The position numbers and the translations under genes are program-made. 64,000 nucleotides of DNA from Bacteroidota bacterium (GTDB lineage: Bacteria > Bacteroidota > Bacteroidia > 2-12-FULL-35-15): contig JAQZBR010000009.1 of assembly GCA_029237775.1 (NCBI GenBank), forward strand, positions 71,708-135,707, read 5' to 3'. A model generated the notes under the pieces. It did not search any database, had not been told where the DNA came from, and was given only the letters and a program-made list of their open reading frames with translations. Below, one piece after another: positions 1 to 64,000 of this stretch (positions are counted from its first letter, which is position 1; the number at the start of each line of letters is the position of its first letter).

Positions 1-2
1 AC

Positions 3-779
3 ATGGAAAAGGCGGTGGACGAGATAAAAGAGTCGCAAACGCCATCTTTTGATGGGAAGAATCATAAGCAGGAAGCAATGAGTCGTCAGCAGTTTGCGAT
101 GACTTCCATTAATAATCTTGCATTAATGCTAAATGAGGCGTTGACGCAAATGCAGGCTGAAGCAAAAAAGAAAAGCGGGAAACCGGGAAGTGGCAGTTGC
201 AGCAAACCGGGAGGAACCGGATCAAAGCCCTCAGCAGCGAATATGCGACAAATGCAGGAAGCTCTTAATAAGCAGATCCAAAAGCTGAAAGAAGGGATGG
301 AAAAGAATGGGAATAAGCCAGGAAACAAGCAAGGTGGATCTCAGGGAATGGGCGGAATGAGTCAGGAACTGGCAAAGCTCGCGGCACAACAGGAGGCTAT
401 CAGGAAAGAATTAAGCAAAATGTCGGATCAGCTCAATAAAGATGGAAAAGGAGGCGGAAATCTGGGAAAACTGGCTGAAAAGATGGAAGAGACTGAAACA
501 GACCTCGTGAATAAGATGCTTAGCAACGAAACAATGAAACGCCAGCAGGAAATTTTAACACGTTTACTGGAATCGGAGAAAGCCGAGAAGGAACGCGAGA
601 TGGACGAGAAAAGACAATCAAATGAGGCAAAAAATGAGATTTATAGTAACCCTAATGAATTTTTAGAGTATAACAGACTGAAACAGAAAGAAACGGAGCT
701 ACTCAAAACTGTTCCTCCTTCTTTAAACCCGTTTTACAAAACGAAAGTCAATCAATATTTTAACAATTTCGAGGACTAA
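3..779 (+). CDS. C-terminal part of a large coiled-coil/low-complexity protein, DUF4175-like (5' end outside window)
   Basis: Gly/Lys/Gln-rich 'QEALNKQIQKLKEGMEKNGNKPGNKQGG...' followed by 'LLKTVPPSLNPFYKTKVNQYFNNFED', typical of the C-terminus of DUF4175-type Bacteroidetes proteins; probably truncated by the window edge. Confidence 0.6.
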   Translation: MEKAVDEIKESQTPSFDGKNHKQEAMSRQQFAMTSINNLALMLNEALTQMQAEAKKKSGKPGSGSCSKPGGTGSKPSAANMRQMQEALNKQIQKLKEGMEKNGNKPGNKQGGSQGMGGMSQELAKLAAQQEAIRKELSKMSDQLNKDGKGGGNLGKLAEKMEETETDLVNKMLSNETMKRQQEILTRLLESEKAEKEREMDEKRQSNEAKNEIYSNPNEFLEYNRLKQKETELLKTVPPSLNPFYKTKVNQYFNNFED

Positions 780-786
780 AAAACTT

Positions 787-1200
787 ATGGTACTTGCAGA
801 AAATCAAAAAATCCGGATCACGTCAAAAGCTGAAAATATCATTTTGGTTGAACGCATGATCGAGGATGTTTGCGATCTTTTTAACATCAGCGAGGATTAT
901 TACGGCAACATTCTTGTTTCTTTAACAGAAGCTGTAAATAACGCTATATATCACGGCAATAAGGCCAATCCAACCAAGAGTATTGACATCTCATTCAAAT
1001 CGCATCCTGACAGGGTTTCTTTCAGTGTAAAAGATGAAGGCCCGGGTTTTAACTTCAATGCTTTACCCGATCCAACGAACCCGGAGAACATTGAAAAACC
1101 AAATGGCCGCGGTGTATTTTTAATGCGCAACCTGGCCGACAATGTTACCTTCGAAGATAATGGCAGCAAAGTCATATTGGATTTCAGAGTAATGGATTAA
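787..1200 (+). CDS. RsbW-like ATP-binding protein (HATPase_c_2, anti-sigma/serine kinase family)
   Basis: N-box 'SLTEAVNNAIYHGNK' and G-box 'DEGPGFNFNALPDP...NGRGVFLMRNLAD'. Confidence 0.9.
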   Translation: MVLAENQKIRITSKAENIILVERMIEDVCDLFNISEDYYGNILVSLTEAVNNAIYHGNKANPTKSIDISFKSHPDRVSFSVKDEGPGFNFNALPDPTNPENIEKPNGRGVFLMRNLADNVTFEDNGSKVILDFRVMD

Positions 1201-1219
1201 GTTCAGGATCATTTATCAA

Positions 1220-1256
1220 AAAAAAGACCTTCCCAGACAGGAAGGTTTTTTTTATT
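1220..1256 (+). terminator. Rho-independent terminator
   Basis: ACCTTCC-cagaca-GGAAGGT stem (1227-1246) followed by a T-tract. Confidence 0.85.
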
Positions 1257-1296
1257 GTTTTAAATTTATTGCTGCTTTCTAAAATTCAAATCTGTT

Positions 1297-2190
1297 ATGA
1301 GATATAAACTTAAAATATTTGCAAGCATTTTCTTCTTTGCATCAGCTGTAGAATTAATCGCTCAATCTAAATCTGAAATTCAAAAACTTACTGCCGAGGA
1401 ATCCTTCCCCAAAGACAATTATCTTGATACAGTAAAAAAGAAAAGAGCACTAGTCGTTACTGCCCATGATGATGACGATGCTTCTATGGCGGGAACCCTT
1501 GCAAAACTAAATGAACAGGGCTGGGAGATAAAACAGATCTGTTTTACAAGCGGGGATGCTAAAAGAGATCAGGCTCTTATGAAAGCAAGCAAATTCATCG
1601 TGGATGATATTGAAATTATAAATATTCAGCCTGAAAAAAGAAGAGTTAAAATTGACAAAGGTCAGGAACCCTATTATCCTATTCCAAAAGAATCTTTTTC
1701 TGAATCCTTTGACCAGCAGCTGATCTTACCCTTGATAGTCAAAGAGATCAATGAATATGATCCTACAGTTATTTTTTCACTTGATAATATCATCGGAGGG
1801 TACGGCCATCCGGAGCATCTTCTGGTAAGTCAAATGCTGGTAGATTCATTTGCAGCGGGAAAAATTCATCCACAAAGGATCTATCAGAGTGTGTACCCAA
1901 ATAGTATGGAAAAGAAGATCCTTCAAGAAAGGTTAACTGCATTACTAAAAAAATGGGGCTTCCCAAGTTCGTATATGATCGCGCGGGAATTATACAAAGT
2001 TGACGGAATGCCTGAGCCGGATGTGGAAATAAACATTGAGCAATTTTCCAAACAGAAAATGAGCTTCCTGAGGACTTTTGAAGAAAGAGAGCGTAAAACG
2101 ATTGCTTTCTTTGTTCCCTATTTCGAAGACTTTGATCACAAAGAATATTTTAGTGTTTTTAACAGAGAGTTCTTCAGGATAATTAAATAA
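1297..2190 (+). CDS. Secreted PIG-L/LmbE-family deacetylase
   Basis: Signal peptide; N-terminal 'ALVVTAHDDDDASMAGTLAKL' (variant of AHPDD) and 'GGYGHPEHLLVSQ' metal-site motif. Confidence 0.8.
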   Translation: MRYKLKIFASIFFFASAVELIAQSKSEIQKLTAEESFPKDNYLDTVKKKRALVVTAHDDDDASMAGTLAKLNEQGWEIKQICFTSGDAKRDQALMKASKFIVDDIEIINIQPEKRRVKIDKGQEPYYPIPKESFSESFDQQLILPLIVKEINEYDPTVIFSLDNIIGGYGHPEHLLVSQMLVDSFAAGKIHPQRIYQSVYPNSMEKKILQERLTALLKKWGFPSSYMIARELYKVDGMPEPDVEINIEQFSKQKMSFLRTFEERERKTIAFFVPYFEDFDHKEYFSVFNREFFRIIK

Positions 2191-2402
2191 CATAGAAAAA
2201 ATTGAGGTGAAATCTCTGATAAAGAACCATTCTTGGTTGAATCACAGTAATGAATATCTTACACTGCACTATCAGTAAGATTTTTGAATTTCTGTCGTCA
2301 AAAAACCAACCTAATACCTTGAAATACATTAAGTTTGATATTCGATTGTTCGCTTAAGAAAGATTACGATCCTACCCTTTGCGAGCTCTCTTAAAAAATA
2401 TC

Positions 2403-5400
2403 ATGCTTAGAAGTTACTTTGCGTTTTCTGTATTTTTACTTTTTTCATCCTCCATTTTCGGGCAGGCTTGTAACGTCAATGTTACTGCATCAACAATTAA
2501 TATTTGCCCGGGCGGCAGCGTAACGCTAACTGCAAGTGGTGCAACAACTTACAACTGGTCTCCGGGCAATGTCACCGCAAACAGCATTACAGTCTCCCCT
2601 TTAACCACTACGACATATACTGTTGACGGTAACTGCTCAGGCTCCAATTCCGATGATACTATCACGATTTTTGTAAGGCCTTTACCTATAGCAGCATTTG
2701 CAACACCAGCCTCCATTTGTGCGGGATTACCCGTTGCATTTACCAGCAGCTCTTCCGGAACGGGACTTACGTATTCATGGAATTTCGGTGATCCTGCTTC
2801 AGGCTCTTCGAACATTTCAACATCAGCAAACCCTTCGCATACTTTTTCTTCAGCAGTAGGAGGTACTTCTCAAAGCTTCAATGTTACTCTGACTGTGACC
2901 AGTAATTTTGGTTGCACTCATTCTGTTACCAACAGTGTTACTGTAAAGCAACGCCCCGATGCGAGCATTGCAGATTACTTAAGTGCCAGTCAGTTCACCA
3001 ACTGCGGAAGCGGCAACTTCGATCTTGAAGTCACCAACACTTCCACCACAGACGCTACAAACAGCAATTATACCATTTCATGGGGAGATGGCTCACCTAA
3101 TTTTGTATCATCATCATGGATGCAAAATGATGTAGCCACACATACTTACGCCTCCCTGGGCTTTTTCAACCTTGTCCTTACCGTAACCGGAACCAACGGC
3201 TGCAGCTCTACCTCCACGTATTCAGTGTACAATGGCTCAAATCCGGCTGTAGGTTTGGGCAATCCCGGTGGTACTGTTAATCTTTGTCTTCCAACTTCGC
3301 TCACTTTTCCTATCACTGGTACGGCAGGTAATGCTCCCGGAACCACTTATCTTATCACCACTAACACAGGAGCGCCTTCTGTTACCTACACCCATCCGCC
3401 ACCTGCGAGTTATACACACACCTTTACAACATCTTCATGTGGAGCAACAGGTGGGAATACTGCGAATTCCTTCTATGTACGGATCAAGGCAATTAACCCC
3501 TGCGGGTTTTCCGAATCCACTATTGAACCGATAACTACAAGTGTAAAACCATCTGCGGATATCTCCATTTCACCGGATACTGTTGGATGTGTAAATACTC
3601 CATTCGTATTCACCAATACATCCATTGTAGGGATTTCAGTTGATAACACAGGAACATGCGATTCAAGAAATAAACCTCAATGGCTTATCTCTCCTGCCAC
3701 AGGTTGGGGTCCGCCCTCCGGAGTCAATAACATGCTTGGCTCTTCTTCAAACCAACTTGGAAGAAATCCGCCTGCACTTGCAAATCCGGCCAGTTATGGC
3801 TCTAACACACTTTCTGTTCCTTTTTCAATCGCAGGTACCTACACCATTTCAATGATCGTTGGAAACACTTGTGGAAATGATACACTATCCAGAACCGTGT
3901 GTGTTGAAGTGCCACCTGTTCCTTCATTTACAATTAATCCCGCTGCAGGGTGCTCGCCTCTGGTTGTTAATGTGACCAACAATTCAACTCTGACCAACCA
4001 ATGTCGTCCCGCGCAACGCCTGTGGACAGTCACAAAAACAAGCTCTACTTGTCCGGCCGATTCAACCAACGACTTCGTTTTCATTTCCGGTACCAACAAC
4101 ACATCATTGAACCCTGTATTTCGCTTTAACAATCAAGGTAATTACACGATCACACTTGCTCTTACGAATAAGTGCGGAACATTTACTTACACACAAACCG
4201 TAACAGTAAAACGAAAGCCTGTTGTTACAATAAATCCGGTTGCAGGCAACTGCGGGACTGTAACGGTTTCTCCTGTCGCAAACGCAACCAACTGTGCAGA
4301 TAATCCACTGACGTACTTATGGACTTTCGGAGGAGGAACACCGGCTACATCAACACTTGCCAATCCGGGAAGTGTTAGCTTCAGCTCTGTTGGAACGCAC
4401 ACCATTTCTCTCGCTGTGACCAACGAATGCGGAACAACGTCTGCTGTAACTTCATTCAATATCACACAACCTCCGATTGCAAATGCTGGATCTGATGCCG
4501 CAATCTGTACGGGACAGTCGACAACCTTGTCGGGCTCGGCCACTCTTGGAACACCCGGATATACTTATAGCTGGAGTTCCGCAGCCGGATTTGTTTCTTC
4601 GTTACAGAATCCGATGGTTACACCATCATCTACAACCACCTATACATTGACTGTGACTGATGCTACAGGATGCAGCAGCACGGATGTCGTGGTGATCACA
4701 GTAAATCCACTTCCTGTTATAACTGTTAACTCTCCTACAATTTGCGCAGGACAAACAATTGCGTTAAATGCAAGTGGCGCTACAACATATTTATGGAGCA
4801 CCGGAGCTTCCGGTTCCGGGATCAGCGTTAATCCTGGGACAACAACCAGCTATACTGTGACAGGAACTCTTGCTTCAACAGGATGCTCACAAAGCGCTGT
4901 TGCATCGGTTACAGTAAATCCATTGCCTATTGTTAATGCCGGTAGCAACTTAACGTTATGCAATCAGCCAATTGCCCACACGCTTTCAGGTTATAGCCCC
5001 GCAGGCGGAACCTGGTCAGGATCGGGTGTTACAGCCGGAGGTGTTTTTACTCCATCAGCAGTCGGAGCTTTTCCTCTCACCTATTCATATACTGATGCGT
5101 CAACCGGCTGCAGCAATACTTCAGGAATAACTGTAACCGTTCTCGCACCGGCAATAGCAAATGCAGGAACAGGAAACACGTATTGCATGAATCCGGGTGT
5201 TATCACACTTACAGGATTCAGCCCTGCTGGCGGCACATGGTCGGGCACAGGGGTTTCGGGAAATACGTTCAACCCCTCAACAGCCGGAGCCGGATCTTTT
5301 ATTCTAACATACACTGTTGGTGCAGGAACCTGCATGAATTCTGATACTATTCATGTTACTGTAACTCCTTTACCAAATGTTACGGTGAACTCGGCAACGA

Positions 5401-8400
5401 TCTGCGCAGGTGATTCAATAACACTAACGGCTACAGGAGCGACATCATTCTTATGGAACACCGGGGCTTCCTCAGCTACAATTACAATTTCTCCATCAGC
5501 TACAACAAGCTATACCGTTACCGGAAGCTCAGCTGCGAATGGCTGTTCGCAATCAGCTGCATCAACAATTACAGTTAACCCTTTACCGGTAGTTACTGCA
5601 GGAGCTGACCTGACTTTATGTAATCAACCGATTCCTTATACGTTAACAGGTTACAGTCCACCAGGTGGAACCTGGTCAGGGCCGGGCGTTACAGCGGCAG
5701 GAGTTTTCACTCCTTCTACAGCAGGCGCTTTCACTTTAACATACGGCTTCACAAACGCTTCGACAGGTTGCTTTAACAGCGATAGTTTAATTGTTACCGT
5801 TGTCGCTCCGGCCATAGCAAATGCAGGTACAGGAAATACTTATTGTCTCAATGCGGGCACTATTACGCTTTCGGGATATTCTCCGGCAACAGGTACATGG
5901 TCGGGAACAGGCGTCAGCGGAAATACATTCAATCCTGCAGTTGCGGGTGTGGGATCTTTCGTCCTTACTTATTCAGTGGGTGCCGGAACCTGCCTCACAA
6001 CGGACACAATACACGTTACTGTTAAAGCTTTACCGAATGTTTCCGTGAATTCGGCAACGATCTGCGCTGGACAGGTCGGCATATTGAGTGCAAACGGAGC
6101 TGATAGTTATGTGTGGAATACAGGATCGAACATTAATCCAAATTTTGTCTCTCCCGCGACAACAACAAGCTACACAGTTACAGGAACTTCTACACTTACA
6201 AACTGTTCAGCAACAGCAACTGCGACCGTAAATGTTAACACACTACCTGTCGTATCTGCAGGAAGCGATGTGGTTTTGTGTAACCAACCGATACCATACA
6301 CGCTCACAGGTTATTCACCTGCGGGCGGAACATGGTCAGGAACCGGTGTTACAGCAGGTGGTGTATTCACTCCATCTGCGACAGGATCGTTTACACTGAC
6401 CTATACTTTTACAAATGCATCTACGGGCTGCAGTGATTCCGACAGTATGGTTGCCATTATTGTAGCGCCTTCTATTGCTAATGCAGGAACAGGAAATGCG
6501 TATTGCCTTAATACAGGTATTGTCACTCTTAGCGGGTATTCACCGGCTGGCGGTGCATGGTCAGGGCCCGGAATTTCAGGAAACACTTTCAATCCGTCTA
6601 CAGCGGGTGTCGGCAACTTCGTATTAAGTTATTCCTATGGAGGTGGTACATGTTTAACTACAGACACCATACATGTTACTGTAAATCCACTGCCCACAGT
6701 TACTGTAAATTCCGTAACAGTATGCGCAGGGCAGTCAGCAACGCTCACGGCTAATGGTGCCACCACATATTTATGGAGCAATGGATCCGCCACAAATCCG
6801 CTGATCGTTAGTCCGGCAGCAACAACCACCTATACAGTAACGGGAACATTGTCATCAACAGGGTGCACAAGTACTGCAACATCAACTGTAACAGTAGATC
6901 CCTTACCTGTGGTATCCGCAGGCAACAATATAACCTTGTGCGATCAACCCATCAGCCATACTTTAAGCGGGTATTCACCTGCAGGAGGCACATGGAGCGG
7001 CCCCGGAGTGACTGCAGGAGGAATTTTTAATCCTTCAGGCACGGGAGCATTTACATTGGCGTACACGTTTATCAATCAGGCGAGCGGATGCAGTAATTCA
7101 GATACTATGTCTGTCTTTGTGATAACACCTGTTATCGCAAATGCAGGCAGCGATGAAGCTGTTTGTCTGAACAGCGGCCTGCTTACATTATCAGGATTTA
7201 CTCCTGCAGCAGGTATCTGGAGCGGAACAGGAGTTACTGCAGCAGGAGTGTTCGATCCTTTAGTTGCAGGAGTCGGGACACATGTACTAACTATCACTTA
7301 CGGAGCAGGAACGTGTTTCACGCAGGATTCGAAGATTGTTACCGTGAAGCCACTTCCTGTTGTAAACCCAGGGCCGGCAATGGTTGTATGTACATCAACA
7401 CCTGCCTTTAATTTAACAGGTTTCAGTCCTGCAGGTGGAACGTGGTCAGGGACAGGGATAACAAATTCAACAGCCGGAACTTTTGACCCGGGAAATGCGG
7501 GGGCAGGAAACTTCACACTTACTTATTCTTATACTGATCCCATTACGAATTGCACAGACAGCAGCAACAGAACAATCACTGTCGGAGCATTACCTGTTGT
7601 GGCATTCAACCATGTACCTATCGGATGCGTAAACACCCCAATAGCATTCGCAAATACAAGCACAGGTGCTGCGAACTATTCGTGGGACTTTGGTGATGGC
7701 TCGTTTTCTACAGTTGCAGCTCCATCACATGTTTACACTTCAGCAGGGATATATCAGGTTAAACTCATAGCGACTTCCGGTTTAGGATGCTCAGACTCTC
7801 TTTCAGATTCTATACAAATAATTACTGCACCTGTTTCCGATTTCAGTCTTTCCCCAATAGTTGGCTGTGCACCGTTGAATGTTTCTTTTACGAACAATAG
7901 CACCGGACTTTACATGACTTCCAGCTGGAACCTGGGCAATGGAACAACATCAAGCCTCGTTAATGCTCCTGCACAAATTTACAATCAGGGAATATATGAT
8001 ACTACCTATTACATTACACTAAGCAATACTAATCTCTGCGGAACGCATATTCACACAGATTCAGTGCTTGTAAAACCAATACCGGTAGTTGGTTTCGGCA
8101 CAAATGTAATTTCTGGATGCTCACCTTTACTGATCACATTTAACATTACATCAACAGGAAATGCTTCATCTTATAGCTGGGATTTTGGAGACGGATCGGC
8201 AAGCTCATCTTTAGTGAATCCTTCTTCACACGTATTTTATACGGGAACAGCCGATACTACTTATTACATTACACTCACGGGAAGCAATATCTGCGGCAGC
8301 GATACGATCACAAAACCAATTCTTGTTCACCCAAACACCGTAACTTCATTTTTCACTACTGCGCCTATCTCAGGCTGCGGGCCTTTGTCAGTTACGTTTA

Positions 8401-10115
8401 CAAATTTCTCCACCGGAGGAAGTATCTATGAATGGGATTTCGGTGATGGAAATATTTCAACTAATCAAAATGCAACTCACGTTTATACTGCACCTGGTGT
8501 TTATACATGTCATTTGTATGTAAACAACGGTTGTAGTTTCGATACCAGCTCTGTTGTTATAACGGTGAACCCCGGCCCCTCACTTTCATACACCACTGAT
8601 GTAAATCTTACCTGCGTGAATCAACTTATACAGTTCACGAACACATCCACAGGCTCAGCGGTATTTAACTGGAGCTTCGGAGACGGCACCACATCATCGC
8701 TTACAAATCCTTCTCACTCATTTGCATCACAGGGCGTGTACACGGTTACACTTTCAGGAGCTTCCACCACATTCGGATGCATCGATAGCATTAGCCAGAC
8801 TGTAACTATAAGCGCACTTCCAATACCTGCGATAAGCGCCTCAACGACCTTTGGCTGCGGGCCATTAACAGTGAGCTTTAACAACACATCATCAAATGCA
8901 AACTTTTATTCATGGAACTTTGACGAAGGCAATACTTCAGCCACCACTTCACCCACCCATGTATTCAATTCGCCTGGGACATATAACGTAGTACTTGTCG
9001 CGGAAAATTTACAAGGATGTATAGATTCGGTTTCAGTCGCTATAAACGTTTACCCTGATCCTATCGCAGACTTTGCTTTATCTTCCCCCTTTTCGTGTAC
9101 GCTCCCTGCAATTGCTAATGTTAGCAACAACTCCAGCGGAGCTTCCAGCTATGTCTGGAATCTGGGAGATGGGCAAACTTCTAACCTGAACGCTCCAACT
9201 ATAACCTATAATGCTTATAACACTTATCAGATCCTGCTTACAGCAATCAATACCTATGGTTGCATTGATACGGCTTCGGCCTTATTTCATGCAATGCCTA
9301 CGCCCGTAATTGCAGTAAGTCCTGATGTTTCAAGTGGATGTGAACCTTTGACTGTAACGTTTACAAACAACACAACCGATGCTACAACTTATCTGTGGCA
9401 GTCCGGTACCGGAGACACGTCTTCTGTAGCGAATCCCGCATTCACATATCTTAATTCGGGATCTTACAATGTCACGCTAACTGCTAGCAATGCTTTTTGC
9501 AGCAACACTTATAACAACTCACCGATAATAGTTAAACCTACACCAACTGCAAACTTCGATTACGAGCAGGTTTACATCGGTGACATTCCTAATGGCACTA
9601 TATCATTTAACAATCTTTCAGTTGATGCAAATTCATATTTATGGGATTTCGGTGATGAGCTAAACTCAGAAGAAACAGAACCCACACATCAGTTTCCGGG
9701 GATAGGTGCATACAGCACCCTGCTTACTGCAAGCAACAGCTATCAATGCAGTGACACTGCTATGATCACTGTAATCCCGGATTATTTCTCAGGACTGTTT
9801 GTTCCGAATGCGCTTATGCCAAACAATCCTGCGGGTGGAGAGTCAATGCTCTTTCTGCCGAAAGGAAAATCACTCAGAACTTACCGACTGCAGATCTTCG
9901 ATACCTGGGGCATTCAACTTTTCGAATCCACATTGCTTGATGCGAATGGAAGTCCTGCGGAAGGATGGAACGGTACTTCGAAAGGTGTTGAATGTCCGCA
10001 AGACGTATACGTGTGGAAGATCGATGCAGTCTTCAGTGACGGAACAATATGGCCCGGTAAGAAATATCCTAATGGCAAAACAGATAAAACAGGAACGGTA
10101 ACGTTGATAAGATAA
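2403..10115 (+). CDS. Giant PKD/Ig-like repeat adhesin with type B T9SS C-terminal domain (CHU_C/gliding-motility type)
   Basis: ORF 2379-10115 (TTG start); ATG at 2403 gives a better signal peptide. Many PKD motifs ('YSWDFGDG'), C-terminus 'FVPNALMPNN...YRLQIFDTWGIQLFEST...GWNGTSKGVECPQDVYVWKIDAVFSDG'. Confidence 0.93.
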   Translation: MLRSYFAFSVFLLFSSSIFGQACNVNVTASTINICPGGSVTLTASGATTYNWSPGNVTANSITVSPLTTTTYTVDGNCSGSNSDDTITIFVRPLPIAAFATPASICAGLPVAFTSSSSGTGLTYSWNFGDPASGSSNISTSANPSHTFSSAVGGTSQSFNVTLTVTSNFGCTHSVTNSVTVKQRPDASIADYLSASQFTNCGSGNFDLEVTNTSTTDATNSNYTISWGDGSPNFVSSSWMQNDVATHTYASLGFFNLVLTVTGTNGCSSTSTYSVYNGSNPAVGLGNPGGTVNLCLPTSLTFPITGTAGNAPGTTYLITTNTGAPSVTYTHPPPASYTHTFTTSSCGATGGNTANSFYVRIKAINPCGFSESTIEPITTSVKPSADISISPDTVGCVNTPFVFTNTSIVGISVDNTGTCDSRNKPQWLISPATGWGPPSGVNNMLGSSSNQLGRNPPALANPASYGSNTLSVPFSIAGTYTISMIVGNTCGNDTLSRTVCVEVPPVPSFTINPAAGCSPLVVNVTNNSTLTNQCRPAQRLWTVTKTSSTCPADSTNDFVFISGTNNTSLNPVFRFNNQGNYTITLALTNKCGTFTYTQTVTVKRKPVVTINPVAGNCGTVTVSPVANATNCADNPLTYLWTFGGGTPATSTLANPGSVSFSSVGTHTISLAVTNECGTTSAVTSFNITQPPIANAGSDAAICTGQSTTLSGSATLGTPGYTYSWSSAAGFVSSLQNPMVTPSSTTTYTLTVTDATGCSSTDVVVITVNPLPVITVNSPTICAGQTIALNASGATTYLWSTGASGSGISVNPGTTTSYTVTGTLASTGCSQSAVASVTVNPLPIVNAGSNLTLCNQPIAHTLSGYSPAGGTWSGSGVTAGGVFTPSAVGAFPLTYSYTDASTGCSNTSGITVTVLAPAIANAGTGNTYCMNPGVITLTGFSPAGGTWSGTGVSGNTFNPSTAGAGSFILTYTVGAGTCMNSDTIHVTVTPLPNVTVNSATICAGDSITLTATGATSFLWNTGASSATITISPSATTSYTVTGSSAANGCSQSAASTITVNPLPVVTAGADLTLCNQPIPYTLTGYSPPGGTWSGPGVTAAGVFTPSTAGAFTLTYGFTNASTGCFNSDSLIVTVVAPAIANAGTGNTYCLNAGTITLSGYSPATGTWSGTGVSGNTFNPAVAGVGSFVLTYSVGAGTCLTTDTIHVTVKALPNVSVNSATICAGQVGILSANGADSYVWNTGSNINPNFVSPATTTSYTVTGTSTLTNCSATATATVNVNTLPVVSAGSDVVLCNQPIPYTLTGYSPAGGTWSGTGVTAGGVFTPSATGSFTLTYTFTNASTGCSDSDSMVAIIVAPSIANAGTGNAYCLNTGIVTLSGYSPAGGAWSGPGISGNTFNPSTAGVGNFVLSYSYGGGTCLTTDTIHVTVNPLPTVTVNSVTVCAGQSATLTANGATTYLWSNGSATNPLIVSPAATTTYTVTGTLSSTGCTSTATSTVTVDPLPVVSAGNNITLCDQPISHTLSGYSPAGGTWSGPGVTAGGIFNPSGTGAFTLAYTFINQASGCSNSDTMSVFVITPVIANAGSDEAVCLNSGLLTLSGFTPAAGIWSGTGVTAAGVFDPLVAGVGTHVLTITYGAGTCFTQDSKIVTVKPLPVVNPGPAMVVCTSTPAFNLTGFSPAGGTWSGTGITNSTAGTFDPGNAGAGNFTLTYSYTDPITNCTDSSNRTITVGALPVVAFNHVPIGCVNTPIAFANTSTGAANYSWDFGDGSFSTVAAPSHVYTSAGIYQVKLIATSGLGCSDSLSDSIQIITAPVSDFSLSPIVGCAPLNVSFTNNSTGLYMTSSWNLGNGTTSSLVNAPAQIYNQGIYDTTYYITLSNTNLCGTHIHTDSVLVKPIPVVGFGTNVISGCSPLLITFNITSTGNASSYSWDFGDGSASSSLVNPSSHVFYTGTADTTYYITLTGSNICGSDTITKPILVHPNTVTSFFTTAPISGCGPLSVTFTNFSTGGSIYEWDFGDGNISTNQNATHVYTAPGVYTCHLYVNNGCSFDTSSVVITVNPGPSLSYTTDVNLTCVNQLIQFTNTSTGSAVFNWSFGDGTTSSLTNPSHSFASQGVYTVTLSGASTTFGCIDSISQTVTISALPIPAISASTTFGCGPLTVSFNNTSSNANFYSWNFDEGNTSATTSPTHVFNSPGTYNVVLVAENLQGCIDSVSVAINVYPDPIADFALSSPFSCTLPAIANVSNNSSGASSYVWNLGDGQTSNLNAPTITYNAYNTYQILLTAINTYGCIDTASALFHAMPTPVIAVSPDVSSGCEPLTVTFTNNTTDATTYLWQSGTGDTSSVANPAFTYLNSGSYNVTLTASNAFCSNTYNNSPIIVKPTPTANFDYEQVYIGDIPNGTISFNNLSVDANSYLWDFGDELNSEETEPTHQFPGIGAYSTLLTASNSYQCSDTAMITVIPDYFSGLFVPNALMPNNPAGGESMLFLPKGKSLRTYRLQIFDTWGIQLFESTLLDANGSPAEGWNGTSKGVECPQDVYVWKIDAVFSDGTIWPGKKYPNGKTDKTGTVTLIR
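4711..7350 (+). repeat. Four tandem 660-bp (220-aa) super-repeats inside the adhesin, each with three Ig-like modules
   Basis: Module starts are exactly 660 bp apart: 'LP(V/N)(I/V)(T/S)VNS' at 4711/5371/6031/6691; 'LP(I/V)V.AG' at 4923/5583/6243/6903; 'IANAG' at 5151/5811/6471/7131. Confidence 0.9.
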
Positions 10116-11234
10116 ATGAAGAAAGTATTATATATATTATTATTGTTGGTTGTATCAAAGCAAGTGGTTGCTCAGGATCCGACCTCCTCACATTTCTATT
10201 TAAACCCTCTGAACTTAAATCCGGCATTGACGGGAATAAATATGAACGCGAGGTTAGGTGTGAATTACAGAAACCAGTGGGCGGGGATTCCCGGAGAATT
10301 TAAAACATACAACTGCTGGGCAGATATTTACAACCCTGCATTTAACGGAGGATTAGGAATTCTTGCACTTCAGGATATCTCAGGTGAAGGATTCTTTAAA
10401 ACTACCACCATCGGCCTATTTCAATCGTATGAGAAAACGGTCCCAAAGATCATCAGGATCAGGGCAGGTTATAATGTAACAGTAATAAATAAAGCAATTG
10501 ACTGGAGCAAGCTGGTATTTAGTGATCAGCTGGATGCCACGCAGGGAGAGATCTATGCTTCCAACGTTGACCGCAATTATCCGGCAAAAACATTCGTTGA
10601 CTTTTCTGCAGGGATGATGCTGGATTTCAAAATGATAAAAAGGGGTAAGTCAACAATTACGAATACGATCGGTTATGCGACAGCTCACCTTACACAGCCA
10701 AATGAATCATTCAGCGGCATGCCGGAACAACGTCTTCCGAGAAAACACACACTTCATTATACGATGACAATTGAAGTGCAGAAGAATACAGAGGAGAAAA
10801 CAAGATCTTCTTTCTTTATTTCGCCAAACATTATTTACGAGCGTCAGGGCTTAGGTGCAGGCAAAGGAACATTCCCTTATAAGAATGAAGCGCAATTCTC
10901 CTCATTGAATGTCGGGTTATACGCGATGAAACAACCGATGATCGCAGGATTGTTTTACCGTAAAAAACATGTTGGCGGCTTTAAAGACAATGATGCATTG
11001 ATTTGCTTTCTCGGGATGAAATTCAACCCGCGAAAAACTACCTCAATGAAATTCGGTTACAGCTATGATGTAACTGTAAGCAACCTGGGAACGAACTCAA
11101 TGGGATCTCATGAGCTAAGCCTCACCCTTGAGTTCGGGGGAGTAAAACTCGGGCGAAAAAATGCAGCGATGAAAAAGCGCAGAAAGAAAGAGATCGAGTG
11201 TGAAGATTTCGGAACGAGATCCTTTGTATTTTGA
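10116..11234 (+). CDS. PorP/SprF family type IX secretion membrane protein
   Basis: 'QDPTSSHFYLNPLNLNPALTGI...RLGVNYRNQWAGIPGEFKTY' N-terminus; ATG directly follows the adhesin TAA. Confidence 0.93.
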   Translation: MKKVLYILLLLVVSKQVVAQDPTSSHFYLNPLNLNPALTGINMNARLGVNYRNQWAGIPGEFKTYNCWADIYNPAFNGGLGILALQDISGEGFFKTTTIGLFQSYEKTVPKIIRIRAGYNVTVINKAIDWSKLVFSDQLDATQGEIYASNVDRNYPAKTFVDFSAGMMLDFKMIKRGKSTITNTIGYATAHLTQPNESFSGMPEQRLPRKHTLHYTMTIEVQKNTEEKTRSSFFISPNIIYERQGLGAGKGTFPYKNEAQFSSLNVGLYAMKQPMIAGLFYRKKHVGGFKDNDALICFLGMKFNPRKTTSMKFGYSYDVTVSNLGTNSMGSHELSLTLEFGGVKLGRKNAAMKKRRKKEIECEDFGTRSFVF

Positions 11235-11295
11235 AATGAGACCGGCAATTCAGACTTTTTACGATAGCTAAAAAAACCAAGTGCGACAGCTTAAC

Positions 11296-12606
11296 CTATT
11301 CAACTACGACTTTACTGATATTAATATATTTTCCATTACTCGCTTTTACGAAATAGATACCCGGGCGAGCACAGTTCAAATGAATCTCTCCTGAACCGCT
11401 TTGCGGAATCATACTAGAATAAATAATCTCACCGTATATATTAAAAACTTCTAACAAGATCCTTTCCAATCCTATGTTTGTCTGTATTTTAAAATTTCCA
11501 TTATTGGGATTTGGAAAAACATTCAGTATGTTTTCTTTTTTTTCAGTTTCCTGTATTCCGATCGCATTGCTTTCGATTTTCAAGAATTTCATGTTTGGCC
11601 CTCCGGAAGGCAGACTACCATTTGCATATCCAACACTATCATTTATCATCCGAAAGCCAAAAATATAGTAGTTTGGTAGGACAGAAGTAACCCAATGAGA
11701 ACCAGAATCAGCAGACATACTAAAATAAGAATTGCCAGCCAGGCTCACCATATTATACAACTTATCTTCAGAAAGAAACTGAATATAACCCAACGAATCA
11801 TATTTAATATTCTTAACCCATGTATTTCCCCCATCAGATGTTTTAAACACATCACCTGAATCTGCATAAACATAGGCCACAGTATTATTAATTACCTGCA
11901 AAGATTTAGAATCGAACTTTCTTCCATTCGGAATCGGGCTGTTTAACCAGGTTAATCCGCCATCATTTGTTTTAATTATAGAGTCTGCGGTATGGTCATT
12001 TTGAGAACGTCCAAATAAGACATATCCATTCAGGCTATCAGCAAAATAAAGCTCTTGATAGTTAATTAAAGCAGATGATAAGGTACTCACGAAATACAAT
12101 GAATCACTCCAGAATCTATAAAAATTATTATTAAAAAAGCCGTAGCCTAACTTCCCATTAATAAAGGTCAGATTTGGAGGACGGTTATTTGTGGACAAAT
12201 CAGACCAAGTAGTCCCTCCATCAAATGTTCTTACGAAGAAAGGATATCCGCCACACTCATATAATATATAAATAGAATCTCCTGAAACAAAATCTACATC
12301 CTTCAATTCTTTATTATGATTGTAACACGCGCTGTAATTGAAAGAGGAGAGTGGCGGAATGGAAAGATACGAATTACTCGCGAATGAATTATTGGTTCTT
12401 GTTATTGAAAAATAAGCATGCTGCGTAGGAGAGCAAGAGTTGGTTTGATACCACCAAGCAACAGAGTTTTCATCGATAAAATCCGTAGCATAACCTACGT
12501 AATTATTACATGATTGATTAACCCCTATAGAAGCAACCTCCACCCATTGGGAATAACACCTGGGTGTAAAAAAAAGCAATACAAGAAAAACACATTTAAA
12601 CTTCAT
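11296..12606 (-). CDS. Secreted BNR/YCF48-like repeat protein with type A T9SS sorting domain
   Basis: Signal peptide; repeated 'TxDGGxTW' motifs; C-terminus 'NVFPNPNNGNFKIQTN...VFNIYGEIIYS...PGIYFVKASNGK'. Confidence 0.85.
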   Translation of the reverse strand: MKFKCVFLVLLFFTPRCYSQWVEVASIGVNQSCNNYVGYATDFIDENSVAWWYQTNSCSPTQHAYFSITRTNNSFASNSYLSIPPLSSFNYSACYNHNKELKDVDFVSGDSIYILYECGGYPFFVRTFDGGTTWSDLSTNNRPPNLTFINGKLGYGFFNNNFYRFWSDSLYFVSTLSSALINYQELYFADSLNGYVLFGRSQNDHTADSIIKTNDGGLTWLNSPIPNGRKFDSKSLQVINNTVAYVYADSGDVFKTSDGGNTWVKNIKYDSLGYIQFLSEDKLYNMVSLAGNSYFSMSADSGSHWVTSVLPNYYIFGFRMINDSVGYANGSLPSGGPNMKFLKIESNAIGIQETEKKENILNVFPNPNNGNFKIQTNIGLERILLEVFNIYGEIIYSSMIPQSGSGEIHLNCARPGIYFVKASNGKYINISKVVVE

Positions 12607-12624
12607 CTCACAGGATTAACTATT

Positions 12625-14466
12625 CTACTCTACCGTGACACTCTTCGCCAGATTCCTAGGCTGATCCACATTACAATTACGCATTACCGCAATATGATAA
12701 GAAAGTAACTGTAAAGGAATTGCTGCAATAAGAGGGACGAGAATTTCATCTGTTTCAGGGATCTCGATGGAATAATCTGCCATCTCCTTAACCTGTTTGT
12801 CGCCCTCGGTGATGATCGCGATGATCTTACCTTTACGGGCTTTTACTTCCTGGATATTACTTACCACCTTTTCATAAGATGTCCCTTTTGTTGCAATAAC
12901 AAACACCGGCATCTCCTCGTCAATTAACGCGATCGGACCGTGTTTCATTTCTGCGGCAGGATAACCTTCAGCATGGATATAAGAGATCTCTTTTAATTTC
13001 AAAGCTCCTTCCAGTGCAACAGGGAATGTATATCCGCGGCCCAGGTATAATGCATTAGTTGCGTTCTTGTAAATATCCGCGATGAATTTTATTTGTTCGT
13101 TCTTCTCAAGCACTTTCTGAACCTTGTCAGGCACAGCTTCCAGCTCACTCAACAGCTGATGGAATCGTGAGGATGAAATTGTTCCTTTTAAGAATGCGAT
13201 ACGTAATGCCATTAATGTAAGCACTGTAACCTGTGCAGTGAATGCTTTTGTTGATGCAACACCGATCTCAGGACCCGCATGTGTATATGATCCCGCATGT
13301 GTAGCACGAGCGATAGACGACCCAACCACATTACAGATTCCAATGATCGTTGCACCTTTTGATTTCGCAAGTTCGATTGCAGCTAACGTATCTGCAGTTT
13401 CTCCTGATTGGGAAATGGCAATGATCACATCATCTTCATAAACGATCGGATTACGGTAACGAAATTCCGAAGCGTACTCCACCTCTACCGGAATTCTCGC
13501 AAGGTCTTCAAATAAATATTCTCCTACCAGTCCGGCATGCCATGAAGTCCCGCATGCTACGAATATGATACGTTTTGCATTCACGAATTTCTGCTCGTAT
13601 TCTGTAATTCCACCAAGATTAACAACACGCTTTTCAGAGCTTAATCTTCCGCGCATACTATCCTTAATAGAACGTGGCTGCTCATAGATCTCCTTCAGCA
13701 TGAAGTGATCGTAACCGCCTTTTTCAAGCGCTTCAAGCTTCAGCTCAAGCTCCTGAACATAGGGAGTTTTCGCTTTATTCTTGATCGTTTTGATCTTTAA
13801 CTCTTTTCCACGCTCAATGAATGCGATCTCTTCATCTTCAAGATAAACCACATTCTTAGTGTATTCAACGATCGGTGTTGCATCCGATGCAATGTAAAAT
13901 TCATCTTCACCGATCCCGATCACCATCGGACTGCCTTTTTTCGCAGCGAATAATTCATTCGGATTTTCCTTCGAAAGAATAACGATCGCGTAAGCACCAA
14001 CCACCTGGTTCAATGCCTGTCTCACAGCTTCACCCAAACGAACATTTTCTTTTTCCTTGATGTCTTCGATCAGGTGGATCAACACTTCTGTATCTGTGTC
14101 GCTTAAAAAAACGTGACCACGTTTTTTTAATTCTTCTTTGATCGGACCGTAATTTTCAATGATCCCGTTATGGATCATCACCATGTTTTTGGATGCCGAA
14201 TAATGAGGGTGTGCATTCACATCATTAGGAACACCATGCGTGGCCCAGCGAGTATGCCCAATCCCAATAGTACCGGAAGTGTTCTGGCTTCCGATAAAAG
14301 CATGCAGATCAGCAACCTTTCCTTTGCACTTGTAAACATTTAATTCACCTTTATCGATCATTGCAACACCGGCACTGTCGTACCCTCTGTACTCCAGTCG
14401 CTGCAGCCCTTTTATTAACACAGGGTATGCCTGTTTATTTCCTATATATCCTACAATTCCGCACAT
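12625..14466 (-). CDS. glmS: Glutamine--fructose-6-phosphate transaminase (isomerizing)
   Basis: 'MCGIVGYIGNKQAYPVLIKGLQRLEYRGYDSAGVA' and C-terminal 'LAKSVTVE'; two SIS domains. Confidence 0.98.
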   Translation of the reverse strand: MCGIVGYIGNKQAYPVLIKGLQRLEYRGYDSAGVAMIDKGELNVYKCKGKVADLHAFIGSQNTSGTIGIGHTRWATHGVPNDVNAHPHYSASKNMVMIHNGIIENYGPIKEELKKRGHVFLSDTDTEVLIHLIEDIKEKENVRLGEAVRQALNQVVGAYAIVILSKENPNELFAAKKGSPMVIGIGEDEFYIASDATPIVEYTKNVVYLEDEEIAFIERGKELKIKTIKNKAKTPYVQELELKLEALEKGGYDHFMLKEIYEQPRSIKDSMRGRLSSEKRVVNLGGITEYEQKFVNAKRIIFVACGTSWHAGLVGEYLFEDLARIPVEVEYASEFRYRNPIVYEDDVIIAISQSGETADTLAAIELAKSKGATIIGICNVVGSSIARATHAGSYTHAGPEIGVASTKAFTAQVTVLTLMALRIAFLKGTISSSRFHQLLSELEAVPDKVQKVLEKNEQIKFIADIYKNATNALYLGRGYTFPVALEGALKLKEISYIHAEGYPAAEMKHGPIALIDEEMPVFVIATKGTSYEKVVSNIQEVKARKGKIIAIITEGDKQVKEMADYSIEIPETDEILVPLIAAIPLQLLSYHIAVMRNCNVDQPRNLAKSVTVE

Positions 14467-14468
14467 GT

Positions 14469-15845
14469 TTAATGAAGTTTTGTGTATGTTATATTTAATT
14501 TCATTTTTTGACTTCCTTTGCTGCTGCCGCTTCCGACTACAACCCTGTTCGCATTCACAGCCCCCCCTGATGCCAGAAGATACAACCCGGTATTTGCCCG
14601 GGAGCCATTCAATACCTGCTGAATATATCTCGCGATATTAAAATGATACTCATTTGTTGCTTTGTTGTAAGTACCATCAAACACCTCATTCGATTCCAGG
14701 GCATCCGGCATAATATAATTAGTATTGTTTGCACTGATACCAAACAAAACCAGTTTGGAAGGAGCGCTGAAAGTATCCTTCTGAAACAACGGGTTCATCT
14801 CTACCTTGATAACAAGCTCTGCCTTATTCACAGCGATCTTTCCGGAATCATTCCAACGCATAATGTGTGGAAACTCGAGTTTCGCTTTCGTTCCGGCAAG
14901 TGCCTGAATGTACAAAGCAGTATCAGCAGAAGTTGAAGTGGTTAACTGAGAATATAAATACGGATGAGCAGTGGTATAACCATGATGATTAAAAGAAGAA
15001 AAACGGCCTACACTGTTAAATCCAAGATCATAGCGCAAGGAATCACCCGCATTGTTATGATAATAAATTGAAACTTTCGACTGGAGATCCCCCATTAAGA
15101 AGTGAAGAATATTTCCATCACCCGGAGTAGTGCTAACCACATCGCTTGTAATATACAGCCCCGGACAAAAATCCTGAAATGAAGGAGTGGTCGCAAGATT
15201 ATTAGTAGTAGCGGCCTGATTTAAGATAACTGTCCCAAACCCGCTCTCAATCGGAATGCGCAGATGAGGCTTAAGTGAATCACCCATTACAAACACCTTT
15301 TTAGTGGGTTGAGGAGTGTATACGAAACCATTTGCAAGATCATTCAGATTATAAGCAATTGAATTATTGGAGAAATAGTCAATGTCAGTGTTCATCTTAT
15401 CACTCAACTGATGAACAGATATACGCTGGCTCTTTCTATCCTTTTTTCCGTAAAAATCAGAAGCATAGGTTAAACATAAAACCACTGAATCGCAAACAGG
15501 GTTAACTCCGAAATCCGGATCGTTTCCGGGTAAGCGCATCTGTGTATACAAAGAAGCACTTGTTTTTCCAAAGATGGGATCTATGTATGTTCCTATCAGA
15601 GCATCTCCGGTTGTAATGATGGATGCATCGGTGTGAAGAGAATCTTCTCTGACTGTTGAACCAAGTATGGTGGTGGTGTCACTCCATTTAACATTCAAAA
15701 GATCACTGCCGGGCTGAACGTCTAGTCCGACAACACTTTCTTCGTTACAGGAAACAGCGAGAGTTGAAATCAGGCCTATAAAAAAAAATTTTGTCCCGAA
15801 AGAACGGGACAAAATTTCTGGTAATCTTTTAGTAATTTTATTCAT
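14469..15845 (-). CDS. DUF4270 family lipoprotein
   Basis: Lipobox 'LAVSCNEE'; 'VGLDVQPGSDLLNVKWSDTTTI...REDSLHTD' characteristic start; position between glmS and the glycogen synthase-like gene. Confidence 0.85.
   Translation of the reverse strand: MNKITKRLPEILSRSFGTKFFFIGLISTLAVSCNEESVVGLDVQPGSDLLNVKWSDTTTILGSTVREDSLHTDASIITTGDALIGTYIDPIFGKTSASLYTQMRLPGNDPDFGVNPVCDSVVLCLTYASDFYGKKDRKSQRISVHQLSDKMNTDIDYFSNNSIAYNLNDLANGFVYTPQPTKKVFVMGDSLKPHLRIPIESGFGTVILNQAATTNNLATTPSFQDFCPGLYITSDVVSTTPGDGNILHFLMGDLQSKVSIYYHNNAGDSLRYDLGFNSVGRFSSFNHHGYTTAHPYLYSQLTTSTSADTALYIQALAGTKAKLEFPHIMRWNDSGKIAVNKAELVIKVEMNPLFQKDTFSAPSKLVLFGISANNTNYIMPDALESNEVFDGTYNKATNEYHFNIARYIQQVLNGSRANTGLYLLASGGAVNANRVVVGSGSSKGSQKMKLNITYTKLH
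15780..15817 (-). terminator. Intrinsic-terminator-like hairpin inside the 5' coding region of the DUF4270 gene
   Basis: Minus strand AAATTTTGTCCCG-TTCTTT-CGGGACAAAATTT followed by TTTTTTAT; perfect 13-bp stem, 6-nt loop. Confidence 0.75.
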
Positions 15846-15887
15846 AAAATGTATTCAATAAGATGGCGTGGCTCTTTAAGAAAATGG

Positions 15888-16721
15888 TTAGTCTGCCATT
15901 TCAGCCACTTCCTCCAAAACCGCGTCATAGAATTCTGAGTAAGCGTCAATATATTCATCCGCACCTTTATATTCAAGAACCGGTTTTCCGGATTTCTTCA
16001 AATATTTTGTAATGTCAGCATTGATCTTCGGACTTCCGATGATGATCGCATCTGCAAGATCAATAGCTGCTTTGCTAACGTTGACAAATGTAGGATTTTT
16101 AAACCATTCCACATCTGTTTTTTCGATCCCTTCATACATTACCTTCTTAGCGAAATCCTTGTGTAAAGCACCCGGGAATTCATCGTCAGCATAGATCGAA
16201 TAAACGATCTTAGTGTCAGCGAATAATGGATTGTCTTTAAATGATTTCTTAAGATAAAGAGCCATAAGACTTGTCATCCATCCGTGGCAATGAACCACAT
16301 CAGGCGCCCAGCCTAATTTTTTTACCGTTTCAATAACTCCGCGGCAGAAAAATATAGCGCGCTCATCGTTATCAGCGAAATGCTCACCTTTTTTATCTAC
16401 TAAAGTGTGCTTACGCTCAAAATATTCCTGATTGTCAATAAAATAAACCTGCATGCGGGCTGCCTGGATAGAAGCAACCTTGATGATCAATGGATGATCT
16501 GCATCATCAATAATAAGATTCATACCTGAAAGACGGATAACTTCGTGTAACTGGTTGCGTCTTTCGTTAATACAACCGAACTTCGGCATAAATAATCTGA
16601 TCTCTTTTCCTCGTTCCTGAATGCCCTGAGGGAGCTTTCGGCCAATAATGCTCATTGGCGTTTCATCTAAATAGGGGGTAACTTCCTGCGATACAAATAG
16701 TACTCTTGCTTTCTTCTTCAT
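15888..16721 (-). CDS. Glycogen/starch synthase-like protein, N-terminal GT5 domain only
   Basis: 'RVLFVSQEVTPYLDETPMSIIGRKLPQGIQERGKEIRLFMPKFG' and 'DVVHCHGWMTSLMALYLK'; 277 aa, lacks the C-terminal GT-B half. Confidence 0.85.
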   Translation of the reverse strand: MKKKARVLFVSQEVTPYLDETPMSIIGRKLPQGIQERGKEIRLFMPKFGCINERRNQLHEVIRLSGMNLIIDDADHPLIIKVASIQAARMQVYFIDNQEYFERKHTLVDKKGEHFADNDERAIFFCRGVIETVKKLGWAPDVVHCHGWMTSLMALYLKKSFKDNPLFADTKIVYSIYADDEFPGALHKDFAKKVMYEGIEKTDVEWFKNPTFVNVSKAAIDLADAIIIGSPKINADITKYLKKSGKPVLEYKGADEYIDAYSEFYDAVLEEVAEMAD

Positions 16722-16754
16722 ACGATCGAATTAAGGTGAGATTTAAAAAGTACA

Positions 16755-16786
16755 CAAAAGTAAGCAAAAATTTTCGAATTTTCAAA
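16755..16786 (-). promoter_or_regulatory. Putative Bacteroidetes promoter for the glycogen synthase-like gene
   Basis: Minus strand TTTG - N20 - TACTTTTG, matching the TTTG/TAnnTTTG consensus. Confidence 0.55.
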
Positions 16787-16796
16787 GTTTAAACCT

Positions 16797-16804
16797 TAGA
16801 TTTG
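16797..16804 (+). promoter_or_regulatory. Putative -7 box for panC
   Basis: TAGATTTG (TAnnTTTG consensus), 8 nt before the panC ATG; no clear -33 element found. Confidence 0.4.
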
Positions 16805-16812
16805 GAAGTGTA

Positions 16813-17700
16813 ATGATTTCTCTTCACCAGGTACAAGAACTCCAAAATCAGCTGAATATTGCCCGAAAGGCTAATAAAACCATAGGTTTCGTTCCCACAA
16901 TGGGAGCCCTCCACCCCGGCCATTTAGAACTCGTTAAAAAGAGCAAATCAGAGAACGATATAACAGTTTGCAGCATATTTGTGAACCCGACACAGTTCAA
17001 CGATCTGAATGACCTTAAAAAATATCCCAGAACGCTTGAAAGTGACAGCAAACTTCTTGAAACGGTGGGCTGCGACATCATTTTTGCACCTGAAGTCGCT
17101 GAAATATATACTGAAGCTGAGCTGGAACTGAAAAGGCAGAATATCGAGGATAAAGCCTGGACAGAAGGAAAAGAGATCAATTTCGGTAAGCTGGACAAAG
17201 TTATGGAAGGGGCTCATCGTCCCGGCCACTTTAACGGAGTTGCCCAGGTGGTTAGCAAATTGTTCCGGATCGTTCAGCCCGATAAAGCTTATTTCGGGCA
17301 AAAAGATTTCCAGCAGCTGGCTATTATCAGATCAATGACAAAGCAGCTGGACCTTCCTGTAGAAATAATTGCTTGTCCAATTGTGAGAGAAGCTGATGGA
17401 TTGGCAATGAGTTCCAGAAACGCAAGATTAACTGAAAAAGAAAGAAGTGTTGCTCCCCTGATTTCGCAAACACTTTTTAAGGTGAAAGAAATGCAATCGA
17501 AATTTTCTGTTACCGAATTAAAACACTTGGCCGAAAAGCAGATCGCAACGGAGCCTTTAATGCAACTAGAATATTTTGAAATTGCGGACGCAGAATCGTT
17601 ACAGGGGATCAATGCTCACAAAGAAGCTAAAAGCGCTGTAGCCTGCATTGCAGTTAAATTAGGGAGTATAAGGCTGATCGATAATATTGTTTTATATTAA
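16813..17700 (+). CDS. panC: Pantoate--beta-alanine ligase
   Basis: 'IGFVPTMGALHPGHLELVKKSK', 'SIFVNPTQFN', 'VSKLFRIVQPDKAYFGQKDFQQ'. Confidence 0.97.
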   Translation: MISLHQVQELQNQLNIARKANKTIGFVPTMGALHPGHLELVKKSKSENDITVCSIFVNPTQFNDLNDLKKYPRTLESDSKLLETVGCDIIFAPEVAEIYTEAELELKRQNIEDKAWTEGKEINFGKLDKVMEGAHRPGHFNGVAQVVSKLFRIVQPDKAYFGQKDFQQLAIIRSMTKQLDLPVEIIACPIVREADGLAMSSRNARLTEKERSVAPLISQTLFKVKEMQSKFSVTELKHLAEKQIATEPLMQLEYFEIADAESLQGINAHKEAKSAVACIAVKLGSIRLIDNIVLY

Positions 17701-18008
17701 TCTTCGAGCATTAACAGGGCTTCATTCAACTCAGCAAGAGTTTTCTTGTTGTTTTGTTTTTTAGCGATCTCGATTCCTTTTTTGTAGGTGCTGACAGCCT
17801 TTTCGGTCTGCAATGACTGCTCATAAAATTTCCCCAACTGATAATATGAGCCGAGGTAATTCTCATCACGGGCAATGATACCTTCCAGGGCATCAATAGC
17901 TGTATCGATATTTCCAAGCTTGGCAAACTCCAGTGCAAGAGCATAATTCAGGAACGAATCATGAGGGCTTTCCTGTAACATTTTCAATAATTCCTCGAGT
18001 CGACTCAT
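17697..18008 (-). CDS. Tetratricopeptide repeat protein
   Basis: 'FLNYALALEFAKLGNIDTAIDALEGIIARDENYLGSYYQLGKFYEQ'. Confidence 0.8.
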   Translation of the reverse strand: MSRLEELLKMLQESPHDSFLNYALALEFAKLGNIDTAIDALEGIIARDENYLGSYYQLGKFYEQSLQTEKAVSTYKKGIEIAKKQNNKKTLAELNEALLMLED

Positions 18009-18015
18009 ACGTTTT

Positions 18016-19038
18016 TTACAAAGCCGCTTTAAACTGTTTTAAAAAGCGAATATCATTCTCAGAGAATAAACGTAGATCTTTCACCTGATACTTAAGCATG
18101 GTCACACGTTCGATTCCCATTCCGAAAGCAAAGCCGCTGTATTGTTTGCTGTCTATTTTGCAATTATCCAGAACAGCCGGATCCACCATGCCACAGCCCA
18201 GGATTTCAACCCAACCTGCACCTTTGCAAATATTACAGCCCGCGCCTTTGCAAAAAGGACAAGAAATATCCATCTCCGCACTGATCTCTGTAAAAGGAAA
18301 GAATGAAGGCCTCAAACGAATCTGTGTTTCTTCCCCGAACATCTCTTTTGCAAAATACATAAGCGTTTGCTTGAGATCAGCGAAAGAAACCTTTTTATCA
18401 ATATATAAACCTTCCACCTGATGGAATTGGCAATGTGCACGCGCAGAGATCGCTTCATTACGGTACACACGGCCAGGAGAAATAGTCCTGATAGGAGGTT
18501 TGGAATTTTCCATCACATGCACCTGTACGGACGATGTTTGTGTCCTGAGCAGAATATCGGGATTCTCGTTTATAAAAAAAGTATCCTGCATATCGCGTGC
18601 AGGATGATCTGCCGGTGTATTTAAAGCAGTAAAGTTATGCCAGTCGTCTTCTATCTCAGGGCCCTCCGATACAGTAAAACCGATCTTGGAGAATATTTCT
18701 ACTATTTGATTTCTGACAACGGATAACGGATGACGTGTTCCCACAGCCATCTGTTCAGCAGGCTGAGTAAGGTCAAGCTCTTTAGAAGATGAATCATCGG
18801 AACTCTCAAATTTCTCCTTTAGTGAACTGAGTTTCTCCTGTGCTTTATTCTGTAGCTCGTTCAGGCGCTGGCCGATCTCCTTGCGCATTTCGGGAGCGAC
18901 TGTTTTAAATTCCTCAAAGAGCTCCTTAACCTTTCCCTTCTTACTTAATAACCTGATTCGGAACTCCTCCACATGCTCTTTACTGTTTGCCGTGAATGAT
19001 TCTATCTCTTCAACTAATTTGTCTATTCTTTCTTTCAT
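18016..19038 (-). CDS. pheS: Phenylalanine--tRNA ligase alpha subunit
   Basis: 'GTRHPLSVVRNQIVEIFSKIGF', 'HPARDMQDTFF', 'GMGIERVTMLKYQVKDLRLFSENDIRFLKQF'. Confidence 0.98.
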   Translation of the reverse strand: MKERIDKLVEEIESFTANSKEHVEEFRIRLLSKKGKVKELFEEFKTVAPEMRKEIGQRLNELQNKAQEKLSSLKEKFESSDDSSSKELDLTQPAEQMAVGTRHPLSVVRNQIVEIFSKIGFTVSEGPEIEDDWHNFTALNTPADHPARDMQDTFFINENPDILLRTQTSSVQVHVMENSKPPIRTISPGRVYRNEAISARAHCQFHQVEGLYIDKKVSFADLKQTLMYFAKEMFGEETQIRLRPSFFPFTEISAEMDISCPFCKGAGCNICKGAGWVEILGCGMVDPAVLDNCKIDSKQYSGFAFGMGIERVTMLKYQVKDLRLFSENDIRFLKQFKAAL

Positions 19039-19089
19039 AATTTATTCAAATCAAAATCAGCTCTGCCCCTTTTCTGATCAATCGCGAAG

Positions 19090-19935
19090 TTAAGGAATTA
19101 TTGAGATACTTCTGATACGCACATCATCCACAGGACGGTTATTCTTATCGGTTTTTACGGCTGCTATTTTATCAATAACCTCAAGGCCTTCGTAAACTTC
19201 TCCGAAGATGGTATAGCTGTTATCCAAATGTGGAGTTCCGCCAATAGTGGTGTATGCGGCTATCTGTTCAGGGCTGAACGTGTATAAAGGCACACCCGGC
19301 AGCTCCGCTTCTACTTTTTTATCAATAATGTCGTAAATGTATTTTACGCTGTCCACCTTTTCAGCTTTGTTATACTTTTTATACTTCTCCAGATATTCTT
19401 TGTTTTCCGGGCGATTAATGACTGTGTTAAACAATTTCATTTTTGTGATTCTCTTCGCCTGCACTTTTAGAAGAGAATCGGTCCACACCTTGCCCTGAAC
19501 GATATAGAACTGAGAACCGGATGATGCCTGTGAAGGATTTTCGAAATCACTATCCCGCGCTGCCGCGATCACTCCCTTTTTATGAAACAATTTAGAATTG
19601 AATTCCGCGGGAACAGTATAGGGCGGGCCACCATCACCAAGAAGCACACCTGAAGGGGCCTTGCGCGAATCGGGATCACCTCCCTGGATCATAAATTTTT
19701 CTATAACGCGGTGGAAGAGCAGACTGTCGAAGTAATGTTCCTTCACAAGCTTTGCAAAATTATCCCGGTGCAATGGAGTTTCGTTGTATAAACGGATCTT
19801 CATAGTTCCGAAATCTGTAACAACCATTATGCGAATTGAGCCGGTGCCATCATCTTTAAAAGGCGACAAAGCTGTCAAACTAATTATTGAGAGAAGAAGA
19901 AGAGTGAAGAGAGAAAACTTTAATCCTGGTTTCAT
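19090..19935 (-). CDS. Peptidyl-prolyl cis-trans isomerase, cyclophilin type, secreted
   Basis: 'HRDNFAKLVKEHYFDSLLFHRVIEKFMIQGGDP', 'NSKLFHKKGVIAAARDSDFENPSQASSGSQFYIVQG'. Confidence 0.95.
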   Translation of the reverse strand: MKPGLKFSLFTLLLLSIISLTALSPFKDDGTGSIRIMVVTDFGTMKIRLYNETPLHRDNFAKLVKEHYFDSLLFHRVIEKFMIQGGDPDSRKAPSGVLLGDGGPPYTVPAEFNSKLFHKKGVIAAARDSDFENPSQASSGSQFYIVQGKVWTDSLLKVQAKRITKMKLFNTVINRPENKEYLEKYKKYNKAEKVDSVKYIYDIIDKKVEAELPGVPLYTFSPEQIAAYTTIGGTPHLDNSYTIFGEVYEGLEVIDKIAAVKTDKNNRPVDDVRIRSISIIP

Positions 19936-20105
19936 ATCGTATTAATTTAATTTTAAAGCGAATAAGGTATCTGTATTTTTTGCAGCATTATGTGGTTATT
20001 TCATGTATTTGTATTAAATTTGTTTTAATAACGCTTTACCTTTATCAGATACAGAAAGGTTTAACAAGAACAAATTAAACAGTTTTTACTCAATAAAATT
20101 TAATC

Positions 20106-20465
20106 ATGAAAACTTTTACTTTTAAATTTTCTGCTTTTGTTTGCGCTTTTATTTTGCTGTTTACGGCATTTAGCAGCTCTTCTTGCAAAAAAGACAAAAC
20201 CTGTCACGGTAAAGTTCATGTTACTGATACTGCAGGCGCACCTGTTGCAAATGCTATTGTAAAACTGGCTGCTCCATCTGTTAACGGAGAAGTCACATAC
20301 GATGAAACCACAGACGGATCCGGAGATGCAAGCTTTGAAGTAGCCCTTCCGGCTATTTTTGACGTTACTGCAACCAAAGCTACTTATCCTAATATGGTTG
20401 GAACCGGTGTTCTTCGTTTAGATGAACCGGGTAAAACAGGTGAAGTTACTGTTGAGATCAAGTAA
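20106..20465 (+). CDS. Small lipoprotein with carboxypeptidase-regulatory-like fold
   Basis: Signal with lipobox 'SSSSCKK'; 'GKVHVTDTAGAPVANAIVKL'. Confidence 0.7.
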   Translation: MKTFTFKFSAFVCAFILLFTAFSSSSCKKDKTCHGKVHVTDTAGAPVANAIVKLAAPSVNGEVTYDETTDGSGDASFEVALPAIFDVTATKATYPNMVGTGVLRLDEPGKTGEVTVEIK

Positions 20466-20467
20466 GC

Positions 20468-20815
20468 TTATTCTACCAACTCATTTGCTTTAAAATATTC
20501 TACTATCGCCTGCTTGATCAGCAATTGCTGTTGCATTGGCTTTAAGGGCGGAAGCTTTTCATTCACCTTCCAGTGAGGCCATCCATCTTTATCCAGACCC
20601 TCATATTCATAGTAACCATAAGGCGTTAAAAGTGTACAGATAGCAATGTGCATCACATCAAGCTTCTCCTGCTTCTTAAATTTAATATTGCCTTTTCCAA
20701 GCTCCTGAACGCCAATCAGGAATAAGATTGCCTGTTCATCTATGTCTTCACCAAATTGAGGTGCAAGCACTTCTAAAACTTTTATATATTCTGCGTCAAC
20801 TTCTTCTTTATTCAT
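20468..20815 (-). CDS. Conserved hypothetical protein
   Basis: 115-aa ORF with ordinary composition: 'DVMHIAICTLLTPYGYYEYEGLDKDGWPHWKVNEKLPPL'. Confidence 0.7.
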   Translation of the reverse strand: MNKEEVDAEYIKVLEVLAPQFGEDIDEQAILFLIGVQELGKGNIKFKKQEKLDVMHIAICTLLTPYGYYEYEGLDKDGWPHWKVNEKLPPLKPMQQQLLIKQAIVEYFKANELVE

Positions 20816-20835
20816 GGTACAATCTTATTTGGGTT

Positions 20836-20920
20836 GTCATCCTGAACTTGTTTCAGGATCTGTGCGGTGGAATTTTAGTCACATGCCTTCCCGCGGATCC
20901 TGAAACGAGTTCAGGATGAC
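20836..20920. repeat. Intergenic inverted repeat (GTCATCCTGAACT(T/C)GTTTCAGGATC arms)
   Basis: Left arm GTCATCCTGAACTTGTTTCAGGATC, right arm reverse complement GTCATCCTGAACTCGTTTCAGGATC; single mismatch over 25 nt. Confidence 0.85.
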
Positions 20921-20935
20921 TCTCACGCGCAGTTA

Positions 20936-21478
20936 TTAATGCGATGAATTCTTTTCCTGCGGAGCAACCGGAGGCTCCATCACATGCCCGCATTTTTTAC
21001 ATGTGCGAAGATCCACACTTCCGTAGAAATGTGCGAAGGTTTCCTGAAACTGTGTCATGATATTCGTGAGCATGAATTTTCTTTCAAACAGTTTTTCATT
21101 GCATTTTTCACAGAACCACAACAATCCATCTTCCTCTCCTTCCCTGCGTTTTCTTTCCATTACCAGTCCTATCGTATTAGGACCTCGCATCGGGTTGTGT
21201 GGCACTTTCGGAGGGAGAAGAAAAATATCCCCTTCTTTTATATCCACGGTTACAGCTCTTCCATCTTCCTGGATCCCAACTTTTATATCACCTTCAAGCT
21301 GATAAAAAAATTCTTCGCTTTCGTTGTAATGATAATCCTTTCTGGAGTTTGGCCCGCCAACAACCATCACTATGAACTCGGTGTTTTCATACACCACTTT
21401 ATTTCCAACTGGCGGCTTCAAAAGGTGACGATTATCATCTATCCACTTTTTAAAATTAAAAGGACGTTGTACTGACAT
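20936..21478 (-). CDS. 3-hydroxyanthranilate 3,4-dioxygenase
   Basis: 'PFNFKKWIDDNRHLLKPPVGNKVVY', 'DYHYNESEEFFYQLEGD', 'CEKCNEKLFER...CKKCGHV'. Confidence 0.93.
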   Translation of the reverse strand: MSVQRPFNFKKWIDDNRHLLKPPVGNKVVYENTEFIVMVVGGPNSRKDYHYNESEEFFYQLEGDIKVGIQEDGRAVTVDIKEGDIFLLPPKVPHNPMRGPNTIGLVMERKRREGEEDGLLWFCEKCNEKLFERKFMLTNIMTQFQETFAHFYGSVDLRTCKKCGHVMEPPVAPQEKNSSH

Positions 21479-21490
21479 GTTCTGAATATT

Positions 21491-23815
21491 TTAAAATTTA
21501 AGGGCTACCTGAAGAGCATAGGTGCGTGGAGGCTGCATGTCTGCAGGACGACCCATGTACTCGTGGTTAAAAACGTTATTTACTATAAACCCGACTTTAG
21601 TTATTTTGTTTACCTGGAGACCTATCCTTCCGTCAAATACAATGTCACCATCATTATGATTTCTGCGATAGTCTTTTATTCCATCTATACCTGAAAGTTT
21701 CTCTTCAAAGAAGCGGTCAATGTTTTCCATAAAACTATTGTACCTGCAGCTCACTCCAAAGCTAACCTTTTTATATCCTAATTCGATATCTGCTTTTGCA
21801 GTATGCTGATAACGATATTTTAAAATATTCTTGCGCGTAGTTGCTTTCGCTGTATCTGTTGCTTCAACGAAATCCGTCTGGATCGGGTTGATGTATGTAT
21901 AGCCCATCAACGCGCTGGTACTGATCGGACCAAGTTTCCCCTCTCCCATTATTGAGATCTCAAAACCGGTTATGCGGGTGTTTCCTACATTCTGAGATTG
22001 GAAACCGAGACCAAGCTTTTGAGGTGTATTGTAGGGGAACACCAAAGGGCCGTACTGCCCGAAAGTGAATTCCATCATGTCTTTATATTCCGTCCAGAAG
22101 CCTGCAACATCCAAATACCCTCTCCAGTTCCCAAGCTTCACTCCCTGCTTGATTCCTATCTCCGCGCTCCATCCACTTTCCGGCTTCAAGGAATCATTTG
22201 GATAAATATCCAATCCGCTTGCGCTTGTCTTAATGAATCTCTCAGCAACAGTTGGGAAACGGAAACCTTGTCCGAACGATGCACGCACATAAGTAGCCTT
22301 TAATGCCTGATAATTTAAACCGATGCGCGTTACCGGTTTTATCTTCGACTCTTTTGCAATCTGTTTTGATTCATCCATGAAGAGATAAACATTCTCGCGT
22401 GTTTCAACTGTGTCGGTTTTGAAGTACTCGCCTCTGATACCAACAGATACCGAGAGCTTCTTAAAGAATCGTTTGTCCAATTGAAGATATGCAGACGCGT
22501 TGTTGCTGAAATGCACTCCATACAAAGTTCCTGAATGGACCTCATTGTAATTGTACACCAACCCTGTTGTTACTGTAAGCTCGTTCTTAAAACGTTTTTG
22601 AAACTGGTATTCACTGTAATAAACATCAGCTATTGATTCCTGGTTGGTATTGTTCTGATTAGTTGTTCTGAAGAAGCGTCCGCGGAGAGAATGCCTTCCA
22701 CCTGAAGCGGAATAATAAGTAATGAATGGATCAATATTGGTTCTATATGTGGTATAATGGCTAAGATCTCCTCCTGCAGGCCTGTAAGCACCGCTGTCTG
22801 CATTCTGCCAGATCAGGAACAATCCACCCTGAGTTCGGATGGTATTCATGTTCAATCCCACTGCAAGTCCTTTGATCTTTTTAAAACGGTAGCGCAGATT
22901 AACGTTTGCACGATAACGTTGTTCTGTTTCAAGTTCACGGTATCCGCGGTCATCAAAAATGTTGGCTCCTATCACAACATCCAACTGTTTTACTTTCTGA
23001 GCATGATAAAAATTCACACCACCGAAAGTAGGATTGCCGTCCTGCCACCAAACTCCTGCATTCTTTTCAAAGCGATCATAATATCCACCATTGAAAACAA
23101 TCTTCGTCTGAGGCTCTTCTTTCGCGTAAGCTGTGCGAAAGTTGATCACGCCATTTAATGCAGAAGAACCGAATAAAGCTGACGATGCCCCTTTGATCAC
23201 TTCCACCTGCTCGCAATTTTCAACCGGCAAAAAGCTCCATTTAACATCTCCTGCATCAGCGGTAAGCATTGGCATTTCATCCACCATTAACAAAACGCGG
23301 CTTCCGGCACCATAGCTGAACCCGCTTCCTCCACGGATGTTAGCTTGTCCATCGATCATAGTCACTCCCGGTACCTGCTCCATGATCGTTTCTATCGTAT
23401 TTGAATTTTTGCTTTCAATGAGGGAAGGCTTGAGAACTTCCATGGAAACAGTAACATCACCAAGCTTCTGCTCAAAACGCCCGGCAGATACAACAACAAT
23501 ATCCAGCTGTTTTGAATCGGATTCAAGAACTGAATTCATAACAAGCGTATCATTCTCTTTCAATTCAAGATTGTGAGCCTGTGACTTATACCCGACCATC
23601 TTAAAATCAATCTTGTGCATCCCGGGTTTTACCTTTAACAAGTAGTCCCCGCTTAAATCCGTAACGGTACCCGTTGTGTCGTCAAGAACAACATTAGCTC
23701 CTACAATTGTTTCTTTTGTCTTGGAATCTGACACACGACCTTTTATATACGCAGTCTGCGCTACAAGAGAATTAATAGCCAGAATGAAAACTATTGGAGT
23801 AAAAAGCTTTTTCAT
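21491..23815 (-). CDS. TonB-dependent outer membrane receptor with carboxypeptidase-like N-terminal domain
   Basis: 'AYIKGRVSDSKTKETIVGANVVLDDT', plug 'VEVIKGASSALFGSSALNGVINFRT', barrel end 'PRTYALQVALKF'; ORF to 23833, MKK start preferred. Confidence 0.95.
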   Translation of the reverse strand: MKKLFTPIVFILAINSLVAQTAYIKGRVSDSKTKETIVGANVVLDDTTGTVTDLSGDYLLKVKPGMHKIDFKMVGYKSQAHNLELKENDTLVMNSVLESDSKQLDIVVVSAGRFEQKLGDVTVSMEVLKPSLIESKNSNTIETIMEQVPGVTMIDGQANIRGGSGFSYGAGSRVLLMVDEMPMLTADAGDVKWSFLPVENCEQVEVIKGASSALFGSSALNGVINFRTAYAKEEPQTKIVFNGGYYDRFEKNAGVWWQDGNPTFGGVNFYHAQKVKQLDVVIGANIFDDRGYRELETEQRYRANVNLRYRFKKIKGLAVGLNMNTIRTQGGLFLIWQNADSGAYRPAGGDLSHYTTYRTNIDPFITYYSASGGRHSLRGRFFRTTNQNNTNQESIADVYYSEYQFQKRFKNELTVTTGLVYNYNEVHSGTLYGVHFSNNASAYLQLDKRFFKKLSVSVGIRGEYFKTDTVETRENVYLFMDESKQIAKESKIKPVTRIGLNYQALKATYVRASFGQGFRFPTVAERFIKTSASGLDIYPNDSLKPESGWSAEIGIKQGVKLGNWRGYLDVAGFWTEYKDMMEFTFGQYGPLVFPYNTPQKLGLGFQSQNVGNTRITGFEISIMGEGKLGPISTSALMGYTYINPIQTDFVEATDTAKATTRKNILKYRYQHTAKADIELGYKKVSFGVSCRYNSFMENIDRFFEEKLSGIDGIKDYRRNHNDGDIVFDGRIGLQVNKITKVGFIVNNVFNHEYMGRPADMQPPRTYALQVALKF

Positions 23816-24021
23816 TAATGTGAGTTTCAACACCCGGAAACAGAGCTGAAAATGAAATTAATTTTCAACAGCACCTGATGCGTATTCGTAAATTTTTACT
23901 TTTGCGTTCTATGCAAGTGCAATGTACAAATAATTGCATTTTAACACAAATCAGTTAAGGTTCCGATACTCCCTGGAAATCCTGACTGTGGGTCAGAAAT
24001 GACTTTCAAGCATGTAATTTT

Positions 24022-25122
24022 ATGAATGAAAATTTAAAGTACAGGATAGCGCTAACGCTTATTCCAAACATTGGCGATATTCTGGCAAAACGTCTCGTTG
24101 CTTATTGCGGTAGCGTTGAAGCTGTGTTTAAGGAGACACGCTCAACACTTGAAAAAATTCCGGGAGTGGGAACCGCTTACGCAAGCGCTGTTTTAAATCA
24201 GGACGTATTTCAGCGCGCAGAAGACGAGATCAAATTCATTGAAAAGAACAGGATCACACCGATCTTTTATCTTGATGCTGACTACCCTAAGCGACTAACA
24301 CATTGTGAAGACAGTCCGGTGATGATGTATTTCAAAGGACAAGCCGACCTCAATGCAGAAAAGATCATCAGCATTGTCGGCACGCGTGAAGCCACTGATT
24401 ACGGTCGAGAACTTTGCGAAAAACTGATTGCAGATCTCTCCGGATTTAATCCGTTAATCGTGAGCGGTCTCGCGTACGGAATTGATATCTATGCTCATAG
24501 GGCAGCTCTGGATAATGGATTAAAAACGATCGGAGTATTCGCGCATGGGCTGGATAAAGTTTATCCCGCAGTCCACAGAGCGACTGCTGAGAAGATGATG
24601 TGGCAGGGAGGATTGCTTACCGATTTCACAAGCGGCACAAAACCGGACCGTGAAAATTTTCCAAGAAGAAACCGGATCGTAGCCGGGATCGCTGATGCAA
24701 CTATTGTGGTGGAATCAAAAAAAGACGGGGGATCACTGATCACAGCAGACATAGCAAACAGCTACAGCCGCGATGTATTTGCGTTTCCGGGAAAAGTGGG
24801 AGATGTAACTTCGGAAGGATGCAATAACATCATCAAACAAAACAAAGCGGCATTGATCCAGTCGGCAGCAGACATTGTCTACATTATGGGCTGGGAAGAG
24901 ATCAAAAGAAAAAATGCTCCCGTTCAAAAACAGCTTTTTGTTGAATTAAAACCGGAAGAGGAGATATTGGTTAATCTGCTGAAAGAAAAGACCACCGCTA
25001 ACATTGATGATATTTGTTTGCTAGCCAAATTGCCGATGAGCAAGGTTTCCTCATTGTTGCTGACATTGGAGTTTTCAGGAATAGTAAGATCGTTGCCTGG
25101 GAAAATGTATAAGTTGAATTAA
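24022..25122 (+). CDS. dprA: DNA-processing protein DprA
   Basis: 'ISIVGTREATDYGRELCEKL', 'IVSGLAYGIDIYAHRAAL', 'FPRRNRIVAGIADATIVVESKKDGGSLITADIA'. Confidence 0.97.
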   Translation: MNENLKYRIALTLIPNIGDILAKRLVAYCGSVEAVFKETRSTLEKIPGVGTAYASAVLNQDVFQRAEDEIKFIEKNRITPIFYLDADYPKRLTHCEDSPVMMYFKGQADLNAEKIISIVGTREATDYGRELCEKLIADLSGFNPLIVSGLAYGIDIYAHRAALDNGLKTIGVFAHGLDKVYPAVHRATAEKMMWQGGLLTDFTSGTKPDRENFPRRNRIVAGIADATIVVESKKDGGSLITADIANSYSRDVFAFPGKVGDVTSEGCNNIIKQNKAALIQSAADIVYIMGWEEIKRKNAPVQKQLFVELKPEEEILVNLLKEKTTANIDDICLLAKLPMSKVSSLLLTLEFSGIVRSLPGKMYKLN

Positions 25123-25257
25123 GAGATTTTACCACAAAGGCGCGAAGACGCCAAGAGTTGTTTTTTCTTGAAGAGAATTATTTTTCGCTCCATAGGAGTC
25201 TTTCGGACAGAGACGCAAAGACCGCAGAGGATAAGAGTAATGAGAAGGTTAAAAACA

Positions 25258-25290
25258 AAAAAACACGACCATTACGATCGTGTCTTTTGT
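25258..25290 (-). terminator. Putative intrinsic terminator
   Basis: ACACGA...TCGTGT hairpin (25263-25282) with a T-tract on the minus strand. Confidence 0.6.
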
Positions 25291-25313
25291 CTTTGTCTCT
25301 TTTGAATTATTTC

Positions 25314-25982
25314 TTACTCCACTGCCTTCAATTTCTTATCAATATCAGCAACTACCTTCTTCTGTGCTTCTATCTCCGCTTTCTTTTTATCCTGATCAGC
25401 TTTATTCTTTGTGATGTCACTTTCAGCTTTAGTGATCTTTGCTTTGTAATCTGCAATATCATCGTTCAGCTTTTTGTTGTCTTTCTCAAGTGATTTCTGA
25501 TCATCCTCAAATCCGGACTGGATCTTTTGTGCGGCCTTAAGTTTTTCTTCTATAGCGTCTTTGGTTGCTTTCACGGCAAATTCCTTTACTATATCTTCAG
25601 CGATCTTGTATTGGGATTTGTGTTCGCCTGAATTTAAAAATGCTCCCCCCAAATCAAAAGCCACAACGAATGTAATTTGTGGATCACCTTTTTTACCTTG
25701 AGCTTTTCCGTAAATATCAATGGTGTTGTTACCCATTTCTTTGATCGTTGCATGATCCACGAAAATGGCGCCATCTTTTGAAGAGCGTTTTCCATCATAC
25801 TTTTTCATGTATGAACGAAATGCATCTTCAGCATCTGAAGGACTGATCTCAGACAAAGTAACGGTTAAGGCGTTATGACTTCCTCCACCGATGTTCTCAC
25901 TCGATTCTTTTACTTTTATCTTTTGTGCATAGGCAGAAACGCCAAGCGCCACTGCGATTGCGAGGGTAAATATTTTTTTCAT
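25314..25982 (-). CDS. Secreted/periplasmic protein with C-terminal coiled coil
   Basis: MKK signal peptide; C-terminal 'KAKITKAESDITKNKADQDKKKAEIEAQKKVV' heptads. Confidence 0.75.
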   Translation of the reverse strand: MKKIFTLAIAVALGVSAYAQKIKVKESSENIGGGSHNALTVTLSEISPSDAEDAFRSYMKKYDGKRSSKDGAIFVDHATIKEMGNNTIDIYGKAQGKKGDPQITFVVAFDLGGAFLNSGEHKSQYKIAEDIVKEFAVKATKDAIEEKLKAAQKIQSGFEDDQKSLEKDNKKLNDDIADYKAKITKAESDITKNKADQDKKKAEIEAQKKVVADIDKKLKAVE

Positions 25983-26039
25983 AATGATTGAGATTTTAAA
26001 ATGATAGTACAAGATACAATTCTTATTGAAAAGAAAAAA

Positions 26040-26624
26040 CTATTCTTTATCGTCAATATCTGTCACTCCACCTGAAACAATGAACTTCATTACTTCCGTG
26101 GAAGATGCATCCACTATTGTTATGTGATCGGCAGGAACAATCAGCAGATTGCCGGAAAACGAATATGACAAAGGAACATAAACAGCATAATTGCCCTTCT
26201 GAAGATTAAGTTCTGATAGATCTTCCTGCGTAATAAATCCAAGCTGCTGAATATTATTCTCTTTGTTAATTGTAACAAGGACCGGTTTATTAAAACGTTT
26301 CTTACTTCCGACAAAGGCTGACAACAGATCTTTAATTGAAGAGTAAACAGTTTTGATAACTGGCGTATGCTCCAACGCATTATCAACAGTACTAAAAAGC
26401 GGACGGAGGATAATTGATGATCCGAGCAGCCCCATTAAGAAAATAAGAAGGACAGCAATGCTGATTATTATGAACGGATCGATCACCGGGCTTACTATCG
26501 TACCAAAACCGGAAAACAGAGAACCTACCCAGGCAACGATCTTATAAACTACTATTACAGTAATGGCGACCGGAACAGTGATAATGATCCCTTGAATAAA
26601 ATAACGAATGATTCTTGCAAACAT
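26040..26624 (-). CDS. DUF502 family membrane protein
   Basis: 'YFIQGIIITVPVAITVIVVYKI', 'HTPVIKTVYSSIKDLLSAFVGSKKRFNKPVLV'. Confidence 0.88.
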   Translation of the reverse strand: MFARIIRYFIQGIIITVPVAITVIVVYKIVAWVGSLFSGFGTIVSPVIDPFIIISIAVLLIFLMGLLGSSIILRPLFSTVDNALEHTPVIKTVYSSIKDLLSAFVGSKKRFNKPVLVTINKENNIQQLGFITQEDLSELNLQKGNYAVYVPLSYSFSGNLLIVPADHITIVDASSTEVMKFIVSGGVTDIDDKE

Positions 26625-26803
26625 GTTTTGAAAATTACAGGCTGTAAAATTACGAATTAAATACCGTTAAGGCCTATCGGAAACGTTAAAGGTTAAGGGC
26701 AGAAGTCAAACGTTAATAGTTAAGCGTTAAATAGATTAATATTCGTTTAAGAAAAACAATTACTAACCAATCTGTGTAAATCCGTATAATCTGTGGTTAA
26801 CAC

Positions 26804-27379
26804 TTACTTTTCATAGAAGTGCATTTCCCGGATATAATTCCAGACAGGTTCCGGGAAAAAATAAGGAATATTCTTCTTTTCCCTGATAGCCTGGCGAAGC
26901 ATTGTGGATGAGATCTCCACCTGAGGGGCATTCACAAACTTCACTTTCTCGTGTGTGCGGAGATCACTATCGGCACTTCCGTGACGAGGGTAAACATAAA
27001 GGTGATGATACTTTAAGATCTCCTCATAATTCTTCCATTTATGAAACGAAACGAGATTATCGGCACCCATAATTAAAACAAAATCATTCTCCGGATACTT
27101 TTCTTTCAGGTGTGCCAGCGTATTCACGGTGTATGAGGGCTGAGGCAATTTAAACTCTACGTTGCTCGCCTGGAGATGAGGATTAGCTTCGATCGCCACC
27201 TGCACCATTTGTAAACGATGGCGTTCGTCCAGCAATGATGCCTTTTCTTTATGAGGATTATGTGGTGAAATTACAAACCACACCTTATCGAGATCGGTGA
27301 ACTCCAGCATATAATTAGCAAGCACCATGTGCCCGATATGAATGGGATTAAAAGAACCGAAGAACAAGCCAACCTTCAT
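26804..27379 (-). CDS. nadD: Nicotinate-nucleotide adenylyltransferase
   Basis: 'GLFFGSFNPIHIGHMVLANYM', 'FVLIMGADNLVSFHKWKNYEEIL', 'ISSTMLRQAIREKK'. Confidence 0.96.
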   Translation of the reverse strand: MKVGLFFGSFNPIHIGHMVLANYMLEFTDLDKVWFVISPHNPHKEKASLLDERHRLQMVQVAIEANPHLQASNVEFKLPQPSYTVNTLAHLKEKYPENDFVLIMGADNLVSFHKWKNYEEILKYHHLYVYPRHGSADSDLRTHEKVKFVNAPQVEISSTMLRQAIREKKNIPYFFPEPVWNYIREMHFYEK

Positions 27380-27384
27380 GGTAC

Positions 27385-27445
27385 GGATATCGAATAAAAT
27401 ACGAATATACGAATCTGAGTAAGGATAACGAATGAAAAACGAATT
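27385..27445. repeat. Iterated ACGAAT-type intergenic repeat upstream of nadD
   Basis: Multiple ACGAAT words; 22-mer ATACGAATATACGAATCTGAGT at 27399-27420 recurs with 2 changes at 31739-31760. Confidence 0.6.
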
Positions 27446-27478
27446 AGGAATCTGTTTAGAACAATTTGGGGTTGATCA

Positions 27479-27562
27479 GTTTGTCACACCGACCGCAGCG
27501 GAGGACTCTTATTCGTGCGATTGCCAGTTCGAGTTGGATCTTTCGGCAAGCTCGAGATGACA
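27479..27562. repeat. Degenerate intergenic repeat (GTCATCTCGAG...AAAGATC type)
   Basis: ttGTCACACCGACCGCAGCGGAGGACTC ... GATCTTTCGGCAAGCTCGAGATGACaa, inverted ends. Confidence 0.45.
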
Positions 27563-27565
27563 ACC

Positions 27566-27979
27566 CTACTTCAACCACATGAACACTTTTGGATTATTCT
27601 CAAACTCAGAAAGGTCTTTGCTGTTAAGTATTACAATAAAATCGATCAGGGGAATCAATCCAAAGCATCCGCCAAATGTGGCCACATACACAACAGGCAC
27701 CCATGGTTTGCAACCGAGCATGACACGATGCGCACCCATAAACCCAAAAGGAAAAGGAAAGGCAAGCGCAGCAGAGAGCAACTTTTTTCTTTTCGCTTCA
27801 TCCATTTTCGGAAAGCGCTTTATAAGCACCTCCTCAGATAACCTGAGTCTGGAAGTATCCGCTGTGCTCAAAGTATCCAAAGCACGTAAGCTGACGGTGG
27901 GTAGAAAAGAATTTGATTGACCAGAAAACAGCTTTCCCGTAAAAAGCATCATCAACAATACAAGAAAAGCTTTGTTCAT
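27566..27979 (-). CDS. Small membrane protein with TM2-like C-terminal region
   Basis: Signal peptide; 'ALAFPFPFGFMGAHRVMLGCKPWVPVVYVATFGGCFGLIPLIDFIVI'. Confidence 0.65.
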   Translation of the reverse strand: MNKAFLVLLMMLFTGKLFSGQSNSFLPTVSLRALDTLSTADTSRLRLSEEVLIKRFPKMDEAKRKKLLSAALAFPFPFGFMGAHRVMLGCKPWVPVVYVATFGGCFGLIPLIDFIVILNSKDLSEFENNPKVFMWLK

Positions 27980-27986
27980 GATAGAG

Positions 27987-28020
27987 AATAAAAAACCCGG
28001 ACCATGTTTACAGCCCGGGT
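27987..28020 (-). terminator. Intrinsic terminator downstream of sodB
   Basis: Minus strand ACCCGG...CCGGGT stem followed by TTTTTTATT. Confidence 0.75.
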
Positions 28021-28031
28021 ATTATTAAAAA

Positions 28032-28637
28032 TTATTTTGCAGCGCTGAATCGCTTTGCTACTTCATTCCAGTTAACTACATTCCAGAAAGCCGCGATATA
28101 ATCAGGCCGTCTGTTCTGATAGTTCAGATAATATGCATGCTCCCACACATCCATTCCAAGGATTGGAGTTCCCTTCACCTCAGCAACATCCATCAATGGA
28201 TTGTCCTGATTAGGAGTTGATGAAACTGCAAGCTTACCGTCTTTAACGATCAGCCATGCCCATCCTGAACCGAAACGTGTTGCGCCTGCATTTGCAAACT
28301 GCGTTTTAAACTCTGCGAAAGATCCGAATGCTGAATTTATTGCTGCAGAAAGATCGCCAGTTGGCTCACCACCTGCATTCGGAGCCATAACTGTCCAGAA
28401 TAAAGAGTGGTTATAATGACCGCCACCGTTGTTACGAACAGGCATTGGATATTTTGAAATGTTTTTGCAGATCTCCTCAATGCTCATTTTTTCTGCATCT
28501 GTTCCTGCGATCGCATTGTTTAAGTTGGTCACATAAGCCTGGTGGTGCTTACCGTGATGAATTTCCATTGTTTTTGCATCAATGTGAGGTTGTAATGCAT
28601 CATACGCATATGGTAATTTTGGTAGTTCGAAAGCCAT
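28032..28637 (-). CDS. sodB: Superoxide dismutase (Fe/Mn)
   Basis: '[38 protein letters not shown]', '[28 protein letters not shown]'. Confidence 0.97.
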
Positions 28638-28966
28638 ATAAATTGTTTTTTAAAGGTTAAACATCAAAAATTTATCATTCAAAGGTATATAATTTTTAAG
28701 CTTCAGTTAATATAAAAACCTGATGAAATTATTCATTTTTTGCAGAGTGGCAGGGAATACCGATAACAGGACATAAGATTCTGTGTATGTAATAAAATCA
28801 ACACTTACTGAGGACTCTGCTTATCTTTCATGCAGCAGGGTTTAAATTGAGATGTTCTGAAAATATATATCCCGAAAAAAATCCGGAAGCAGGGTTTTCA
28901 ACATTTACATGTTCAAAGAAAGGGCTATCAAACTGATTATCAAATTTTTTGATATTGGTTTTTAAT

Positions 28967-28974
28967 TACCTTTG
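28967..28974 (+). promoter_or_regulatory. Putative -7 promoter box
   Basis: TACCTTTG (TAnnTTTG consensus), 39 nt before the ATG of the small lipoprotein gene. Confidence 0.5.
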
Positions 28975-29013
28975 CGCACCAGATACTAGTACTAACCCAA
29001 ACAAACAAACGAA

Positions 29014-29235
29014 ATGAAAAAATTATTTACTTTATTGTTCGTTGCAGGCGCAATGAGCTTTGTAGCTTGCGGACCAAGCGCAGAAGAAAAAGCGAAAATG
29101 GAAGCTGATGCAAAAGCGAAAATGGACTCTTTATTCAATGCTGCTAGCCAGTCAATGACTACAGACACTACTGCTACTGCAATGCCTGATACTGCTGCAA
29201 CTGCTGCACCGGCTACAACTGAAGAGCATAAATAG
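29014..29235 (+). CDS. Small Ala/Thr-rich lipoprotein
   Basis: Lipobox 'MSFVACGPSAEEKAKMEADAKAKMDS'; promoter box upstream and strong terminator downstream. Confidence 0.8.
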   Translation: MKKLFTLLFVAGAMSFVACGPSAEEKAKMEADAKAKMDSLFNAASQSMTTDTTATAMPDTAATAAPATTEEHK

Positions 29236-29253
29236 TCTGTTTTAGAACAGCAA

Positions 29254-29284
29254 GAAAAAGCCTCGCAAATGCGAGGCTTTTTTG
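29254..29284 (+). terminator. Intrinsic terminator
   Basis: AGCCTCGC-aaat-GCGAGGCT followed by a T-tract. Confidence 0.92.
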
Positions 29285-29355
29285 TTGTTAAGTATTTCCT
29301 GAGATCCATTCGCTGTGCTCAGGATGACAAAACAGTTAGACGAGAGATTCTTGTT

Positions 29356-30957
29356 CTATTTCATAATTTCAAGTGCTTTTTTCAGCACGTTATCCTCCGC
29401 CTGAAAAACAGGGTAGAACCCTTCATTGTTCCAGATGTTTCTAGCAATCAAAGCCTTCAGCTGATTCTTGAGTAAGGTCTCTGATTGTTTAATTTGCTGG
29501 TCGTTACGCTTCACCTTATTCTTTTCTGCGTAAGCTATAAATTGTTCAAGCACATCGTTCGTGATACTGAACTGCTTGCCATAATTTTCGGGTGTTTTAT
29601 AAGCTTTCAGCTTTAAGCGCTCCTTATCTGCATAAGCAAACGCGAAGTCGTTTACCAAACCTTTATACAAAACTTCACTTATGTAATGCGATCTTCCGCT
29701 TGTATCCAAAGGAACAAATACATCGGGTGTAATTCCACCTCCGCCATATACAGTCCGGCCTGAAAGGGTTTTATATTTAAGAGAATCCGCAAGCTTTATA
29801 CTATCAGCGTTTTCAAGCTCACCGCTTTTGTAGCGTTCATATTCTTCGCTGTAGTATGCTTCGATATCACCGTTATAAGGCTTCTGGATACATCTTCCGG
29901 AAGGAGTGTAATACCTTGCAATGGTTAAGCGCATTGCGGAACCATCACTGAATTCACTTTGCTCCTGAACCAATCCTTTCCCGAAAGAACGTCTTCCGAC
30001 AATGGTTGCACGGTCGTTATCCTGTAAAGAACCTGCAAGGATCTCACTTGCAGAAGCCGAGCCGTCATCGATCAGCACCACCAATTTTCCCGTCTCAAAT
30101 TCGCCTTTATCTGTGGCTTTGTAATCCTTACGGGGACGGGCTTTTCCCTGAGTGTAAAGAATTCCTTTCCCTGCATCCAGGAACTCATCCGCCATGCTCG
30201 TTGCAGTATTCAAATAACCGCCTCCATTTCCGCGAAGATCAATAATCAAATTCTGCATTCCCTTGTCCTTCAGCTTATGAAATGCCTCCATGTACTCATC
30301 ATACGTTGTTGCTGCAAAACGAGCGACCTTGATATATCCGGTCTTAGAATTAAGCATATAAGCAACGTCAACACTATGAATAGGAATTGTGCCGCGCGTG
30401 ATTGTAAAATCAACGAGGTCTTTCTTTCCTGCCCTTAGCACACTAACTTTTACTTTAGTCCCGCCCGGACCTTTCAAACGGTCCATAACCATTTTATTCG
30501 AGATCTTAATTCCTGCTACCGGCTTACCTTCCACTTTTACGATCCTGTCACCAGCCTGTAAACCCACAGCCTCTGCCGGACCACCGGAGATTGCATCGAT
30601 AACGCGGATCGTATCATCAACAATATTAAACTCCACTCCTATTCCTTCGAAATTGCCCTGCAAAGGCTCATTGTTGGCTGCAAGCTCTTCAGCCGAGATA
30701 TAGCTTGAGTGCGGGTCTAGCGTCTGAAGCATTGCAGTGATAGTTGATTCGACAAGCTTTTTATCATTGATAGTATCCACGTATTCGTGTTCGATGTATT
30801 TCAGGATCTCATCGATCTTGTTGTGGCTATTAACTGAGCTCACGCTGATCGGGCCTGCATTGGTAGTAAGATTAAATGTGCTTCCGATAAAGATTCCCAG
30901 AACCAGTATCAATGCAAAGAATATTGGAAGATATATGTAAAATTTTGGACGATTCAT
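29356..30957 (-). CDS. S41 family C-terminal processing peptidase (PDZ domain)
   Basis: 'GIGVEFNIVDDTIRVIDAISGGPAEAVGLQAGDRIVKV' PDZ; 'LVVLIDDGSASASEILAGSLQDNDRATIVGRRSFGKGLVQ' catalytic Ser/Lys. Confidence 0.96.
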   Translation of the reverse strand: MNRPKFYIYLPIFFALILVLGIFIGSTFNLTTNAGPISVSSVNSHNKIDEILKYIEHEYVDTINDKKLVESTITAMLQTLDPHSSYISAEELAANNEPLQGNFEGIGVEFNIVDDTIRVIDAISGGPAEAVGLQAGDRIVKVEGKPVAGIKISNKMVMDRLKGPGGTKVKVSVLRAGKKDLVDFTITRGTIPIHSVDVAYMLNSKTGYIKVARFAATTYDEYMEAFHKLKDKGMQNLIIDLRGNGGGYLNTATSMADEFLDAGKGILYTQGKARPRKDYKATDKGEFETGKLVVLIDDGSASASEILAGSLQDNDRATIVGRRSFGKGLVQEQSEFSDGSAMRLTIARYYTPSGRCIQKPYNGDIEAYYSEEYERYKSGELENADSIKLADSLKYKTLSGRTVYGGGGITPDVFVPLDTSGRSHYISEVLYKGLVNDFAFAYADKERLKLKAYKTPENYGKQFSITNDVLEQFIAYAEKNKVKRNDQQIKQSETLLKNQLKALIARNIWNNEGFYPVFQAEDNVLKKALEIMK

Positions 30958-31234
30958 TTCAGTTGGCAATATTACAGTAAACAATTGTTCAGTTGGCAGT
31001 TGGCAATTGATTCAATTGTCCGGTTAATTTTGGTACAAAGATAAGCATTCGATGAGGAGTAGACAATACTGAGTGGGCAGTTGACAATTGTTACTGTTGG
31101 TAAGTAAAACAAGTAGGGAACAATTCAGCTGGCAATCAACAGTAGGCAATATAAATGGAGTTCGCTTTGGCAAAGAATACTCTTCGACATTTAGATAAAG
31201 TTCGTAGAGAAATCAAGAAGATTCGAATTAATCC

Positions 31235-31693
31235 TTACTGTTTTTTGTATTGCTCTACATTTACACCGAATTTTCTAAGAAAATCGACACCTTCATCGCT
31301 GTTCAAGCCTTTAAAGGTTGCGTACGAATTAGTGAATATCACACGCTTGATGCCGGTGGTATAGATCACACGGGCACACGCAATGCATGGGGAAAGCGTA
31401 ACATACAAAGTCGATCCTTCGATGGAAACATTGTTTTTTGAAGCGTACAGGATCGCGTTCTGCTCAGCATGAAGCGCAAGGGAACAGCTGCCTTTGCTGT
31501 CGCGCGGACAACCATCCTGCGGCCATTCAATATCACAATTGTGAGTTCCCGCAGGTGGACCATTATATCCTAATGATACAATACGGGTATCTTTTGTCAG
31601 AACTGCGCCAACCTGAGCTTTCACACAATGGGAACGCTTGGCAAGGTTCTCTGCCAGTTCCATATAGATATCATCAAAGCTTGGTTTCACCAC
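31235..31693 (-). CDS. dCMP deaminase family protein
   Basis: 'HAEQNAILYASKNN' and 'YVTLSPCIACARVIYTTGIKRVIF' zinc motifs. Confidence 0.93.
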   Translation of the reverse strand: MVKPSFDDIYMELAENLAKRSHCVKAQVGAVLTKDTRIVSLGYNGPPAGTHNCDIEWPQDGCPRDSKGSCSLALHAEQNAILYASKNNVSIEGSTLYVTLSPCIACARVIYTTGIKRVIFTNSYATFKGLNSDEGVDFLRKFGVNVEQYKKQ

Positions 31694-31791
31694 TACGAAT
31701 ACGAATTAATACGAATATACACTACGAATTACAAATCTATACGAATGTACGAATCTGTGTTTGCTAAAATCAGTGGGGCGAAATTACGAAT
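31694..31791. repeat. Iterated ACGAAT-type intergenic repeat upstream of the dCMP deaminase gene
   Basis: At least six ACGAAT words within ~100 bp. Confidence 0.65.
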
Positions 31792-31964
31792 TAAAATTGG
31801 AGTTTGTTGTTGTTCGCAGCCAAACGGGCTTTATCTGAGAGAAGCTTCCCTTCGAGTAAGATTCCTAAACCGCGGTCGGAATCACATTTTTGGCAAATAA
31901 AAATATTTCTGAACTTAACAGGTTAACCGTCTACGAACTACTAACTCCTGTCTAAAAACTAAAT

Positions 31965-33341
31965 TCAAAAAGGAAACAACCTCTTCCCCATTCTTCCCTT
32001 TTGCTGCAGCCAGCTTTTGATGAGATCATTTGAATCGGGGTGCCCGTAAGAACGTTTCACCATCTCCTTTACATCGGCAGGAGAAGTAACAGGATCAGAA
32101 GCATCAAAATAGCCATAACCGCTGTATTTCCCATTCTCCACTAAAACTACGGATCGCTCCTCAGCAGTTCTTCCTTTATCAAGAAGCACAAAATTGGAAT
32201 GCTCAAAAACATATCGTTCGAGAATTTTGTTTGCACGCTTATTATAAAGTTCTACTTCCTCTTCACCTCCGCAGATACCATTGCACTTTTTGATCTGATG
32301 ATTAAAACATACAGATCCTTCTTCCATCAATCCGCAAAAGCGCAAACACAATTCATGCTCATCGATCCAGCTTTCCAGCCGTTCGCGGGCCGTTGAATAG
32401 GTTGTGAATGTCAACAATGTATTCTCCGCTTCTTCCGGAGTAACAATTTTGAAATTGATGATATTGTCCTTATCACGGAACCAGTCGATGGCATGGGTGA
32501 ACTCTTCTGATTTACGTACGCGATTGTAAACAGGCTTATGCTTTTTGATCTCCTCTGATTCCAGCAATAACGCGATCAACTCGCTTCCCGTTTTTACGAA
32601 ATCAACATTGTAAAGATCGTTGAGCATCTTCTTCCCTTTTTTATCATCACTGTTGAAATGACTGATTGCACGGTTATACATATTAACGCTTTTCCCGATG
32701 TAGATAATGTTTCCTTCCTTATCCAGAAAATAATAGACACCACATTCTTCCGGGATCTTATTTAAAACATACTGTTTGATCTTATCTATTCGCCTAACCA
32801 TGATCTCAGCAGCACCCATGTTCTTGTATTGTGGATGCTGGCTTTTCAGCCGGAGAAGCAAATCAAGAAGCTCGGCTGTGGCAAGTGCATCACCTTCTGC
32901 ACGATGGCGATTTTCAATATGAATATTTAAGCCAGCACATAGATTTCCTAAGCTATACGATAATCTGCCGGGCATTAATTTGCGGCTAAGCTTAACCGTA
33001 CAGAGCGTTTCACGTTTAAATTTCGCACCCAGACTTGCAAATTCTTCTTTGATGAAATTATAATCGAAAGATGCGTTATGAGCTACAAATACTCTCCCTT
33101 CTGTCATTTCCATGATCTTCTTTGCAACTTCATAGAACTTCGGAGCATCTGCAACCATTTCGTTTGTGATGCCAGAGATCTTTGTATAAAAAGGTGCGAT
33201 GAAACATTCGGGATTGATAAGGGAACTGAATTTATCAACGACAGTTAAGCCATCGTGGATAATGATCGCGATCTCAATGATGCGGCCTTTGGGATAAATA
33301 AATTTCCCTCCGCAGGTTTCTATGTCGACAATGGCAAACAT
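31965..33341 (-). CDS. DnaQ-like 3'-5' exonuclease fused to a GIY-YIG (UvrC-like) nuclease domain
   Basis: 'FAIVDIETCGGKF...HNASFDYNFIKEEF...HRAEGDALATAELL' plus 'IPEECGVYYFLDKEGNIIYIGKSVNMYNRAISHF'. Confidence 0.93.
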   Translation of the reverse strand: MFAIVDIETCGGKFIYPKGRIIEIAIIIHDGLTVVDKFSSLINPECFIAPFYTKISGITNEMVADAPKFYEVAKKIMEMTEGRVFVAHNASFDYNFIKEEFASLGAKFKRETLCTVKLSRKLMPGRLSYSLGNLCAGLNIHIENRHRAEGDALATAELLDLLLRLKSQHPQYKNMGAAEIMVRRIDKIKQYVLNKIPEECGVYYFLDKEGNIIYIGKSVNMYNRAISHFNSDDKKGKKMLNDLYNVDFVKTGSELIALLLESEEIKKHKPVYNRVRKSEEFTHAIDWFRDKDNIINFKIVTPEEAENTLLTFTTYSTARERLESWIDEHELCLRFCGLMEEGSVCFNHQIKKCNGICGGEEEVELYNKRANKILERYVFEHSNFVLLDKGRTAEERSVVLVENGKYSGYGYFDASDPVTSPADVKEMVKRSYGHPDSNDLIKSWLQQKGRMGKRLFPF

Positions 33342-33370
33342 TATTGAGAAGAAGATTTACGGTTTACAGT

Positions 33371-33443
33371 ATTTAATGGTACGCGGATTTTCATCATTGA
33401 TTATAGATGTATATGAATTGCTGCATTTAATGGAACGCGGATC
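33371..33443. repeat. Direct repeat ATTTAATGG(T/A)ACGCGGAT
   Basis: Copies at 33371 and 33424 in intergenic DNA. Confidence 0.55.
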
Positions 33444-33541
33444 TTTATGATTGTTATGATTTAAAAGGATGATGCCTTCGGCATTATGATTTGTTATGAT
33501 TGCTGTGTGTTTTGCTGTGCTTACGAATGCTGTGTGCGCTG

Positions 33542-33576
33542 GTCATCCTGGACTTGTTTCAGGATCTGCGCGCTGG
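33542..33576. repeat. Single arm of the GTCATCCTGA.. intergenic repeat
   Basis: GTCATCCTGGACTTGTTTCAGGATCTGCGCGCTGG, near-identical to the left arm at 20836. Confidence 0.7.
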
Positions 33577-33782
33577 CTTTTTATTTATTTACTGTTTTAT
33601 TGCTTGAAGCTTAAAGTTACGATTTTGCTTCCATTTTTATAGGCTTTTCATAACTTTCTTTCCCGTGCCATCACGAGCAAACGCTCCATGTGTTTCAGTT
33701 CGAGCATATCGAAATTTCATTGGCCACTAATTTACTACAGTAATGTCGGAAGTGAAGCTACGGATTGTAGCATGAAGAAGCA

Positions 33783-34175
33783 TTAAAGGAAGAAAAGCGT
33801 AAGTGCCTGCGTAAGGCCGTGCAGACTCGAAGGCTTTACAATATAGTCAATGGCTCCATGCCGCAAAGCTTCTTTAATGTCTTGCGCGCTCGAAGAGGTC
33901 GACAGCATGATCACCGGGATATTGCTGTGTATTTTGTGCGATTTTATCTTTTGCAGAAACTCCTGACCGTTCATAACAGGCATGTTCCTGTCAATAAATA
34001 TGTAATCCGGCTTTTCAACTTCAGGATTATTTAAAGCCATTAATGCCTGATGCCCGCTGAATAAAGGAATGAGCTTGACATTCCTGTTCACTTGCTTCAA
34101 TGCAAGCTTAAAGAATTCATGATCATCCGGATCATCATCTATTAACATACAATTTAATTCTTTCTTCGGCTCCAA
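33783..34175 (-). CDS. Single-domain response regulator
   Basis: 'NCMLIDDDPDDHEFFKLAL', 'PDYIFIDRNMPVMNGQEFL', 'IPVIMLSTS', 'IVKPSSL'. Confidence 0.93.
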   Translation of the reverse strand: MEPKKELNCMLIDDDPDDHEFFKLALKQVNRNVKLIPLFSGHQALMALNNPEVEKPDYIFIDRNMPVMNGQEFLQKIKSHKIHSNIPVIMLSTSSSAQDIKEALRHGAIDYIVKPSSLHGLTQALTLFFL

Positions 34176-34186
34176 TTTTCTATGTA

Positions 34187-35206
34187 TTAAAGTCCCATTG
34201 TTTTAATATAATCCTTGGGAGAAACACCAAACTTCTTTTTAAACTTTGCAGTGAAATGGCCTGAATGCTTATAACCCACCATTTTTGCGATCTCCTTTAT
34301 AGGATACGTTTCCTCCGCAATAAGCAATTTTGCTTTGCTCAAACGCTCATCCTGAAGAAGCTTGTTAATAGATGTGTTGTACAACAAACGGAACCCTTTC
34401 TTCAGCTTATTCTCATTCACACCTGTAAGCAAGGCGAGCTCTTTAATGGTAGGCGGCTGAATCAGGTTGGAGAGTAAACGATGCCGTGCTTCCATAATAA
34501 GCTCCATATCTTTCTTTCGCAAAACCGATTGCTTGTGGCTCGGCTCCAGATCATCTATGTATTGTTTTATCTGCATTGCCATGATCTCCAGTGTCTGCGA
34601 CTCCACATAAACACGCTTCACAAGGCCCTTATAATCGTTAGTCCTGATGTTCTGGATACTTTGTGCGATAGTGAGGCTATAGTGTCCCTGATAAAGGAAT
34701 GAACGTGAACATTCAATATCAAGAAAAACTTCCGAAAGATCTTTTGGCAAAGACGTAAGCGAATGCTCCAGCTTTTGGAGATACTTTTTTCGGTCGATCT
34801 CAATAGAATAGAAATAAACCTCTTTCTCGGCTGGGATCAGAAATTGCTGCTCATTTTTACACGATCCGCTTACCATTGAACCAAGCAAATTAGTCAGCTG
34901 ATATTGCAAACGATCAGCTTTTATGATATGTTTGAAGTCATTCTGAACACAAAAAATAAGGCGCAGCGGTTGAAATTCATCACAGGTATATTTAAGGATC
35001 ATGTCCTTTTTCAGCGTGCAGTGAAATAAAAGCATTCCTAAGCCATCACGGAAATCGACTGCTGAAACAAAGCCTTCGCCATGCGATTCGGGAATATTCA
35101 CACGGTGTTCCGCGTGCTCGTTGATTACTTCTGTTTTAAAGTGTTTAGCCAGGCTTTTGATCGTGGAATACACGTCATAAGTGTTAAAAATAACTTCTTT
35201 AGGCAT
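34187..35206 (-). CDS. AraC family transcriptional regulator
   Basis: C-terminal HTH 'PPTIKELALLTGVNENKLKKGFRLLYNTSINKLLQDERLSKAKLLI...YPIKEIAKMVGYKHSGHFTAKFKKKFGVSPKDY'; ORF to 35275, MPKEV start preferred. Confidence 0.92.
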   Translation of the reverse strand: MPKEVIFNTYDVYSTIKSLAKHFKTEVINEHAEHRVNIPESHGEGFVSAVDFRDGLGMLLFHCTLKKDMILKYTCDEFQPLRLIFCVQNDFKHIIKADRLQYQLTNLLGSMVSGSCKNEQQFLIPAEKEVYFYSIEIDRKKYLQKLEHSLTSLPKDLSEVFLDIECSRSFLYQGHYSLTIAQSIQNIRTNDYKGLVKRVYVESQTLEIMAMQIKQYIDDLEPSHKQSVLRKKDMELIMEARHRLLSNLIQPPTIKELALLTGVNENKLKKGFRLLYNTSINKLLQDERLSKAKLLIAEETYPIKEIAKMVGYKHSGHFTAKFKKKFGVSPKDYIKTMGL

Positions 35207-35451
35207 AGCTTTAGTTTTGAAGGTTGGCAAAATTAATTTATAATAATTACATTTTTTTGCCTGTAAATAGCACAAATAGAACTATCTGATATCAAGGAAA
35301 TGTACTTCAGAAAGAATCAGTTTTCGGAAGCAGGTCCTTATTCAACAAGGGATCGATATACAAAAAAGATAATCCACTTAGCTGTGAACAGGCATTTCAT
35401 TGTGAAGGAAAAACAATTATGCCATTGCAGCTTCGATAAAGCCGGAAGGAT

Positions 35452-36276
35452 TTAAAACAAAGACATTTGTTCGGAACGGATGGCTGAAACGACTCTTTCA
35501 GAAGCCGGCCCGACACTGACCTCATATACAGAGGTTTCTTCATAACGGGAAGCAACAACAATTTGAGTATCACCTGCGTGCTGCATGAACATCTCGTGTG
35601 CAAGTTCCGGGCTGTTATTGTTTTTGGAAAGATGAGATAATAAAAGGAGGCTCAGCTCCGGTGAACGGTGTGTTTTGAAGATATGCAGGGCCTGATGGTT
35701 TGATAAATGTCCATGTCCACCGCTGATCCGCTTTTTTAAATAGTAAGGATAATTGCCTTCATCCAACATTTTTGCATCATAATTCGCTTCAAGGAAAGCA
35801 GCATGGCATTTCTTAAAATTATTGATCAAATGCTCGCAAGGAGCGCCAATGTCTGTAAACACACCGATGTTCACTCCGTTTCCGCTTATTGTAAAACTGT
35901 ATGGATCGGCAGCATCATGATACTTTTTAAAAGGGACAATTGTAAGTCCACCTATAGTAATCTCTTCATGTGCTTCAAAAGATCTCACAAGCATAGGATC
36001 AATCCTCAGTTTCCCTGAAACAAGCGTCCGCTGGGTGATATATACAGGTAACTGATATTTTTTGGCCAGCACTTCCACTCCACGAATATGATCCGAATGT
36101 TCGTGTGAGACAAAAAGCGCTTTCACTTTCAGCATGGAAAGACCCAGACGTGCCATTCTCTTATCCGTTTCCCTGCAGGAAATCCCTGCATCAACCAATA
36201 CAGCCTCATCATCATTACCTACGTAATAACAATTGCCGTTGCTTCCGGAATTTAGGGAGGTGATAAAAAGAGACAT
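35452..36276 (-). CDS. MBL-fold metallohydrolase (YycJ/WalJ-like)
   Basis: 'SLFITSLNSGSNGNCYYVGNDDEAVLVDAGISCRETDKRM', 'FVSHEHSDHIRG'; ORF to 36396, internal ATG preferred. Confidence 0.92.
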   Translation of the reverse strand: MSLFITSLNSGSNGNCYYVGNDDEAVLVDAGISCRETDKRMARLGLSMLKVKALFVSHEHSDHIRGVEVLAKKYQLPVYITQRTLVSGKLRIDPMLVRSFEAHEEITIGGLTIVPFKKYHDAADPYSFTISGNGVNIGVFTDIGAPCEHLINNFKKCHAAFLEANYDAKMLDEGNYPYYLKKRISGGHGHLSNHQALHIFKTHRSPELSLLLLSHLSKNNNSPELAHEMFMQHAGDTQIVVASRYEETSVYEVSVGPASERVVSAIRSEQMSLF

Positions 36277-36412
36277 TGCGTTTGCAAAGAAACGAAATCG
36301 GTGGCAGATTTTCTCAGTCAACACTGATTTTGTTAGTAAAATATTTGCCGGAAGGGCTGAATTTAAAAGATTACAGACAATTAAGAAGGACGGCAAACGA
36401 AGAACATTATCA

Positions 36413-36448
36413 AAAAAGAATCGCCCCTTAAAAGGAGCGATTGTTTTT
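36413..36448 (-). terminator. Intrinsic terminator
   Basis: AATCGCTCCT/AGGGGCGATT-type hairpin followed by CTTTTTTG on the minus strand. Confidence 0.7.
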
Positions 36449-36451
36449 GAA

Positions 36452-37312
36452 TCATTTTTTAACCCTGACTATCTTTTGTGAAAAGATACGATCAGCAGAA
36501 ACATATTCGAGGAAATAGCATCCCGGAGCAGTATCAGAATCAAGATCTATTCTTACATCGTTATTGAAGGTCTCTGCGCTGAACTCTATTTCTTTGCCAC
36601 AAACATCCTTTAATTTCAGGTTCATTATATTAAAACTGGGCGCATCAATATCTTTCAAAAAGAACATATCTGATACGGGATTCGGATAAACAAATACATG
36701 CTCCATTGAACGCTCTTTAATGCCGACCACAGCCGGAGCAGCTGAAAACTCCTTGATGTAACAGGAATCCTGGGCAACACATCTGACTTTGATCCAACCG
36801 TAAGAAATATTTCCTCCATTTTGATATTTCAGGCCCACGTGCTTGTCTCCGCCAACCCAGTCGTTTACATTTTTACTTGCCCCCTGATGTGCGGAATGAT
36901 CGGTGAGATACAAGGTTGTATTGTTCCAGACAGTATTCGTTGCATCGATTTGCTCGCCTGTAGCGAAAAACTTCGCCACATTCGTTACATCCCAGCTCAG
37001 GCTTCCGGGCGCATAAACAGAATCGATCCTCCCAAAAGCAATAGAAACATTCGGGTTCAATGAAGTTACGCTGATATATGCGGATGAGCCACCGGAACTG
37101 ATGGAGCCCTGTGCGACAAATTCAACATCGTTAGCGGCATCTCCAAACATATTTATTCCATAAACTTCGTGAGTGTAGGGAGTGATCGTGTAGTTAAGGA
37201 GCGTATCTGGGTTGATATCTGTGTAGTTCGGATATTGATACCCCGCCAATACAGACTGAGCGTTTATGTGACCGGTGGTAAAAAGTAAAACAGGTAGTAA
37301 AAATTTCTTCAT
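36452..37312 (-). CDS. Secreted protein with type A T9SS sorting domain
   Basis: Signal peptide; C-terminus 'VFVYPNPVSDMFFLKDID...DTAPGCYFLEYVSADRIFSQKIVRVKK'. Confidence 0.8.
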   Translation of the reverse strand: MKKFLLPVLLFTTGHINAQSVLAGYQYPNYTDINPDTLLNYTITPYTHEVYGINMFGDAANDVEFVAQGSISSGGSSAYISVTSLNPNVSIAFGRIDSVYAPGSLSWDVTNVAKFFATGEQIDATNTVWNNTTLYLTDHSAHQGASKNVNDWVGGDKHVGLKYQNGGNISYGWIKVRCVAQDSCYIKEFSAAPAVVGIKERSMEHVFVYPNPVSDMFFLKDIDAPSFNIMNLKLKDVCGKEIEFSAETFNNDVRIDLDSDTAPGCYFLEYVSADRIFSQKIVRVKK

Positions 37313-37422
37313 TTTTGATGCTATTAATGGTGGATACTATCGGTCAAAAGCTAAAAAAATGTGCCTTTTTAGTGCCTGATGGAACTTTGTAGGAGACTAA
37401 CCAGATTTTTATTACAAGAAAT

Positions 37423-37473
37423 TGTTTATTATAATAAACATTAAACGTACTTTTACTAAAAATAATAAACATT
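37423..37473. promoter_or_regulatory. Candidate operator: 18-bp perfect palindrome plus a repeated half-site upstream of the XRE gene
   Basis: TGTTTATTATAATAAACA (37423-37440); ATAATAAACATT occurs exactly at 37431-37442 and 37462-37473. Confidence 0.7.
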
Positions 37474-37791
37474 ATGAATTTAAGAAAGCCGATATTGGCT
37501 CCTGCAGCGCTACGCATCCTGAATGAGATGGGAAACCATATTAAACTGGCCAGGTTAAGGAGAAAATTGAGCGCAACCCAGATATCGGAAAGGGCAAATA
37601 TCAGCAGAGCGACCTTGTGGCAAATAGAAAAAGGTGCCCCAAGTGTGGCAATGGGAATTTACTGCCAGGTCCTGTTTGTCCTTAACCTGGAAAAAGATCT
37701 GTTGAAAATAGCGAGTGAAGATGTTCAGGGAAAGAAACTAATGGAAGAAAGTCTATTGAAAAAGAGAGCGCCAAGGAGAAAGCTGAATTAA
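37474..37791 (+). CDS. HipB-like XRE helix-turn-helix regulator
   Basis: 'MGNHIKLARLRRKLSATQISERANISRATLWQIEKGAPSVAMGIYCQVLFVLNLEKDL', typical of HipA-partner regulators. Confidence 0.88.
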   Translation: MNLRKPILAPAALRILNEMGNHIKLARLRRKLSATQISERANISRATLWQIEKGAPSVAMGIYCQVLFVLNLEKDLLKIASEDVQGKKLMEESLLKKRAPRRKLN

Positions 37792-37876
37792 CGATTATAG
37801 CGTTTCACCAATGCTTGAAGATACGAATTACCAAATAAACTTATATTTACCCCTCATTAATCTAAAGAACTTAGGA

Positions 37877-39349
37877 ATGCAGACTGAACAATTATTTGCG
37901 GACATCCCATGTATTGACTCAAAAGAATCTGACAGCTTTCAATCAAATATTACTGAGTACAAACCAAAGACCTTGCTTGGCGTTCTTCGTCCTCAAAATT
38001 TAAAGCAGGTAAAAGAGCTTATAAAAACAGCGAACAACAAACAGGTTAAGATCTATCCATATAGTTCAGGCATGAATTGGGGGCAGGGATCGAAGTTGCC
38101 GCTAGCAGATGAGAGTATGCTCGTTGACCTCTCTCAGATGAATCGAATTATTGAAATAAATGAAAAATACAAATATGTTATCATTGAAGCCGGAGTCACG
38201 CAGGAACAGCTTTCAAACGCTTTAAAAAACACCTGCTTTAAAGTCCCTGTTACCGGTTCTTCAGCGCAGACCAGTGTTGTCGGGAATATATTGGAAAGAG
38301 GGGCCACCGGCTTTAATATCAGAAACAGCCTTCTTATGGGCATGGAAGTGGTGTTAGGAAATGGAAAAACAGTAAGAACGGGAATGTGGCATTTCTTTAA
38401 GGATGATGACTCTTCTGAGAACAAATTTTTAACTTATTCGAAAGGCCTGGGTCCGGATCTTAACGGATTGTTTGCGCAGTCAAATTTCGGGATAATCACA
38501 AAAGTTATTCTTAAGCTTCTACCTAAAAAAGAAGGGCTTATTCTACATGCTGAAGCCACTGAAAAAGATCTTTCTTCTTTGGTAGATATTCTTTACGATT
38601 TCAATCAGACCGGAATCACAAATGGCTGGAACCTGATCACTAACAAGAATGATCCTCGGACTGCAGTGAATGGTCAATATAAATATGCAGGAGAGTGGAT
38701 TGCATTAACAGCTATTGAAGGCGCAACACCAGAAATTACAGAACTCTTAAAAAAAGAAGCGCTCCAAAAGTTAAAACCGGTTTGTCATTTTATTGATTTT
38801 ATAAGCACAACAACTGAGCAAGATAAATACAACAACCCTTATTTTAAGATCCTCATTGATGTGTACAATGGAATCCCGTCAAATTACAGTCTCGAAACAA
38901 TGGCACAAATGACGGGTGTAAACCTCAACGGCAATTACAGCATTGATGAGAACAAAGAAATGGTTGGTTTCTCTGTAGCATTGCCGGCAGTACCTTTCGA
39001 TGGTTCAACGGTTGTTAAAGTAAACAGTGTGATCAAGGAAATTTCAGTACGTCTGAATGTTCATCCTTTCTACAACTTCGGTTCACTTGACTCAGAAACA
39101 TTCGAAGGCTTTTACAGAGTCTATTTTAGCCGTACGGATGAGACTGCAGTCCGCCTGGCGCACGAATGGAATAAGGAAGTGCATCTCACTCTTGAGAATA
39201 TCGGGATCTTCCCCTACAGAACCAATATCGACCGCATGGATCATTATGTTAACCGTAAAGAGGACGATTTCTGGAACACGATAAAAGATCTTAAATCAGT
39301 TCTTGATCCGAATAATATCATTGCACCGGGTAGGTATTGTATGATGTAA
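37877..39349 (+). CDS. FAD-binding oxidoreductase (vanillyl-alcohol oxidase/4-cresol dehydrogenase-like)
   Basis: 'KIYPYSSGMNWGQGSKLPL', 'VIIEAGVTQEQL', 'VTGSSAQTSVVGNILERGATG', 'VLDPNNIIAPGRY'; ORF from 37811, ATG 37877 preferred. Confidence 0.88.
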   Translation: MQTEQLFADIPCIDSKESDSFQSNITEYKPKTLLGVLRPQNLKQVKELIKTANNKQVKIYPYSSGMNWGQGSKLPLADESMLVDLSQMNRIIEINEKYKYVIIEAGVTQEQLSNALKNTCFKVPVTGSSAQTSVVGNILERGATGFNIRNSLLMGMEVVLGNGKTVRTGMWHFFKDDDSSENKFLTYSKGLGPDLNGLFAQSNFGIITKVILKLLPKKEGLILHAEATEKDLSSLVDILYDFNQTGITNGWNLITNKNDPRTAVNGQYKYAGEWIALTAIEGATPEITELLKKEALQKLKPVCHFIDFISTTTEQDKYNNPYFKILIDVYNGIPSNYSLETMAQMTGVNLNGNYSIDENKEMVGFSVALPAVPFDGSTVVKVNSVIKEISVRLNVHPFYNFGSLDSETFEGFYRVYFSRTDETAVRLAHEWNKEVHLTLENIGIFPYRTNIDRMDHYVNRKEDDFWNTIKDLKSVLDPNNIIAPGRYCMM

Positions 39350-40609
39350 TTAGAAAGCCAAACTGCTTAAGCGGGGATTTACTGTATTACTGAATTTAGA
39401 TCCAAATCTATACGTTATTCCGGAACTCATATTAAACACATAGCTGGTAGCTATCTCTTTACGATGCAGGAGCTGCTCATCCCTGCTTGTCCCTCCTTTG
39501 GGAAGCGACATTTGATCATGCACTAACACATAAGCGGTGTAAATACTGAAATAAAACCCTTTAAAGAGCCGAATGTCTATATTGGCTGATAAGGAAAGAT
39601 GGTTCTTTTTTAAATCATTAAAATAATGAGAACCACTCAAAGAGAACCCGGCACTTCCCCAAGGCTGCGTCACCCCAAGTGAGATACTCAGCGAGTTCTG
39701 AAAAAGATCTTCTTCAATCTCATCATAAATGGTGGTATCAGTATACTTATAATGGTTAGCTGAAATGAACCAATCAATCGTCAGGCTTTTTTGCTGCCAC
39801 TTTGAATACGGAAAAAAATTATACTCTATCCCGGGCGCACCCGAAATATAAAGTTTTTGATTATTATACGTAGCACTGCCCCCCTTCCCAAATAACCCCG
39901 CAGACCAATGCTTATTTATACTTTTAATGCACCTGCCGTATGCCTGGCGTGTATCAGTAAAAGTCAATGACGTATCATCATTCTCGGATATAAAACGGCT
40001 GACAGAATAATCTGCATTAAGCTCAAGATCTATTTTAATTTTCTCCGTTGTCTTGTTTACAGAAACCGCAGCTCCATAATTCTGATTGAAAGAAGCCCTT
40101 TCACCATCAATATTTGCAGCTATTGTAGTATTCACGATCCAGGACCTCCATTTGTCGATGACTTCAAAAGAAGAGTCGGGTATTTCATCGCACCCTATTT
40201 GAAGGTGAGACGCGAATTTCGTATGAGAAACATATCTTACCAATCCCAATTTTATAACCTGAATTAACTCCCTTCTCGTATCATCTTCCATATTACCTGA
40301 GTTAGTTAAATAAATCAGTGTATCAGAAATAGAATGGAAACTTTTCAATCCTATAAAACATACAGTATACTTTATCCCTTCTACGCTCGCTGGTTGAGCC
40401 GCAATGAAAACATCTACATCTGCAGATTGTCTGTCGCGAACATAATTTACAAATTTGATCTCTGTTTTTATAAAGTCTTCGTAGCAGGAACTACAGTTTA
40501 TAAATACAGTTAAGACATTCCCTTCCGGAAGCGATTTTTCAAGAAGAGCTTGGGCAAAGGCACAGGGGTACAGCGGCCATATTAAAATGGCTAAAAGTTT
40601 AGCTTTCAT
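39350..40609 (-). CDS. Outer membrane beta-barrel protein with N-terminal periplasmic 'FVNYVRDRxxADV' domain
   Basis: Signal peptide; 'VFINCSSCYEDFIKTEIKFVNYVRDRQSADVDVFI', 'LIQVIKLGLVRYVSHT'; C-terminal alternating beta-strand pattern. Confidence 0.75.
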   Translation of the reverse strand: MKAKLLAILIWPLYPCAFAQALLEKSLPEGNVLTVFINCSSCYEDFIKTEIKFVNYVRDRQSADVDVFIAAQPASVEGIKYTVCFIGLKSFHSISDTLIYLTNSGNMEDDTRRELIQVIKLGLVRYVSHTKFASHLQIGCDEIPDSSFEVIDKWRSWIVNTTIAANIDGERASFNQNYGAAVSVNKTTEKIKIDLELNADYSVSRFISENDDTSLTFTDTRQAYGRCIKSINKHWSAGLFGKGGSATYNNQKLYISGAPGIEYNFFPYSKWQQKSLTIDWFISANHYKYTDTTIYDEIEEDLFQNSLSISLGVTQPWGSAGFSLSGSHYFNDLKKNHLSLSANIDIRLFKGFYFSIYTAYVLVHDQMSLPKGGTSRDEQLLHRKEIATSYVFNMSSGITYRFGSKFSNTVNPRLSSLAF

Positions 40610-40641
40610 ATAAATACTTTTAAAGAAAAATTGCTAGTAGC

Positions 40642-41544
40642 TTAGTTCTCCACCATTACTTCACCTAAGCCCTTTATTGCTACGATGTCACCTGACTGGG
40701 CATCAGGAAAAAAAAGAAACAGATTTATCTCATTAGTGTAATGGGCGGCAAACGCGCTCGAACGGAAGTTTTTACCGAAATAATTCTTTGGGCCAAGGCT
40801 GAGGAATGCTGGATGAATTACAGAACCATCATTCTTAACCAGAGAAATATTTTTAAAGCCACTCTCCAGTTTCAATCTTTGCTGAGGTTTTGGAGTTACA
40901 GTGACTAGCAGAGCTATCAGGTTTCTTTCTAATTCCGAACAATCCACGTTATCAAAGTCGCATGAACTGCAATCCCATCCCGATACATATTTAAGGGACA
41001 GCGGTAATTCACAATAGTTATCCGATTTCCAGATAACGCATCGGCCATTCAAAGTTGGTTTAAATTCTTTTTTGACTTTTTGGTTTGCAGTTTTACTCGC
41101 TAAAGTTTTAGAAGTGTCTTTCTTAGCAGTATTGGACTCAACTATAACCACAGGTTCCATATGTTGAACAGAATTTATTCCCTCCATAACATCTATAGAC
41201 GAGTCTTTGACAGTTTGAGTCTTTTCGGGCAAGCTTTCAACTTGCTTCAGAACCTGCACTTTTTTTTGAATAAAAGCAACTGAATCGATAAAGGCTGAAT
41301 CCTGAGTATTCGCTGAATCTATTGCTGTAATTGATTTATGCTTGGGAACTGAATTTTTAATTTTGACATAAATGACTACCCCGGTTACCACAGTAAGGCA
41401 CAATCCAATTTTAATAAGCAGTGTCTTAAAAGCCGCAGCTTTTGCTGCGCCTGCGTTTACTTTAACTTTACTGAAGTCCATTCCTTCTTTAAACTGCTCT
41501 TGAGTCAGCTCCGGACGATATGTCAATAGTTTATAATCTTTCAT
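40642..41544 (-). CDS. Single-TM protein with C-terminal Cys-rich domain, putative anti-sigma/sensor
   Basis: TM 'TLLIKIGLCLTVVTGVVIYV'; 'WDCSSCDFDNVDC'; directly downstream of the ECF sigma gene. Confidence 0.6.
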   Translation of the reverse strand: MKDYKLLTYRPELTQEQFKEGMDFSKVKVNAGAAKAAAFKTLLIKIGLCLTVVTGVVIYVKIKNSVPKHKSITAIDSANTQDSAFIDSVAFIQKKVQVLKQVESLPEKTQTVKDSSIDVMEGINSVQHMEPVVIVESNTAKKDTSKTLASKTANQKVKKEFKPTLNGRCVIWKSDNYCELPLSLKYVSGWDCSSCDFDNVDCSELERNLIALLVTVTPKPQQRLKLESGFKNISLVKNDGSVIHPAFLSLGPKNYFGKNFRSSAFAAHYTNEINLFLFFPDAQSGDIVAIKGLGEVMVEN

Positions 41545-41558
41545 TTTTAAAACTTTAT

Positions 41559-42086
41559 TTAAACTCTTGCGTATGCACTTCTAAGTTTATCTAAAACCCG
41601 GTAAGTTTTTACTTTTGCATGGTTTTCTGAAACGCCCAGGATTTGTGCTACTTCAGCAAAAGGCCTCTCTTCAAAAAAACGCAACTCAATAAGCAACAGA
41701 TCTTCATCCGATAAATACGTAAGAGCTCGCTTCAGATTCGAAATCAGTTCATTCTTTTCCATTGCGGTTTCTGCGGCAATATTTTTAATTCCTTTTTCAT
41801 CCAGACTAATCGCTCTAAGCTTTTTTGAATCTCTATAAAATTGATTGATCTCATTAATTGCAATCCTGAAGAGCCAACTGGAAAAAGGAAATCCCTTATC
41901 CTTATACTTTCCTATATTGGTTAGTGCCTTAGTAAATACAACAGATACGATTTCTTTAGTATCGTCAAATGATTCAACCCGCTTGTAAACGAACCTGATC
42001 ATCCCTTCATAATATTTCACATACAAAGGTTCAAAACAAGCAGGACTTGTTTTTGATCTTTCAACCTGTTCCTTTTCTGTGAGCAT
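41559..42086 (-). CDS. ECF-type sigma-70 RNA polymerase sigma factor
   Basis: 'FPFSSWLFRIAINEINQFYRDSKK' and 'LIELRFFEERPFAEVAQILGVSENHAKVKTYRVLDKLR'; ORF to 42116 (TTG), internal ATG preferred. Confidence 0.93.
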   Translation of the reverse strand: MLTEKEQVERSKTSPACFEPLYVKYYEGMIRFVYKRVESFDDTKEIVSVVFTKALTNIGKYKDKGFPFSSWLFRIAINEINQFYRDSKKLRAISLDEKGIKNIAAETAMEKNELISNLKRALTYLSDEDLLLIELRFFEERPFAEVAQILGVSENHAKVKTYRVLDKLRSAYARV

Positions 42087-42174
42087 TCTATTTGCGATGT
42101 TTTTCTGAATATGCAACGGAGCATATTACAATAAGATACAAAAATTGAAAAATTAAATTCGGGAATCGCCCTAA

Positions 42175-42213
42175 AAACAATAAACCTCACCTTGTTTCGA
42201 TGATTAGGTTTAA
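42175..42213 (-). terminator. Possible terminator downstream of the HTTM gene
   Basis: TAAACCT/AGGTTTA 7-bp stem followed by TTGTTTTTA on the minus strand; long loop. Confidence 0.4.
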
Positions 42214-42253
42214 TGTAGGCTATAAATTATAATGCGGAGGAGGGCAATTAATA

Positions 42254-43894
42254 TCAGATCTCGATCTCATCTACGACTTGCCTGGTAATTTGCAAAGGCT
42301 TACCATTCACCGTATATATCTGGTTAAAGATAACCCGGAACTTATGCACCTCTTCCTGGTTGTGCCATACTCTCCCTGTTTCACTATTGTAAAGATGGAG
42401 AGGCGCCATGAAAGTTGCGGGAAAGAATGCAGTCTGTAAACGTGTATTCCGGTTACGAAAATAAACTCTGATAAATTCATTGTATTTGTATTTCAAATCC
42501 GGTTGATACGAGTTTCTTCCTTTGTCCTTTTCAAAAATTAAAAAATTTGTGGGACCCGCATGTCCGATGCCTTTAGCTATTGCATACTTCCCTGTGTAAC
42601 CAAAGCCGCTTAATGGCAGACAAGGTTTGTTTACGAGAAATAAAAAACGATCAAGCTGAAACCATTGATGATAAGGATTCATTTCATTTTTCTCAAATGC
42701 ATACACTTCTCCTTCTTTATTTTCCACTTCATAAGTAAAGAATTGATTGGCAGGTGTATCATGCCAGCCAAATTTAATAGGCTGAAGCCATGCGAAAGAT
42801 AAACACATGACAAGCATCGATAGTTTGAAATAGCCTTTCTGAAACAACTCTTCTACGTAATAACCACGCTTGTATATGTAACAAAACAAGAGCACCAGAT
42901 CGATCATCATCCATTTCCAGAAGAGGAAGCCGGTCATACAGAAGATGCCCGCATGCATAGCCAATAGCGAAAGAATGATCAGAATTCCGGCCCTTCTTGA
43001 ATACAGTATAAATAAAGCAGAGATCTCAATTAAGAAAGCGATAGCCTGGAAGGGCTTACCATAATTGCTGAAAAAATGTGTTAGCATATCCTTTGTACTT
43101 TCTGATGCCTGCGCCAGCCAGCCACGGTAGCAGACATTATGAAACAAGTCAACAGGTTCATTTTGAATAAGCCACTCATAACCATGCGGAGAAATTAAGA
43201 GCTTGGAAACACCACCAATAAAGTAGCCAGAAGCCAGAACTAAAATAACAAGATAACTATAGGGCATTTTAAAAAGAGGCAGAAAAAGCCGCGTGTATAC
43301 GTACACAGTAAACATGATCAGCAAATCGAACAAAAGACGCTTATCATGTAATGTAAAGCCATCAACCGGATAATTAAACTGAGAACGGTATACATAAGCA
43401 AAAGCAACGAACAAAGGCGTGAGTAAGGGAAAGCGGAGGAGCAGGAAAGCGAGAGCGATCAATGCAATGCGGTCGAAATAAAAAGGCTGGTTGAGGAAGT
43501 AATTGAACTGATAAGTTGAAAGCTCCCAGGCTAATAAAAATGCAGCGGCAAAAACAAACAACCTTTCGGCAACAGAAAATGTAAAAGCTTTATCAAGGAG
43601 TGTTTTTCTTTTTACAAAAAAAGGAATGTAAAAAAGAATCAGTACTACCAAAAAGTACGGGTTTAATAAAGAAGCCAATATAATCGAGCTATCATGATAA
43701 GGTATACGGGAAAGTAATACCGGTGTATGTTCTCCGAAGAGCGTATTATTAAGTGCACTGAATGTATGTAGGAAGCCTTCATAAAACACATACAATGATA
43801 GAAGCCTGCATATGGCAAACAATGCGAGAACAAGAGCTAATTGTCCGGTGTTGGATCTTTTAAGTTGTTTGAAAAACATTTGTATGGAATTCAT
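42254..43894 (-). CDS. HTTM-domain (vitamin K-dependent gamma-carboxylase-like) membrane protein
   Basis: Multiple TM helices; 'AIAFLIEISALFILYSRRAGILIILSLLAMHAGIFCMTGFLFWKWMMIDLVLLF'. Confidence 0.65.
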   Translation of the reverse strand: MNSIQMFFKQLKRSNTGQLALVLALFAICRLLSLYVFYEGFLHTFSALNNTLFGEHTPVLLSRIPYHDSSIILASLLNPYFLVVLILFYIPFFVKRKTLLDKAFTFSVAERLFVFAAAFLLAWELSTYQFNYFLNQPFYFDRIALIALAFLLLRFPLLTPLFVAFAYVYRSQFNYPVDGFTLHDKRLLFDLLIMFTVYVYTRLFLPLFKMPYSYLVILVLASGYFIGGVSKLLISPHGYEWLIQNEPVDLFHNVCYRGWLAQASESTKDMLTHFFSNYGKPFQAIAFLIEISALFILYSRRAGILIILSLLAMHAGIFCMTGFLFWKWMMIDLVLLFCYIYKRGYYVEELFQKGYFKLSMLVMCLSFAWLQPIKFGWHDTPANQFFTYEVENKEGEVYAFEKNEMNPYHQWFQLDRFLFLVNKPCLPLSGFGYTGKYAIAKGIGHAGPTNFLIFEKDKGRNSYQPDLKYKYNEFIRVYFRNRNTRLQTAFFPATFMAPLHLYNSETGRVWHNQEEVHKFRVIFNQIYTVNGKPLQITRQVVDEIEI

Positions 43895-43984
43895 GGTGCC
43901 TCCCGAACAGTATTATAATAATCAAAGAAAGTAAAAATACAGACATTATGAGGGTTCCGAACATTTGAGGCTGATAAGCAAAAA

Positions 43985-44020
43985 AACAAAAACCCCACCT
44001 TCTTGCGAAGATGAGGCTCT
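43985..44020 (-). terminator. Putative terminator downstream of tRNA-Leu
   Basis: Minus strand CCTCATCTT-cgc-AAGAAGGTGGGG followed by TTTTTGTTTTTTTG. Confidence 0.65.
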
Positions 44021-44053
44021 GCTTAACTTTCAGGGTGGAAGCCCCTTGAGTCG

Positions 44054-44133
44054 TACCCAGTGCCGGAGTCGAACCGGCACAGTTTCCTACTGGTGTTTGA
44101 GACCAGCGCGTCTACCGATTCCGCCAACTGGGC
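44054..44133 (-). tRNA. tRNA-Leu (anticodon CAA)
   Basis: Minus strand GCCCAGTTGGCGGAATCGGTAGACGCGCTGGTCTCAAACACCAGTAGGAAACTGTGCCGGTTCGACTCCGGCACTGGGTA; cloverleaf by eye, class II variable arm. Confidence 0.93.
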
Positions 44134-44217
44134 ATTTTTAAATCGGATTGCAAAAATACCTAAATGTTTTGGAATGGCAAAAAATAAGATGGGGAACGCA
44201 AACTTAAGCTCAAACGA

Positions 44218-44880
44218 TCAGGCAGTTTGGAGAACATGGTTTTTCACGACTATCCCATTGTTTAAAGGTACTTCACAAATTTTAGTATAAACGGATCTCT
44301 TGGTTTCCCTGGCACTGATCTCCACTTTTCTTTTTAATATAGTGATATTGTTACAAAGGAAATCTTCCCGAAGATCAAAATCACTAAGATCTGAACCGAT
44401 CTTCTCAAACTTGTTTTTAGGAATTCCGCGTCCGATTGTTAAATGAGGAACAAAATTTTTGGGTGTCCTGAAGTTGAAAGACCTGCATAAAGAAGTCTGA
44501 ATTTCGTGTATTACCTCATTCTCTATTCTTAATATAAGGTCGGCTGTATAGGTTTGCTCAATTTTATGTGCTCCATTTACAAGTATAGTAAAGTCAGAAA
44601 ATGCCGTTACCAACTCCTTTGTTTTCTCAATTATAAAATTATCGCGATTACTGTTCTCTCTTAAGGTCAATAATGAGATATGAGGAACTGAAGTAAGGTT
44701 TTCATTTGATAATCCGATCTTAACATGGAGCTTTTGCTTCAGCTCTTTTACCTGTTCCTTCATTTTTGTACCGGGAGAAATGATCAACCTGTACTCATAA
44801 GCTTCGATAGGGTTCCGATCAAACGAACTTACGATCTTTAACTCCGACTCAAACCCGAAAAGACTTAATTGATTTCCCAT
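44218..44880 (-). CDS. 2'-5' RNA ligase superfamily protein
   Basis: Two HxT/HxS-type motifs 'PHISLLTL' and 'PHLTIGRG' in a ~220-aa protein. Confidence 0.85.
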   Translation of the reverse strand: MGNQLSLFGFESELKIVSSFDRNPIEAYEYRLIISPGTKMKEQVKELKQKLHVKIGLSNENLTSVPHISLLTLRENSNRDNFIIEKTKELVTAFSDFTILVNGAHKIEQTYTADLILRIENEVIHEIQTSLCRSFNFRTPKNFVPHLTIGRGIPKNKFEKIGSDLSDFDLREDFLCNNITILKRKVEISARETKRSVYTKICEVPLNNGIVVKNHVLQTA

Positions 44881-45044
44881 ACCAGATATTTTAATCAAAA
44901 TTATAGCAGAGAATTTAAAATCCTTGCTATGATTTGTAGAAATGAGAAAATATTTTTTTCATTTCTTCCAAAATCTGCTGCGTAAATATATATCAGTCGG
45001 AAATAGTAAACTATCCCAGGCATAAACTTTACTTTGTTATTGGC

Positions 45045-45614
45045 ATGAGCAGCCTGTTTGACATACCACCTGATTATCCAAAAGGTTTTAGCTATTCTCC
45101 TGACTTCATAACCGAAAAAGAAGAACATTACCTGCTTGGGATAATTAAATCCCTGCCTTTCGAAACGTTCCTTTTCCGGGGATACGAAGCAAAACGCAAG
45201 GTCATCAGCTTTGGATATGACTACCATTTCGATAACCGAACAATAACAAAAGGAAAGGAGATTCCGGCAGACTTTCTCCCGCTTATCAATTCTGTTGCAG
45301 CTCATCTGAAGCTCGATCCTTCTGAGATCACTGAGCTCCTTGTCACTGAATATCCTCCGGGCTCTGTTATCAACTGGCACCGCGATGCCCCACCTTTTGA
45401 ACTGATCGCGGGAATCTCACTCCTTTCGGATTGCAACTTCAAACTCAGGCCATACGACAAAGCCAAACAAAACAGAAAGTCGATTATCACCATCCCCGTT
45501 AAAAGACGCTCCTTGTACGTCATGGAAGACTCTGCACGTGAAGATTGGGAGCACAGCATCTCTGAAATGAAACAGCTCAGGTATTCAATCACCCTGAGAA
45601 CACTGAAGAAATGA
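45045..45614 (+). CDS. AlkB-like 2OG-Fe(II) dioxygenase
   Basis: 'WHRDAPPFELIAGISLLSDCNFKLR', 'VKRRSLYVMEDSAREDWEHSI'. Confidence 0.9.
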   Translation: MSSLFDIPPDYPKGFSYSPDFITEKEEHYLLGIIKSLPFETFLFRGYEAKRKVISFGYDYHFDNRTITKGKEIPADFLPLINSVAAHLKLDPSEITELLVTEYPPGSVINWHRDAPPFELIAGISLLSDCNFKLRPYDKAKQNRKSIITIPVKRRSLYVMEDSAREDWEHSISEMKQLRYSITLRTLKK

Positions 45615-45722
45615 TAACTATCCTGTTGTTTTAAAGGATTATTATTTCCATTTTTGTTGCCCGCTATGGCGGACACACAGACGATAAAGCTGCAGGCGAC
45701 AGCGTAGAATTGCCTCCATCAG

Positions 45723-47678
45723 ATGTTACAAAAATTTAAGGCGTTCACTTTTTTCGCGCTCCTTCTAATTGTTTCCGGGAGCCGGGGACAAAATCCGGTT
45801 ATCGATTCCCTGAAAACCTTTCTTCTCGCGGCTAAAGAAGACACTACGAAAGCCAGGACACTGGTTGAACTATCCTTTCGTTTGCGGACATCGGACCCAT
45901 CCGAAGGAATCAATTTAGCTGAAAAAGGCATCCACCTTTCCGATAGCCTGGGCTGGAAAAGCGGGATGGCGAAAGGATATAATTCCTTAGGATCCAATCA
46001 TAAGGCAAAATCGGAATATCCAAAAGCGCTGGAAGCATATCAAAAAGCACTTACATTATATGAAGAGCTTGATCAGCCAAAAGACATTGCAACGCTGTTA
46101 ATGAATATAGGATCGGTATACCGGCCCTTAAAGCAGTTTGACAAAGCACTTGAATATTACAGAAAGGCACTTCCAATTGCCGAAAAGATTGGTGCTAAAA
46201 AACTCAATGCTCAGCTCCTGGGAAACATGGGAGTTGTGTATTTCGAACAGGGAAATTATGATCAGCAAGTTACTGTAAGCGAACAGGCATTAAAGCTTTT
46301 TCGTGAAGTTGGTGATGTCGATAACGAGAGCTGGATCCTGTCGAACATCGGTGACGCGTATGCGATTAAAGAGGATTTCAAAAAGGCTATGGAATATCAG
46401 CAAATGGCTATCGACATCTACGACAGAATTGGAAATATCAGCTATAAGTCTACAAGCGTTGAAAATATCGGCCTTTATTACTACAGCATGGCTGTTAAAG
46501 AAAAGGATGAGCGCTTAAAAAAAGAATATCTCAGAAACTCGATCAACTACTTTAACCAGGCAATTGACATTCTTAAGGAGCTGAACGACATTGATTATCT
46601 CAAGCAGCAATATCTGAACATGTCTAATTCACAACTATTATTGGGGGAGTACGACAGCGCCCTCAGCAATTACAAAACATATACAGCACTGAAGGATTCC
46701 ATTTTTTCACTTGAGGCCCAGGAAAGCGTAACCAACCTGGAAACCAAGCGGGAGCTGGATCTGCGGGACAAAGAGATTGTCATCCAGCAGTTGAAAAAAA
46801 GAACAGAAAGAATTTATATGTTCGCAGGTGTACTGTTCCTGTTAGTAATCATTGGTTTTATTGCTGTTGGTTACCGCAGACAGAAAAGATCAAAAGATAT
46901 GATTACTCAGCAAAAACACCTTGTAGAAGAAAAGCAGAAGGAGATCGTGGATTCGATCAATTATGCAAAACGGATCCAATACGCACTCTTGGCCCACAAT
47001 GATTTTTTGAAGCAGCACCTTTCTGAATATTTTGTCCTTTTTAAGCCTAAGGATATTGTTTCAGGCGATTTTTACTGGGCAACAAGCACCAAAGATCATT
47101 TTTACATTGCGGTTTGTGATAGCACGGGCCACGGTGTACCCGGAGCTTTTATGAGCTTGTTAAGCATTTCCTTTCTGAATGAAGCGATCAATGAAAAAGG
47201 CCTGACACAGCCCGATCAGGTGTTTAATTTTGTTCGTACCCGCCTCATCGATAATGTGAGCGGAGAAGGCCAGAAAGATGGATTCGATGGCATTCTGATT
47301 TGTCTGGATAAAGACCGTAAAAAGCTGAGCTATGCTGCTGCGAATAACGCTCCTGTTTTGATCCGGAACAATGAGTTAGTTCGGCTGGAACACGACCGGA
47401 TGCCTGTAGGGGCCGGTGAAAAGAAAGACCCCTTCAGGCTTTTTCAGCTTGATCTGCAGAAAAATGACCTCGTCTATATGTATACGGATGGTTATTATGA
47501 CCAGTTTGGAGGATCAGCGAGCAAAAAATTCATGAGCAAAAACCTGAACCGTTTGCTTCTTGATATCCATTCCATGCCTTTACACAGGCAGGAAACGATC
47601 CTTTTTGACCGCTTTGCAGAATGGAAAGGGGAGCTTGAACAGGTGGATGATATCTGCCTTGCAGGCCTTAAGATCTGA
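45723..47678 (+). CDS. TPR-TM-SpoIIE (PP2C) protein phosphatase
   Basis: Multiple TPRs, TM 'MFAGVLFLLVIIGFIAVGY', PP2C 'KDIVSGDFYWATSTKDHFYIAVCDSTGHGVPGAFMSLL'. Confidence 0.95.
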   Translation: MLQKFKAFTFFALLLIVSGSRGQNPVIDSLKTFLLAAKEDTTKARTLVELSFRLRTSDPSEGINLAEKGIHLSDSLGWKSGMAKGYNSLGSNHKAKSEYPKALEAYQKALTLYEELDQPKDIATLLMNIGSVYRPLKQFDKALEYYRKALPIAEKIGAKKLNAQLLGNMGVVYFEQGNYDQQVTVSEQALKLFREVGDVDNESWILSNIGDAYAIKEDFKKAMEYQQMAIDIYDRIGNISYKSTSVENIGLYYYSMAVKEKDERLKKEYLRNSINYFNQAIDILKELNDIDYLKQQYLNMSNSQLLLGEYDSALSNYKTYTALKDSIFSLEAQESVTNLETKRELDLRDKEIVIQQLKKRTERIYMFAGVLFLLVIIGFIAVGYRRQKRSKDMITQQKHLVEEKQKEIVDSINYAKRIQYALLAHNDFLKQHLSEYFVLFKPKDIVSGDFYWATSTKDHFYIAVCDSTGHGVPGAFMSLLSISFLNEAINEKGLTQPDQVFNFVRTRLIDNVSGEGQKDGFDGILICLDKDRKKLSYAAANNAPVLIRNNELVRLEHDRMPVGAGEKKDPFRLFQLDLQKNDLVYMYTDGYYDQFGGSASKKFMSKNLNRLLLDIHSMPLHRQETILFDRFAEWKGELEQVDDICLAGLKI

Positions 47679-47714
47679 CCGGTTTTCCCCGCCCTCCTTT
47701 TTGGGATCTTTTTC

Positions 47715-47745
47715 TTGGTAAAAACCTCAATTTTTACTACATTTG
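47715..47745 (+). promoter_or_regulatory. Putative prs promoter
   Basis: TTG (47715) - N20 - TACATTTG (47738-47745). Confidence 0.6.
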
Positions 47746-47766
47746 CAACCCTTATAAAAAAAGGTT

Positions 47767-48705
47767 ATGAATCATAAAGTAAAAATATTTTCAGGTTCCG
47801 CTTCGCGCACCTTGTCTGAGAACATCAGCGCAAGCTACAAGCAGGAACTGGGAAAGGTGTCACTCCTTCGTTTCAGCGATGGAGAGATTCAGACTTCCTA
47901 TGAAGAAACAGTTCGCGGAAGCGATGTTTTTATCATCCAGTCGACCATGCCCCCGACTGAAAATCTTTTTGAACTTTTACTGATGATTGATGCCGCAAAA
48001 CGCGCATCTGCCAATAGAATCATTGCAGTGATCCCTTATTTTGGGTTTGCACGCCAGGATCGTAAAGACCAGCCGCGTGTTGCGATCGGAGCTAAGATGG
48101 TTGCTAATCTGTTAGCTACAGCAGGCGCTACCCGTATCATCACGATGGATCTTCATGCTGATCAGATCCAGGGATTCTTTGAATGTCCTGTTGATCATTT
48201 ATACGCTTCTTCTATTTTTATCCCATACATCCAGGAATTAGACCTGCCGCATTTAACAATGGCTGCACCTGACATGGGTGGATCGAAAAGAGCAAATGCA
48301 TACGCTAAGTTCTTAAAGTCGGACCTTGTGATTTGTTATAAGCAACGCGCTAAGGCAAATGTGATAGAGAGCATGACTCTGATCGGTGATGTTGAAGGAA
48401 AAGATATTGTGCTTATTGATGATCTTATTGATACCGGTGGTACTCTTGCAAAAGCAGCCGACATGATGGTTGACAGAGGAGCTGCCAGTGTAAGAGCTTT
48501 TTGCACGCATGCTGTACTTTCAGGAAAAGCATACGAAAATCTGGAAAAATCGAAAATCACGGAGCTTGTTGTAACAGATACAATTCCTTTGAAGCAACAA
48601 AGCCCGAAAATAAAAGTATTATCTGTTGCTGATCTGTTCGCAAAGGTATTACACAGCGTACACAACTATGAATCTATCAGCTCGAATTTTATTGCGAGCG
48701 TTTAG
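47767..48705 (+). CDS. prs: Ribose-phosphate pyrophosphokinase
   Basis: 'KIFSGSASRTLSENISASY', 'RFSDGEIQTSYEETVRGSDVFIIQST', 'VLIDDLIDTGGTLAKAADMM'. Confidence 0.98.
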   Translation: MNHKVKIFSGSASRTLSENISASYKQELGKVSLLRFSDGEIQTSYEETVRGSDVFIIQSTMPPTENLFELLLMIDAAKRASANRIIAVIPYFGFARQDRKDQPRVAIGAKMVANLLATAGATRIITMDLHADQIQGFFECPVDHLYASSIFIPYIQELDLPHLTMAAPDMGGSKRANAYAKFLKSDLVICYKQRAKANVIESMTLIGDVEGKDIVLIDDLIDTGGTLAKAADMMVDRGAASVRAFCTHAVLSGKAYENLEKSKITELVVTDTIPLKQQSPKIKVLSVADLFAKVLHSVHNYESISSNFIASV

Positions 48706-48811
48706 AATAAAGAAAATCTGCGTCAAACTAAATAATCAGGCCTTCCGGGACGCAACGGAAAGCATAACTTAAAAAATCCCGTTTAGCATTGAGCAGCGGG
48801 TGATAAAAAAA

Positions 48812-49444
48812 ATGAAATCAGTATCTATTAGCGGTTCGCCAAGAGCGAACGTAGGGAAAAAAGATGCAACTGCATTGAGAAATGCAAAAGCAGTACCATG
48901 CGTACTTTACGGTGGTAAAGAACAAGTTCACTTTTCTGCTTTATTTGCAGACTTCCGTGACCTTCTTTACACTCCACATGTAAACACAGTGAACATCGAC
49001 ATTGAAGGTAAAAAATACCATGCGATCATTCAGGAAGCTCAGTACCACAGAGTGAACGACAGCCTTTTACACGTAGATTTCCTTGAGATCGTTGCTGGTA
49101 AGCCGGTAGTTATGAATATCCCTGTTAAAACAAAAGGAGTTTCTCCGGGTGTTAGAGCAGGTGGTAAATTGAACAAAAAATTAAAGACTTTAAAAGTTAA
49201 AGGTCTTGTTGAGAAAATGCCTGACACTATCGATATCGATATCAATGGTCTTGAGATCGGTGGTTCAGTTCGTGTAAGCGATCTTAAAATGGACGGACTT
49301 TCTTTCCTTGATGCTTCCAACGTAACTGTTGTTAGCGTTCAGGTAACACGTGCTGTTGCTGCTGAAGCTGCTGCTGCTGCTCCTGCTGCTGCGAAAGCTG
49401 CTCCTGCTGCCGCAAAAGCTGCACCTGCACCTGCTAAAAAATAA
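48812..49444 (+). CDS. rplY: 50S ribosomal protein L25 / general stress protein Ctc
   Basis: 'VSISGSPRANVGKKDATALRNAKAVPCVLYGGKEQVHF'; C-terminal Ala/Pro/Lys tail; ORF from GTG 48800, ATG 48812 preferred. Confidence 0.95.
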   Translation: MKSVSISGSPRANVGKKDATALRNAKAVPCVLYGGKEQVHFSALFADFRDLLYTPHVNTVNIDIEGKKYHAIIQEAQYHRVNDSLLHVDFLEIVAGKPVVMNIPVKTKGVSPGVRAGGKLNKKLKTLKVKGLVEKMPDTIDIDINGLEIGGSVRVSDLKMDGLSFLDASNVTVVSVQVTRAVAAEAAAAAPAAAKAAPAAAKAAPAPAKK

Positions 49445-49465
49445 TCAGGATTTAATTATTTAATA

Positions 49466-49501
49466 AAGTTGGTGGAAGCTTATTCCGCCAACTTTTTTTT
49501 A
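49466..49501 (+). terminator. Intrinsic terminator
   Basis: AAGTTGGTGGAA...TTCCGCCAACTT stem followed by a T-tract. Confidence 0.9.
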
Positions 49502-49520
49502 TTTTTACTAAAGGTTTGAA

Positions 49521-50087
49521 ATGAGTAAGTTTTTGATTGCCGGACTTGGTAATATTGGTGATGAGTATGAAAACACACGTCATAATATCGGCTTTAAAGT
49601 GCTGGATCATCTTGCAAAAGAAAATGGATTAAAATTTGCTGCAGACCGCCTCGCTGCTGTAACTGAGTACAAGTTCAAAGGGCGCACATTCGTTCTTATC
49701 AAACCTACCACTTACATGAATTTAAGTGGAAAAGCAATCAACTACTGGATGCAGGCTGAGAAGATCAGCAAAGAAAACCTCCTCGTTGTTACCGATGATA
49801 TCGCATTGCCTTTCGGTTCTTTACGCATGAAAGGCAAAGGAAGTGACGGAGGACATAACGGCTTGAAGAACATTCAGGAAGTTTTAAATTCAGTGGAGTA
49901 TGCTAGGCTTAGATTCGGTGTTGGAAGCGAGTTTTCGAAAGGCAGACAGGTTGAATATGTCCTCGGCAAATGGAGCAAAGAGGAAGAAGAACAACTTGAA
50001 CCACGAATTAAAATGGCTGTCGAAATGATCAAAGGTTTTGGAACTATTGGATTACAGCTTACAATGACAAATTATAACAAAAAATAA
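49521..50087 (+). CDS. pth: Aminoacyl-tRNA (peptidyl-tRNA) hydrolase
   Basis: 'FLIAGLGNIGDEYENTRHNIGFKVLDHLA', 'LIKPTTYMNLSGKAI', 'GSDGGHNGLKNI'. Confidence 0.97.
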   Translation: MSKFLIAGLGNIGDEYENTRHNIGFKVLDHLAKENGLKFAADRLAAVTEYKFKGRTFVLIKPTTYMNLSGKAINYWMQAEKISKENLLVVTDDIALPFGSLRMKGKGSDGGHNGLKNIQEVLNSVEYARLRFGVGSEFSKGRQVEYVLGKWSKEEEEQLEPRIKMAVEMIKGFGTIGLQLTMTNYNKK

Positions 50088-50147
50088 ATCAATCAGCTGC
50101 AACGGAAACTATTGTTCCTGCATCATTTAAATACTAAAACCAAACAC

Positions 50148-50906
50148 ATGAAAAAAATTACTTTATTCCTTTTTGCAATTGCATTCTCCTCTGTTATAAC
50201 CGCGCAAACAACCGTGCAGAGCGAAAACTTTACAACATATCTTGGAACATCTGTAACTGTTCCAACTGGCTGGACATTCACCTACAACGGAAATTACACT
50301 ACAACTGCATCATCCGGAACCAGCGGTCCGAATTCTTATAAGTTCGGTCAATCAGTGGGGGCGCCTCCTTCAATTATTACATCGCCAATGTTTACTCTTG
50401 CCGACAGTTTATCTTTTTGGATGAAAGGAAACAGCACTGATACCATCAGCACTTTTTACGTTCGTGAGTCGGCTGATAATATTACCTGGGATACGATTGC
50501 TATAATTAATCCAATCAACACCGCAGCCACCGGGATGACCTTAGGGTTCCCTGTTTCACCAACATCGCACTATATCAGTTTTGTTTATGCTAAATCTGCA
50601 GGAAACGTTGCATTCGATGACTACCGCTTGTTTCTGACCGGACCAATGTCTGTTGAAAACCATAATAATTCTGCAAGCTTAACTGTTTCTCCAAACCCAA
50701 GCTCAGGAATATTTAACCTTAACCTGAATAATGCTTCAAAAGCTCAGATAACTGTTTTTGACATCACCGGTAAAAAGATCCTTCAGAAAGAAACTTCAGT
50801 GGCGCAGCAATCAATTGATCTTTCTGCTCAGCCAGACGGAAGCTATTTTATCACTGTTAAAACAGACAAGGAATTGACCACTAAAAAAATCATCATCGTT
50901 AAATAA
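50148..50906 (+). CDS. Secreted protein with type A T9SS sorting domain
   Basis: Signal peptide; 'LTVSPNPSSGIFNLNLNN...VFDITGKKILQKE...DGSYFITVKTDKELTTKKIIIVK'; ORF from 50112, MKK start preferred. Confidence 0.88.
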   Translation: MKKITLFLFAIAFSSVITAQTTVQSENFTTYLGTSVTVPTGWTFTYNGNYTTTASSGTSGPNSYKFGQSVGAPPSIITSPMFTLADSLSFWMKGNSTDTISTFYVRESADNITWDTIAIINPINTAATGMTLGFPVSPTSHYISFVYAKSAGNVAFDDYRLFLTGPMSVENHNNSASLTVSPNPSSGIFNLNLNNASKAQITVFDITGKKILQKETSVAQQSIDLSAQPDGSYFITVKTDKELTTKKIIIVK

Positions 50907-50914
50907 AAAGACAC

Positions 50915-52402
50915 ATGAAAAGAATTTTACTTTTTGCATTTACAGCTTTTACTTCTTTATCATTCGCGCAGACAACTGTGCAGAGTGAAGATTTCACAAC
51001 GTATCTGGGGACGGCAGTTACTGTCCCTGCAGGCTGGACATTCTCATACAACGGGAACTACACAACAACAGCCTCTTCAGGAACCAGCGGTCCAAACTCC
51101 TATAAGTTCGGAGTAGACAATGCAACAATCACAAGCCCAATGTTCACCTCTGCAGACACATTGTCTTTCTGGCTTAAAGGGAATGGAACAGATGCAGCTT
51201 CCAAACTGATAATACTTGAATCTGCTGACAATATCACTTATGATACGTTAGCTCAAATAAGTCCGCTACCTACTAATACCACGGGGATGACTTATAAATA
51301 TGCTGTTGATCCTACGTCACAGTACATCCGTTTTGTGTATGATAAGTCGGTAGGTAACGCAGCATTTGACGATTACAGATTATTTAAAAATGCTGCTGTC
51401 GTTTCTTCTGTAACTGCAGACTTTGCAACCGCTGATGTTTGTGATAATGACAGCGTGCATTTTATGGATCAATCAACAGGTACAGGCGGACCGATCACAA
51501 GCTATCTCTGGAACTTTGATGATGGATCAACTTCAACAAGCCAAAACCCTGTTCATTTATACAGCGCTCCAGGTGGATATGAAGTTAGCCTAACCGTTAT
51601 CGACAGCTCTCTAAACACTGACACTTTCACAGATTCTGTGTTTGTTCATCCTAACCCAATGGCTGATTTTATGTTAATGCCTGCATGCGGTGGAACGTTT
51701 GGCTTTATGGACATGACCGGTGGCGTTAATGGTCCGAATACTACCTGGTCATGGAATTTCGGAGACCCTGCCAGCGGTGTAAACGATACATCATCACTTC
51801 AGGATCCTTCACATACATATAATGTAAATGGAACTTATACTGTCACGGAAGTGGTAACAAACGCTTATGGTTGTACGGATACCATGATGCTAATGGTGAT
51901 GAATTCAATACTAAGTACTGGTATCAATTCTTCCATTATCGGAGACAGTGCATTTTTTACAGGAACAATTTCCGGAGGTAATCCTCCTTACAATTACGGT
52001 ATTAATTTCGGTGACGGAACACCAAACGTAATGAACGACAGCGCAAGCCATATTTATGCTGACGGAACTTACACTGCGTGCTTTATGACTGTGGATGCAA
52101 ACGGTTGTATGGACAGTACCTGCACAACCTTTACAATCCTTAGTACCGGTGTTGCTAATTTAGCGGAGATTTCTTCTGCTGTAACAATTGCTCCAAATCC
52201 TTCTGAAAATGGTATTTTTACAGTTACTTCCGGAAACGCCTTAGTCAGCATTTACAATATTCTTGGAAAAAATATCCTTAGCAAGAAAGTAACTGAAGGA
52301 AGAAACACATTCGATCTTTCTGAACAGGCAAATGGAAGTTACTACATCACGGTTCAATCAGAAAAGTATGTAACAACTAAAAAGATCATCATCAATAAAT
52401 AA
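50915..52402 (+). CDS. Secreted PKD-domain protein with type A T9SS sorting domain, paralogue of the preceding gene
   Basis: N-terminal region near-identical to the upstream gene; PKD 'SYLWNFDDGSTSTSQNPVHLYSAPGGYEVSLTV'; C-terminus 'NGSYYITVQSEKYVTTKKIIINK'. Confidence 0.9.
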   Translation: MKRILLFAFTAFTSLSFAQTTVQSEDFTTYLGTAVTVPAGWTFSYNGNYTTTASSGTSGPNSYKFGVDNATITSPMFTSADTLSFWLKGNGTDAASKLIILESADNITYDTLAQISPLPTNTTGMTYKYAVDPTSQYIRFVYDKSVGNAAFDDYRLFKNAAVVSSVTADFATADVCDNDSVHFMDQSTGTGGPITSYLWNFDDGSTSTSQNPVHLYSAPGGYEVSLTVIDSSLNTDTFTDSVFVHPNPMADFMLMPACGGTFGFMDMTGGVNGPNTTWSWNFGDPASGVNDTSSLQDPSHTYNVNGTYTVTEVVTNAYGCTDTMMLMVMNSILSTGINSSIIGDSAFFTGTISGGNPPYNYGINFGDGTPNVMNDSASHIYADGTYTACFMTVDANGCMDSTCTTFTILSTGVANLAEISSAVTIAPNPSENGIFTVTSGNALVSIYNILGKNILSKKVTEGRNTFDLSEQANGSYYITVQSEKYVTTKKIIINK

Positions 52403-52419
52403 GCAACAAGAATAAATAA

Positions 52420-52457
52420 GAGCGCCCTTTGATGACATCAAAGGGCGTTTTTGTTTT
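52420..52457 (+). terminator. Intrinsic terminator
   Basis: CGCCCTTTGATGACATCAAAGGGCG near-perfect hairpin then TTTTTGTTTTT. Confidence 0.92.
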
Positions 52458-52474
52458 TATCTTTGTATTCCTCA

Positions 52475-54280
52475 ATGCAGAAGCCCGAACACATACAAAA
52501 TCTTCTCCGATCCCTTCCGGATAGTCCCGGAGTATACCAGTATTACGATGCTGAAGGAAAGATCATTTATGTGGGTAAAGCTAAAAGCCTGAAGAAGAGA
52601 GTTGCTTCCTACTTTAATAAAGACCAGTACGAAAACGGCAAGACTCAGGTGCTTGTAAAGAAGATAGCTGATATCAAGTTCATCATCGTTAACACGGAGA
52701 TAGATGCGCTGCTCCTTGAAAACAATCTGATCAAAAAATACCAGCCACGATATAACGTGATGCTGAAGGATGACAAGACTTATCCATGGATCTGCATCAA
52801 AAATGAACGGTTTCCCCGTGTATTTTCCACACGTAATGTGATCCGTGACGGATCAACCTACTTCGGACCTTACGCTTCCGTGCGGGTGATGAATATGGTG
52901 CTCGACCTTATCAGACAGCTATTCAATCTGAGAACATGTAATTATCAGCTGACGGAAGAAAATATAAAAGCGGGCAAGTTTAAAGTTTGTCTGGAATATC
53001 ACATCGGGAACTGTGCAGCGCCATGCGTGGCGAAAGAAACAGAAGCGGAATACAACCAGACCATTGCCGCTATAAAAGATATTGTAAAAGGAAATGCGAG
53101 CTCTGTTGCCAAATATCTTAAGGACATCATGCAGGAGCAGGTAGCAAACATGGAGTTTGAGAAGGCACAGTTAACAAAAGAAAAGATAGATCTCCTGGAG
53201 AAATTTCAGAGTAAGTCCACCGTTGTACATCCTACGATTACAAATGTTGACGTTTACTCGATCATTACGGATGACCGTTTCGGCTATGTGAATTTTTTAA
53301 AGATCATGAACGGATCGATCATTCAATCACATACCATTGAATTAAAGAAGAAACTGGAAGAATCACCGGAGGAGCTTTTAACACTTGCCATCATAGAGCT
53401 TCGCGAACGCTTTGAAAGCCATGCAAAAGAGATCATAGTGCCATTCGAAATTGAACTTGAATTGCCAGGTTCCGATTTTTTTGTGCCGCAGCGAGGTGAT
53501 AAAAAACAATTGCTTGAGTTATCGGAACGAAATGTTGAATACTATAGAAAAGAAAAACTCAAGCAGGAAAGTCTGGTTGATCCGGAACGTCACGTAAAAC
53601 GGATCCTTGAACAAATGAAGAAAGATCTTCATTTACAGGAAGAGCCACGACATATCGAATGCTTTGATAATTCTAACTTTCAGGGGGCATATCCTGTTGC
53701 TGCGATGACCGTTTTTAAAGACACTAAGCCAAGCAAAAAAGATTACAGGCATTTTAACATTAAAACCGTTGAAGGGCCTGACGATTTTGCTTCGATGGAA
53801 GAGATCATTTACAGGCGATATAAAAGAGTTTTAGAAGAAGGAAGCTCCATGCCACAACTGATCGTAATTGATGGTGGCAAAGGCCAGTTAAGCTCCGCGT
53901 TGGAAAGCCTGGAGAAGCTTGGGCTTAGAGGTAAAGTTGCGATCATCGGAATTGCGAAAAAACTGGAAGAAATTTATTTTCCGGGAGATTCCATTCCGCT
54001 CTATCTTGATAAAAGAAGCGAAACACTAAAGATCATCCAGCAGATCCGTGATGAAGCACATCGCTTCGGCATCACACATCACAGGAAGCGCAGGGATAAA
54101 GGGACGTTAAAGACAGAGCTCACGGAGATCAAAGGGATCAGCGATACCACTGCAAATAAATTGCTTTCACACTTTAAATCGGTGAAGCGAGTGAAAGAAG
54201 CTACTGAAGAAGAACTGGCAGCTGTGATCGGAAAATCAAAGGCCAATACTGTGGCCGAGTTTTATAAAGCTAAGAATTAG
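52475..54280 (+). CDS. uvrC: Excinuclease ABC subunit C
   Basis: 'LPDSPGVYQYYDAEGKIIYVGKAKSLKKRVASYF', 'IECFDNSNFQGAYPVAAMTVF', C-terminal HhH. Confidence 0.98.
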   Translation: MQKPEHIQNLLRSLPDSPGVYQYYDAEGKIIYVGKAKSLKKRVASYFNKDQYENGKTQVLVKKIADIKFIIVNTEIDALLLENNLIKKYQPRYNVMLKDDKTYPWICIKNERFPRVFSTRNVIRDGSTYFGPYASVRVMNMVLDLIRQLFNLRTCNYQLTEENIKAGKFKVCLEYHIGNCAAPCVAKETEAEYNQTIAAIKDIVKGNASSVAKYLKDIMQEQVANMEFEKAQLTKEKIDLLEKFQSKSTVVHPTITNVDVYSIITDDRFGYVNFLKIMNGSIIQSHTIELKKKLEESPEELLTLAIIELRERFESHAKEIIVPFEIELELPGSDFFVPQRGDKKQLLELSERNVEYYRKEKLKQESLVDPERHVKRILEQMKKDLHLQEEPRHIECFDNSNFQGAYPVAAMTVFKDTKPSKKDYRHFNIKTVEGPDDFASMEEIIYRRYKRVLEEGSSMPQLIVIDGGKGQLSSALESLEKLGLRGKVAIIGIAKKLEEIYFPGDSIPLYLDKRSETLKIIQQIRDEAHRFGITHHRKRRDKGTLKTELTEIKGISDTTANKLLSHFKSVKRVKEATEEELAAVIGKSKANTVAEFYKAKN

Positions 54281-54283
54281 GAT

Positions 54284-56299
54284 CTATTTGTAGAACACAA
54301 CCTCGAGATCATCATAATAAAAATCCTCTCGAGATGGATTCCAGATGTAGATCTTTATTTCATCCCGCGGATTACGAAATGCCGGAAATACGAACTGGAT
54401 CTGCATATTCTGCCAATGCGAAGACCTTTTAAAATATTCGCGTAACATAAAATTCTGATAGAACAATTGCTCACCATTGCTGGAAACCGCAGCTACAAGC
54501 TGCACTTCATCCATAGACTCACCTGAAAGGAAAGAACAATTAACCAGGGCCTTTACATTTTCTGCATTCTGCAATTCACCGGCAAGCACGATCACATTTG
54601 CTCCGTATTCTGTAGCTGAATCGAGGCGCGCAAAAGACGTACGGTGGGTTTTTGACAAGGCTAAATTATTCGCATTTGTTAAATGAGGATCTTTCGCAAT
54701 ACTATCGAACGTTGCCGATACCGTAAATAATGTATTTGTCTTTGTTATCCCTAAAAACTCTTTTAAAGACTTCGGCTCGGACGATGTGCTCTTTTTATAA
54801 AAAGACACTTTTCCATTACCTGTTACGCGCTCGATCATGCTTGTTATTAACGGATAATTTTTGATCACATCAGAAACCAGGTATACATCCTGGATTGCTA
54901 TATAGTCCCATTTACACCACTGCAAGGCAACTCTTATATTTTCCCTGCTGGTCCCCATAAGCGTATAACCTTTGCGGTTCATTAGAATCAAAGGCGCGTT
55001 TGTAGTGTAAGCATCGATCACCAGAATCTTTGCATTTTTGTCGATCCCAACCGAATCCAGGAATTTTTCTGTTCCAATAAAATTTCTGTGTGTGATCTCT
55101 GCACGATCCCATGGGCCACTTGTATAACGCTCAGCCTGCGTTTTTTTATTGGCAAAAAAGAATAGGATAACGGCAATTCCAAATGCAGCAGTCCAGGCGC
55201 TTTTCTGATTCTGGGTTTGAACAGGCAGGTTTTTTATCACACATAATAACAGAAGGATCACCGGAATGAAAAACGAATCAAGGAAATAATAATCGTGCGC
55301 ATAGAACTGTGATGACATCAGCAGAAAGTAAATGATCATTCCGCAGCTCACAATAAAAAGCTGAAACCAGTATTTTTTATCCTCTTCAATATATGATCTC
55401 CTTCGGTAAAAAGTAAGTACTGAGATCAGCACCAGGATAAACATCAGGATATAATGCCAGATCGTAAAATAATGGAATGACCAGTGATCATACATTTCAA
55501 GCACTATCGCTTTGAATTCCTGAAGGTCTTTTGCAGGCTTGAAGCTATCAAGAAACATATTTCCGTACAATCTCCCTAAATGAGTATTGTACAGGTAATA
55601 AGCGATAATGATGAGAAAAGCCAGACCAAACATCAAGGCTTCTTTCTTTAAGAATATCTTCCTTTTTACCGATACAAATAATTGCTGAATAGCAACAGCA
55701 ACAAGAAACACAGTGAATGGCAAGCGCATTAATGCTGCCAGCAAAAAGAACAGAACGCACAAATACAGATGATTCTTCAGATGCTTTTCCCGGTAAAGAA
55801 AGAAATAATAATAAGCAACGAAAACGGAGGAAATAGCCGGAATGCTTGGTATAAAACCCGCCTGATAATAAACATATACGGGTGACAAAAAAACAAATAA
55901 AACCAGGAGCCAGGATTTTATCTCCGACCCCGTGGTGCGTTTGGTCAATAAATAAAGAAAGACCATCCCAATGATGCTGATGGTCAGGGTGTAAAGTCTG
56001 AAGACAACAGGTGCCGTTGTTCCGGTGATCTTCATTAGGATCGCTACAATAAATTCATTTAAGGGAAAATCGACTCTTGTAATACCATCTACCGTTTGCA
56101 GATTATATGTCGCGGGATGAAAGAGATCGAAGCCGTTTTCAAGAAACTGTAATGCAATAGCATAACGATCACTTTGTGTCCAGGCATGAATAAAGGAAGG
56201 GAACAGATATATCGTTGAATGATATAAAACAACGCTCAGCAAAATGAGGAACATTATCAGCACAGGAACTGAGCGCTTATTATTGATTTGTGTTTCCAT
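54284..56299 (-). CDS. Multi-pass membrane protein, GT-C glycosyltransferase-like
   Basis: ~11 hydrophobic segments; 'SFIHAWTQSDRYAIALQFLENGFDLFHPATYN' N-terminal loop with 'WTQSDR'; C-terminal soluble domain. Confidence 0.65.
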   Translation of the reverse strand: METQINNKRSVPVLIMFLILLSVVLYHSTIYLFPSFIHAWTQSDRYAIALQFLENGFDLFHPATYNLQTVDGITRVDFPLNEFIVAILMKITGTTAPVVFRLYTLTISIIGMVFLYLLTKRTTGSEIKSWLLVLFVFLSPVYVYYQAGFIPSIPAISSVFVAYYYFFLYREKHLKNHLYLCVLFFLLAALMRLPFTVFLVAVAIQQLFVSVKRKIFLKKEALMFGLAFLIIIAYYLYNTHLGRLYGNMFLDSFKPAKDLQEFKAIVLEMYDHWSFHYFTIWHYILMFILVLISVLTFYRRRSYIEEDKKYWFQLFIVSCGMIIYFLLMSSQFYAHDYYFLDSFFIPVILLLLCVIKNLPVQTQNQKSAWTAAFGIAVILFFFANKKTQAERYTSGPWDRAEITHRNFIGTEKFLDSVGIDKNAKILVIDAYTTNAPLILMNRKGYTLMGTSRENIRVALQWCKWDYIAIQDVYLVSDVIKNYPLITSMIERVTGNGKVSFYKKSTSSEPKSLKEFLGITKTNTLFTVSATFDSIAKDPHLTNANNLALSKTHRTSFARLDSATEYGANVIVLAGELQNAENVKALVNCSFLSGESMDEVQLVAAVSSNGEQLFYQNFMLREYFKRSSHWQNMQIQFVFPAFRNPRDEIKIYIWNPSREDFYYDDLEVVFYK

Positions 56300-56319
56300 C
56301 TTTTTTAACAGAATTTAAA

Positions 56320-57792
56320 TTATCTGATTTTTCGGTATTTACACAATGTTTTACCTCCCACAACAAATGAATTTCCGTCCTTATAGTACAAATGCCAATA
56401 CACAGTAGTTTTTAAAGGAAAAACTTCAAGCCAGTTGTCTTTCATCAGATAAATATACTTCTCTTTCTGCAATTGCTTTAGCATGTGTTGATTTCGGTTA
56501 TTCTGCTCAGGGATCGCTATTACATTCTCCGGGTCAGCGATAGAAACAATGTATGAACTCCAATAATCAGCTACAATGAAACATTTTCCAAGTTTTGTGA
56601 ATTCCTCCATGATATTGTACTTAGAAGCAAACCCTTGTCTGTTGTTCTTTTGAATAAAATGAAGTGTGCTGAAAAATCCGGAAACTGCACTTATTACTAA
56701 CAGGGAGACCAATAAAGCTTTCTTTTTTTGTAATGTAAGTATGTGATCCGTGAATATAAGTAGCACGAGGGTTAAAGAAATATAAACCGGTATAAAGAAT
56801 CTTCTTCCATATCCGTCAAGTCTGGCCCAGTGAGAGAAAAGGACCACCGTAAAAATAAGAAGCGCATCAAGGAGAAAGAAACAGAACCATTGCTTTTGTT
56901 GCCTGGAAAATTGTGATCCCACTCTGCGAAAAAGCAAAGACAACACTGTAATTAAAACAATGACCAGCCATGCGTAAAGGCTCATAACAGGCTGGCCCAG
57001 ATCAAAGATCAGCAGTTCTTTTACCGGCTGGAAGGCCGATTTAAGTCCCTCGATAGCCTCAGGGAACGTATTCAATACTACGTACTCATCATTCTCAATG
57101 TTAGATTTTTTTTTCGCATAGAGAATAAAGGAAATGCAAACCGCTGCCCCTGTGAGAAAATAGAACAAAGGAGCTTTGTATAATGCTGGAGTCGTAGATT
57201 TCCGGAAACAAAACAATACAGCAAACAATGTAAAGATCGAAATAATTGCCAGATCACAGGTCCAAACCGATATGGTGAGAATGATGACAAGTTTGGCCAT
57301 TATTAAATGTTGGCGAAGAGTCAGCTTCATACCGGGAACGATCTTTAAAATATTGATCAGATAAACTGCAATACCTATCAGACAGTACTCCATTCCGTAG
57401 GGAAATCGTAACAAATCAATGAACCAGACAGGTGGCAGAAACCAGCAAATGGCAAAGATGATCTTTGTAATATCGTTTTTGAAGATCGAGCAAAAACATA
57501 GGAATCCCGTTATCAGAAGAAGATAGTTGGCCAGAGAAACAGAATTTATCGCTGAGAAATTAAATGCTTTATAAAAAAGCTGAGCGATTAAGGGGATGAT
57601 CGTCCCGCCTCGGTTTTGCCCCCAGCAATAAATATCCTGGGGCAGCTTGTAATAGGCGGTCATTACAACATTCAATGCATCATCCGAATTTAACAATGCG
57701 TAGTAGCGCGAAGAAAAAAGACGGTAAGAAATCGCTATAATTATCCCGATGGTAAACCAGAGAATCCACTTCGAAGTCAGCTTAGATTGCAT
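56320..57792 (-). CDS. Multi-pass membrane protein, possibly GT-C-like
   Basis: Many TM segments; N-terminal 'YYALLNSDDALNVVMTAYYKLPQDIYCWGQNRGGTIIPLIAQLFY'. Confidence 0.6.
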   Translation of the reverse strand: MQSKLTSKWILWFTIGIIIAISYRLFSSRYYALLNSDDALNVVMTAYYKLPQDIYCWGQNRGGTIIPLIAQLFYKAFNFSAINSVSLANYLLLITGFLCFCSIFKNDITKIIFAICWFLPPVWFIDLLRFPYGMEYCLIGIAVYLINILKIVPGMKLTLRQHLIMAKLVIILTISVWTCDLAIISIFTLFAVLFCFRKSTTPALYKAPLFYFLTGAAVCISFILYAKKKSNIENDEYVVLNTFPEAIEGLKSAFQPVKELLIFDLGQPVMSLYAWLVIVLITVLSLLFRRVGSQFSRQQKQWFCFFLLDALLIFTVVLFSHWARLDGYGRRFFIPVYISLTLVLLIFTDHILTLQKKKALLVSLLVISAVSGFFSTLHFIQKNNRQGFASKYNIMEEFTKLGKCFIVADYWSSYIVSIADPENVIAIPEQNNRNQHMLKQLQKEKYIYLMKDNWLEVFPLKTTVYWHLYYKDGNSFVVGGKTLCKYRKIR

Positions 57793-57802
57793 CAGGAAAA
57801 AA

Positions 57803-58801
57803 TTAGGATAGCTTATCTGTCAGCAGCTTCATTTCAATCGCGGGAGAGATCTTTTCATAAACAATATTGTAAACCGCGTTCGTGATTGGCATTTCTACCT
57901 TGTATTTCTTATTGATCTCCTGAATACACTTTACACCATAATATCCTTCCGCGATCATATTCATTTCCATCTGCGCATATTTTACTGAATATCCTTTTCC
58001 CAACATGTTACCGAACATTCTGTTGCGGCTGAACTGCGAATACGCAGTAACAAGGAGATCGCCTAAATATGCCGAGCTTTTAATATCGCGATCAATCGGA
58101 TGAACAACATCCACGAAGGCTTTTATCTCCTGAATAGCATTTGAGATCAGTACCGCCTGGAAATTATCTCCATAACCGAGACCGTGACAAATCCCGCTTG
58201 CAATGGCGAAAACATTCTTCAACACCGCTGAGTACTCGGTTCCGAAAATATCATCAGAAACTGTAGTTTTGATATAACGGCAATTCAAAGCTGAAGCAAC
58301 AACGGATGCATTTTGAGTATCCTGCGAAGCAATGGTCAGATAAGATAATTTTTCCATTGCTACTTCCTCTGCATGACAAGGGCCTGTGATCACACCGATA
58401 TTGTCCATTGGAATATTATACTCGTTATTAAAAAACTCTCCTACTATAAGATTATGTTCGGGCACAATACCTTTGATCGCAGAAAAAACCTTTTTATTTT
58501 TAAAATCATCCGCGGTAAGTCCTGTAAGAGCTTCCTTTAAAAATGCAGATGGTACTGCCATTATGAGGATATCCGCTTTCGTTATGACCTTCTTGAGATC
58601 CGTATCAATTGAAAGTTTATTGGTGTCAAATTCTACAGAAGTGAGGTAGTTGGGATTATGTTTATACTTCTTAATATGCTCTACAACAGCTGAACTGCGA
58701 AGCCACCAATGAATATTGTCAGAATTATTACAAAGCATTTTAACAATGGCTGTTGCCCAGCTCCCTCCTCCTATTACAGCTATTTGTTGTCCTGATTTCA
58801 T
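57803..58801 (-). CDS. gpsA: Glycerol-3-phosphate dehydrogenase (NAD(P)+)
   Basis: 'QIAVIGGGSWATAIVKML', 'SAIKGIVPEHNLIVGEFF', 'VITGPCHAEEVAMEKLSYLTIAS'; ORF to 58873, internal ATG preferred. Confidence 0.95.
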   Translation of the reverse strand: MKSGQQIAVIGGGSWATAIVKMLCNNSDNIHWWLRSSAVVEHIKKYKHNPNYLTSVEFDTNKLSIDTDLKKVITKADILIMAVPSAFLKEALTGLTADDFKNKKVFSAIKGIVPEHNLIVGEFFNNEYNIPMDNIGVITGPCHAEEVAMEKLSYLTIASQDTQNASVVASALNCRYIKTTVSDDIFGTEYSAVLKNVFAIASGICHGLGYGDNFQAVLISNAIQEIKAFVDVVHPIDRDIKSSAYLGDLLVTAYSQFSRNRMFGNMLGKGYSVKYAQMEMNMIAEGYYGVKCIQEINKKYKVEMPITNAVYNIVYEKISPAIEMKLLTDKLS

Positions 58802-58844
58802 TCTTAAATTATTTACAAAATTGAAATTACACAATATTTTTGTC

Positions 58845-60086
58845 TTAACGTAAAACCAGTCCCAGCGGCACATTCCCTATGCTAAGATAGTCGGGTTCCG
58901 TGAATCCGGTTTTTTCAAATTCGTTCCGCAAAGCTTTCGATACAGCTTCTGATACTTCCAGCACATTGATCTTTTTCATGCACTGATTATTTCCATTACA
59001 AGGCGGAATTAAAAATTCATGCACGCATGGACTGCAGTACACATTCTTATAAATTGAAATGGTATTTTTTGTCCCTCCGTATTGCTGTGGCGAGCAAGGC
59101 CCAAAAAGCGATACCGTTTTAGTGTTCAGAGCAAACGCAAGATGCATTGGACCCGTGTCGTTTGTGATCAGAAGCTCCGCATTTTTAATGAGTGCAATTA
59201 ACTCATGTAAGCTTAATTTCCCTGATGAATCGATCAGATTAACACCGCTTGCAACCTGCGAAGCTATGAAACCAACATGCTTGCTTTCGTTCTTGTCTCC
59301 AATTAATACAATTTGTTTTTGCGGATACTCTGCAGCAAGAATAGAGATGAGTTGGACCACGTTTTCTGAAGGCCATCTTCTTTCCAGCCTGAGATCAGAA
59401 GCGTTCGGGTTGATGACAATATAATCCCGCGCAAGCTCACAATCAATTTTCTCTTTCACAGAAGTCATTAAAGCCGGTTCTATTTTACCTGCATTTAAAG
59501 TCACTTCTGTAAAGGGATCGGATGCACCCATGATCCTTGCAAACTGCAAATAAGTTTGAGATACCGGAGATTTAATATTAAAAAAGAGCATGTGGGTATA
59601 CATTCCCTTCCTGTACATTTTATCATCCTTGAAAAACCCCATTCTGTTTCTTGCAAGACTCATGGTAGTGATCACACTGCTGTAATTAGAGTAAATCTCC
59701 ATGTCGATATATGTATCAGGCCTGTTTCCCCAGAGCTTGAACAATAATTTAAGGCTCGAGGAGATAAGCGCAAATATCCCTTTATCAGAAACAGTGAATA
59801 CCTCATCAACACCATCAATGTATTTAAACAAAGTAGCATTTGACTGATTCGTGACAAAAATAATTTTAGCAGAAGGGTATTTTATTCTAAGTGTTTTTAT
59901 CAGGGGTGTGCATTGAACAATACTTCCCATACCTACAAATTTACAGATCGCTATCGTTTTAACCGGACGGTCGAGTGAATGATCTATACGAAGTATGAAA
60001 CCCAGAATGCGCGCAAGGATATTAAGCAGATAGACTATTGGCAGTCCTGCAACACGGTCAACAACTATTTTGGTCTTTAGCTTCAA
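58845..60086 (-). CDS. Glycosyltransferase family 9 (heptosyltransferase-like)
   Basis: 'KFVGMGSIVQCTPLIKTLRIKYPSAKIIFVT', 'ELLITNDTGPMHLAFALNTKTVSLFGPCSPQQYG'. Confidence 0.92.
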   Translation of the reverse strand: MKLKTKIVVDRVAGLPIVYLLNILARILGFILRIDHSLDRPVKTIAICKFVGMGSIVQCTPLIKTLRIKYPSAKIIFVTNQSNATLFKYIDGVDEVFTVSDKGIFALISSSLKLLFKLWGNRPDTYIDMEIYSNYSSVITTMSLARNRMGFFKDDKMYRKGMYTHMLFFNIKSPVSQTYLQFARIMGASDPFTEVTLNAGKIEPALMTSVKEKIDCELARDYIVINPNASDLRLERRWPSENVVQLISILAAEYPQKQIVLIGDKNESKHVGFIASQVASGVNLIDSSGKLSLHELIALIKNAELLITNDTGPMHLAFALNTKTVSLFGPCSPQQYGGTKNTISIYKNVYCSPCVHEFLIPPCNGNNQCMKKINVLEVSEAVSKALRNEFEKTGFTEPDYLSIGNVPLGLVLR

Positions 60087-60952
60087 CTCTTCTTTTTCTT
60101 TAAGATCACAACCATCTCTCCGATCGAAAAATAAAAATTTTTCTTTCTTAATTTAGATGGCAATAAAGCATTCATTGTCTTTACTGCAGGTGTTAAAAGC
60201 CAGTGCTTGTAAACATTGTATTGTGTATGCAAATACTCAAAATTCAAAGCCTTCTTTGATTTTTCATAATGCACAACCTCTAAACCACAAAGGCTTGCGA
60301 GAAAGCACATGGAACCATGACTGAAATAAAAAAAGTGTTCGAGTTTATAGTGTGTCCATTTTGTGCCCATTAGATTATTGGAGACAGTTTTAGTGTCAGG
60401 GGTCATGATCATAATTACCCCATCATCCTTTAACAGCGCGGCCGCCTTTTTTAAAGTCTGCTCAGGAATCCTAACATGCTCGATCAGGTCTGACATCGCA
60501 ATAACATCAAACATTCCATCAGCGAATTTACACGTCTCAATTGTTCCATTATAAATCTTTTCCTCACCAAACTTCTGTTTAGCGATCGTTGCTGAGTATT
60601 CAGATAATTCCACCCCGTAAGGCCCATAGCCTCCCTCCCGGGCAGCCTCCAGAAAGTAACCTGTGGCACAACCAACATCAAGTATCTTACCCGTAGAAAC
60701 ATACTTTTTTATAAGATCAAGACGAAGCTGAAATGTAGCGATCTTCATCTGCTTTGTGCTCTCATTCTCGCTGTTTCCGGAAATCCCCCATGCCTTGTAA
60801 TAATTTTCGGAATACAGCTGATGCAATTCAGTATCGTTGAGTTGAGGAAACAAAAACTCCACACCGCATTTCAGACAACAAAGAATCTGACGTTCCGGTG
60901 TAAGATTAAATTTTATTTCAACCTGTGATGATCCACAGACAGTGCAATTCAT
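60083..60952 (-). CDS. Class I SAM-dependent methyltransferase with N-terminal zinc-ribbon-like motif
   Basis: 'CTVCGSS...CLKCGVEFLFPQ', 'GKILDVGCATGYFLEAARE', 'FDVIAMSDLIEHV'. Confidence 0.92.
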   Translation of the reverse strand: MNCTVCGSSQVEIKFNLTPERQILCCLKCGVEFLFPQLNDTELHQLYSENYYKAWGISGNSENESTKQMKIATFQLRLDLIKKYVSTGKILDVGCATGYFLEAAREGGYGPYGVELSEYSATIAKQKFGEEKIYNGTIETCKFADGMFDVIAMSDLIEHVRIPEQTLKKAAALLKDDGVIMIMTPDTKTVSNNLMGTKWTHYKLEHFFYFSHGSMCFLASLCGLEVVHYEKSKKALNFEYLHTQYNVYKHWLLTPAVKTMNALLPSKLRKKNFYFSIGEMVVILKKKKS

Positions 60953-60953
60953 A

Positions 60954-63900
60954 TTATTCTCCTTTTAACAACTCAACTTTTTTAACTGTGACCTTAACGC
61001 TCGTTTTAGCAACAAGTCCGATATAGTCTACTAATGGATCGTACCAATTGTATTGCGAACTGATCCGGACATAAAAGCTCCTTTCGCCTTTGCCCGGGGG
61101 AATTCTAAAAGCGAAAGCACCTTTATAACCACTTTTACTTCCGCCATATAATAAGTCGAGCGTTTCCTCTTTCATATTCTCAGCCTCAAGCGTTATTAAA
61201 ACTCCATTGCCGGATGTTTTATCAAAGTTGTTGTTAAAATTAAAATAAGCAATGTTGTTTTCAAGAAGCTTCATCGGGTTATGTGAAAGATCAACAAGAA
61301 CCTTTTTATCTTCTACAGAATCATCATAAGATGCCCAGATGAATGGCAGTTGCTTCAAGTCGTCCTTTTGCGGGAAGTCAGAATACATATCCGGCATGAA
61401 CTCATATTTTGTAATAACAACAGAATTTAGTTCGTGATCCTTCTGAATGGAGAGAGTTCGTCTGCTCACCGAATCCTTACAAACATAATAAGCAAGATGC
61501 TCGATATCATTATTGAGGGTTGGCTTCTCGCTCTTTACTCCATCGAGTCTCACATCAGGTAAATGGCTTCCATAATTAATTTTAATAAGATAAACCCCTT
61601 CTGCTTTTGTTTTAAAATTAATTGAAGCATTCTTCTCTAACGAGTCCTTCCGCTGATAATATGAATACATCACTTCCGAATGATTATCCGCTTTAAACTC
61701 AGCTCGTTTCCAGATACACAAATTGTTAGCTATAATAAAGGGCTTGTAGTTCTGATAGAAATATTCTGCAAGCCTGTAATGCCTCATGGTGTTTGGAACG
61801 CCATCCACATTGTCCCACCAGTTTTCCGGGAAATTGGAAAACACGATCAAGGGGGCATCGTAATTACTCAGCTCCTCAATAAATTTCTTTTGAAGATATT
61901 CATTGTGAATAGTAAGCGGATTTTGATAAAAGTAAGATGGTGAAATTTTTCCTGTGAAATAATATAACATAGGAAGGTTAGAAAAGTCAATGAAGGTTTG
62001 TTCTTTGTTCAGGTAACGGGACACTACATTTTTAAATTCTCCAAAATGTTTTTCTTCAAAATTGCTGGTGTCGATACAGCGGACAATTTTCTCTTTCGGC
62101 TCAATGGCGCTAAAACTTTCAATCTTTGAAGCAGTCTTTGAATAGAGATTTTTATATTCTGTCAGAACAGGATATTTATAGTTCATCATCAAGATTGTGG
62201 ATATAATTACGAATAATAATAACCTCGTTACTACAGGCTTCTTCCGACAGAAAAGGAATGCGCTTGCACTCAGAATAAAAAACAAAAAGGAGGACACTGC
62301 AAAATCGTGACCCTCAACAAAGCTGTGTCGCACAAGTCCGCGTTGAAAATTTACGATGTAATAAACAGCAAGAAAAACGAACGCAGCAAAAATAAACCGC
62401 TGTTGCTTGGAGATATTAAACCGTTTAAAAAATAACAGGATGCTGAGAAGACCGAAAATAACAATAACCGGAAAAACAAAATACTGCATTTTATAAAGGG
62501 AGCTGCCCGTGTCGCCAAAGCTCACCAAGCCATACGTTTGCGCTGAAGCAAGATAATTGAGCCCACTCCATAACTTCTCAAAAACATTTATTCCTCTGAT
62601 CAAACCTATTCCAGTAATAACCAGTAACACTAACGCTAAAAGAAAGAAAGCGGCCCGGAAAAGTAAAGCCCAGTTAATCTTAAATTGCTCGCGAGCAAAG
62701 GCATACATGACAATTACTGCAATAGAAGAAAGAATTGCAGGATAACCGATATCTATTCGCCACAGCAATAAGAAAGAAAGGCAGGAAAAAAGGAGCAAAT
62801 AATTTTTAAAGGAGGGAACCTCCCGAATAACCTTATCAGTAACAAATAATGCAAGTACCGCGATTATAATATAATCTGTTAACAGAATATCCGTAAATGG
62901 AAAAAGGAAAACAATGAAAAGAGCTACGTATGCGCTTCCAGAAAGCCGCAACATAAACGCATAAACCATCATGGCCCAGAACACCTGGTACATGAATTCG
63001 TAGATATACATTTCCCTGCTATGAAGTCCGTTGAAAAAAGCATAGATACTTCCAAAAAACAATTCAGATAATACATGTGAATTGAACTTCTCAAAGATTG
63101 GGACAACACCGAAATCCCGAAACTCCATCAACGGAAGAAACCGGTTACCCGCTTCAAACATTTCATTGGAAGAATCAATGAAAGGACTGTAAAACGTATA
63201 GGTTACGAGTCCTGCGACTAACATTGGCAAATAATTATAAGCGACCAACTGATGATTCGATCTTTTTATCGAAACAACACGTTTCACAATTCTCCTGTAT
63301 CTGAAAAAAGTAAAAAGGATAAGAAACAATAAGAATATCAGATACAGTTTGCGCGGACTTAAATAATAGTATTCGTGCCTGTTAAGTATAAGATAGACCT
63401 CGTCTTTAAAAAAAGACAGCAGCGGAATAAACGTCAGAGGTAAAATAAGAAATGTTAACTGATTGATCTTCCTTTGTGAGTCGGGAACGGAACTGTTCTT
63501 AATAAATAGAATTGTAAGTGTTAACAGCACAACCACCGTTATAAAAACCACTATGAGCAGATCTGTCTTCGGATAAAACCCGAAGAGAACTGAAAATTCA
63601 TTCAATAGAAAAAAACACGAGATCGAAAGAACAAACGAAATCGTGTAAAACGACACGTCAATTAGTTCTTGTATTGGATCACGCATTAATAACATCTTCA
63701 GAAAAAATCCCGCGATCACTATTTTATGAATGCAATAGATCAGCTCATAGGACGGGCCGAAGGAAGGTGTCCATAAACTGTAAAAGTAAAAGGTGATTCC
63801 TGCTACTGATGAGTAGTTCAGAATTTTGAATTCAGCGGACCTGAAAATCCGCTCCGAATACATAAAAATACGCCAGACGATAAAGGAAAGAAATGTAATG

Positions 63901-63986
63901 CTGAAAGCGAAGAGTAATCCTGATCGATAAAAAATACTGATTCGCTTATTTATATCATAGGCGTTAAGTGTGGCTTCCCCGATCAT
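60954..63986 (-). CDS. Large multi-pass membrane protein with C-terminal beta-rich soluble region (start close to window edge)
   Basis: 1,010-aa ORF; many TM helices in the N-terminal ~620 aa, then a soluble C-terminal domain. Confidence 0.65.
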   Translation of the reverse strand: MIGEATLNAYDINKRISIFYRSGLLFAFSITFLSFIVWRIFMYSERIFRSAEFKILNYSSVAGITFYFYSLWTPSFGPSYELIYCIHKIVIAGFFLKMLLMRDPIQELIDVSFYTISFVLSISCFFLLNEFSVLFGFYPKTDLLIVVFITVVVLLTLTILFIKNSSVPDSQRKINQLTFLILPLTFIPLLSFFKDEVYLILNRHEYYYLSPRKLYLIFLLFLILFTFFRYRRIVKRVVSIKRSNHQLVAYNYLPMLVAGLVTYTFYSPFIDSSNEMFEAGNRFLPLMEFRDFGVVPIFEKFNSHVLSELFFGSIYAFFNGLHSREMYIYEFMYQVFWAMMVYAFMLRLSGSAYVALFIVFLFPFTDILLTDYIIIAVLALFVTDKVIREVPSFKNYLLLFSCLSFLLLWRIDIGYPAILSSIAVIVMYAFAREQFKINWALLFRAAFFLLALVLLVITGIGLIRGINVFEKLWSGLNYLASAQTYGLVSFGDTGSSLYKMQYFVFPVIVIFGLLSILLFFKRFNISKQQRFIFAAFVFLAVYYIVNFQRGLVRHSFVEGHDFAVSSFLFFILSASAFLFCRKKPVVTRLLLFVIISTILMMNYKYPVLTEYKNLYSKTASKIESFSAIEPKEKIVRCIDTSNFEEKHFGEFKNVVSRYLNKEQTFIDFSNLPMLYYFTGKISPSYFYQNPLTIHNEYLQKKFIEELSNYDAPLIVFSNFPENWWDNVDGVPNTMRHYRLAEYFYQNYKPFIIANNLCIWKRAEFKADNHSEVMYSYYQRKDSLEKNASINFKTKAEGVYLIKINYGSHLPDVRLDGVKSEKPTLNNDIEHLAYYVCKDSVSRRTLSIQKDHELNSVVITKYEFMPDMYSDFPQKDDLKQLPFIWASYDDSVEDKKVLVDLSHNPMKLLENNIAYFNFNNNFDKTSGNGVLITLEAENMKEETLDLLYGGSKSGYKGAFAFRIPPGKGERSFYVRISSQYNWYDPLVDYIGLVAKTSVKVTVKKVELLKGE

Positions 63987-64000
63987 CCTGCCGGGAAAAG

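Follow-up and report, generated by a model that had tools for sequence, protein, structure and literature searches.

Terminators and attenuators within operons are well known in Escherichia coli, where the rplL-rpoB attenuator and the rpsU-dnaG terminator T1 are both of this kind. The E. coli pyrBI attenuator places its terminator within a translated leader frame, using a dedicated leader peptide and UTP-sensitive pausing. In the archaeon M. maripaludis, operon-internal termination (ioTTS) that sets expression ratios is established (PMC10450193). In E. coli, ribosomes silence an intrinsic terminator that lies close behind a stop codon, but one more than 27 nt past the stop is fully active. Most of the efficiency is also retained at 30 bp past an AUG, because ribosomes there still lag behind RNA polymerase (PMC4824070).

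We analysed a 64,000-nt stretch of DNA from a Bacteroidota bacterium (the window) and found in it a hairpin that probably functions as an operon-internal attenuator. DUF4270 and glmS would be expressed by read-through of a terminator at the end of glgA. Like rplL-rpoB, rpsU-dnaG T1 and the ioTTS of M. maripaludis (PMC10450193), this element lies between the genes of an operon that appears to have a single upstream promoter, and it is expected to lower expression of the downstream genes. Unlike those elements, it overlaps (in this genus) the next gene's coding sequence and covaries under a double coding constraint; the partial termination is a prediction. It resembles pyrBI in that an intrinsic terminator lies in frame, where a close ribosome could block its folding. 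The frame is open, with an in-frame ATG upstream, in 33 of 33 same-genus genomes, and is probably translated. In contrast to pyrBI, the frame belongs to an actual lipoprotein gene, and we identified neither a pause cluster nor an effector. Li et al. 2015 (PMC4824070) placed synthetic terminators within ORFs at similar distances, 30 bp from an AUG and over 27 nt from a stop codon upstream. Those were made with an engineered phage terminator in E. coli, whereas the element described here is natural and conserved in Bacteroidia. Like the glmS ribozyme riboswitch and other Rfam leaders, it would control glmS by RNA structure. Unlike them, it has no match to an Rfam leader (the scan of the window found one tRNA and no leader element), and it has no conserved alternative (antiterminator) fold, the region upstream of the hairpin being no more stably folded than shuffled sequences (mean z +0.5). 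These two results ruled out a riboswitch or antiterminator leader. Intra-operon terminators and pyrBI-like in-frame terminators are thus already known; what is new is deep conservation inside an ordinary protein gene.

The hairpin lies in an operon that begins with a glgA-like gene, divergent from panC, in a gene order that is conserved across the class (Table 1). The original prediction had placed it in the early codons of DUF4270, between a glycogen-synthase-like gene and DUF4270-glmS on the minus strand, and domain matches for the glgA-like gene (PF08323) and for DUF4270 (PF14092) agree with this. The glgA-like protein, of only 277 aa, matched the starch-synthase catalytic (GT5) domain but gave no match to a second glycosyltransferase domain; its place in the panC|glgA-DUF4270-glmS arrangement is conserved across Bacteroidia. 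A gene for a 436-aa protein with a C-terminal sorting-like tail (positions 11296-12606, minus strand) lies 18 nt past glmS on the same strand and may share the operon.

Table 1. Features of the glgA-DUF4270-glmS operon, in positions of the window
Feature	Position	Strand	Basis or comment
Predicted promoter of the glgA-DUF4270-glmS operon, TTTG-N20-TACTTTTG	16755..16786	-	Bacteroidetes -33/-7 consensus
First operon gene, glgA-like; 277 aa with a starch synthase catalytic domain	15888..16721	-	PF08323, E 3e-50
T-run abutting the DUF4270 ATG (T at -3 and -1), unfavourable start context	15846..15849	-	Genus comparison
DUF4270 lipoprotein gene	14469..15845	-	PF14092, E 6e-47; ATG 15845-15843, lipobox Cys33 at 15749-15747
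Hairpin 5' arm, AGAAATTTTGTCCCG	15805..15819	-	Read from sequence; compensatory changes in 9/15 pairs over 28 relatives
Hairpin loop, TTCTTT	15799..15804	-	Loop sequence varies among relatives
Hairpin 3' arm, CGGGACAAAATTTTT	15784..15798	-	Read from sequence; covariation
U-tract, 9 T, first five also stem-paired	15780..15788	-	Codes for Phe-Phe-Phe of the DUF4270 signal peptide
glmS	12625..14466	-	PF01380 and GATase domains; starts 2 nt past the DUF4270 stop

The only strong promoter that we recognised in this operon is upstream of glgA. A perfect (10/10) match to the Bacteroidetes-type consensus (TTTG-N20-TAnnTTTG) is present between panC and glgA in 30 of 31 genus genomes and in none of the shuffled versions of those regions, and this promoter is very well conserved. 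We scanned upstream of DUF4270 and of glmS (within 230 nt for glmS) across the genus, and the best sites were at the level found in shuffled sequence; the scan was by consensus match, so that promoters off consensus would be missed. Within those limits, DUF4270 and glmS appear to be transcribed from the glgA promoter, through the hairpin.

The hairpin has the form of an intrinsic terminator. The minus strand from 15819 to 15784 reads AGAAATTTTGTCCCG-TTCTTT-CGGGACAAAATTTTT and is followed by TTTT; together, hairpin and U-tract extend from 15819 to 15780. The perfect 13-bp stem, 6-nt loop and U-tract of the original prediction are all present, and an outer G-U and an outer A-U pair extend the 13 unbroken Watson-Crick pairs to a stem of 15 pairs, with a run of nine T's. 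The stem begins 26 nt past the DUF4270 ATG, and the hairpin occupies codons 10-22 of that ORF. It is the highest-ranked terminator-like site on either strand between positions 10000 and 22000, its folding z is -4.3, and none of 200 shuffled sequences was equally stable. Its score falls within the range of gene-end terminators in the same genome. A stem containing G+C, a short loop and a U-rich run directly after it were found here and in 31 of the 33 same-genus genomes with a resolved junction. The exact core of the hairpin occurs once in the 4.08-Mb genome, which rules out a mobile or repeated palindrome. We judge it likely, as the best explanation of these features, that the element is a genuine intrinsic (Rho-independent) terminator that would terminate transcription in vivo.

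The hairpin is not a by-product of the amino acids encoded. We redrew the first 35 codons of DUF4270 with the codon usage of the genus to give 2000 synonymous versions, and none of the 2000 made from the window's gene reached the observed hairpin score. Across 33 same-genus genomes, p was at or below 0.01 in 32 and below 0.001 in 29; the one genome that failed is the one without a hairpin. Nor is such a hairpin ordinary for this genome. Among 334 ORFs in 462 kb of it (the window plus further stretches, ~11% of the genome), DUF4270 had a start-proximal in-ORF hairpin score of 40.5, the next best ORF scored 27, and no second comparable case was found. Of 978 internal coding windows, one scored at least 24 and none 34. 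An antiporter-like gene close behind its neighbour (L186:14293-15516, minus strand) has a weak hairpin near its start (score 27), probably by chance.

DUF4270 is present in 34 of 36 same-genus genomes (the GTDB family and order comprise this genus alone), and comparison among them indicates that the RNA structure is under selection. The stem differs from genome to genome: variants include GTCCCG/CGGGAC, GTCACGC/GCGTGAC, GCCCCTG/CAGGGGC, GCTCCAG/CTGGAGC, GCAAACG/CGTTTGC and GCGGGC/GCCTGC. In an alignment of 28 hairpins, 94% of the cells were paired and double changes were found in 9 of the 15 pairs. There were 51 doubly changed cells compared to 12.8 in shuffles, and 0 of 500 shuffles reached 51; the cells come from related sequences, a kinship that counting changes on a tree eases but does not remove. 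On the DUF4270 tree, pair states changed repeatedly, up to nine times per pair, and several changes were phylogenetically independent. When the alignment was slid as a control, the paired share dropped to 36-59%. The T-run of the U-tract was invariant or nearly so in the 28 relatives, and it is also kept where the hairpin is non-coding. In G004, the lower stem is altered on both sides, at the cost of replacing the Lys before the Phe run with Thr, which indicates that it was the structure, not the amino acid, that was retained. The original prediction had proposed aligning relatives to look for compensatory changes in the stem, and had named loss of the stem with conservation of the amino acids as part of what would speak against it; we found compensatory changes, and a stem that is kept while the amino acids change.

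Some genomes depart from the common form. The hairpin of G025 is a version with a longer loop, and those of G016 and G026 have one mismatch each. G029 (L027) is the sole same-genus genome without the hairpin and without the U-tract, although glgA is directly upstream. The sister genomes G001 (L028) and G023 (L025) have almost wholly different stems (GTCACGC/GCGTGAC and GCGGGC/GCCTGC), both palindromic. This difference suggests concerted replacement of the stem, perhaps by template switching.

The hairpin is probably translated as part of DUF4270, judging from the start codons. An in-frame ATG lies ahead of the stem position in 33 of 33 same-genus genomes with a resolved junction, and in most of them start codons 3' of the hairpin leave no usable lipoprotein signal peptide. 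For these reasons a downstream start (at a TTG in the stem or later) was rejected as the main start. An in-frame TTG is invariant at stem columns 7-9, which is explained by the need of this Leu codon to pair with codons of the opposite arm; a minor second start there is conceivable. The nearest suitable ATG is 23-30 nt ahead of the stem in genus genomes with a scored stem. Between the glgA stop and the stem there are 31-123 nt, about 31-38 nt in most genomes and 68 nt in the window genome. Bacteroidia mRNAs lack Shine-Dalgarno sequences, and the DUF4270 ATG is in an unfavourable context. T is at -3 in 29 and at -1 in 32 of the 33 genus genomes, compared to 25% and 35% of 217 long ORFs in the window's own genome. 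In F. johnsoniae, initiation is favoured by A at -3, and poorly translated genes more often have U at this position (PMC6847099).

The element is found well beyond the genus and belongs to the end of glgA. In other genera of the class Bacteroidia, a significant hairpin with a U-tract was present at this junction at 47 of 103 loci with glgA upstream, in 28 of 50 families. The identical test at other starts in the class gave 0 of 121 for glmS and 0 of 134 for glgA. In a GlgA tree, almost all of the clade to which the window's genus belongs carries the hairpin, for the most part within the ORF. Across the class, the stem mostly starts 30-44 nt past the glgA stop, inside DUF4270 or just ahead of its ATG: by start codons that were assigned by rule, and are uncertain for starts after the stem where no ATG was found, DUF4270 starts before the stem at 26 of the hairpin loci and after it at 21. 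In the latter group, the ATG is mostly 5-19 nt past the stem where measured, too close for a promoter to fit between. Seven genomes have something other than DUF4270 after glgA, and in 6 of the 7 the hairpin was present, 19-30 nt past the glgA stop (in G114, G106, G074, G073, G145 and G112, and not in G082). In contrast, none of 5 DUF4270 genes lacking an upstream glgA had it. Based on these comparisons of sequence, the hairpin is a predicted terminator at the end of glgA that is overlapped by the start of DUF4270. One of the explanations first offered, that the hairpin is the terminator of the upstream gene and the true DUF4270 start lies downstream, is therefore supported for the terminator and not for the start. 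The loss in G029, together with about half of the class loci being without a strong hairpin, indicates that the hairpin is not indispensable.

These distances match both of the E. coli conditions (PMC4824070), and we therefore read the element as an operon-internal attenuator. RNA polymerase from the glgA promoter would terminate in part at the hairpin, giving a glgA-only mRNA. The remaining transcripts would cross it into DUF4270 and probably glmS, and expression of DUF4270-glmS would be held below that of glgA. The same hairpin and U-tract double as codons leading into the DUF4270 signal peptide. A ribosome finishing glgA or just starting DUF4270 should rarely mask the stem, because the stem is ~31-38 nt past the glgA stop in most members of the genus and 23-30 nt past an ATG in poor context. 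We infer that termination is partial and that no unrecognised promoter feeds glmS.

It is possible, although we consider it unlikely, that the hairpin is a plain terminator at the end of glgA, nearly complete, and that DUF4270-glmS has its own promoter, missed by the consensus scan. The overlap would then reflect crowding. Such a terminator would be expected to track glgA and not DUF4270, as this one does, and to resemble ordinary gene-end terminators in score, as this one also does. With nearly complete termination GlmS would need another source. However, because the DUF4270 ATG precedes the stem, a DUF4270 promoter must precede the terminator. It would have to be inside glgA, where we found no site above chance, and its transcripts would still cross the hairpin.

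A second alternative, also rather doubtful, is a translation-controlled attenuator similar to that of pyrBI, with read-through set by how quickly ribosomes initiate at the DUF4270 ATG and move into the hairpin. The original prediction had offered this as its other explanation. Transcription of DUF4270-glmS would then depend, in what we regard as an improbable arrangement, on translation capacity or on some factor that acts at the DUF4270 start. In all genus genomes the frame runs open across the hairpin, the poor context of the ATG is conserved, and the ATG-to-stem distance is held at 23-30 nt as compared to 31-123 nt from the glgA stop. However, a short distance within coding sequence is in any case less prone to drift than an intergenic one, and a competing antiterminator structure is not conserved. 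Data from E. coli suggest that RNA polymerase stays ahead of the ribosomes over the first 100 bp (PMC4824070). In addition, other families have the hairpin before the ATG, mostly with a gap of 5-19 nt, indicating that across the class the element can do without overlapping coding sequence. It is possible, though unlikely, that the initial codons of DUF4270 act as a self-policing switch, a terminator that is opened only by a quick ribosome start at the weak DUF4270 ATG. If true, such a switch would need neither a leader peptide nor a riboswitch, and in many Bacteroidia it would tie the supply of GlmS, the entry to amino-sugar and cell-wall synthesis, to translation capacity or a regulator of the start.

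The two other explanations fare worse. It is quite improbable that the hairpin acts on translation or mRNA stability (by insulating the start site, slowing translation for signal-peptide targeting, or protecting the 3' end of glgA mRNA) rather than on termination: it does sit in signal-peptide codons, where Lys-Phe-Phe naturally gives a U-rich run, but both hairpin and U-tract are still there in genomes where they do not code or where DUF4270 is not the next gene. We can virtually dismiss a functionless palindrome that arose by chance and is maintained by mutation, through template-switch correction of quasi-palindromes. Template switching could help keep palindromes perfect and could make the almost whole-stem replacement between G001 and G023, but it leaves unexplained the recurrence at one junction in 28 families, never at glmS or glgA starts, and the retention of the U-tract, with no similar palindrome near other ORF starts.

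The glgA-DUF4270 junction is a clean natural case in which a predicted transcription terminator and a signal peptide share the same bases, with compensatory change across the genus and recurrence across the class. Since synonymous changes can break this double-coded hairpin, it offers a direct test of transcription-translation coupling in the phylum. The hairpin-less G029 is a natural control for expression studies. If the operon-internal attenuator works as proposed, it would show how Bacteroidia set the levels of two products, an uncharacterised envelope lipoprotein and GlmS, an essential enzyme of amino-sugar synthesis.
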